NCBI GenBank assembly: GCA_025352825.1
Contig: JANXSG010000255.1
Coordinates: forward strand, 1-36,908
Source: Chthonomonadaceae bacterium
Lineage (GTDB): Bacteria; Armatimonadota; Chthonomonadetes; Chthonomonadales; Chthonomonadaceae
Direction of reading: 5' to 3'
DNA length: 36,908 nucleotides
Position numbers and translations under genes: made by a program. Shown here one piece after another: positions 1 through 36,908 of the stretch (its first letter is position 1; each line of letters starts with the position of its first letter). The notes beneath the pieces were generated by a model, which saw only the letters and a list, made by a program, of their open reading frames with translations, was not told the origin of the DNA and ran no database searches.

Positions 1-2582
1 GCTGGTGGGTTCGCCACATCAAGTGCAGGTGTATAGTTCTCAGAGCCTCGATTCGACTGGCCTAGCACTGCTGTGGAAACTGCTCCGTTCGATCCTTTTA
101 GAACTAGCGGTACATTCCAAGATTCATGATCGTTCTGCGGGGCAGCTTTCGTTTTTCGTTTCGCTGCCTTACTCGCTTGAGAAGCCGCACGCGAGTTTGG
201 ATTACTGAAAGTAATCGTCACACCTTCCGTAGAGATAATACGAATCCAGTAGCCTTTCCATGGCTCCAAAGTGTTCAAAGGAATGCTCGTATCCGAATCT
301 GCTGCAGGGTTCGAGAGATCGATATAGCTATTGCTGGTCTGTGAATAGGCGATAACCCCGGCAGCAACAAAACCCTGAGTCACGGCATCTGCCAGAGGGA
401 GTATATCGCCTCCAGGGGTAATCACCGTCACGTCAGTGGTAATATTCAAATTCACATTATACGGATTGGCTATCTGGTTCCAGCCAAATTCAGCAGCAAC
501 ACTAATGTCAGCCTGCGTATCTGTACGGATACCTTTTACTGTGACAGCCGTAGAGGTTCCGAAGTATCCCCATAGTGCATATCCCGGCTGGTACGGGCCG
601 AGTGATGGGTAGCGCACATATTTATCATCCGTCGTTAAGTCCTGACGATACTGTGCCAGGAGGGCAGTCGATGGAGCTAATCCCAGCGCTTTTGCAAAAT
701 CTGTGACTATCGGCCGGACTGGAAGCGAGATCATCTGAGGTCCGATAGGAAATGTATGGCTAAGTGTCTGTACCGATTCGGGAGCGTTAAGCACAAAGAT
801 TGGCGAAACTGAGAAAGGTTGATTTGGGTCGACATTCTCACCTCGTACGAATACATTTCGCTGAAATAGCACGGGAGCTACGCCGGCAGGTGTCAGCGTA
901 AAATGTACCCGGCTGAAACCATTTGGAATTGATGGAATAGCAGACAGTCCAAATGCACCCTGTGCGAATGTCGTGTTGATCACTCCGCCCCCACCATCGA
1001 ATGTGACGGCGAGATTGCCTAAATCCGCACCTACAACTACGCCGCTGAAACTATTGGGCGCAGTATCCAATCCCGCTTCGTTGGCTGGAAAATAGACCCG
1101 GGAGTATTCTTTACCAACAGGAAAATCCATGCTCAAGCGCATTTTGGGATTCGCGCCAATGCCAGAAAATATGGGAGATACAGGGCCAAATCCCTTTGTA
1201 ATAGACACAGAGTCGAATGAAGGTAGCGAGAGAATCTGAGAGCTGTTATCTCGGTAGACGATATTCGATGTTCCGGAGAGAGCAATTTCATCTCCGGAGC
1301 TAGTTGTCTGGTAGTAGCTCAGAAATACCGCAGCGCCTCCATCATTGGCAGATGAGCTGGTCGGAAAAGTTGGCTGGCTATAGACATACAATTTATTGCC
1401 TGGGGAGTTACTGGTATCGAGTATATATTGCCGCTCGAACCAGTCGTCAAATGCCAGCGACTCCACATTAGGGAGCACGCCAGCAGCGATTCCTCGGAGG
1501 GAATTTACATTGTTGAGGAGACTGTGATTACTCGCTGCTGCTGAGTAAAGCGCTGCATTAAAGTGCTGGAAAAACTGGGAATCTTCGATATAGCATTTCA
1601 GCCATGCCGTGGAGGACATCTGCATCCGGGGGAGCAGCATTCCGGAGAGAGTGTCTGGTTTGAAAGCTTGATTACTCGGTGTGGCAGGGGTGAAAGTGCT
1701 GTTACCCAATGCTGGTTGATTCAAAAGATCGTAGCTGGAAGTATAGTAGAAGCTGGTGGATGGATCGACCTGCTGGCCGACAGTCTGCCCGGTACCAGAT
1801 GCAGCGCTCGCTTTCAAATCTTGCGCTGCAATGATGGCTGCTGCTCGGGCCATCCCTTGCTCCCAGGCATCGTAACCTATCCTATAGGGGCCATGAAAAC
1901 ACTGTGCCATTGCTTGCGCCATGGCCATAAACCTGGTTTCGTAGGTTTGGAATTTGGGAAACCATATCTGCAGGCTGTTCCCATTCACCACCACCAGCGC
2001 ACCAAGAATACTATCGGTAAAATTTAGGCGAGGATCGTAGTTTATAATTTGAACTGGCGCTCCGCCCGTATTCCATCCGGGAGCTCCCAGCACGCTCTTA
2101 AGTTCCGGGTATAACAGGCTGACCAAATTCTGTAGATCCGCTGCTTCTGTATTTGACCAGGTTCCAGCAGTGCCATCCCCGGTTGGGATATTAAAGGAGA
2201 TATCGTTTGCCCCACGTGTTCTATTCGCCGGGATAGGTGGAATCATTCTGCCGTTATTCCTAATAATAGCGGCATCTACGATTCCGAGTTCCTGACTAGG
2301 TTTGATGAGATGGTGATCCCGAAGAAAAGTGAGTTCCTGCTGGAGCGCATTCGACTGAAACTTGAATCTTCCGGCATATCTGTTGGCTACAGCATTTCGG
2401 ACTTCTTCTCTATTGGCGGGATCGTTAACATCAACGATCAATGCAGACTGTGGGCCGCTTCCGATGGATCTGAACGGACGGTTCACAACATTTCGATAGA
2501 CAGCCTGCGAAAACGCGGATGTTCCAGCCTGTGTCAGAAAAAGCAGTCCCGCAATCTGAAAACAGCCTGTCAATCTTCTCAT
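1..2582 (-). CDS. Large secreted protein, C-terminus cut by window edge
   Basis: An open frame runs on the minus strand from ATG at 2582 to the left edge with no stop (about 860 codons); an AAGGA box lies 6 bases before the ATG. The N-terminus MRRLTGCFQIAGLLFL...SAFSQA looks like a signal peptide, so the product is probably exported. Around 1850-1930 the segment AQCFHG...YDAWEQGMARA resembles the region of some gluzincin-like secreted proteins where a helix HExxH is followed by a W-E-x-G-x-A helix, but the HExxH itself is absent. Near the left end the protein has FGWNQIANPY and then LEPWKGYWIRI, a motif pair common in cell-surface proteins of several bacterial phyla, followed by a beta-rich tail. 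No enzyme activity can be assigned. The real C-terminus, and any sorting domain, lies outside the window. Confidence 0.85.
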   Translation of the reverse strand, partial: MRRLTGCFQIAGLLFLTQAGTSAFSQAVYRNVVNRPFRSIGSGPQSALIVDVNDPANREEVRNAVANRYAGRFKFQSNALQQELTFLRDHHLIKPSQELGIVDAAIIRNNGRMIPPIPANRTRGANDISFNIPTGDGTAGTWSNTEAADLQNLVSLLYPELKSVLGAPGWNTGGAPVQIINYDPRLNFTDSILGALVVVNGNSLQIWFPKFQTYETRFMAMAQAMAQCFHGPYRIGYDAWEQGMARAAAIIAAQDLKASAASGTGQTVGQQVDPSTSFYYTSSYDLLNQPALGNSTFTPATPSNQAFKPDTLSGMLLPRMQMSSTAWLKCYIEDSQFFQHFNAALYSAAASNHSLLNNVNSLRGIAAGVLPNVESLAFDDWFERQYILDTSNSPGNKLYVYSQPTFPTSSSANDGGAAVFLSYYQTTSSGDEIALSGTSNIVYRDNSSQILSLPSFDSVSITKGFGPVSPIFSGIGANPKMRLSMDFPVGKEYSRVYFPANEAGLDTAPNSFSGVVVGADLGNLAVTFDGGGGVINTTFAQGAFGLSAIPSIPNGFSRVHFTLTPAGVAPVLFQRNVFVRGENVDPNQPFSVSPIFVLNAPESVQTLSHTFPIGPQMISLPVRPIVTDFAKALGLAPSTALLAQYRQDLTTDDKYVRYPSLGPYQPGYALWGYFGTSTAVTVKGIRTDTQADISVAAEFGWNQIANPYNVNLNITTDVTVITPGGDILPLADAVTQGFVAAGVIAYSQTSNSYIDLSNPAADSDTSIPLNTLEPWKGYWIRIISTEGVTITFSNPNSRAASQASKAAKRKTKAAPQNDHESWNVPLVLKGSNGAVSTAVLGQSNRGSENYTPALDVANPP

Positions 2583-2663
2583 AAAGTATCCTTGCAATCG
2601 AGTTCCCTCCCGACTATGGCAAGTGTATCGCCTCAAGTCGATAACAAACAAGTAACCATTGAT

Positions 2664-4262
2664 CTATAACGATGTGAATGAAAAGATATCACTTATAGAA
2701 TACGCACCACCGCCCGAATCGCTAGTGAGTACGGCCCAATAGTAGACATGCCCAGATATCAACGGTGGCCCACTATAATTCAGCGAATACGACAAAGGCT
2801 GAGTAGAGGGAGCTTGAATTTCGGATGATGCATCCGAACTTGATACTGGCCAGATTGGTTTTACTCCAGCCGAATTCGAAGTAGACTGTAGATCAGGAAA
2901 TTTATCATATACGAGCACTTGATAGACCGAACCATCTTTAATGGCAGGCCATGTGAATGCTGGCAGGCCACTGACCGAAGACTTATTCACAGGATCTAAT
3001 AGCAACTGTGGATCGAGTGGTACCACAGCAGATAGGTTGTTTTGAACTGGCTCCCCTTCCTCCGAATTTTTGGGGAAGTTCAATGTATCTAGTTTCGCAA
3101 CACTATAGTAGTATATCGAGCCTGCTGTGAGAACACTATCTATATCGGTAAAGTGGTCGGCTTGAGGGTCGCGAAGTACCGCAATTGTTCTAAACTTAGT
3201 CCCTACCAGATCAGACCTGAGCACATCGTATCCCAGAAGTGAGGTGGTGAGATCCGCATCCCAGAAGAGATCGGATTCGATGTTATAGACCAACGGTGGG
3301 GGGATTCGGGTTCGAACAGCGCTAGAAAATTTCTGAATCTGCCTGGAGGCATGAATAGATCGTAGGCCGCGCTTCTGCTGTATCCAGTTTCTTGCAATAG
3401 CCGCAGGGGATACAGAATTAAGCTGGGCAGATCGGGATATAGTACCGGGAGTAGTAATGGATATCACAGAGAAGTGGGTAACGGGAGGGCAGGGAGCGCT
3501 ATTGGAACAAGGGCCGGAATCAGCAGGTGCAACTGTAAAATCTGCCGTCGATTTCTGGCCTGGAGTTACTCCAATCACAACTGCCCTATTTACATAGAGA
3601 TCTTTTGAAACGGTCACCGTGTAATTCGAAGTGCCTGCGTTAATTGAAGGCAATGCTGGTATCACGTATTTGCCATTTGCATCTGAAATGGTCCAGAACG
3701 ATCTCGGATTCAGATAGGCCACTGCTGCTGGATCAGGAGCGCTCGCAAAAATCCGCGCATTTGCGAGCGGGCCTGTAAAATCGCTGATCGTTCCAGCAAT
3801 GGAGCCTTGAGAAGCGGATGGCGACATCACAATATTGACATTCGTGGTATTCGTGTCGCATCCAGAAATTTCAAGAGTATTAGTTCCTGACCACGCTGCC
3901 CCCTGTATGGTAATAGCAGCAGTAATCGGGATAATCACAGAACTTTGCGAAGCGGGAGCACTAACATTTAAAATCGAATACGTGCCGAACTGAGTAGTGA
4001 TAGCACTCTGGCTGCCTACAGATACGACAGCTCCTACGATAGGAGCGCCATTCAGAGACGTTGCTTTTCCAGAGACTGCGGTCACGAAAGCACTTGCACA
4101 TCCGTGTACAGCGTTCGGTGATTTTACGACAGGCGTTACAGGCGCAGAACTGCCCCCGCCTCCGCATCCGGAGCAGAAATAGGTTAAGCATATCATCAAA
4201 ATTCCAAATTGCCTCAACTTTGAGCAGTTTTTAGCTAGAATTAAGATTCTGAGGAGAGTCAA
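2664..4262 (-). CDS. Putative lipoprotein with carboxypeptidase-regulatory-like domains
   Basis: I chose the TTG at 4262 because GGAGG sits 8 bases upstream; the frame is open to a GTG at 4370, with ATGs at 4358 and 4283, but none of these has a ribosome site. From the TTG the N-terminus gives a basic region, the hydrophobic stretch FGILMICLTYF and then CSGCGGGGSS, which looks like a lipoprotein signal with an atypical lipobox. The next 250 residues contain two beta-sandwich segments of the CarboxypepD_reg type (GKATSLNGAPIVGAVVSVG, and GSIAGTISDFTGPLANARIF with DANGKYVIPALP). The C-terminal half has fibronectin-III-like stretches (FWDADLTTSLLGYDVLRSD; HVYYWAVL). It is probably an envelope or extracellular binding protein; no catalytic motif is visible. 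It lies downstream of the receiver-PilZ gene on the same strand. Confidence 0.8.
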   Translation of the reverse strand: MTLLRILILAKNCSKLRQFGILMICLTYFCSGCGGGGSSAPVTPVVKSPNAVHGCASAFVTAVSGKATSLNGAPIVGAVVSVGSQSAITTQFGTYSILNVSAPASQSSVIIPITAAITIQGAAWSGTNTLEISGCDTNTTNVNIVMSPSASQGSIAGTISDFTGPLANARIFASAPDPAAVAYLNPRSFWTISDANGKYVIPALPSINAGTSNYTVTVSKDLYVNRAVVIGVTPGQKSTADFTVAPADSGPCSNSAPCPPVTHFSVISITTPGTISRSAQLNSVSPAAIARNWIQQKRGLRSIHASRQIQKFSSAVRTRIPPPLVYNIESDLFWDADLTTSLLGYDVLRSDLVGTKFRTIAVLRDPQADHFTDIDSVLTAGSIYYYSVAKLDTLNFPKNSEEGEPVQNNLSAVVPLDPQLLLDPVNKSSVSGLPAFTWPAIKDGSVYQVLVYDKFPDLQSTSNSAGVKPIWPVSSSDASSEIQAPSTQPLSYSLNYSGPPLISGHVYYWAVLTSDSGGGAYSISDIFSFTSL

Positions 4263-4402
4263 TATGGTAACCTCCGGATGCATTACAGGGGAGCTTGCAG
4301 AATTAACGCAATTGATAAATAGAGCTTTTATGTCGATGGGGGGAATCAAATGACGCATGCTGTATAACACTTATTATACACCACATTACCGCAGAACACC
4401 TT

Positions 4403-5461
4403 CTAAGATTGATTCAGGGATGAGATTAATAGTTTAAGATTATTCTGGCACTGCGCACGAAAAGATTCAAAATGAAAAACTGTGCGATAACGTTCACTGT
4501 TTTCAATACCGAATCCAACTTGATAATTCCAGGGATTTGAGCGAAGTACTTTGCACGATCCTGTAACCTCATATTCTTTGGAATTAATATTAAATTCGAG
4601 ATATTCGCCCACTGGATGTAACTCATTTGAGACGAGAGCGAACCCTCCCAGACTAATATCGCTTGTGGTATGAGATATATCTGCTGTCGAGAGAATTGGC
4701 ACCTGCGATCTTGAATCTATCGATGCAGCTGACTTGTGAAGAATTACTGGCAGCTGAAGAGAGATGCGAGAACTTTTGCGACGCTGAATGCGCTGAATAT
4801 TATCGGGCATGTTCAGATCCCAAAGTGTCATACTATCTTTCCGCTCTCGGAGGATTTGAGATCGGAAAGTGTAAATTCCATCCTCCCCCAAAACAGATAC
4901 CTTAAGCGATAGCCCTGGATTGAAGTCTGGTGGTGTATCTACTCTCGGTTTACCTACAACCGAAAAGTAATCCTGTCCACTTTCCAAAACACGAGTTTCG
5001 CATCTGCCTTCGTTCGAATCGATTGAAATCAGCTGCCCTACCCTAGCAATATCCATACGTGCAGAATGACCTGGGAGAACATCTGATTTATGTCTCAAAG
5101 CTTCACTTACACGATCTACAAGTGTGTCGAGTCCAAATGGTTTGACCAGAATATCGGATACATCCAGTATACTTATTTGGGTAAGGATAGATGGTCTGTC
5201 ATCGGTAGTGGAAAGTATCAGAGAAGCGCCGGGGCAAATTGCACGCAATCGCGGAAGTATACTTAATGTCTCTCTTAGCCTCATATCCCAGAGTATGACA
5301 TCATAAATCCTTTGTTTTGCTGCTTCAATTGCATCGGAGCCATTCGATGCACTACTTACCAAAAACTGGTTATCTTTGGTAAGCTTGGCTGCAAAAACAC
5401 GGCAGATATAAGGTTCTGCATCAACAATAAGTACAGAAAAAGTTGTTGCGCGCGCAACCAT
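4403..5461 (-). CDS. Response regulator: receiver domain fused to YcgR/PilZ c-di-GMP-binding module
   Basis: Residues 8-125 form a CheY-like receiver: VLIVDAEP (acidic D14), phospho-acceptor D59 in VILWDMRL, T85 or T86 in LILSTTDD, and K107 in ILVKPFG. Residues about 140-220 resemble the beta-barrel that precedes PilZ in YcgR proteins (GQLISID...KVSVLGEDGIYTFRSQI). Residues 222-335 are a PilZ domain with the arginine motif QRRKSSR (226-232) and D268-x-S-x-x-G in SDISLGG, the two elements that bind cyclic di-GMP. The protein is therefore expected to combine phosphorylation with c-di-GMP sensing and to act by protein contact, as no DNA-binding domain is present. Start: ATG with GGAGG 9 bases upstream. 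No cognate histidine kinase is in the window. Confidence 0.9.
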   Translation of the reverse strand: MVARATTFSVLIVDAEPYICRVFAAKLTKDNQFLVSSASNGSDAIEAAKQRIYDVILWDMRLRETLSILPRLRAICPGASLILSTTDDRPSILTQISILDVSDILVKPFGLDTLVDRVSEALRHKSDVLPGHSARMDIARVGQLISIDSNEGRCETRVLESGQDYFSVVGKPRVDTPPDFNPGLSLKVSVLGEDGIYTFRSQILRERKDSMTLWDLNMPDNIQRIQRRKSSRISLQLPVILHKSAASIDSRSQVPILSTADISHTTSDISLGGFALVSNELHPVGEYLEFNINSKEYEVTGSCKVLRSNPWNYQVGFGIENSERYRTVFHFESFRAQCQNNLKLLISSLNQS

Positions 5462-5608
5462 GTAGATGAACCTCCACTACTATTTGCCTCGTCTGAGAGT
5501 CAAATATAGTCGTCCGCAGTAGAAACAAGGAATTTATCCACAGTCGGTAGAATCAATATGTTAAGGCAACTGTATATTGTATGCGGCGAGCGAAAGCACA
5601 GCATGATA

Positions 5609-5693
5609 TGCTAGGATTGGCGGTCTATTCCTGCTAAAGATACCAAGTGCATTTTTCGTGCCAAATACGCCCAAAGCTTAGATAATCCTAGCA
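5609..5693. repeat. Spaced inverted repeat in the divergent intergenic region 5462-5795
   Basis: TGCTAGGATT (5609-5618) is repeated perfectly inverted as AATCCTAGCA (5684-5693), enclosing 65 bases; a run of seven T follows at 5703-5709. It lies between the divergent receiver-PilZ and PhyH genes, so it could be a leader structure with terminator-like end for the plus-strand operon, or two operator half-sites. No known riboswitch consensus was recognised. The rest of this 334-base spacer shows nothing else I can support. Confidence 0.35.
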
Positions 5694-5795
5694 AATGTAC
5701 CGGTTTTTTTGAAGATTGATATTGCGATGATTTCGTTACTTTGCCTTCGTAAGCGATATATTTTTCAAATAATTTGTTGCAATTTAGGAGATTAT

Positions 5796-6560
5796 GTGAA
5801 CATTAGTCAAGCATTATATGAATTAGGAGTTAGGGAGGATACTCTAACTGATGGGCAGAAACAACAACTCGATATAAACGGATTTTTGCCTTTGGGTAAA
5901 ATTCTCACTTCTGTTCAAGTAGAATCGCTTCGGGCAAGACAGTGCGAACTACTGGTAAAAGAAGGTGATAGCGCCGGCCTGGAGGTACATCAGGAATCCG
6001 GAACAGATCGACTTTCAGATCTTATTAATAAGGGTGAAATGTATCATGTCGTCATCACCCATCCAAAAGTTCTGGCGGCTATTGCACACGTACTTAAAGG
6101 GGATTTAAAACTTTCATCCCTGAATAGCAGAAGCGCCCTTCCTGGACTCGGGCTGCAGGGGCTTCATGCAGACTGGGGAAAGCTGGAAACTCCAGGCGAT
6201 TACCAAGTCTGCAATTCTGTATGGCTACTGGACTATTTTACCATAAATAATGGTGCAACACGTGTAGTGCCAGGAACTCATATCGAAGGTAGATCTCCTG
6301 GTGAGGTACTGTCAGATCTCTCTTCCCCACATCCAAATGAAGTGGTACTTCTGGGCGAACCCGGAGATGTCGTGATATTCAATGCCCATTTATGGCATGG
6401 CGGCACTTTAAATTCTACAGATAGACCACGCAGAGCGATGCACGGATATTTCACACGAAGACATCAGCCACAGCAGCTTGATCAGAACCGATATCTGAGC
6501 GAAACCACAAGGCAGCAGTTGAGTGATGCGGCTCTCGTTGTACTTGGTATCGATGAATGA
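5796..6560 (+). CDS. Phytanoyl-CoA dioxygenase (PhyH) family Fe(II)/2-oxoglutarate oxygenase
   Basis: A double-stranded beta-helix oxygenase of the PhyH family. The iron ligands fit H124-x-D126 in GLHADWG and H201 in HLWHGGTLNST; R210, R212 or R213 just after is the likely 2-oxoglutarate-binding residue. GATRVVPGTH and GEPGDVVIFNAH are the typical core strands. The GTG at 5796 is preferred because AGGAG lies 5 bases upstream; this gives 254 residues, normal for the family. The frame extends upstream to 5709 but without a ribosome site, and the ATG at 5794 runs straight into TGA. The substrate is unknown; members hydroxylate small metabolites or act in natural-product pathways. It is first in a same-strand run reaching the esterase at 10676, with 42 bases to the next gene. 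Confidence 0.88.
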   Translation: MNISQALYELGVREDTLTDGQKQQLDINGFLPLGKILTSVQVESLRARQCELLVKEGDSAGLEVHQESGTDRLSDLINKGEMYHVVITHPKVLAAIAHVLKGDLKLSSLNSRSALPGLGLQGLHADWGKLETPGDYQVCNSVWLLDYFTINNGATRVVPGTHIEGRSPGEVLSDLSSPHPNEVVLLGEPGDVVIFNAHLWHGGTLNSTDRPRRAMHGYFTRRHQPQQLDQNRYLSETTRQQLSDAALVVLGIDE

Positions 6561-6602
6561 AATGACTCAACGAAAGTATGATAGATTAAGGAGTTCTCCC
6601 CT

Positions 6603-8549
6603 ATGTTTTCTGCATTAGCAGCAGTACTCGTTTTAATTAGTAATGTGTCCGCGTCTGAAAAGCCAAAGACCTATCCACAACTGATCTCGATAGTGAAAGA
6701 CAAACCTAACAATGAAGATGCTGCACTTTTGGCTCAGAAAAAATACCCATTTGTAAATACGAACAAACTTCCCACTGGAGCTAAGATCTCATCAGCTGCC
6801 ACAGCAGCGAGTGGAGTGGTGTGGGTAGTGACTGACAAGGGAAATTTCAAGTCCAAAGGCGACACTTACATAAAGCTAATCGAGCCCACCCAATTGAAAT
6901 CTCATCAGGAGCAAGTAAATCCGGACACGATCGTGCTATGTGTTACCTCCGACAAAGACGGCCACATATGGGCTGGGACAACTTCAGGGGTATATGTGAC
7001 CGATGGGGATCAGTGGTGGCAACACTTTGATCGTACAGATGGTGTTCCCTACGAAACAGTGCGCTGTATACTTGCTCTGCCAAATGGTGATCTGTGGGCT
7101 GGCACTCCGCAGGGAGCATGGCGATTGCGGAATGGCGATTACCGATACTTCTGGGGGAAACGCTGGATGCCTGGAAATATTGTGACGGCTATCGCAGAAA
7201 ACTCTGAACACGAAATAATTATGCAAACGGATATGGGTGTAGCCACCATTGCGGAGAAGCAGATTACGCTTGCTGAAAAAGCTGCCCATTTCGATGCTGT
7301 CACACAGGCAAGGCACAACCGCCGAGGATTTATCTGTGAAACCCATCTTAAAGAGAGAGGTCTGCCGGAAAAAGGGGCGTCATGGGAAGTGAGTGATAAC
7401 GACGGACTCTGGAATTCGATGTATGTAGGAGCTATGTGCTTCAAATACGCGGCGACGAAGGATCCGCAAGCACGAAAACAGGCATGGGAATCGATGAATG
7501 CAATGCTCGAACTCGAACGTCTCACGGGTATCTCTGGTTTTCCTGCACGTGCAGTGGTGACAGATGAGGAAATTAAGGCGGGAGCACAGGGTTTTAATTT
7601 GGATGAGACGGTGCGTGTACCAGGAGAAACGGATAAAATTTGGTTTCGGTCACCTGTGGAAAAAAACGTCTGGTGTAAGGGAGATACTAGCAGCGATGAG
7701 CTAGATGGCCACTATTTTGCCTGGCAGGTCTACTACGATCTTGTCGCAAATGCAGAAGAGAAAGCGAAAATTTCTGCTGTGGTTCGAAGAGTTACAGATA
7801 ATATCATCAAAGGTGGCTATAATCTTATTGGCCATACCGGCCGCAAAACCCTTTGGGGAGTTTTTAATCCTGATCTGCTCAATGATTTTCCACTCTACTG
7901 GGATCAGCGCCCTATTAACTCGATGGAACTGCTGATGTACCTTAAGGTCGCCAGCCATATCACTGGCGATAAAAAATATGAGCAAGCTTATGAAGATATC
8001 ATCAAAAAAGATCACTTCCTGCTGAATATGCTGCTCATCCGGAGGGGAGTATTTGGTAAATGGTGGGCGATTAACCATTCGGACGATGAGATGTTGTTTC
8101 TGCAATACTACTCCCTGCTTGTATTAGAGAACGATCCCGATAGAAGACGCATCATGAATCAATGCATCGCGCGATCGTGGGAAGACTCACCGATTGATCA
8201 GACCATTAAAGTTGAGCGCAGTCCGCTATATAATTTTATTTATGGAGCAACAACAGGCAAACCGTGTAATGTGGAAGATGCAGTAACCGATCTGAAAGAG
8301 TGGCCGTGGGATCTGGTGCAGTGGGACTGCTCGAATCGCCAGCGCCACGATGTAGGTATTAAAACAGCGCAGGGAATTAATCGATATGAGTATGATCGTG
8401 TTCTCCCAATTTCTGAGCGGAGGTTAATGCGTTGGAATGGAAATCCTTTTGAAGCGGATGGCGGAAGTGAAGGACTGGTTGAAGATGATGGAGCAGCCTG
8501 GTCTATCGGTTACTGGATGGGCGTCTATTACGGATATATTCCGAAGTAG
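6603..8549 (+). CDS. Secreted protein: beta-propeller segment plus large helical domain
   Basis: The N-terminus (MFSALAAVLVLISNVSASE) is a signal peptide, and AAGGAG lies 9 bases before the ATG. Residues about 60-220 contain two-component-regulator-propeller-like repeats, recognisable as HIWAGTTSGVYV (121-132) and DLWAGTPQGAWRL (163-175). Residues about 235-648 are mostly helical with regularly placed aromatics and glycines, suggesting an alpha/alpha toroid, though no catalytic pair can be named. This C-terminal domain is clearly related to the N-terminal part of the product at 20026-21900: GDTSSDELDGHYFAW (360-374) and KISAVVRRV (389-397) here correspond to GDTSVIQLSDWLLG and QISAVVSRV there, and both domains end with a YW-x-G-x-Y motif. 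The function is unknown; a carbohydrate-related role is only a guess from the fold type. Confidence 0.75.
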   Translation: MFSALAAVLVLISNVSASEKPKTYPQLISIVKDKPNNEDAALLAQKKYPFVNTNKLPTGAKISSAATAASGVVWVVTDKGNFKSKGDTYIKLIEPTQLKSHQEQVNPDTIVLCVTSDKDGHIWAGTTSGVYVTDGDQWWQHFDRTDGVPYETVRCILALPNGDLWAGTPQGAWRLRNGDYRYFWGKRWMPGNIVTAIAENSEHEIIMQTDMGVATIAEKQITLAEKAAHFDAVTQARHNRRGFICETHLKERGLPEKGASWEVSDNDGLWNSMYVGAMCFKYAATKDPQARKQAWESMNAMLELERLTGISGFPARAVVTDEEIKAGAQGFNLDETVRVPGETDKIWFRSPVEKNVWCKGDTSSDELDGHYFAWQVYYDLVANAEEKAKISAVVRRVTDNIIKGGYNLIGHTGRKTLWGVFNPDLLNDFPLYWDQRPINSMELLMYLKVASHITGDKKYEQAYEDIIKKDHFLLNMLLIRRGVFGKWWAINHSDDEMLFLQYYSLLVLENDPDRRRIMNQCIARSWEDSPIDQTIKVERSPLYNFIYGATTGKPCNVEDAVTDLKEWPWDLVQWDCSNRQRHDVGIKTAQGINRYEYDRVLPISERRLMRWNGNPFEADGGSEGLVEDDGAAWSIGYWMGVYYGYIPK

Positions 8550-8622
8550 ATTGGAAAAACTAATATCAGTTGTGTGGGTGCCCATAGTATTTAAGGTTTG
8601 ATATGATTCGAAAGGATTGAAA

Positions 8623-9912
8623 ATGTCCGTTGAGGATGCGGGTAATCAGAGTTCCCAGCACAGGATAGACAGTATCATCGATAAGTATAATCTCTATGTG
8701 AATCCTGGACTGTCGAAATTGATGCAGTTTGCTGGGTTTGGCGATGTGGAAGAGTCCACCTTGGGAACCGTGTTGCGGACTGCCAGTGGTGCTGAGTTTC
8801 TGGATTTTGTTGGTGGGTATGGGGTTTTCACTTTGGGGCATCGTCATCCCAAGGTGGTAGATGCTGTTCATCGCCAACTTGACAGGCAGCCACTCTCTAC
8901 ACGCACATTTTTTAATGAACCTCAGGCAGTTCTCGCCGAAAAGCTTGCGCAGATCACTCCGGGAAATTTGCAATATAGTTTCTTTTCGAACAGCGGGGCT
9001 GAAGCAGTAGAATCGGCTTTGAAAATTGCGCGCATTGCGACGGGAAAAACCGATTTTATAAGTATGGAGGGCTCCTATCATGGCAAGACGATGGGCAGCT
9101 TGGCGCTCACTGGCCGTGAAAAATATCGAACTCCCTTCCTCCCAATGATGCCGGGAGTTTCATTTGTCCCATTCAATGATGTTGGTGCCACAGCTGAAGC
9201 AATCACGGAACATACCGCCGCAATCATTGTGGAACCAGTGCAGGGTGAAGGTGGCATTATTGTCCCAGATACAGGTTACTTGAGTGGGCTTAGAAACCTC
9301 TGCACCGAACGGGGCATACTGCTTATCGCCGATGAAATTCAGAGTGGTTTGGCGCGCACAGGAGCCATGTTCGCTGTTGATCATGAAAGTGTAGTGCCAG
9401 ACATCATGTGCCTGGCTAAAGCCCTTGGGGGTGGGGTAATGCCGATCGGAGCAACTATTAGTACTGAGGCTATCTGGCAGGCTGCTTTCGGTGCGAATCC
9501 GCTCATTCACACCAGCACCTTTGGAGGAAATCCGCTAGCCTGTGCTGCTGGAATCGCTGCGCTTCAGGTAATACAAGAGGAAGGCTTATGTGCACTAGCC
9601 GCCATACGCGGAGATCAGTTAATTACAGGCCTTAGGCGAGTGCAAGAGAGCATGAAAGGTTCGCTTCTGGCAGTACGAGGCAAGGGGCTCATGATAGGAG
9701 TTGAGTTCATGCAAAAGGACGTTGCCGAAATTACTATCAACGCAATGGCGCGGCGTGGAATTATCGCTGCCTACACTCTCAACAATCCTAAGGTTATCCG
9801 TTTCGAGCCTCCGCTTATTGTCAGTACAGAAGAGGTCGAACGTTGTATCCTGGCATTTGGTGAATCGGTGGTGGAGGCGGCTGCTATGCTGGAAGGAATG
9901 GAGGATAATTAG
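8623..9912 (+). CDS. patA: Class III aminotransferase, putrescine aminotransferase type
   Basis: A PLP-dependent fold-type I class III aminotransferase of 429 residues. The cofactor lysine is K266 in CLAKALGGGVMPIGATI, with D237-E238 in LIADEIQSGLARTG and the phosphate-binding region around SNSGAEAVE and GSYHGK. The sequence follows E. coli putrescine aminotransferase (YgjG/PatA) closely over long stretches as I remember it: LDFVGGYGVFTLGHRHP, THTSTFGGNPLACAA-like TSTFGGNPLACAA, and TLNNPKVIRFEPPL. The expected reaction is putrescine plus 2-oxoglutarate to 4-aminobutanal plus glutamate. Ornithine or acetylornithine aminotransferase activity remains possible. The ATG at 8623 has AAGGA 6 bases upstream and is preferred over the in-frame TTG at 8617. 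The stop is 2 bases before the esterase start, so the two are co-transcribed and probably coupled. Confidence 0.87.
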   Translation: MSVEDAGNQSSQHRIDSIIDKYNLYVNPGLSKLMQFAGFGDVEESTLGTVLRTASGAEFLDFVGGYGVFTLGHRHPKVVDAVHRQLDRQPLSTRTFFNEPQAVLAEKLAQITPGNLQYSFFSNSGAEAVESALKIARIATGKTDFISMEGSYHGKTMGSLALTGREKYRTPFLPMMPGVSFVPFNDVGATAEAITEHTAAIIVEPVQGEGGIIVPDTGYLSGLRNLCTERGILLIADEIQSGLARTGAMFAVDHESVVPDIMCLAKALGGGVMPIGATISTEAIWQAAFGANPLIHTSTFGGNPLACAAGIAALQVIQEEGLCALAAIRGDQLITGLRRVQESMKGSLLAVRGKGLMIGVEFMQKDVAEITINAMARRGIIAAYTLNNPKVIRFEPPLIVSTEEVERCILAFGESVVEAAAMLEGMEDN

Positions 9913-9914
9913 AG

Positions 9915-10676
9915 ATGGCGATATGCGAACTAAAATACTTCAGCAAGTCTTTGGAAAAAATGATTGCGGCAAACCTCATTGTGCCTAATGCCGACATTCC
10001 GGGGCCGTTTGCAGTTTTCTATCTTCTCCATGGCTTATCGGATGATCACACTGCGTGGATGCGGCGTACATGCATCGAGCGGTACGTGGAAGGGCTCCCG
10101 CTGATCATTGTAATGCCCGACACGGGACGTGGCTGGTATATAGATGAAGTGTCCGGAATGGCCTGGGAGAGTTCGATCATCAAAGATCTGCTGCCATATG
10201 TCGATAAAATGTTTCCCACGAGACCGAATCGCGAAGGAAGGTGTATCGGAGGGCTTTCGATGGGCGGATATGGCGCAGTCAAACTCGCCCTCAAATTTCC
10301 CGATCTATTCTGTTCAGGTGTGAGTCATTCCGGAGCATTAGGTCGAGGCCACGATCCTATTCCTCAAGATGGCACGGAATGGAATGTCTACATGACGCGT
10401 GTTTTCGGCCCTAACCCAAAAGGTGGGGACAATGATATATTCGCACTGGCAGAGAAACTGGAACTATCGATTCGTCCAGCTATTCGCATTGACTGTGGTG
10501 TAGACGATTTATTGCTGGACGATAATAGAAGATGTCACGAGCATCTTCTTGAAATTGGTTATGAGCATGAGTATGCAGAGTTTCCTGGCGAACACAACTG
10601 GGCATATTGGGATAATCACGTTCAGGAAGCCATTGCATTCCACTGTAAGAACCTCGGTATCGTAACTTCCAAATAG
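9915..10676 (+). CDS. Esterase, putative esterase/S-formylglutathione hydrolase-like (PF00756)
   Basis: An alpha/beta-hydrolase of 253 residues without a signal peptide, similar in plan to tributyrin esterase EstA and esterase D. The nucleophile is S115 in GGLSMGGYGA, an oxyanion region is formed by YLLHGLSDDHTAW (36-48), the acid is D197 or D198 in DCGVDDLLLDD, and the catalytic histidine is H227 in PGEHNWAYW. It starts 2 bases after the aminotransferase stop, with the GGAGG serving it lying inside the end of that gene. The ester substrate cannot be told from sequence. Confidence 0.85.
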   Translation: MAICELKYFSKSLEKMIAANLIVPNADIPGPFAVFYLLHGLSDDHTAWMRRTCIERYVEGLPLIIVMPDTGRGWYIDEVSGMAWESSIIKDLLPYVDKMFPTRPNREGRCIGGLSMGGYGAVKLALKFPDLFCSGVSHSGALGRGHDPIPQDGTEWNVYMTRVFGPNPKGGDNDIFALAEKLELSIRPAIRIDCGVDDLLLDDNRRCHEHLLEIGYEHEYAEFPGEHNWAYWDNHVQEAIAFHCKNLGIVTSK

Positions 10677-10690
10677 TTCGTATCCCTCGG

Positions 10691-10719
10691 CCTCCCCTCT
10701 CGATTTTGGGAGAGGAGGA
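10691..10719. terminator. GC-rich imperfect hairpin after the esterase
   Basis: CCTCCCCTCTCGATTTTGGG followed by AGAGGAGG can fold into a stem (CCTC/GAGG and CTCTC/GAGAG, with a small bulge) 14 bases after the esterase stop. No clear T run follows. It looks like a decayed copy of the CCCCCTCTCC...GGAGAGGGGG palindromes at 19838 and 19974, and may still end the operon transcript. Confidence 0.4.
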
Positions 10720-10921
10720 GTTTCACCTCAGTGATCTCCAGATACCCAAATAGATTTCTATTCTCAATTTACTATTTATCTACCTAATTGGTGAGATTAA
10801 GAATATGTATATTGAAGTTGTAAAATATTGTCGTAAGATTCAGAAGTTTACATGTATAAAGTAGACATAATTCTGTATTAGTGATTCTTTTTCGTATATT
10901 GCCATCTTTTGGAGCTAATCA

Positions 10922-11965
10922 GTGAAAAAATTACCCAAAATATCACCTCATTCAGGCAGCCAATTCCTTGTCTATAAATCAGAAGATGGGGAAATAAAAA
11001 TTGATGTACGTTTTGAAAATGAGACTGTCTGGTTATCTCTTAATCAGATTGCCGATCTGTTTAAACGGGATAAATCGGTCATATCCCGACACATTAAAAA
11101 CGTTTTTGAGGAGGGCGAGTTGATGCGAAGCGCAGTTGTTGCAGATTCTGCAACAACTGCCGCCGATGGTAAAAACTATCAGGTTGAGTATTTCAATTTA
11201 GATGTAATTATCTCGGTAGGATATCGTGTGAAGTCGATACAGGGCACAAGATTTCGTATCTGGTCGACACAGCGGTTGAGGGATTATATCATCAAAGGTT
11301 TTGTTCTCGATGACGAACGCCTCAAGAATCCCGATCTGCCTTTCGACTATTTTGAGGAACTGACCCGGCGCATTCAGGATATTCGGACTTCTGAGAGGCG
11401 TTTTTATCAGAAAATTACGGAAATATATGCCACCAGTATAGACTACGACCCGACTCAGGAGATCAGCATACTGTTCTTCAAGACGGTTCAAAATAAGGTG
11501 CACTGGGCTATCACGGGTAAAACCGCAGCAGAGATTGTTCATGAACGGGTAGATGCAGCCAAACCAAACATAGGGCTAACGAATTGGCGTGGAGCAGTAG
11601 TTCGTAAATCTGATGTGGCCATCGCCAAAAATTATCTTAATGAACTCGAACTCGCTGCTTTAAATAATCTTGTGGAACAGTATCTCGTTTTTGCAGAGGG
11701 GCAGGCGATGCGCCGTGTTCCAATGAAAATGAATGACTGGATTCAAAAACTGGACGGGTTCTTAACGCTAAATGACCGTGGAATATTAACCCACACTGGG
11801 CATATTTCGCATGATACAGCTCTAGTCAAAGCCGAGACAGAATACGAAAAGTTCAAGATTCTCCATGCCAGTGATGCCCGACCGGTAGATATCGAGTTTG
11901 AAAAAGCCACCTCGCAAATCCAACAATATCCTGCTGCTAAGAACTCGAAACCAACTAAATCATAA
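10922..11965 (+). CDS. RhuM-family protein (virulence RhuM/Fic-DOC-associated)
   Basis: The 347-residue product matches the RhuM family: VRFENETVWLSLNQIADLF, DKSVISRHIKNVFEEGEL, YNLDVI-like YFNLDVIISVGYRV, and GTRFRIWSTQRLRDYIIKGF. The segment QIADLFKRDKSVISRHIKNV (about 42-62) reads as a helix-turn-helix, so a DNA-binding role is plausible. RhuM is named after a Salmonella pathogenicity-island gene but occurs widely near mobile elements, and its biochemical function is not established. The GTG start at 10922 has GGAG 7 bases upstream. The upstream 245-base spacer is AT-rich. It converges on the EamA gene with only 40 bases between stops. No restriction, Fic or toxin partner is adjacent. Confidence 0.8.
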   Translation: MKKLPKISPHSGSQFLVYKSEDGEIKIDVRFENETVWLSLNQIADLFKRDKSVISRHIKNVFEEGELMRSAVVADSATTAADGKNYQVEYFNLDVIISVGYRVKSIQGTRFRIWSTQRLRDYIIKGFVLDDERLKNPDLPFDYFEELTRRIQDIRTSERRFYQKITEIYATSIDYDPTQEISILFFKTVQNKVHWAITGKTAAEIVHERVDAAKPNIGLTNWRGAVVRKSDVAIAKNYLNELELAALNNLVEQYLVFAEGQAMRRVPMKMNDWIQKLDGFLTLNDRGILTHTGHISHDTALVKAETEYEKFKILHASDARPVDIEFEKATSQIQQYPAAKNSKPTKS

Positions 11966-12005
11966 GTTAATCAACAACTGAACAATGTAAAAAAAATGTT
12001 GCTGT

Positions 12006-12422
12006 CTATTTGAGGGTGAAGAGAACTCCTGCTATAATCAAGCCCGCACCAATGAGTAGATTCACGGAGGGTTTTTCTCCGAGTACAAACACTCCTAAAG
12101 CCATAGCAAGTACAAAACTTAATTTATCGATAGGGGCAACTTTTGATACAGGCCCCAGCTGCAGTGCGCGAAAATAGCACAGCCAGGAAGCTCCGGTCGC
12201 GATACCAGAGAGTATCAAAAATATCCAGGTTTTAGAGCTTAGTCCGCTTATTTTAGTCTGCCGAGTTGCAACAGCGATCACCGTTGCAAAGACCAGTACC
12301 ACTGCCACACGAATCGCAACGGCGAGGTTAGATGGAACTCCCTCGACTCCCTTCTTGGCAAGAATCGCGGTAAGGCCAGCAAACACTGCAGATAGCAAAG
12401 CCCATATTCGATATGAGATCAT
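12006..12422 (-). CDS. EamA-family small membrane transporter (half-size)
   Basis: About 138 residues with five predicted membrane helices: YRIWALLSAVFAGLTAIL, VAIRVAVVLVFATVIAV, TWIFLILSGIATGASWL, KLSFVLAMALGVFVLGE and NLLIGAGLIIAGVLFTL. The spacing, and the segment WLCYFRALQLGPVSKVAPIDKL, are typical of a single EamA (DMT superfamily) repeat; such half-size proteins act as dimers. The substrate is unknown. The ATG at 12422 is preferred (AAGG upstream, and the family usually begins just before the first helix); the frame is open to a GTG at 12470. It follows the PhyH gene by 91 bases on the same strand. Confidence 0.8.
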   Translation of the reverse strand: MISYRIWALLSAVFAGLTAILAKKGVEGVPSNLAVAIRVAVVLVFATVIAVATRQTKISGLSSKTWIFLILSGIATGASWLCYFRALQLGPVSKVAPIDKLSFVLAMALGVFVLGEKPSVNLLIGAGLIIAGVLFTLK

Positions 12423-12513
12423 AATAACTGCCTTAGCCCGGGACATTCCAGGAAGGGAACAGGCTGGCACAACTTTAGAAAACTATTTCCAACACGGTGC
12501 CAGCAGATATGAG

Positions 12514-13290
12514 TTAGATATGCATTCTGGTAAGCACGCCTTCAAACGAAGTATCGACAGTATCATCGCCGCATAGATATCTCCACAGCTTTGAACGTTC
12601 GACGTTTTCGGCCCGGCCTTCCTCGCCCTGCCACCGATGGCTGAAACTATTCACGATACAAGAAACTTCATCGCTTTTGTAACCATCCATATTGAATAAC
12701 CCGTGCTGAGGTTTACCGGTACGCAGCCTTAGTTTGAACATGTATCGTGTCTTATCAGTGAAGTTTGGCTGTGCCCCATGCCATATCGCCTGGTGCAGGA
12801 AGGCAATCGTGCCTGCTTTGCCGGCTAACTGAATCTGCCCAGTAATATTCTTGTACCGCGCGATGCTCATATTACTCACTCTACGCAAGTGTGATCCCGG
12901 GAGTATAATAGTCGGCCCCATCTCCTTAGGGCAGTCGTGTGAAAAGTACATCGCTTGAATATCGAATGCATACGGCCGGGCGTCGATAATGGAATCGGAG
13001 TGCCAGAACTGAGCGGTTCTCTGATTTGCCCCCACGACGTGCAGCGCAGAGTGGTCGTATACAGGGTTTTCGCCCACCAGGCTCTGTAGAATCCCTTTAA
13101 TCTGAGGAAGCTCGAAAACCGACCGAATAGAGTCCGATACATGCCAGTAGCCTTTGCCCGCTTCCTGATCAGCGTAGACAGCCTGGTTCAGTTCTTCGGG
13201 AACTAAACCATCGAACATAAGGAATCCATCTAGTACGAAATGAGCCATCTGTTCTGCGGTCAACAGATGCGATTTATCAACTTTAGGCAT
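12514..13290 (-). CDS. Phytanoyl-CoA dioxygenase (PhyH) family oxygenase, second copy
   Basis: A 258-residue PhyH-type Fe(II)/2-oxoglutarate oxygenase. Iron ligands fit H97-x-D99 in FWHSDS and H171 in IWHGAQPNFTDKTRY, with R182 as the probable 2-oxoglutarate contact; MGPTIILPGSH (124-134) is the family core strand. It is only distantly similar to the PhyH at 5796. The ATG overlaps the last 8 bases of the small gene upstream, so translation is probably coupled; GAAAGG lies 9 bases before the start. The substrate is unknown. The partner gene and downstream EamA permease may form one transcription unit. Confidence 0.88.
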   Translation of the reverse strand: MPKVDKSHLLTAEQMAHFVLDGFLMFDGLVPEELNQAVYADQEAGKGYWHVSDSIRSVFELPQIKGILQSLVGENPVYDHSALHVVGANQRTAQFWHSDSIIDARPYAFDIQAMYFSHDCPKEMGPTIILPGSHLRRVSNMSIARYKNITGQIQLAGKAGTIAFLHQAIWHGAQPNFTDKTRYMFKLRLRTGKPQHGLFNMDGYKSDEVSCIVNSFSHRWQGEEGRAENVERSKLWRYLCGDDTVDTSFEGVLTRMHI

Positions 13291-13573
13291 GGATAGCTAC
13301 CTTTCTTTCGAGAGTATATTCGTATGGCAGATGTCCCACTTCGTGCTCATATCCTCTAATATAGCGCGGGAGATTGCACATCTGAAGCACAAACCATCCA
13401 TCCCGCATAGCATCCAGCGCAGATCGATAGGGAGGCTTATCCTGATCTCCAGCCTGCATCTGCATGGCATCAGCCGGAGCAGCACCATCATATAAAGCCC
13501 AGGCGACTACTGTTGAATCGAGATCGGGGCTGTCCAGATGAAGTATTAGAATCTGTTGTCGTAATTTACTCAC
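13283..13573 (-). CDS. Small conserved-looking hypothetical protein coupled to PhyH gene
   Basis: A protein of about 96 residues with no signal peptide or membrane segment. The visible composition is a beta strand (QQILILHLDSPDLDSTVVAW) followed by a loop and the helix PPYRSALDAMRDGWFVLQM, then a tail rich in H, Y and E that could be metal- or ligand-binding, though nothing specific is recognised. The start is chosen as GTG at 13573 because AGAGG lies 9 bases upstream; a TTG at 13579 is only 2 bases from it. It overlaps the PhyH gene by 8 bases. The overlap and the even codon use argue it is real. No function is assigned. Confidence 0.65.
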   Translation of the reverse strand: MSKLRQQILILHLDSPDLDSTVVAWALYDGAAPADAMQMQAGDQDKPPYRSALDAMRDGWFVLQMCNLPRYIRGYEHEVGHLPYEYTLERKVAIHA

Positions 13574-13712
13574 TTTCAAAATCCTCTCAAAAGAATATGA
13601 ATATTATTGGCCATATTGAGTAGTGGTTCCTCCACAAGGCATACAAATGTTAGACTCCCACTATACTCTTGAATATAGCCAAGAAGTGGAGTGAGGCCAA
13701 GTAGAAGTGAGA

Positions 13713-15002
13713 TTAAATATTCAAAACTTCGAACGTATGCGCGAGATTCTTAAGATGATACTGGATATCAAAAGCGTGCTCAATATCTTCCGGTTTGAGG
13801 CGCTCGATAACGATTGGGTCACTCTCGATGGCGCTGCGAAAATCAACTCCACCCCAGGCTTTTGCAGCATTTCGTTGTGCTACTTCGTAGGCTTCTTCTC
13901 GCGAGAGCCCAGTGGCAATGAGTGAAAGCATGATCTGCTCAGAACACACCAATCCTCCCATCATCTCCAGATTGCGCTGCATATGTTCGGGATACACAAT
14001 GAGGGTATCCAGGATGTTGGTGAATTTTTCCAGCATCCAATCGACCATGGTGGTAGTATCGGGAAGAATGACACGCTCGACACTGCTGTTTGTCAGGTCG
14101 CGCTCATGCCAGGTTGCCATACTCTCCAGCATCGGGATCAGGTTTCCACGAACTACTCTAGCGAGGCCAGTAACTGTTTCGCAGTTCCATGGATTTCGCT
14201 TGTGCGGCATGGCAGAGGAACCTTTCTGACCTGCTGCAAAGTACTCTTGCACTTCCCGTATTTCCGTGCGCGCCATATTTCGTATCTCGGTAGCAAATCT
14301 TTCTAGAGATGCTGCCAGGATAGCCAGTGTGGCCATCACTTCGGCGTGCCTATCTCGCGCAATAATCTGCGTGGAGATCAGAGCGACGTCCAGCCCCAGA
14401 TTGCCGCAAACATATTTTTCTATTTCCGGGCTGATATTTGCATGCGTACCCACTGCGCCAGATATCTTGCCAACACTTATGGCGGTCTTGGCGCGATCAA
14501 GACGCTCCATATTGTGGTTCATCTCATCGAGCCATGTGGCGAGCTTAAAGCCAAATGTGATGGGCTCTGCATGGATTCCGTGCGTGCGGCCAATCATGAC
14601 CGTATTTTTGTGTTCGGTGGCTCTGCGCCGGATAACATTGATGAGGCTCTGCGCCCTAGTAATAATTAGTTCCAATGAATCGTGGAGCAGTAAAGAAAGC
14701 GAGGTGTCCACAATATCGTAGGAAGTAACTCCATAGTGAACAAACCTGCCCTCTTCTCCAAGATTTTCAGCCACGTTCTTGACAAACGCCATCACATCAT
14801 GGCGAGTCTCTTTTTCCAGCTCTGCCATTCTCCCAAGATTAAACTTGGCGCCACTGCGAATTTTTGCTGTGGTGCCAGCCGGAATATGCCCAAAATGCTC
14901 AAGTCCATCGCACACTGCGATTTCAACGTCCAGCCATCTCTGAGTCTTATTCTGGGGGCTCCAGAGGTCGCGCATCTCTTTGGTACTATACCTATCTATC
15001 AT
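13713..15002 (-). CDS. purB: Adenylosuccinate lyase
   Basis: Fumarase/aspartase-superfamily lyase acting twice in purine synthesis (release of fumarate from SAICAR and from adenylosuccinate). The superfamily signature GSSAMPHKRNP lies near residues 262-272 and carries the catalytic serine on a flexible loop. GRTHGIHAEP (139-148) supplies the acid/base histidine and HYGVTSYDIVDTS (90-102) a substrate-binding loop. The length (about 429) and N-terminus MIDRYSTKEMRDLWSPQNK are normal for bacterial PurB. Two ATGs are adjacent (15005 and 15002); the second has the better spacing from AAGGG. No other pur gene is nearby. Confidence 0.96.
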   Translation of the reverse strand: MIDRYSTKEMRDLWSPQNKTQRWLDVEIAVCDGLEHFGHIPAGTTAKIRSGAKFNLGRMAELEKETRHDVMAFVKNVAENLGEEGRFVHYGVTSYDIVDTSLSLLLHDSLELIITRAQSLINVIRRRATEHKNTVMIGRTHGIHAEPITFGFKLATWLDEMNHNMERLDRAKTAISVGKISGAVGTHANISPEIEKYVCGNLGLDVALISTQIIARDRHAEVMATLAILAASLERFATEIRNMARTEIREVQEYFAAGQKGSSAMPHKRNPWNCETVTGLARVVRGNLIPMLESMATWHERDLTNSSVERVILPDTTTMVDWMLEKFTNILDTLIVYPEHMQRNLEMMGGLVCSEQIMLSLIATGLSREEAYEVAQRNAAKAWGGVDFRSAIESDPIVIERLKPEDIEHAFDIQYHLKNLAHTFEVLNI

Positions 15003-15097
15003 CATTCACCCTTCACAAATACTCTGGCAGACCAATGGTTATACAAACATTGAAACTTCTCTGCGGTGGAATTAGATTACCCGATAACTATTCGCTC

Positions 15098-15127
15098 TTG
15101 ACAAAACTACCCAATTCGCTATATAAT
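15098..15127 (+). promoter_or_regulatory. Consensus sigma-70-type promoter of the tRNA pair
   Basis: TTGACA at 15098-15103 and TATAAT at 15122-15127, both perfect, with an 18-base spacer. The tRNA-Gly begins 11 bases after the -10 box, so transcription would start at about its 5' end leader. It is the clearest promoter in the window. Confidence 0.85.
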
Positions 15128-15137
15128 TAAATGCTTC

Positions 15138-15212
15138 GCGGGAGTAGTTCAGTGGTAGAACGCCAGCTTCCCAAGCTGGATATCGCGAGTTCGATCCTCG
15201 TCTCCCGCTCCA
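15138..15212 (+). tRNA. tRNA-Gly (anticodon CCC)
   Basis: The acceptor stem GCGGGAG pairs with CTCCCGC at 15202-15208. The anticodon stem CCAGC/GCTGG encloses the loop TTCCCAA, giving anticodon CCC for GGG codons. The T arm has GTTCGATCC-type sequence and CCA is encoded in the genome (15210-15212). Without CCA the gene ends at 15209. Confidence 0.95.
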
Positions 15213-15309
15213 ACGAGTTCTTTGCCGGAGTTATTGAAGAGGTTTCAGGCTTCTGCTTCAGTATCGAATGTTGTTTCGGTTACATAAAGTTTTACTGTTT
15301 TCATTATAC

Positions 15310-15384
15310 GGAGCCGTACCCAAGTGGCTAAGGGATCGGTCTGCAAAACCGCTATCACCAGTTCGATTCTGGTCGGCTCCTCCA
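15310..15384 (+). tRNA. tRNA-Cys (anticodon GCA)
   Basis: The acceptor stem GGAGCCG pairs with CGGCTCC (15374-15380). The anticodon loop CTGCAAA gives GCA. The T arm ACCAG-TTCGATT-CTGGT is perfect and CCA is encoded at 15382-15384. The first pair of the anticodon stem is a T-C mismatch; the other four pair. Likely co-transcribed with tRNA-Gly 97 bases upstream. Confidence 0.94.
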
Positions 15385-15408
15385 TTTTCTGAATACCTAT
15401 GCTCTCTG

Positions 15409-15430
15409 CATCCAAACACATTTTTGGATG
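15409..15430 (+). terminator. Possible terminator hairpin after tRNA-Cys
   Basis: CATCCAAA (15409-15416) pairs with TTTGGATG (15423-15430) over a 6-base loop, 24 bases after the tRNA. It is followed by the AT-rich TAGAATTTATT but not by a strong T run. The rest of the spacer to 15714 is AT-rich and shows no gene I can support. Confidence 0.45.
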
Positions 15431-15727
15431 TAGAATTTATTGGGCTATAATTATTCTAAAATTCCTCCCCATTCAAGAATTCTTCCACGCTTCAACTAAT
15501 TGAAATTACCATAATGTGTCGAAACTCGTTGCCACAAACTCCCGTACAATTTCTCGCGCAGAATACGCAGATGCGCAGAGCATTTCAAAATAATTAGCGG
15601 AAATTAGATTAGATTTGAAATCATTGGTAAAATCACGAATACTTCCTCATGCCTTCTCCGTAATTAGTATAGTTTGATCCAATATAACTTGATCTGAAAA
15701 GTTAACGATGCGTTAGGAGGAACTATT

Positions 15728-16123
15728 ATGATGCGACCTCATATAAATGCAATTGCTTGGATGCACATTGTACTGGGAGGGCTCTACGTACTGGGTGGGA
15801 TTGCAGCATGGTTTGTATTTGCGGTGATAGGGGGCGCTGCTGCAACGGCGGGCAGAGAAGCATTTCCATTTGCTGCCGGGATGAACGTCATTGGCGTACT
15901 CATATTCGTGATCGTCGCGGTGCTGGGGATACCTGGCATTCTGCTGGGGTGGGGACTTTTAAAGAATACTGAGTGGGCAAGGATTCTCGGAATTATTCTA
16001 TCTATACTGAATATTCTCAGTTTTCCATTGGGAACGGTTCTGGGTATCTATAGCCTATGGGTATTCTTCCATCCCGAAACCGTAGCAATGTTTGAAGGAT
16101 ATAGAAGGCAGCGCTACTTCTGA
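15728..16123 (+). CDS. Small integral membrane protein
   Basis: 131 residues with three or four hydrophobic segments (IVLGGLYVLGGIAAWFVFAV, VIGVLIFVIVAVLGIPGILL, IILSILNILSFPLGTVLGIY). The ending YSLWVFFHPETVAMF recurs in many small bacterial membrane proteins of unknown function, where it reads LWVL...ETVALF. The ribosome site AGGAGG lies 7 bases before the ATG at 15728 (a second ATG follows directly). No function is assigned and it stands alone. Confidence 0.75.
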   Translation: MMRPHINAIAWMHIVLGGLYVLGGIAAWFVFAVIGGAAATAGREAFPFAAGMNVIGVLIFVIVAVLGIPGILLGWGLLKNTEWARILGIILSILNILSFPLGTVLGIYSLWVFFHPETVAMFEGYRRQRYF

Positions 16124-16214
16124 TACGTTCATTACGAAATAGGTGCAACGGGAGAGACATTTAATCAAGATGGAAAAACAGCTATTTTTTTGACATTCGA
16201 CAAAATGACCTCAT

Positions 16215-16529
16215 TTGTATTTTGTAGATCGAGCAGATGCAATTCCAGTCCTGATATTTGCGAACACTGTGGCTGCAACTGAAGAGGTTTCAGTAATTGC
16301 GGGGAAGTTCAAAACTTGGAAAGTGAGTCGAGCGAGTAACGCAACTGATTTATCTGGAGTTATCACGTCTGAAAATGGGTGCTACGCACCTGAGATCGGT
16401 TTACCAGTAAATCTTTTACGTTCGATTGGCGATACTTATGTTGGTCAAACTAGTAGTGGTAGAAAATCATCAAAACTAAGCGAAACATGGGAAATGATCG
16501 TAACAAATACGGTTAAAGAGAAAAAATAA
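16215..16529 (+). pseudogene. 3' remnant of a secreted-protein gene (N-terminus missing)
   Basis: The 104 codons from a TTG at 16215 read like the C-terminal part of a family with an AG-x-F-x-T-W motif (VIAGKFKTWKVSRA) and a later Y-APEIGLPV motif (YAPEIGLPVNLLRS), a pattern seen at the end of longer secreted beta-sandwich proteins. An in-frame TGA lies at 16206-16208 and no signal peptide or ribosome site precedes the fragment, so the 5' part is lost. A small intact gene cannot be excluded. Confidence 0.45.
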
Positions 16530-16558
16530 CAGTTCTGTCGTGATTACGAGGATACTTT

Positions 16559-17708
16559 TTGAGACCTAAACCAATGTTGCATATACAGCATAATCACAAA
16601 TCCGATTTTTTATTTTTCAATAGTTTTCACTCTACTTGCTGGCTGTCAAGGAAACCGAGCAATTATAACAGGAACATATATGAATGTTCCTGGTAGCGGC
16701 CTTAGATACATCCAGATCACGCAGGTGAATAACAGTGTGAAGGGATATGCTCAAGCTCTAACACCTCACACTAATCGACCTGAAGGCTTTGCACTCAGTC
16801 GAGTGGATTTATCTGGTGACGTTGAAGGAGATACTGTTCGCGTAACTCTGCAGACCTCTTTGAGTTGGCTCCAGTTGACCACGATCAGTGGTACTTGGGA
16901 TGGCAATCAAATAAAGTTAGATATTCCAGAAAAAACAAATGGTTCTGTAGAGCAGGCTGTATATAAACGTATTACAGTTGAGGAATGGAACCGCAACGTT
17001 GAGAAGTTCCAACAACAATGCACCCAACAGGTTGCGCTACTAAAGCAAGAGCAGGCTAAACAGTTATCCATTGACAAGTTACGCAAAGACGAGGATAGTA
17101 CTAAAAATGACTTGACACGGACTTGGCGTTCTTATGCAGATAACAAGAATGGATTTCAGATTGCTCTGCAAGTCTTAGAAGCTAATAATCGGAATGTGCA
17201 TACAATGAAAGATCCTCTTAGATGTGCAATTTCATCTGCAAACAGCGCAGATAAAGCTGCACATCATAGTAATGTTTATGGAGCAGAATATCGTGCAGGT
17301 CAGGTTCGATACGCGGCAGGGCAAGTTGACTATCAGTTGGGAACTGCAAAATACCAACGCGATCAAGTACAGTCAGCTTTTAATAACTTTATGCAAGGCA
17401 TCCAATCAAGCAAAACTCAGATAACGACACTTCAAACAAAGCTTGAAATGATTCAAGATCAGTTATACATACTGCTTGGTAAAGACGCAAAAATTGTAAA
17501 GTTGAATTTCAAACTTGGTCAAACTAACAAGATTACACCTTGCTATACAAAGTTAGATGTATCAACGCCTATCATAGGGCAAGACCCTGCCGGATGTTAT
17601 GTGGCGGTTGCTGGAATGGATGAAAAATGGTGCGTAGTCGCTTCGAAAACCTTCAGCTTTTTCTTCATGCCAGCTCCCAACATAAAGATTATTGACGAAA
17701 AGTTTTAA
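16559..17708 (+). pseudogene. Lipoprotein with coiled coil, apparently frameshifted in its signal peptide
   Basis: The main frame (ATG 16680 to 17708) extends upstream without a start codon as ...FSIVFTLLAGCQGNRAI, a textbook lipoprotein signal with lipobox LLAGC, until a TGA at 16560. In the next frame a TTG at 16559 with GAGGA 6 bases upstream reads RPKPMLHIQHNHKSDF and meets the other frame at TTTTTTATTTTT (16605-16617). Removing one T joins both into one continuous lipoprotein signal. This may be a pseudogene, a sequencing error, or a phase-variable tract. The mature part has a coiled coil (about 100-160 of the ATG-counted frame; EKFQQQCTQQVALLKQEQ) and a second (NFMQGIQSSKTQITTLQTKL), and a C-terminal SH3-like segment. 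Function unknown. Confidence 0.6.
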
Positions 17709-17974
17709 TAGTCAACTATGCTCCACCCTTGAATATCGTCGAAAGAGTCCGACCAACTATCACTTCGATTTTGGATTAATTTTGAGTGTTTTGAGATGGA
17801 GAATGTATCAGGAAACATGATTACAGCCTCCAGATGGCAATTTACCACATGTCGCAACGGCTTCTTGATGTATGTGAATTTCCTCCTGGTAGCAGCTAGT
17901 TAAAGGCAGGTAAACTGTATTATGAGTATCGAATTGCAAGATCAGTGGATACTCAAATGTTGCCAAACGCTCAA

Positions 17975-18007
17975 TGATCGTAGCCAGCGATTAGCCTGCT
18001 ACGATCA
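17975..18007. terminator. Perfect 10-bp hairpin between convergent genes
   Basis: TGATCGTAGC (17975-17984) pairs with GCTACGATCA (17998-18007) over a 13-base loop. It lies in the 475-base convergent spacer 17709-18183. No T run follows on either strand, so a Rho-independent role is only possible, not shown. Confidence 0.4.
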
Positions 18008-18072
18008 GAATTCATAACGCGTATCTCACGACCTCCACCCGCTCAGGTGTGTTCAAATTTGTTGATGCCCAT

Positions 18073-18114
18073 ACCCCTTGACTATACCCCGGAACGAGTG
18101 TCCGGGAGAGGGGT
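18073..18114. repeat. GC-rich palindromic dispersed repeat copy
   Basis: ACCCCT (18073-18078) and AGGGGT (18109-18114) enclose CCCGGA/TCCGGG (18088-18093 and 18101-18106). The whole has the style of the CCCTCTCCC-type repeats that recur elsewhere in this window and in many genomes, but is more diverged. The remainder of the spacer shows nothing else. Confidence 0.5.
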
Positions 18115-18183
18115 TGGAGTGAGGCGTTGCCGTCTCCTTCGCGATTCCGATAGCAAATCACGGGGAGAGGAATTGTGGTGATA

Positions 18184-19299
18184 TCACACAGCCACAGGGA
18201 CTGTACGTTCCCATTTCGCCATCCAGGAAGCTTCTTGTTCACGTTCTGCGCCCACACGCCGTACATCTACAGTTTGCCCGGTATCGGCTGCCTGCACCGC
18301 TCCCAGCGCTAGCGCAAGTGTATTCAGGTTATCTCTCCCGCTAGTTTCAGGTTCCATCCCCTTTTCGATGCAAGCTTGCCAATGATAGAGATCATAAGTA
18401 TGCCCACTCGCGCCTATCGATTCGGCATGGATAGGCTCACCCCATATATCGGGTAGAGGCGTGAAGAAGTGCTGATCTGTATAGATTGAGAGATCAGCAT
18501 CCTGCCGAAAAAGTCGGATTGGGCCCCACTCATCGCGCTGATTCCAAACGAGTGAACCTTTAGACCCGGTAATCACCCATCTGCCATTCCATCCTGTATC
18601 TACCCCTGGAGCAGCAAACGTACCGCTATAGTTGACACGCGCTCCCCCCTCAAATTCTATCCAAACAAATGCATTCATATCTCCTGCGGTATTACTTACG
18701 CTGGGATTCCATGTTTGCGCTGTTATCTTGGCGCCGTTTTTGCCAATAAGATACCGCATCATATCGAAATGGTGTACCGCCATATCCATCAAAAAGGGAT
18801 GCGGCATTATTTTTCGCCAACCCTGTAGCAGCCCCTGAATCTGGAACTCAACTACCATGTGATCGATTTCACCGATGGCTCCCTGAGATATCAATCGCCT
18901 GAGAGTACGCGGCTGATCTTGATAGCGATACTGCTGTGTTACCATCAATATTCTATCAAATTCTCGTGCAGACTGCACCATTCTTTGTGCAGCACGCATA
19001 TTTTCTGCAATCGGTTTCTCTACTAATACGTGAAGGCCGGCTTCCATTGCGGATATGCTGGTAGTAGGGTGACAAGGAGCAGGTGTTACATCGATCAGAC
19101 CGTCCGCATCTACTGAGTTCAATGCATCCTTCAACTGAGTAAATCTGCGTTCAGGAGGCACTCCGGTTATGTCACCTGCGGCCGTAAGTGCCTCCGGATT
19201 CGGATCAACCAGAGCCACATGTTCAGTTACATTGCAATCCCTGACAGCATAGAGCCAGCTCATTCCAAAATTACCAACTCCAGATTGTATCACCCTCAT
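18184..19299 (-). CDS. Gfo/Idh/MocA-family oxidoreductase
   Basis: NAD(P)-dependent sugar or cyclitol dehydrogenase-like protein of about 371 residues. The Rossmann motif GVGNFG is at residues 7-12, the acidic residue after strand 2 fits VDPNPE, and VLVEKPIAEN holds the conserved EKP with the catalytic lysine. HPFLMDMAVHHFDMMRYLIG is the family substrate-site helix with a His-x-x-Asp-like arrangement. ATG 19299 (MRVIQSGVG) is preferred because AAGGGG lies upstream and the Rossmann strand starts at once; the frame runs to 19329. The substrate is unknown; no kinase or isomerase neighbour helps. Upstream lies the repeat-rich region. Confidence 0.9.
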   Translation of the reverse strand: MRVIQSGVGNFGMSWLYAVRDCNVTEHVALVDPNPEALTAAGDITGVPPERRFTQLKDALNSVDADGLIDVTPAPCHPTTSISAMEAGLHVLVEKPIAENMRAAQRMVQSAREFDRILMVTQQYRYQDQPRTLRRLISQGAIGEIDHMVVEFQIQGLLQGWRKIMPHPFLMDMAVHHFDMMRYLIGKNGAKITAQTWNPSVSNTAGDMNAFVWIEFEGGARVNYSGTFAAPGVDTGWNGRWVITGSKGSLVWNQRDEWGPIRLFRQDADLSIYTDQHFFTPLPDIWGEPIHAESIGASGHTYDLYHWQACIEKGMEPETSGRDNLNTLALALGAVQAADTGQTVDVRRVGAEREQEASWMAKWERTVPVAV

Positions 19300-19629
19300 T
19301 CTATCAGTTCCCCTTAAAAAAATATCCAAATAATTTCAAAAAATTAGTTCGAGCCTTCAATTTCGCTTGCTTTTTCGTTGTATAGCTAAGTTAATGATAC
19401 ATTATAACGCTTAATCGTTTAACCTGCAAGTATTAGCACTTCGTAAAGGTGTCTATTTTTTCACAATTGGAAAAAAACGGGAAACATACGGGTGAGTACT
19501 CGCACCATTCTTCAATAGAAGATGAAAATTTTACCCTCACCCCCTGCCTCGATTCGTGATAATTTAAGAGCCTCTTGCAAAAGTCGAAAAATATCATAAA
19601 CACCCTTCGCGCCCTCACCCCCCGGCCCC

Positions 19630-19837
19630 CATAAGCGTTAGGTTAAGCTGTAAAATAGGGTTTCACAGTAGATTTTATGCGACCAAATGAATTTCTTCGC
19701 TTGGTAGCCTGCGGCTAAGTGTCCTTCGGACACGGGATTCGATGATGCTAGAATCGTGTGCGAAGCACACTCGGCGGAACGCCACCTAGCTAAGAAATTC
19801 ATTTCGTCGAGTCAGTGTATCTAACCTAACGCTTATG
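19630..19837. mobile_element. MITE-like palindromic element with nested hairpins
   Basis: Perfect 16-bp terminal inverted repeats CATAAGCGTTAGGTTA (19630-19645) and TAACCTAACGCTTATG (19822-19837) enclose a second inverted pair, AAATGAATTTCTT (19685-19697) and AAGAAATTCATTT (19792-19804), extendable to 18 bp with one mismatch. Between them lie small hairpins in series: TAGCC-TGC-GGCTA, GTGTCC-TTC-GGACAC, GATTC-...-GAATC, GTGTGC-GAA-GCACAC and GGCG-GAA-CGCC. The element is flanked by CCCCCCGGCCCCC (19618-19630) and CCCCCCGACCCCC (19838-19850), a near-identical 13-bp direct repeat that could be a target duplication or part of the host repeat. It codes for nothing I recognise. The rest of 19300-19617 is AT-rich and empty. 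Confidence 0.7.
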
Positions 19838-19873
19838 CCCCCCGACCCCCTCTCCCAAAAACAGGAGAGGGGG
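19838..19873. repeat. GC-rich palindromic repeat, copy A
   Basis: 36 bases beginning CCCCCCGACCCCCTCTCCC and ending CAGGAGAGGGGG; it contains its own hairpin (CCCCCTCTCC...GGAGAGGGGG). It is the exact reverse complement of copy B at 19974-20009. Confidence 0.9.
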
Positions 19874-19973
19874 TGACTTTGGCATGGGTTTGCCTGTATT
19901 TTATTAGGTTTTGATCTCACTACAAGCTCATCCCTTGCTTGTATGTAATGTGAAGACCAACGATTTAAAACTC

Positions 19974-20009
19974 CCCCCTCTCCTGTTTTTGGGAGAGGGG
20001 GTCGGGGGG
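19974..20009. repeat. GC-rich palindromic repeat, copy B (inverted)
   Basis: Perfect 36-base inverted copy of 19838-19873, lying 17 bases before the end of the FGE-fusion gene on the opposite strand. On the minus strand the hairpin follows that gene's stop and may serve as its terminator. Confidence 0.9.
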
Positions 20010-20025
20010 TGAGGGCATCCGCCAT

Positions 20026-21900
20026 CTAATTTGGTGGAGGTTTATTTTGCACACACCGAAATCCTACAGTAAGGTTAGCAATCGTCCGGGGGGAAGAAAA
20101 ATATCTGTGTGCACATCGGTGATGGCTTCTGTCTGCGGTGGCTGTACTTCCTCGAATCACATGATATTTTTGCTCGAACAATATGCGGTGAAATTTGGAG
20201 TCAGAATAGGCAGCATACCAGCTCGAAGTCCATTGGCAGACGTTGCCTACCATGTCCACACAGCCATACGGGCTGATACATGCAGTGACACGACCTTGCG
20301 GATCCGCATTTTTGGCAGCGACGATACCGATATCATAGATATTTCCCCAGGGGAACACTCTTCCGTCTGTGCCACGTGCAGCTTTTTCCCACTCTTGCTC
20401 CGTAAGTAGTCGCTTACCAAAATATTTAGCGTAGGATGCAGCCTGATTCCAATTCACGAGGGCTGGGCATAGATCTTTTCCATCAGGATAGACCCAGGTT
20501 TTATCAAATCGCGTATATTGAAGATTCGTGACCAGGTATTTATCGATCCAGAAAACAGGTAAAACTTCTTTCCGAAGAGGCCCTTCATCTCGGTCGCCTT
20601 CATCGGAGCCCATCTGGAAAGGAGAAGCGCTTACTTTAACCATACTTTCAAGATCGAGGGGAATTGATGGAGGAGGAGTACCCGGCTGAATAAGTATTGG
20701 TACATCGGGCCTTGCAGGGGTATTCATATCGTGCAGAAGAGCAGCTTTTTCGATGAGTTGGTGATATCGCCCGTACCAATAAGCCAGTAGGAACTGGCTG
20801 GGCGCATCCTGCCAGGTGCCATCAATTTCGATATCGCCCTCATTGGTACGGATTTTCTGTTTTCGAGATTCGGGTTCTCCTTTATATTCCAGCAGGGAAT
20901 TAAGAGTATGCGAATCGATTCCTTCTCTGAGATGCCGCTCCATCACGAAATCATAATATGGGTGATGCAGATACTGGAATGCCATCCAGTTCCGTCTCAT
21001 GGCCGTTTTGAACAGATCACGCAAGGCTGCCCCTTTTTCATATGCCATGAGTCGATCTAGCGCTTTGATCATACTCATATCTTCATCCTGATGACCGTTG
21101 CGCTCCATCGCAGCGAGGTCTACTTGTACGGCCTCCTCAGCATAGTGTTCATATTTTATCAGCCTTAGGTATTCGTTCATAAAACTTTGTTCACGAGTAA
21201 TTCGGAATGCGCAAATTAGATTTTCCAGAGCTAGCAGAGCATTTAGATGATCGTGAGGCAACTTGGAGCTCATGTTACCCTGCAGAGTCATCTTATCATA
21301 GTCATCTGTAATCCGCATCTTATTTGTGAGCACTCTCCTCATGACTCGGGAGACGACAGCACTAATTTGAATTTTTTCTGAATCATTTGCAGCGAGATCG
21401 AAAAAAGTAGAAAGGCCGAGAAGCCAATCTGAAAGCTGAATGACACTTGTATCCCCAAGCCAGAGGTAACCAGGCATCGATTGAGATACATTCCACTTTT
21501 CGGTGTTATAATACTTACGCTTTTCAATACCTGGTTTTATAGACTTAATATAGGCGCATGCTATGCAGCCGGGTGTGCCGGTCACCTTCTCAAGATTCAG
21601 CAGTGCCATCGCAGTGTTAACTGCTGATTTGCGCGTAAATGAACTTGAAGTGGTGGCAAATTCAAAAGAAAGTGATTGCAGATATTCACCAGTACGACTG
21701 CAAACTTTATCATAATCATCTCGAATTAGTACCGGACTGCCCGAAACTGGGCAAATGATGGTGGGGATGATAAGGCCGTCGAAGTTGTGATCTTGCTGCA
21801 CTCTTCGAGTGAGTACCAGCACCTTGTCTGCCAATTCAGTTTTAGTGGTTGAAGTTTGTGGGTTTTGAAAACAGATAAGACTGAATAAGAGCAGAAACAT
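20026..21900 (-). CDS. Helical domain fused to FGE-sulfatase (SUMF1-type) domain, secreted
   Basis: 624 residues with a short hydrophobic N-terminus (MFLLLFSLICFQNP). Residues about 25-385 are helical and related to the C-terminal domain of the product at 6603-8549 (LGDTSVIQL and QISAVVSRV; domain end AYWYGRYHQLIE). Residues about 415-620 are an FGE-sulfatase domain: FQMGSDEGDRDEGP (428-441), KRLLTEQEWEKAARG (496-510), GNVCQWTSSWYA (552-563), VIRGS (581-585) and TVGFRCV (611-617). In true formylglycine-generating enzymes two cysteines sit in Cys-x4-Cys; here RSHHRCAHR keeps only C596, so sulfatase activation is doubtful and a binding or other oxygenase role is equally possible. GGAGG lies 4 bases before the ATG. 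Confidence 0.85.
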   Translation of the reverse strand: MFLLLFSLICFQNPQTSTTKTELADKVLVLTRRVQQDHNFDGLIIPTIICPVSGSPVLIRDDYDKVCSRTGEYLQSLSFEFATTSSSFTRKSAVNTAMALLNLEKVTGTPGCIACAYIKSIKPGIEKRKYYNTEKWNVSQSMPGYLWLGDTSVIQLSDWLLGLSTFFDLAANDSEKIQISAVVSRVMRRVLTNKMRITDDYDKMTLQGNMSSKLPHDHLNALLALENLICAFRITREQSFMNEYLRLIKYEHYAEEAVQVDLAAMERNGHQDEDMSMIKALDRLMAYEKGAALRDLFKTAMRRNWMAFQYLHHPYYDFVMERHLREGIDSHTLNSLLEYKGEPESRKQKIRTNEGDIEIDGTWQDAPSQFLLAYWYGRYHQLIEKAALLHDMNTPARPDVPILIQPGTPPPSIPLDLESMVKVSASPFQMGSDEGDRDEGPLRKEVLPVFWIDKYLVTNLQYTRFDKTWVYPDGKDLCPALVNWNQAASYAKYFGKRLLTEQEWEKAARGTDGRVFPWGNIYDIGIVAAKNADPQGRVTACISPYGCVDMVGNVCQWTSSWYAAYSDSKFHRILFEQKYHVIRGSTATADRSHHRCAHRYFSSPRTIANLTVGFRCVQNKPPPN

Positions 21901-22068
21901 GCATCCTCCATGATGTTAAGCCGACTTTCTGAGAGATAAAGAGGATATCACCTTTACGAAAGTGTGTCAAGTTGATTATAAATTTAAAACAAGGGAATCA
22001 CTAGTTACAGGACGAATTAAACAATTAAGGTGCTGTGAACGACTGTGCGTATATTAAGGATGTGACTC

Positions 22069-22881
22069 ATGCGTGTGATGATATGGTGTGATATGGAAGG
22101 TATTGCGGGGATATCTGTTTGGGATCAGGTGAACGGTGGAGCGGCTCTCTATGAAGAGGGACGACGTCTCTATACAGCTGAGGTGAATGCAGCTGTGAGA
22201 GGCTGCAAACGGGCCGGTGTAGATGAGATAGTTGTCGTAGATGGGCACGGAGCCGGGGGTGCCTGGAATTTCAAAAGTCTCATCCCGGAACAACTGGAGA
22301 GTGGAGCCGAGTATGTACTTGGCCATCCATGGGCAAGATACATTCTCCCATTGGAACAGGGCTGCGATGCCGTGCTATTCGTAGGAGCACACGCCATGGC
22401 TGGCACGCCAGATGGTATTCTATGCCACACGGTTTCAAACCAGGCCTGGTACAACGCCCGTATCAACGAGACTCTCGTGGGTGAATCAGGGATAATCGCA
22501 GCCATCTGTGGCGACTTCAACTGTCCGGCAGTTTTCGTTTCGGGTGATGCAGCAACTTGCAAAGAGGCACAGGAATTATTAGGTGAGAAGGTCGTATCAG
22601 CGGTAGTTAAAACGGGATTGGGCAGGTATTCTGCGAGGCATCTTCCTTCGAATGATGCTTGTGCTCTCATCGAAGGCCAGGTTTATGGAGCTCTCATCCG
22701 CAGGGAATGGCCAGATCCGCTTAAATTCACCGGGCCAGTCTCTTTCAGTGTGGAACTGGCCACGCCAGATCGTGCTAACGACTTTCTTGGAAAACCTGGT
22801 GTAGAGCTTGTAAACCCCCGACTTCTCGTTTCCCGAGCAGATACTTTCTGGCAGGCGTGGGATCAATTCTGGGTGAGATAA
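22069..22881 (+). CDS. M55-family D-aminopeptidase (DppA-like)
   Basis: 270 residues aligning with Bacillus DppA, a zinc-dependent, toroidal D-aminopeptidase. The metal ligands appear as D8-x-E10 in [10 protein letters not shown]60 in [10 protein letters not shown]108 in VGAHAMAG and E139 in LVGESG, matching the family positions. It probably removes N-terminal D-amino acids from peptides such as cell-wall fragments or short D-peptides. The ATG has AAGGA 8 bases upstream. It starts the run with the Kbl/BioF gene (1 base downstream of its stop), so both are co-transcribed. Confidence 0.92.
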
Positions 22882-22882
22882 T

Positions 22883-24064
22883 ATGAACCAAAACTTACAA
22901 ACATGGCTATCAAGCCAGATCGAATCTCTTAAAGAACAGAATCTATATAAACCCACTTTTGTGATGGAATCTCCCTCTGGTGGGCGCATACATGTAAACG
23001 GCCATTCGAATTTAATTAACCTATCGAGTAATAATTACCTTGGCCTTGCCAATCATCCCAAACTCAAAGCGGCAGCGATTAAGGCGGTCGAGCAGTATGG
23101 CGCTGGAGCAGGCGCAGTACGGACTATTATCGGCACGATGAGTCTGCATGTGGAACTAGAACAAAAACTGGCAGCCTTCAAGCATGTAGAGTCTACAATT
23201 GTTTTCCAGAGCGGATTTACAGCAAATGCTGGCGTCATTCCAACTATCACAGATAGTGACGACGTGATAATCACCGACGAGTTAAATCATGCCAGTATCA
23301 TTGATGGCGTTCGCCTATCTAAAGCGGCCCGTAAGATCTATAAGCACTGTGATATGACCTCTTTGAAGGAAGCATTAGAGCAGAGCGCCGAGGCCAAAAA
23401 ACGCCTTGTTATTACAGATGGCGTGTTTAGCATGGATGGCGATATTGCTCCGCTACACGAAATTGTTGATCTCGCAAAAGAGTTCGATGCTTCTATTATG
23501 GTGGATGACGCACACGGGTCAGGCGTGCTGGGTGGCGGCAGAGGAACTGCCTACCATTTTGGTGTTCACAACGAGATAGATATTCAGCTCGGAACGCTTT
23601 CGAAAGCAGTCGGGGTTATGGGGGGCTATATAGCCGGAACTTCCATGCTTATCGACTGGCTGACACAGAGGGCTCGCCCATTTTTATTCAGTACGGCACA
23701 CCCGCCGGCCACAGCCGCGGCAACCATCGCCGCGATTGAGCTGATGGAAACTGATCCATCACTGACCCAGCGACTCTGGGATAACGCTGCCTACTGGAAA
23801 ATTGGACTGCGAAATCTTGGTTTTGATACGGGTATCTCAGAGACTCCTATCACTCCAGTGATGATTGGAGAGGAGGCAAAAGCGCTAGATTTTCAGCGTG
23901 CATTATTTGAAGAAAATGTGCTCGCGCTTGCAATCGTGTTTCCGACGGTGTCGCGCGGTAAAGCCCGCATCCGTACGATGCCCTCCGCTATGCATCATTT
24001 AGAGGATTTTGATGATGCCTTGAAAGCTTTTGAAAAAGTAGGAAAGAAGCTTGATATTATCTGA
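22883..24064 (+). CDS. kbl: Glycine C-acetyltransferase / 8-amino-7-oxononanoate synthase family enzyme
   Basis: PLP-dependent alpha-oxoamine synthase of 393 residues. The cofactor lysine is K241 in [15 protein letters not shown]208 and H211 lie in [12 protein letters not shown], and [14 protein letters not shown] and [12 protein letters not shown] are the family landmarks. The closest pattern I recall is the Firmicutes-type 2-amino-3-ketobutyrate CoA ligase (glycine plus acetyl-CoA), for example GAVRTIIGT and HPPATAAA. There is no tdh or bio gene nearby, so the choice between Kbl and BioF stays open. It follows the D-aminopeptidase with a 1-base gap and has no strong ribosome site of its own, suggesting coupled translation. 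Confidence 0.85.
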
Positions 24065-24217
24065 GCAGGCAAGGGGATTGGGGGGTTAGGCAAAGCAATA
24101 ATTAAATATGCACTTTCTTTGAGTTTTGTAATCATCTCGATTGACTATAAGAATGGCTAATAATCAAGCAGGATTTCGGTCTGTCCTGCTTGAAATACGC
24201 GATATTAAACATCTTGA

Positions 24218-25165
24218 ATGGTGGAGCAGAATTCATTGACGAATAGTAATAGCATGCCCAGAGGATCTATGAGTACCACGAAGCGAAAGGAGACTGTTAC
24301 TGCCCTTATTTTTGCTCTGCCATGGTTTATTGGATTTTCGGTTTTTCTGCTCTATCCTCTGCTGGCATCGGTCTACTACAGTTTCTGCGACTACTCTGTT
24401 TTGCGTCCTCCGGTTTTTATAGGAGCAGCTAACTATACCGAGTTGTGGCACGATGAGGTCTTCTGGAAAACACTTCAAAATACCTCCATCTATACTGTAT
24501 TTGCCCTGCCGCTGGGAGCATTGGTTGCGCTCTCACTGGCGATGCTTCTCAATGCCAAAGTAAAAGGGCAGACCGTTTATCGAACTATCTTCTTCGTTCC
24601 ATCACTCGTGCCACAGGTATCACTAGCAGTACTCTGGCTATGGTTGTTCAATGGCGAACACGGGATTATTAACTTTGTTTTGAATAAATTCCTGATTCCT
24701 CTTCATATGAAAGGCCCGAACTGGCTAAGTGACGATAGATGGGCGAAGCCAGCGCTGGTTCTGCTGGGAGTATGGGGTGTTGGTAATGCCATGGTGATCT
24801 ATCTTGCGGGGCTTCAGGACGTTCCTCAGGCACTATACGAAGCAGCAGATCTTGATGGGGCTACTTGGTGGGCAAAAACCAGGCATGTCACGCTGCCGAT
24901 GCTCTCGCCCGTGATACTGTTCAATCTGATTATGGGCATTATAGGCACGCTCCAAGTATTCACCGTTCCCTACGTGATGTTCCCAGGTGGTTCCCCAGCA
25001 CGATCTACCTATTTCTACACCATGTATCTATTCGATAATGCCTTCATCTATCATAAAATGGGATATGCTTGCGCAATGGGGTGGATAATGTTTCTGATTA
25101 TCCTGGGGCTGACATTCATCTCCTTGAAAATGTCTGAACGACATGTATACTACGGCGGAAGTTAA
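24218..25165 (+). CDS. ABC sugar transporter permease, MalF/UgpA type
   Basis: Membrane permease of up to 315 residues with six helices, beginning ALIFALPWFIGFSVFLLYPLL. The conserved cytoplasmic EAA loop is EAADLDGATWWAKTRHVTLP, which docks on the ATPase. The pattern is that of carbohydrate-uptake (CUT1) permeases. The start is uncertain: ATG at 24218 has no clear ribosome site, TTG at 24236 has GGTGGAG 9 bases upstream, and ATG at 24269 (MSTTKRK) has AGAGG close by. No binding protein, second permease or ATPase is adjacent; the next gene is convergent 12 bases away. Confidence 0.9.
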   Translation: MVEQNSLTNSNSMPRGSMSTTKRKETVTALIFALPWFIGFSVFLLYPLLASVYYSFCDYSVLRPPVFIGAANYTELWHDEVFWKTLQNTSIYTVFALPLGALVALSLAMLLNAKVKGQTVYRTIFFVPSLVPQVSLAVLWLWLFNGEHGIINFVLNKFLIPLHMKGPNWLSDDRWAKPALVLLGVWGVGNAMVIYLAGLQDVPQALYEAADLDGATWWAKTRHVTLPMLSPVILFNLIMGIIGTLQVFTVPYVMFPGGSPARSTYFYTMYLFDNAFIYHKMGYACAMGWIMFLIILGLTFISLKMSERHVYYGGS

Positions 25166-25177
25166 TTTTTGAGGTCA

Positions 25178-26056
25178 TTAATGTGTGGGTGGGGAAGGTT
25201 TCAATTCTTGATCGAGTGCTGTAAGTTCCTGTTTGGCTAGTTGATATTGTGGATCGTAGAAGAGAGAGATCTCGAGTGAATGACGAGCATTTGGTAGTCG
25301 GCCTGCCTTGCGGTATGCTGCGCCGAGGTGATAGTACATGGTTTTAAGTTCCGACCTATTTTCCGGGCTTCTTTCTGCTTCTTCCGGCAGCCGGCCTATT
25401 GCCTGGTTGAGAATATCTATTGCCTGATCGTATCTACCTGTTTTGTAGAACACCCAGCCGTAACTATCTTCCACTCCTGCCAATTCCATCTGCCTCATTT
25501 CTGAATCTGGTTCGTTTTTCGTAGCTGCCAATGCCTGGCTGATTAATTTTTCCGCACGCGGCATATCCACGTTGTTATCCGCAAGAATATAACCCAGAGT
25601 GTTCTGAGTGACAGCAAGATTTGGAGCTAGCTGCACTGCACGTTCTGCTGCCTCTATAGCCTTGCTTTGAGGGGAGTCGGTAATAGTTTCGGAGAGGGCA
25701 ATGGCCAGACTGATATATAGCATTGCACGATGCTCTGCGGGAGCGTATTTGCATATTTGAGCTCCCCGTTCCGCATACTCCTGAGTGAGATCCCAACGCT
25801 GTGCCTGCTGGCTCCAACCACAAATTTTCAAAAAAGTTTCTGGAGAGTCGGCGTTTTTAGCCAATAGATCATCATACACTTGGTGTACTTTAAAAAGATC
25901 ATTTACTTTTAACGCTTTTACAACTTCTTCTGGAGGTTGAGCGGCCGGTGGACGGAGCAGGCTTGGTAGTAGCTGCCAACCCAAAAAACCGCAAGCTAAT
26001 AGAAAAATGAATGAGGAGATTAGCTCTCCACGGTGGTTCCGCGTATTTGGCAGCAT
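25178..26056 (-). CDS. Membrane-anchored TPR protein
   Basis: About 292 residues. A single N-terminal helix (LISSFIFLLACGFLGWQLLPSLL) anchors it in the inner membrane with the rest probably outside the cytoplasm. The rest is made of tetratricopeptide helices, best seen as ESYGW-like DSYGWVFYKTGRYDQAIDIL and YHLGAAYRKAGRLPNARHSL, with earlier ones around AAERAVQLAPNLAVTQNTLG. It should act as a protein-binding scaffold; partners unknown. ATG 26056 is chosen over GTG 26068, whose codon overlaps the GGAG box. Confidence 0.8.
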   Translation of the reverse strand: MLPNTRNHRGELISSFIFLLACGFLGWQLLPSLLRPPAAQPPEEVVKALKVNDLFKVHQVYDDLLAKNADSPETFLKICGWSQQAQRWDLTQEYAERGAQICKYAPAEHRAMLYISLAIALSETITDSPQSKAIEAAERAVQLAPNLAVTQNTLGYILADNNVDMPRAEKLISQALAATKNEPDSEMRQMELAGVEDSYGWVFYKTGRYDQAIDILNQAIGRLPEEAERSPENRSELKTMYYHLGAAYRKAGRLPNARHSLEISLFYDPQYQLAKQELTALDQELKPSPPTH

Positions 26057-26231
26057 ACGTTCGGTCACTCCAAACTAAGTTGTTATGTTGGTAATATATA
26101 GTCAAATTAACTATCTATCATTCTAACTATACGGCATCCGCACTTCTAATGTTCTCCCAAAATAAGTACAAAATGAAATCGAGGACGATTTCTGATGATT
26201 TTTATTTTGGTACGTGGTATTCTCATCACAG

Positions 26232-26276
26232 ATATGAGAGTCTCGGTGACTTTTCTTCAATATGATTGTCTCATAT
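26232..26276. repeat. Inverted repeat in the divergent spacer 26057-26390
   Basis: ATATGAGA (26232-26239) is inverted at TCTCATAT (26269-26276); a further TCTCAT lies at 26221-26226. Three related half-sites in a divergent promoter region could be an operator for the TPR gene or the cytochrome-type gene at 26391. Nothing else in the 334-base spacer can be supported. Confidence 0.3.
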
Positions 26277-26390
26277 TCAGGTGGAATAAGTATCCGGATA
26301 CGATATTTTCTCCAGAGAAAATCTGCGTTAATCACCCGGTTTAAGCAAAATATGCATTTTAATTATATTGATCAGGAATAACACGAATTC

Positions 26391-29300
26391 ATGTCTCCTA
26401 AGTTCAGAAGTAATTTTAGTCTTTCGGCTTTCGCCGCTTCATCGACTGCTCTATTAAGTGTGCTGGTTTGGACATGTTCTTCTGGGGCGGTGACATTTGC
26501 AGGAGAACGACCAGCCTTGGAGCGTAGGTTTCGCAGTGAAGTGAAACCATTTTTACAATCCTACTGTTTCTCCTGCCATGGCAAAGATAAGCCTCAGGGG
26601 CAGCTCGACCTCACCTCATTTACAAGCATGGCATCCGTAGCGAAAGACTATCCGCACTGGTCCCTCGCGATGGAAAAACTATCTGCAAAGCAGATGCCGC
26701 CACCTGCTGTCCCCAAACAGCCTTCAGCTAAGCAGCGTGAGGCAGTCATAAGCTGGATTAGGGCCGTCCGACTTTACGAGGCACAGCGGAACGCTGGAGC
26801 CCCAGGGCCTGTGCTGGCGCGCCGCTTGAGCAATGCAGAGTACGACTACACAATCCGAGACCTCACAGGCGTCGATCTTCGCCCAACTAAAGAGTTCCCT
26901 GTCGACCCGGCAAACCAGGAGGGTTTCGATAACTCAGGAGAGTCGCTCACCATCTCCTCTGGCTTGATGAAGAAATATGCACAGGCGGCAAAAGGAATAT
27001 CTGATCATCTGGTTCTGACATCTACTGGGCTTGAGTTTGCGACTCATCCCGTTCTGGTGGAGACGGATCGTGACAAATTTTGCATCCTGCGCATCGTCGA
27101 TTTCTACCGAAAACAGCCGACTGACTTCGCCGACTACTTCCAGGCTGCCTGGCGTTATCAGCATCGAGCGGCTTTAGGCATTCCCAATGCGACACTACAA
27201 ATGGTTGCAGCACAGTCGAAAGTCAGCCCGCGATACCTGGAGTTGATCTGGAAAACCCTTACTACTCCTGGAGAAAAAATTGGTCCTCTAGCGAGACTTC
27301 AAGGATCCTGGAAAGAGCTTCCTTCACCGGATACAACACATCCGAATGCAGCATGTCAAGGCTGTGTGGCAATGCGAGATTGGGTAGTAGGACTTCGTAA
27401 AAAAGTAGCTTGGAAATTCTCAAACCTCCATGTCCCCCGCGAGTTCTCCGAAGGCGGCCAGTGTTTCGTTCTCTGGAAGGATAGGCAGTATGCCTCTCAC
27501 CGGCGCATGCTTAATCCAGTAAATTTTCAAATTGGTGGTGTCCCTCCTTCTCATATGGTTCCTGCTCAAGGGAAAGGGAGCAAAAGACAGTCGGAACATA
27601 GTGTATTTGATCCCGCAGACCCCGACCTCTTTATTCTAAAGGAAGAAGCCGCACGTGCGCAGTACAAGGCGGCATTTGAGCGTTTCTGCAGTGTCTTTCC
27701 AGATGCATTCTACATTGCAGAGCGCGGCAGGATGTTCGTAGACGATCCGGGTGACCAAGGCCGTCTCCTGACTGCTGGTCTTCACAACTCGATGGGCTAC
27801 TTCCGAGATGATACTCCTCTTATGGAACTGATGCTGGACGAAAGCGGCCGCAAGGAACTGGAACATCTGTGGGCAGATTTTGACATGGTCGCCTTCATAC
27901 CTGAGCGAATGCACCTGGAGTTCTTCGTGTACGAGCGTGCCGAGGCAAGAACCATTAACGATCCCGAGTTCAACTTTGCTCGCCCGGAGGATAAGGACGC
28001 CGTTTCGGATGTAAAAATCAAGAAACTGGCCGACCTCTACTTAGCCAAAGCGAAGCGGAACGGCGGCGATTCGATCACCCTTCTGGCCATCGAAGATCAC
28101 TTCAAGCGAGTATCCATCAATATTCGGAATGCCGAGAAAGAACGCCTTGCAGCGGAGCCGGTGCATTTAAAGGCTCTCATCGACTTCGCTCGTCGGGCAT
28201 ATCGCAGGCCGATGACGGAGGCAGAGAAATCTAACCTGTTAGCATTTTACCATTCGCTGCGGCATAAAGAAGGCCTGAATCACGAGGACGCCATCCGCGA
28301 CTCGGTGGTCAGCATCCTCATGTCACCGAACTTCCTGTTCCGTCTCGACCTTGATACGGCTCCCAGTGCATACATGCCAGCCACCGGCTTACTAAATGCG
28401 TCAGCTGCCGTACGTACCGCCTTCACTGCACCACCAAGTAACAGCGGCGTACAACCTCTTGGTGACTATGCGCTTGCAAGCCGGCTGAGCTATTTCCTAT
28501 GGGCGAGCATGCCGGATGAAGAGCTTCTCGCTCATGCTGCCGCGGGCGATCTGCGCCGCCCTGAGGTTCTGGCAGCACAGTCTCGACGGATGCTTGCCTT
28601 GCCTCGCACCCGGGCGCTTGCTTTGGAGTTTGTAGGCAATTGGCTTGATTTCCGCCGATTCGAAGAGCACAATGCTGTGGATCGAGAACGGTTCCCCGCC
28701 TTCAATGATGACCTGCGTGAAGCGATGTTCGAGGAGCCTCTGCACTTCCTGATGGATGGGTTTCAGAACAATCGTTCCGTTCTGGAGTTGATTTATGGGA
28801 AGCACACCTTTGTAAATGCGCCTCTTGCCAGGCACTATGGCATGACTGATGTTAAGGTATCCGGAAACGACTGGGTTCGCGTGGATAACGCTGATCACTA
28901 CGGTCGAGGCGGCTTGTTCCCAATGGCAGTATTCCTGACCAAAAACTCACCTGGTTTGCGCACCAGCCCCGTGAAGAGAGGCTACTGGGTTGTACGTCGG
29001 CTTCTGGGTGAGTACATCCCACCTCCGCCCGCAGTTGTGCCAGAATTACCGAAGGACGAAAGCAAAATGGGGGAGCAAACCCTGCGACAGGCGCTCGTGC
29101 AGCACCGCTCTAATCCAGTCTGCGCTAGCTGTCATGCGAGGTTCGACTCCTACGGGCTGGTCTTCGAAGGATACGGGCCGGTTGGTGAACTGCGCAGCAA
29201 AGATCTTGGCGGGAAACCGGTTGACGACAAAGCGCCATTTCCGGGCGGCATCGAACGCTCCGGTGTGCCCGGCTTGGAAGAGTTCGTCCGCCAGCATCGC

Positions 29301-29507
29301 CAGCAGAATTTTGTTGACACTCTTAACCGCAAATTATTGTCTTATGCATTGGGACGCAGCCTGCAGCCTTCAGACGATAACCTACTGCTGCAGATGCAGC
29401 ATCGATTGGCCGCCGGGAACTATCGCTTCGGAACCTTAATCGAAACGATTGTCACCAGCCGTCAATTCCTTAATCACCGCACGATGACTACACTAGCGAG
29501 GAATTAA
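26391..29507 (+). CDS. DUF1592-family cytochrome-like secreted protein (DUF1587-1595-1592-1588-1585)
   Basis: 1038 residues with an export signal (about 1-38). A c-type heme motif C59-F-S-C62-H63 occurs in the PSCyt-like N-terminus (SYCFSCHGKDKPQGQLDL), and a second CxxCH (C911-A-S-C914-H915) near the C-terminus. In order: DUF1587 about 141-205 (RRLSNAEYDYTIRDLTGVDL), an unusually long middle section 205-585, DUF1595 about 588-652 (RRAYRRPMTEAEKSNLLAFY), DUF1592 about 690-820 (ASRLSYFLWASMPDEELL), DUF1588 about 840-935 (SPGLRTSPVKRGYWVVRRLL) and DUF1585 about 970-1030. The family is abundant in Planctomycetes, Verrucomicrobia and Acidobacteria and is thought to bind heme in the periplasm; its reaction is unknown. 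It is followed 5 bases on by the DUF1552 partner. Confidence 0.93.
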   Translation: MSPKFRSNFSLSAFAASSTALLSVLVWTCSSGAVTFAGERPALERRFRSEVKPFLQSYCFSCHGKDKPQGQLDLTSFTSMASVAKDYPHWSLAMEKLSAKQMPPPAVPKQPSAKQREAVISWIRAVRLYEAQRNAGAPGPVLARRLSNAEYDYTIRDLTGVDLRPTKEFPVDPANQEGFDNSGESLTISSGLMKKYAQAAKGISDHLVLTSTGLEFATHPVLVETDRDKFCILRIVDFYRKQPTDFADYFQAAWRYQHRAALGIPNATLQMVAAQSKVSPRYLELIWKTLTTPGEKIGPLARLQGSWKELPSPDTTHPNAACQGCVAMRDWVVGLRKKVAWKFSNLHVPREFSEGGQCFVLWKDRQYASHRRMLNPVNFQIGGVPPSHMVPAQGKGSKRQSEHSVFDPADPDLFILKEEAARAQYKAAFERFCSVFPDAFYIAERGRMFVDDPGDQGRLLTAGLHNSMGYFRDDTPLMELMLDESGRKELEHLWADFDMVAFIPERMHLEFFVYERAEARTINDPEFNFARPEDKDAVSDVKIKKLADLYLAKAKRNGGDSITLLAIEDHFKRVSINIRNAEKERLAAEPVHLKALIDFARRAYRRPMTEAEKSNLLAFYHSLRHKEGLNHEDAIRDSVVSILMSPNFLFRLDLDTAPSAYMPATGLLNASAAVRTAFTAPPSNSGVQPLGDYALASRLSYFLWASMPDEELLAHAAAGDLRRPEVLAAQSRRMLALPRTRALALEFVGNWLDFRRFEEHNAVDRERFPAFNDDLREAMFEEPLHFLMDGFQNNRSVLELIYGKHTFVNAPLARHYGMTDVKVSGNDWVRVDNADHYGRGGLFPMAVFLTKNSPGLRTSPVKRGYWVVRRLLGEYIPPPPAVVPELPKDESKMGEQTLRQALVQHRSNPVCASCHARFDSYGLVFEGYGPVGELRSKDLGGKPVDDKAPFPGGIERSGVPGLEEFVRQHRQQNFVDTLNRKLLSYALGRSLQPSDDNLLLQMQHRLAAGNYRFGTLIETIVTSRQFLNHRTMTTLARN

Positions 29508-29512
29508 ATACT

Positions 29513-30856
29513 ATGTCGAACAAAAATCAATTAACTGTCGGGCCTCTCTCTCGACGCCTATTCCTCCGTGGTACAGGTGTAGTCATGGCATTGCCGTGGC
29601 TCGAATCCCTTCCTGTGTGTGGGGCCGCTGCAACTGCGGTGAAGTCGACCGATACACCACCAAAACGTTTTATAGTTCAGTTCATGGGTACGGGCATCAA
29701 TCCGGATCAGTGGTCTGCCTCTGGCGAAGGCGCCTCCATGCAGCTCAGCAAGAGCCTGGAGCCGCTGGAGCCGTTCAAAACCAAGCTCAACGTGATCAAC
29801 GGCCTGTTCAATAAACCGTCTACCGGCGTCGGCATCCACCCGGGCATGACCGGCAACATTCTCTCCGGGATGCCGCTTACCAAGGGAGCTGTGCTGCATG
29901 GCGGTATCAGCGTAGATCAAGTATTGGCCGCGCATCTCGGCCAGGATACCGTACAGCCGAGCCTGGTGCTGGCGTGTGAACAGCCTCTGACAGGCTACCA
30001 CGAGTCGAACTTCTCGATGGCCTACAGCTCGCACATCTCATGGCAAACCGCAGACTCTCCCGTCTCAACGGAGGTCTATCCTTCGCTTGCTTTCGACAGC
30101 CTGTTCGAGAACAGCGGAAGCCGGCGAATGGAGAGCATATTAGACCGCGTCAGTGAAGAAGCTTCTGGCCTTCGACGACGAATCAATCAGGACGACCGCG
30201 CTAAATTGGACGAATACCTGACGAGCGTGCGGGAGGTGGAGAAACGCGCCCAAAAGATGCGCGGTGACCTGGGGAAAGCCGCCGGCAAAGCGAAGGATCA
30301 GGGGAAGCCGCTGGAGATGATGAAGCGACCCGAAAACGGTCTGCCGGAAGATATTCGAGATCACATGCGCCTGATGTGCGACGTAGTGGCTCTGGCCATT
30401 CAGACGGATAAAACCCGTATCGCCAGCATGCTGATGTGCCGCGATCTCTCTGGTCTATTCTACCCGTTTCTGCATGTTCGGGATGCACACCATCTCGCTT
30501 CCCACCGCGACACCTCTGAAGACTATGGGCATATCACCCGGTTCTATATCAGCCAACTGGCTTACCTCGCCGGCAAACTGCAGGCCATGCCGGAAGGCCA
30601 GAGCAACGTGCTGGATAACACCTGTATCCTATGGCTTTCAAACATGTTCTCCGGCTCCAATCACGACAATACCAAACTTCCAATACTCACAGTGGGAAAT
30701 CTGGGTGGTGAACTGAAGTCCGGCAGGGTTTTAGAATATAGGGATAAGGGCAATGAGAATCGTAAACTCTGCAGTTTGTACTTATCTTTGATGGATAGAA
30801 TGGGTGTGAAGCTAGATCGTTTCGGAGATGCTGACACCCGCCTCGAAGGCATATAG
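29513..30856 (+). CDS. DUF1552-family Tat-exported protein
   Basis: 447 residues with the twin-arginine signal SRRLFLRG (13-20) followed by a hydrophobic stretch (GTGVVMALPWL), so it is exported folded. The rest matches DUF1552: FIVQFMGTGINPDQW, NVINGLFNKPSTGVGIHPG, HESNFSMAYSSHISW, and IASMLMCRDLSGLFYPFL with nearby conserved histidines. Members are nearly always encoded beside a DUF1592 protein, as here, and probably form a complex or a redox pair; the reaction is unknown. The gene begins 5 bases after the DUF1592 stop, so the two form an operon. The pair looks GC-richer than its neighbours. Confidence 0.93.
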   Translation: MSNKNQLTVGPLSRRLFLRGTGVVMALPWLESLPVCGAAATAVKSTDTPPKRFIVQFMGTGINPDQWSASGEGASMQLSKSLEPLEPFKTKLNVINGLFNKPSTGVGIHPGMTGNILSGMPLTKGAVLHGGISVDQVLAAHLGQDTVQPSLVLACEQPLTGYHESNFSMAYSSHISWQTADSPVSTEVYPSLAFDSLFENSGSRRMESILDRVSEEASGLRRRINQDDRAKLDEYLTSVREVEKRAQKMRGDLGKAAGKAKDQGKPLEMMKRPENGLPEDIRDHMRLMCDVVALAIQTDKTRIASMLMCRDLSGLFYPFLHVRDAHHLASHRDTSEDYGHITRFYISQLAYLAGKLQAMPEGQSNVLDNTCILWLSNMFSGSNHDNTKLPILTVGNLGGELKSGRVLEYRDKGNENRKLCSLYLSLMDRMGVKLDRFGDADTRLEGI

Positions 30857-30943
30857 ATATGACTGAGTATAGCGGCAATCAAACCTCGCTGTATGAAGTC
30901 GCCATGCCAGATGTTTTGGATTTCGCGATGTAAGGACATATCT

Positions 30944-31543
30944 ATGTCGAATTCTGCTTCATTAGATTTTCAGCAGATTCTACTGCATCCAACACTTGCC
31001 TATGAAGAAGGCTTGAGCTTCTTTAAAGGAGTTGGTCTTATGAATGATACTCTGAGACAGCTTGCCAATGATTTGGATGACCTGGAAATCAGTTACAATT
31101 TGATTGGTGCGATCGCGCTCAATCAGTTTGGTTATCATCGATTCACAGTGGATATTGATATACTTATGACCACAGAAGGTCTCCTGAAATTCCATGATAA
31201 GTTAGTAGGTCGAGGATATAGACCGGAATTTGATGGGAACACCAGGAAGTTTCGGGCTACCAAGGAAAACGTTCCCATTGAGGTGTTTACTGCTGGTGAG
31301 TATCCTGGAGATGGAAAGCCAAAATCAGTAATGTTCCCGGATCCTGCTGAGTATTGGTTAGAAATAGATGGAATAAAGACAATAACGATTGAAAAACTGG
31401 TAGAACTTAAGATTGCTTCGGGGTTGACTGGAGCCGGCAGGCGGAAAGATCTGGCCGATGTACAAGAACTTATTTGGGTTCGAGAATTAGACGCAGCTTT
31501 TGCAAATCAGATTGGCGAGTACGTTCGTTCAATATATTTGTAA
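30944..31543 (+). CDS. Nucleotidyltransferase-like protein (AbiEii / DUF6036 type)
   Basis: About 199 residues. LIGAIALNQFGYHRFTVDIDILM (53-75 region) has the pattern of the minimal nucleotidyltransferase fold: a G-x-A helix, an R-x-T loop and the D70-x-D72 metal pair. KLVELKIASG (151-160) and RRKDLADVQELI (166-177) are the C-terminal helical motif typical of AbiEii-like and related proteins. Such proteins can be toxin-like nucleotidyltransferases or plain hypothetical proteins. ATG 30944 has AAGGA 7 bases upstream; ATG 31040 (GGAG 8 bases upstream) is a good alternative and starts nearer the domain. No AbiEi-like antitoxin flanks it. Confidence 0.7.
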   Translation: MSNSASLDFQQILLHPTLAYEEGLSFFKGVGLMNDTLRQLANDLDDLEISYNLIGAIALNQFGYHRFTVDIDILMTTEGLLKFHDKLVGRGYRPEFDGNTRKFRATKENVPIEVFTAGEYPGDGKPKSVMFPDPAEYWLEIDGIKTITIEKLVELKIASGLTGAGRRKDLADVQELIWVRELDAAFANQIGEYVRSIYL

Positions 31544-31639
31544 CTCCACAATGAGATTGTCGATGCCAAAAATCAGCTCTCTGCTCCAGATAAAGATACA
31601 CTATAAATTTTCTTAATGCTGCCATGATTTTCTAAGTCT

Positions 31640-31873
31640 TCAAAGCTTCTTCCACTCAACATATTTCATCCCCAAACTTTTAAAACGAATGCTATGCAAA
31701 ATATATTTGCAATCCTTTTGCGTAAGGTTCGTATAGAAATCTTTCCATTTCGGCAGTTCAACTTTTGACTGATCCGCCAACCACATAAATTTCTCAAGAA
31801 GCTTAATATTGCTTGTATGGAAAGTCGCTAAATCGAGCGAGTTATCTCTTCTGGCGCAAATATCAGGTTTATC
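31640..31873 (-). pseudogene. C-terminal gene remnant of unknown family
   Basis: 77 codons without a stop on the minus strand, beginning directly after a TAG and lacking a start codon, translate to a protein-like sequence ending KYILHSIRFKSLGMKYVEWK. It reads DICARRDNSLDLATF...KLLEKFMWLAD...LPKWKDFY, with helix-type composition and normal codon use. It appears to be the tail of a gene whose front is lost. I do not recognise the family. The remaining spacer 31544-32040 holds only the hairpin at 31962. Confidence 0.4.
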
Positions 31874-31961
31874 CTAAAATTGTAATGTAACATGAACATT
31901 TCCAATCTGCTTTCGTCCGTAAATTCATCACACAATTGCATGGTGTTTACATAACAATTTA

Positions 31962-31989
31962 GTCGGGATTTATGCGAATAAATCCCGAC
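31962..31989. promoter_or_regulatory. Perfect 12-bp hairpin with GCGA loop upstream of a secreted-protein gene
   Basis: GTCGGGATTTAT (31962-31973) and ATAAATCCCGAC (31978-31989) pair perfectly around the four-base loop GCGA, a GNRA-type tetraloop in RNA. It lies 51 bases before the ATG at 32041, so it would fold in that gene's 5' leader. It could stabilise the mRNA, act as an operator, or terminate transcription from upstream, although it is followed only by AATTTTAAG. Confidence 0.6.
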
Positions 31990-32040
31990 AATTTTAAGTA
32001 CAGTAATGACGTGTTTATCCTTCAAGATTGGGAGAAAACC

Positions 32041-33285
32041 ATGGATATCGTTGACAAGTCCCCAAATTATAGAATAATATCAAGAAGCTTTGCCATGCTA
32101 AGTATATCGACTATTCTCTTAGCTCTGACGACGGCAGCCTTTGCACAGTCGGCATCTCATAATGGAAAATCAGCTTCGGAGACACATATTTTAAAAGAGA
32201 CTGCACTCCGAGGTGAACAGCCAGCATTTTTAAGTTCTCCGCCAGAGCGAATATCTATTTATACTTCCGATAGCCAACTTCGCGCGGTCAGTGCACAGTA
32301 TCTCGCACTAACTCATCTCAGCGAGGGTAATAATAAAAGAATCTATCCGAAAATCGATAAAGTGAGAAAATCAATGGCTTCAAATCGGCCTCTCCAAGCT
32401 CTTCTGCAATCCCCGCAAGTCGGCGACCGTCTTCGAAAAGCGCTGCAGAACACCATCCTATTTATCGGTGTCCCAGGATATGGAGAAGACGGATATAACG
32501 ATTTCAATGCGCTTAGCTTGCCAGGTAACAGAAAAAACGGAAATATCAATGGTAAATTTTTAAATATTTTCAATCGGCCAGAAATAACCGCAAATAGATC
32601 ACGACAGAATTCTGTGCAGTTAACTCCCTCTCCGGACGAGTCAAAAACTGCCACGAAGCCAAATCTTAATCTCGGCTTTCTTTCAGATATCCAGCCCCAG
32701 AAATCTCCGGATCCTGCTGCAGTGCCCCGCCGAGGAGGAATGGGCGGCAGGGCAGCTCCTCTGCGCGATTTTTCAGCACTCATATCCATGTCCAGTAATA
32801 ATCAACAGGCCACACTTTATGTCTTTGGAAGCATTCCAGCAACAAGTGATATGAACATGCCCTTCAACTTTACGGTCGAAGCCAAATGCTATGCACCTGC
32901 CCAAGGAGCGGTTACGGTGGACTACAACACCCCACCAGAGATAAACACACTTCTAGATAAACAGTATTTAGGACGAGGAACAAATTTATCACCAGAATCA
33001 GCGGGCTACTTCTGTTACATCTATCCTCTAACAATCCCTGATACAGGAGGGCAGTTCGATATTTTGATCAGCTACTGGATGAACGAATCGTTAGCACTGA
33101 CTCATGGTATTGCTGTTGCGAAACGAAGTTCAACGTCGCATATTGATATTTCATCTGCTTCTGACTTGATAACTATCCCAATGACACGAATACAGTATTT
33201 TCAAAAAGACTATCGTTATAGTCTCCTACAATCAACAGTTATTGGGGATCGAATCAATTTATTTAATTTTCGCAGGAATAAATAA
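32041..33285 (+). CDS. Secreted protein of unknown function
   Basis: 414 residues from ATG 32041, which has GGAG 6 bases upstream; the frame is open from 31972 but that start lies in the hairpin. The N-terminus ends in the signal stretch FAMLSISTILLALTTAAFAQ. Residues about 50-120 are a helical region rich in leucine, 150-250 a low-complexity linker rich in N, P, S and a RRGGMGGRA patch, and 250-414 a beta-rich domain with YNTPPEINTLLDKQYLGRG and two cysteines. No family is recognised. It is convergent with csaB. Confidence 0.7.
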   Translation: MDIVDKSPNYRIISRSFAMLSISTILLALTTAAFAQSASHNGKSASETHILKETALRGEQPAFLSSPPERISIYTSDSQLRAVSAQYLALTHLSEGNNKRIYPKIDKVRKSMASNRPLQALLQSPQVGDRLRKALQNTILFIGVPGYGEDGYNDFNALSLPGNRKNGNINGKFLNIFNRPEITANRSRQNSVQLTPSPDESKTATKPNLNLGFLSDIQPQKSPDPAAVPRRGGMGGRAAPLRDFSALISMSSNNQQATLYVFGSIPATSDMNMPFNFTVEAKCYAPAQGAVTVDYNTPPEINTLLDKQYLGRGTNLSPESAGYFCYIYPLTIPDTGGQFDILISYWMNESLALTHGIAVAKRSSTSHIDISSASDLITIPMTRIQYFQKDYRYSLLQSTVIGDRINLFNFRRNK

Positions 33286-33390
33286 CCACTCAGGTTGTTA
33301 ATCACGGAACATTACAGAAAATATTTTTTGAACCGCTAATTGTGCTAATGGATGCCTTTCATTTGCGCAGTTCGCGATATTCGCGGTTAC

Positions 33391-34497
33391 TCATTCAACA
33401 ATACCAACTGCAATCTCTGCGTTTCGGAGCGCTTTGTTCTCCAGGGAATAGATAAGTTCTGTAAAAGTAGGTTTGCGTTCCGGCCAGGAATTTGTAAGTT
33501 GTTGGATTCTTGAGGCAATACCAGCAGGATTGAAATCTCGCCAGTGCGTTTTGTAGTCCGACATATGGAGTTGATTCATCAGATTGTCCACTTTGGGATC
33601 GTAAGAAAGTGCAAAGGACGGGGTCTTCATACCTGCAGCGAATATTAACGTATGCAGTCTCATCGCTATGACGGACTCCATGGCTCCAATAACACCTAAG
33701 AGTTCCTCGGGCGTATGATGATTCCGCAAAATCAAAGTTCCATGCCTCATGGCTGCAATCTGATCAGCAATAACAAGATCTTGAGGAATCTGCATGGGTA
33801 TCAAAATCGTTTGTGCGCTGCTCTGGTTTTCTAATTCATCAAGCAGTTGGGAATAGTGCGCCGCTGACGCTGTTTTTCCCGCCTCACTCCAGGATCGAAG
33901 TGACACCCCTATCAAAGGTTTATAGGTGGGAATCTGCTCCTCGTGGAATAGTGTCTGAACTCTTTCTGAAGAGACAGGCTTTAGACAGAATGCCGGGTCG
34001 GCCGTCACTTCCAGATTAGGATTGACCACCCCAATATCGTGTAGTATTCGTGCTGAGGCTTCGTCGCGAACTGTAAGATAAGCAGCACGATTCGCGACAT
34101 TACGAACAAGAGCACGGGATATTTTCCGCCTGAGCGGGCCGATGCCTTGCGCGTAAAACATCACGGGAACATTCAAACTCAATGCTGTTCGAATCACCCA
34201 GATATAGTACAAAAGCGACCGCAGACTGCTAGTATCCTGAAGTAGACTGCCACCACCAGATATCAATAAATTTGTATTTTTGAGTGCTTTCCGAACCTGC
34301 ATTCTGTCCATTCGATATATGGCAGGCAGGTTATGCTGAGCAGTCGTCGATGTAGGATTCTGAGAGAGAACTGTTAGTTCTATTTTTTCGCCTTCAATCG
34401 TTTTAAATGAGGATTTGATTCCTGCCAGCACTGCCTCATCGCCGGCGTTACCACAGCCATAGTATCCGGAGACCAAAATTTGAGCGGGTGATTTCAA
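33391..34497 (-). CDS. csaB: Polysaccharide pyruvyl transferase CsaB
   Basis: 368 residues of the PS_pyruv_trans family: SGYYGCGNAGDEAVLAGI (10-27), SGGGSLLQDTSSLRSLLYY and FYAQGIGPL near the middle, and MRLHTLIFAAG...LSYDPKV toward the end, the signature of CsaB. CsaB adds pyruvate ketals to secondary cell-wall polysaccharide so that SLH-domain proteins can bind. The start is TTG at 34497, overlapping the upstream stop as TTGA, so translation is coupled to the DUF5693 gene; AAGG lies 10 bases upstream. Confidence 0.93.
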   Translation of the reverse strand: MKSPAQILVSGYYGCGNAGDEAVLAGIKSSFKTIEGEKIELTVLSQNPTSTTAQHNLPAIYRMDRMQVRKALKNTNLLISGGGSLLQDTSSLRSLLYYIWVIRTALSLNVPVMFYAQGIGPLRRKISRALVRNVANRAAYLTVRDEASARILHDIGVVNPNLEVTADPAFCLKPVSSERVQTLFHEEQIPTYKPLIGVSLRSWSEAGKTASAAHYSQLLDELENQSSAQTILIPMQIPQDLVIADQIAAMRHGTLILRNHHTPEELLGVIGAMESVIAMRLHTLIFAAGMKTPSFALSYDPKVDNLMNQLHMSDYKTHWRDFNPAGIASRIQQLTNSWPERKPTFTELIYSLENKALRNAEIAVGIVE

Positions 34498-36560
34498 TCG
34501 GCTTGTGCCTTCAATATCGACGGTTCCGGCATCAATTTCTCAAGTAACAGAAACATTACCACGCCTAAAGTGCTGCCTAGCAACAGCCCTAACGCTGCAT
34601 GCCATGCAGAGATAATGAGAGGAGTGTGGATATGGCAGAAGGTATTCAAGAGCGATACCTGGCCGAGACAGCCAATGATGAAACAGGGAATAGCTAGCTT
34701 GGTTTTGCCTCGCCACCACCAAGCAATCGCCAGTATAAAAGCGGGATGCCCGCCCAATAGTTCTTTGGTACGCGGGCGCACTGGGAATATATGATCCATG
34801 ATTGAGCGTGTCTTCATTTCGAATCCGGATACTCCAGTTCCCGGATCATTACCAGAGCGTGCAACCACAAGGGCCAGCAACGCGAGGCCAAGTATCCCCA
34901 AAAACAAGGTTCCATATCGTGCAGGTTCATCGAGAACAGACTTCAATTTCGAACCGCAGCGATTTCGATAGCTTTCCCAGGTTTCCTGTGGAAGTGTCGT
35001 CCCTCCTGCCAGTACAGTAAAAACGACAATCAAGATAGGAGCGGCGTGCTGTAATTTGATACCCAAAAATTGGTTCGCAACTACCATAAATGGTTCAGTC
35101 GAAAGCAGTCCGATCACATGAAAAATGCCAATAACCGTAATCCCGACAGCAATGAGCATCGTCATAATTGCTTTATATATACACTGCATTTTAGTCAGTG
35201 AGGCCGAAGCGCTGATTTTAGATCGAGGAAGTGTGATTAAACATGCACACGTCGGGAAGACAATCCCAGCAGTGAGTGCTGCTACTTTTCTACCCATTTC
35301 CCCCCCGAAATAGGCTGCTGCACCAAACAAAAGGCTGCTCAGCAAAATCAAAACTCCAGATTTAGAGGAAGGTATTGGAATCATGAGTGACATCATCCAT
35401 ATTAGCGCAGCGCCTGTACTCAGTCCAGCGATCAGAAAAACCAGTTTTGGTATTCCTGTCTCTTCAAAAATTCGCGCGCTGCCAAAATGAATACCTCCTC
35501 CTGTCAGTAGTGAACCTTTCGCCATCTCTGTTTTGATCTTATGGAAAAATTTTAGATTTTCGCTGACCGCATCGGAACCGGTCTGTGTAAGGAGCCTTAC
35601 ATAACAGAATCTGATATTCCGCTCTCGAACAGCACGAACGAACCTTTCTATAATTTCATTTTCATCCAGCGTTCCCATCTCTCCGGTTTGAATGCTGTGG
35701 ACACGAACATAGTCGCCATGGAGTGCAGCAGAGATCTTTTCATCACCCTTCTGTTTTCCAAACTCTACCGCTCCGTATACCAATCCGGTGGGAGTAAGTG
35801 GAGAAGTTTCTTGACTAGCGATAGTAACGGAAGAGTTTCGAAGCAGATCGGCAGTAGTTTTCTCCAGTCCACGATATCCGAGCGCTTCCTCACCATTAAA
35901 TATAACAGTGGAAGCTCCCTGATTCTTCAGGCTGTGCAACACGTTCGAGGCAGCCGATTCGCTTACGCCTGCAAAATTTCCAATTCTTCCAGCTATTCGT
36001 AGATTGGATTCTTTTGCTGCTTTCAAAGCTTCAGGAGGTAATCCGATTCCAAATGTTCGCAGATTGCTATATTCAAGCGGAACCCTGAAGCCAGGGATAA
36101 TGTTATATTTGATAATTGGTCGTGGTGCGGGGAAGAAGGTAGATGGGACAATAAAGGATCCCGTGTTTTCAGAGATTTTCAATCCTCTGTCTTTCAGGGC
36201 TGCACGGATTCTATTGAATGTATTATCAGATTCCAGGAACACACTATTCGAACTAATTCCATCTGGAGTCGTATTTCTCTGTGTGAAAACTACTCCACTC
36301 TGCTCCAAAGTGATGAATGTATCCTCATTAATTATGAGTGTAGAAACACCTTCGGTACGAAATTTTTTAAGTACTTCTCCAACAGGCTGATTGGATATCT
36401 GAGCGAGTTGGGAGATTTCATTCCATTCGATACCAATTTCGACACGACGATTTCTGCTCTCCACATGCAGTCGTTTGTACGCTGCAAAAATTCCTGCAAT
36501 TGTTCCCAGGAATATCAGAACCAGAACGATTCGAGGTAGTCGCCAAACATTTTCTAACAT
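34494..36560 (-). CDS. DUF5693-family polytopic membrane protein
   Basis: About 688 residues. One N-terminal membrane helix (IVLVLIFLGTIAGIFAAY) is followed by a roughly 330-residue soluble region (IGIEWNEISQLAQISNQPVG; EGVSTLIINEDT; IAGRIGNFAGVSE) and then many helices to the end (LVFLIAGLSTGAALIWMMSL; GVLILLSSLLFGAAAYFGG; TMLIAVGITVIGIFHVIGLL). This plan and its coupling to csaB match DUF5693 proteins, which I expect to work with CsaB in cell-wall polymer assembly (inference). ATG 36560 is preferred (GGA 5 bases upstream); a TTG at 36575 in frame has no ribosome site. Confidence 0.85.
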   Translation of the reverse strand: MLENVWRLPRIVLVLIFLGTIAGIFAAYKRLHVESRNRRVEIGIEWNEISQLAQISNQPVGEVLKKFRTEGVSTLIINEDTFITLEQSGVVFTQRNTTPDGISSNSVFLESDNTFNRIRAALKDRGLKISENTGSFIVPSTFFPAPRPIIKYNIIPGFRVPLEYSNLRTFGIGLPPEALKAAKESNLRIAGRIGNFAGVSESAASNVLHSLKNQGASTVIFNGEEALGYRGLEKTTADLLRNSSVTIASQETSPLTPTGLVYGAVEFGKQKGDEKISAALHGDYVRVHSIQTGEMGTLDENEIIERFVRAVRERNIRFCYVRLLTQTGSDAVSENLKFFHKIKTEMAKGSLLTGGGIHFGSARIFEETGIPKLVFLIAGLSTGAALIWMMSLMIPIPSSKSGVLILLSSLLFGAAAYFGGEMGRKVAALTAGIVFPTCACLITLPRSKISASASLTKMQCIYKAIMTMLIAVGITVIGIFHVIGLLSTEPFMVVANQFLGIKLQHAAPILIVVFTVLAGGTTLPQETWESYRNRCGSKLKSVLDEPARYGTLFLGILGLALLALVVARSGNDPGTGVSGFEMKTRSIMDHIFPVRPRTKELLGGHPAFILAIAWWWRGKTKLAIPCFIIGCLGQVSLLNTFCHIHTPLIISAWHAALGLLLGSTLGVVMFLLLEKLMPEPSILKAQAD

Positions 36561-36830
36561 AAGATTCCATTTCAAGATAAGTTTGGGTGAAGGAATTTGC
36601 CCTCACATCCTGCCAGTTTGGCGTTAGTGCAAAATATATTAACTCGACGAGTAAATATTCATAATAATCTTATTTCAGTCATTTAAGTGGGTATTAAACT
36701 CGAAATAAGTATTAATGCTCACGATAAGAAAGGATAAAATAGCCGCAAAAAAGCACAAAATGCGCAAAAAAGTGTAACTTGAGGTGATTGCAAAACCTAT
36801 GGAAATACAATTTTATACCTAACCCCCTAA

Positions 36831-36870
36831 CCCCCTTCCCTGATTCCCTCGTACCTCGGAGGGAAGGGGG
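36831..36870. repeat. Palindromic CCCCCTTCCCT/AGGGAAGGGGG repeat
   Basis: CCCCCTTCCCT (36831-36841) and AGGGAAGGGGG (36860-36870) form an 11-bp stem over an 18-base loop; a further CCCCCTTCCCT follows at 36890. It belongs to the style of GC-rich dispersed repeats seen at 18073 and 19838. The rest of 36561-36908 is AT-rich and shows no gene. Confidence 0.75.
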
Positions 36871-36908
36871 AATCTTTATCGTTGAATCTCCCCCTTCCCT
36901 AACACAAA

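Follow-up and report, generated by a model that had tools for sequence, protein, structure and literature searches.

Probable nesting of a REPIN-like hairpin pair within two MITEs in a Chthonomonadaceae genome

Introduction

REP sequences are common bacterial repeats, and the manner in which they spread is still debated. The locus described here lies in a 36,908-nucleotide stretch of DNA (the window; GenBank assembly GCA_025352825.1, contig JANXSG010000255.1) from a Chthonomonadaceae bacterium of the Armatimonadota. The source genome assembly (G000) comprises 4.87 Mb in 298 contigs and is 95% complete. An earlier note on this DNA had pointed to a series of small hairpins between inverted repeats. 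Is this series one elaborate mobile element, a structured RNA or an assembly of parts from different elements, and what could have moved it?

Anatomy of the 208-bp element

The 208-bp segment with perfect 16-bp inverted ends that the earlier note had described is found at 19630-19837, where the left end (CATAAGCGTTAGGTTA) is a perfect inverted repeat of 19822-19837. The second inverted pair that had been seen inside it is formed by 19680-19734 and 19755-19809, which are 55 nt long and 80% complementary. The small hairpins in series number seven (H1-H7), with loops TTC and GAA among them. Direct repeats of 12 bp (CCCCCCGGCCCC and CCCCCCGACCCC, 11/12 identical) stand flush with the element; the near-perfect repeat of the earlier note is thus present, but it was given there as 13 bp since the first C of the element had been counted with it. 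The proposed folding of the 208 bases was carried out, and they are far more stable than their shuffled versions (RNA z -7.3, DNA z -9.0; 0/200 shuffles equally stable). The features of the element are as follows.

19630-19837, no strand, IS4-type MITE of 208 bp without ORF (multi-copy, perfect 16-bp terminal inverted repeats, empty sites)
19630-19645, plus strand, left terminal inverted repeat of the 208-bp MITE
19822-19837, minus strand, right terminal inverted repeat of the 208-bp MITE
19680-19699, hairpin H1
19705-19717, hairpin H2, loop TGC
19719-19733, hairpin H3, loop TTC
19736-19755, hairpin H4
19756-19770, hairpin H5, loop GAA
19773-19783, hairpin H6, loop GAA
19791-19809, hairpin H7
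19838-19849, plus strand, right copy of the 12-bp direct repeat

Copies and a related IS4-family element

Elsewhere in the genome there are about nine copies, full or partial, that have the ends of the 208-bp element. Several are 96-98% identical and others are partial or diverged; the copy search suggested in the earlier note is thereby answered with further copies at 97-98% identity. Several copies end contigs, the repeat having broken the assembly there. Searching the genome with the end sequence also gave two elements of 1.34-1.35 kb that end in CATAGGCGTTAGGTTAAG or in a sequence close to it (L050 and L053). The first (L050, 513-1854) is an IS4-family element with CATAGGCGTTAGGTTAAG ends, encoding a transposase of 348 aa that matches PF01609 (DDE_Tnp_1) at 8e-18 and the IS4 model NF033592 at 118.5 bits (cut-off 115); it contains YRIRWQIELQFKNLK, which matches the YREK signature. 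The second (L053) is another copy with a related transposase. The left end of L050 differs from that of the 208-bp MITE at one of the first 18 bases, and outside the ends the interiors of the insertion sequence and the MITE have no evident similarity. Target duplications of the IS4 family are about 10-13 bp long. The direct repeats agree in 11/12 positions in the window, 10/12 in the copy L005 and about 10/11 at L050; the flanks of L053 form no direct repeat.

The 208-bp element is a non-autonomous element (MITE), as the earlier note had supposed: it has other copies, empty sites and repeats like target duplications. The further suggestion that it is mobilised by a transposase encoded elsewhere gains support from an IS4-family element with nearly identical ends, the mobilisation itself being inferred. 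The 1.34-kb IS4-family element is most likely the transposase source. Like other MITEs of IS4-family elements, the 208-bp MITE has terminal inverted repeats in common with a full insertion sequence of its own genome, no ORF, direct repeats of 11-12 bp and a nested position; unlike them, it has an interior unrelated to the insertion sequence, consisting of the paired ends of another transposon.

The ends contain GTTAGGT and ACCTAAC, which resemble the core sites of integron attC sites. The attC consensus has RYYYAAC at the 5' side and GTTRRRY at the 3' side of one strand, and GTTAGGT fits GTTRRRY. In this element the order is the reverse, GTTRRRY preceding RYYYAAC, and the sites form no array. 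Its ends also delimit an IS4-family element that encodes a DDE transposase. The attC reading was rejected on orientation, and we give it practically no credence.

The host MITE and its empty sites

The insertion had been placed in a GC-rich repeat, and this repeat proves to be an arm of a second MITE family. The host MITE is about 260-265 bp long; its ends are of the type GAGG.AATTGCAAAAGTC, and its inverted arms are long and GC-rich. The genome contains 247 occurrences of the end pattern GAGGTAATTGCAAAAGTC at up to three mismatches (control, 6). No right terminal repeat of the host MITE is recognisable in the window, where the following parts are found.

19568-19585, plus strand, left terminal repeat of the host MITE (GAGCCTCTTGCAAAAGTC), which aligns with the ends of the host MITEs L114, L107, L130 and L133
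19611-19629, plus strand, GC-rich host arm to the left of the inserted element, ending in the left direct repeat (12 bp, 19618-19629)
19838-20016, no strand, rest of the host MITE, with GC-rich inverted arms (19838-19873 / 19974-20009, 19997-20016)

For the empty-site comparison the insert and one copy of the 12-bp repeat were taken out of the window sequence, and the remainder was aligned to uninserted copies of the host MITE. The alignment runs unbroken across the junction in five of these copies; identity is 72-74% in the best three (L114, 183/247; L107, 182/246; L130, 179/247). Such copies are the empty sites for which the earlier note had proposed to look. A match of the host arms (19838-20009) to the Rfam microRNA precursor MIR7533 scored 50 bits against a gathering score of 230 and was attributed to chance.

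The hairpin core and its covariation

The inner part of the 208-bp element is a 130-bp core in which a 55-nt module of three hairpins, Ha, Hb and Hc, occurs twice in inverted orientation.

19680-19809, no strand, 130-bp REPIN-like core, an inverted pair of three-hairpin modules (models R1 and R2 match both halves)
19680-19734, minus strand, left module, Hc-Hb-Ha along the plus strand (R1, 76.0 bits)
19755-19809, plus strand, right module, with Ha GTGTGC-GAA-GCACAC, Hb GGCG-GAA-CGCC, and Hc (R1, 78.3 bits)

The module consensus is GTGTsC-GAA-GsACAC for Ha, GsCs-GNA-sGsC for Hb and CGAaGAAAT-TC-ATTTCgTCG for Hc. An AGC before Hc is almost invariant, the bases directly 5' of Hc reading nAGC in module orientation rather than GTAG. 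The stems covary. In alignment A1 there are 81 double-sided changes against 32 in shuffled controls, with the counts of the sister genus lowered by an Hc misplaced by one base; in alignment A2, which covers five genera and is biased towards the model to which it was fitted, there are 116 against 29. Copies, empty sites and covariation were all found, the opposite of the single copy with neither empty site nor covariation that the earlier note had named as the case against it.

The covariation is strong, and the window element is intergenic, lying between ORFs at 18184-19329 and 20026-21900. Both would suit a structured RNA, in which the transcribed module acts as a terminator, an mRNA stabiliser or a small RNA and was spread for that function. 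Covariation is equally expected if the folded form is single-stranded DNA, however, and Rfam has no family for the element at gathering score or at a lax E-value. Inverted pairing and the two-sided flanking of Y1 genes (below) suit transposon ends better, and we regard the RNA reading as unlikely, although the module may have a secondary RNA role alongside that of a transposon end. The Ha loop reads C-GNA-G in 41/49 sequences. Triloops of the d(GCGAAGC) type are unusually stable in DNA, and the resemblance of the Ha loops to them hints that single-stranded DNA may be the folded form of the module.

Distribution of the module

When the genome was queried with the full element, some 30-35 loci matched, many of them over the inner 130 bp only. 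A covariance model matches 107 times in the source genome, 135 times in a sister genus (Chthonomonadaceae LF-bin-356), 66 times in a genome from a different family of the order, and 11 and 10 times in two more genomes; the other 26 genomes gave none or single marginal matches. A second model has 143 matches in the source genome, and among these some 31 inverted pairs belong to the subtype of the window. Another abundant module subtype among the matches in the source genome (CCCGCCCGCAGGGCGG...) often lies between GTGAAAGTAAT-type ends. In a pattern scan of 84,980 species the double-hairpin motif recurs in LF-bin-356 only; single matches elsewhere have no obvious three-hairpin context and were put down to chance.

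Could the core simply be the interior of one elaborate CATAAGCG-ended MITE, kept for its own transposition? Every intact CATAAGCG-ended copy above 95% identity does have the core, at the same position. Yet the same core lies in MITEs with unrelated ends, between another type of terminal repeat (L022-L029, L118, L120, L129, L134), and in further contexts (L012, L016, L019, L092, L094), while the IS4-family element that shares these ends has no core. The 135 modules of the sister genus, one of them seen between AGGGTGTTGAAAAAGTC-type ends, and the modules that flank Y1 genes also argue against a single MITE, and we consider this reading very improbable. For the 130-bp core by itself no empty site was found. 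The earlier note had called the layout more elaborate than ordinary REP or terminator palindromes, but it is not one elaborate element. The series of hairpins is a separate module family, which also occurs in other settings and on the flanks of IS200-type genes.

At L101 (about 465-600; G000 contig C139) lies a relative of the CATAAGCG-type MITE in which the core is nearly gone, its first 23 bases being left. At L272-L311 (G000) a module near 300-355 of each locus belongs to the second subtype (CCCGCCCGCAGGGCGGTTGGCCGCAGGCCTTCCAGACGGGTACTTCAGTGCCCGG), often between GTGAAAGTAAT / ATTACTTTCAC ends. Other hairpins precede these modules, some of them of the end type found at the Y1 locus L239, which gives chimeric pairs.

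Association with Y1 transposase genes

Paired inverted hairpins recall REPINs, and the order was therefore searched for Y1_Tnp; the flanks of 30 Y1-domain loci were scanned with the module model. In the sister genus (L228) a Y1 gene at 1480-1911 lies between a module at 1397-1451 on the minus strand and one at 1921-1974 on the plus strand, both within 30 bp. In the source genome (L226, contig C171) a Y1 gene at 1402-1872 lies between modules at 1328-1382 (minus) and 1878-1931 (plus). The orientation of the modules around both genes is that of the window core. Weaker matches to the module model lie at the Y1 loci L224 and L243. The second Y1 gene of the source genome (L239) is flanked by a different inverted multi-hairpin end, matched 40 times in the genome, so that each of its two Y1 genes is flanked by its own repeat type. 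Neither carries the exact subtype of the window (GTGTGCGAAGCACAC...), and no Y1 gene flanked by that subtype was found in this assembly, which suggests that the window subtype may now travel only as cargo. In genomes G004 and G009 modules are present and no module-flanked Y1 gene was found.

The Y1 proteins are 137-156 aa long, match the IS200-type TnpA model NF033573 at 85-90 bits (cut-off 55) and contain a YxxxQ motif (YVQNQ, YIENQ, YIYNQ). Against the RAYT model NF047646 they score 33 bits, below its curated cut-off of 80, and a canonical RAYT reading was rejected on this score. The HuH motif (HVH) and the tyrosine are intact in L228 and L239. In L226, the nearer of the two Y1 genes of the source genome, the first histidine is lost, and with its HuH motif reading RIH this TnpA is probably catalytically dead; the repeat subtype of L226 is abundant although its TnpA reads RIH. 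For the L228 protein there are matches to solved single-strand transposases, that of ISHp608 among them.

Related modules thus flank an IS200-type gene on both sides in two genomes, and for this reason we read the core as a REPIN-like pair of Y1-transposon ends, the cargo of at least two MITE families. The locus as a whole is very probably made of three nested mobile layers: the host MITE, the 208-bp IS4-type MITE and this pair of ends.

Comparison with known systems

REPINs or BIMEs with a RAYT (TnpA-REP) are multi-copy palindromic units in inverted pairs, which flank a Y1 HuH transposase gene (PMC3116915, PMC2817692). The module is likewise a dispersed palindromic unit in inverted pairs, and its units flank Y1 genes (L228, L226), although these are of related subtypes and not the exact subtype of the window. 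The present system differs in its three-hairpin unit of 55 nt, its IS200-type proteins below the curated RAYT cut-off, a Y-motif of YxxxQ and not YxxxN, the lack of a canonical GTAG foot at Hc, and the carriage of the units in DDE-type MITEs.

Class 3 TnpA-Y1 proteins have an IS200-like Y-motif and multi-copy atypical structures beside the gene, and are reported to be possible intermediates between insertion sequences and REPtrons; they are reported mainly from Planctomycetes, Acidobacteria and Proteobacteria, with the foot CnGA (PMC6006769). The proteins described here resemble that description in YxxxQ and in the multi-copy atypical hairpins beside the gene, and may belong to the class. The CnGA foot has no clear match in the module.

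IS200/IS605 elements insert beside a fixed tetranucleotide and produce no duplication. Their non-autonomous derivatives (PATE-like) keep both hairpin ends of a Y1 element but lack its gene. The 130-bp core also has two hairpin ends and no gene, but its ends are similar inverted copies. The TnpA of L228 and L239 further resembles IS200/IS605 in its HuH motif and catalytic tyrosine, with RIH in L226.

Proposed mechanism and significance

We infer the acting enzymes, the order of events and the single-stranded step of the following scheme. The analogy with TnpA-IS200 and TnpA-REP suggests a Y1 transposase that would recognise single-stranded modules in their folded form, make its cut at the foot and then move or copy them. 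Such an enzyme most likely once spread paired ends that lacked the gene. One pair would later have entered a CATAAGCG-ended MITE and another a ATTGCAAAAGTC-ended MITE, whose multiplication by DDE transposases would have amplified the core as a passenger. In the window, the 208-bp MITE, presumably moved in trans by the IS4-family DDE transposase, would have entered the arm of the host MITE and duplicated 12 bp.

Each layer is of a known sort and is well explained by known kinds of element. The family of three-hairpin repeats associated with Y1 genes, packaged as it is in DDE MITEs, appears to be a so far undescribed form of the REP/REPIN-Y1 transposase system in Chthonomonadaceae; in the literature searched we found no report on REPs or MITEs in Armatimonadota, which does not in itself prove novelty. 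Hairpin pairs tied to IS200-type transposases inside cut-and-paste MITEs suggest a second route of spread, and the system may represent a stage between IS200 elements and REPtrons in the Armatimonadota. More tentatively, and with the balance slightly against it, this could be a REP system of its own kind, in which low-copy IS200-type TnpA proteins are each paired with a three-hairpin end, the stems drift by compensatory change and the pairs spread mainly as cargo of DDE-type MITEs; one element would then be subject to two unrelated transposition chemistries.

Two further observations concern the module itself. A sequence starting GTGCGCC, like the 5' end of a group II intron, interrupts the core after GTGTGCGAAGCACACTCGG (the GAA hairpin, TCGG) at the same place in three G000 contigs (L054 1-101, C261; L055 2657-2757, C182; L103 2346-2492, C21). 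At L103 it matches the group II intron domain model RF02003 with 32.6 bits (E 1.6e-5), below the gathering score of 49; the interruption is consistent with introns that target hairpins, this match being sub-threshold. In genome G028, module pairs recur every 190-240 bp or so in one stretch (L202 776-1303, L203 634-1008, L204 505-895), an arrangement like that of a BIME cluster.
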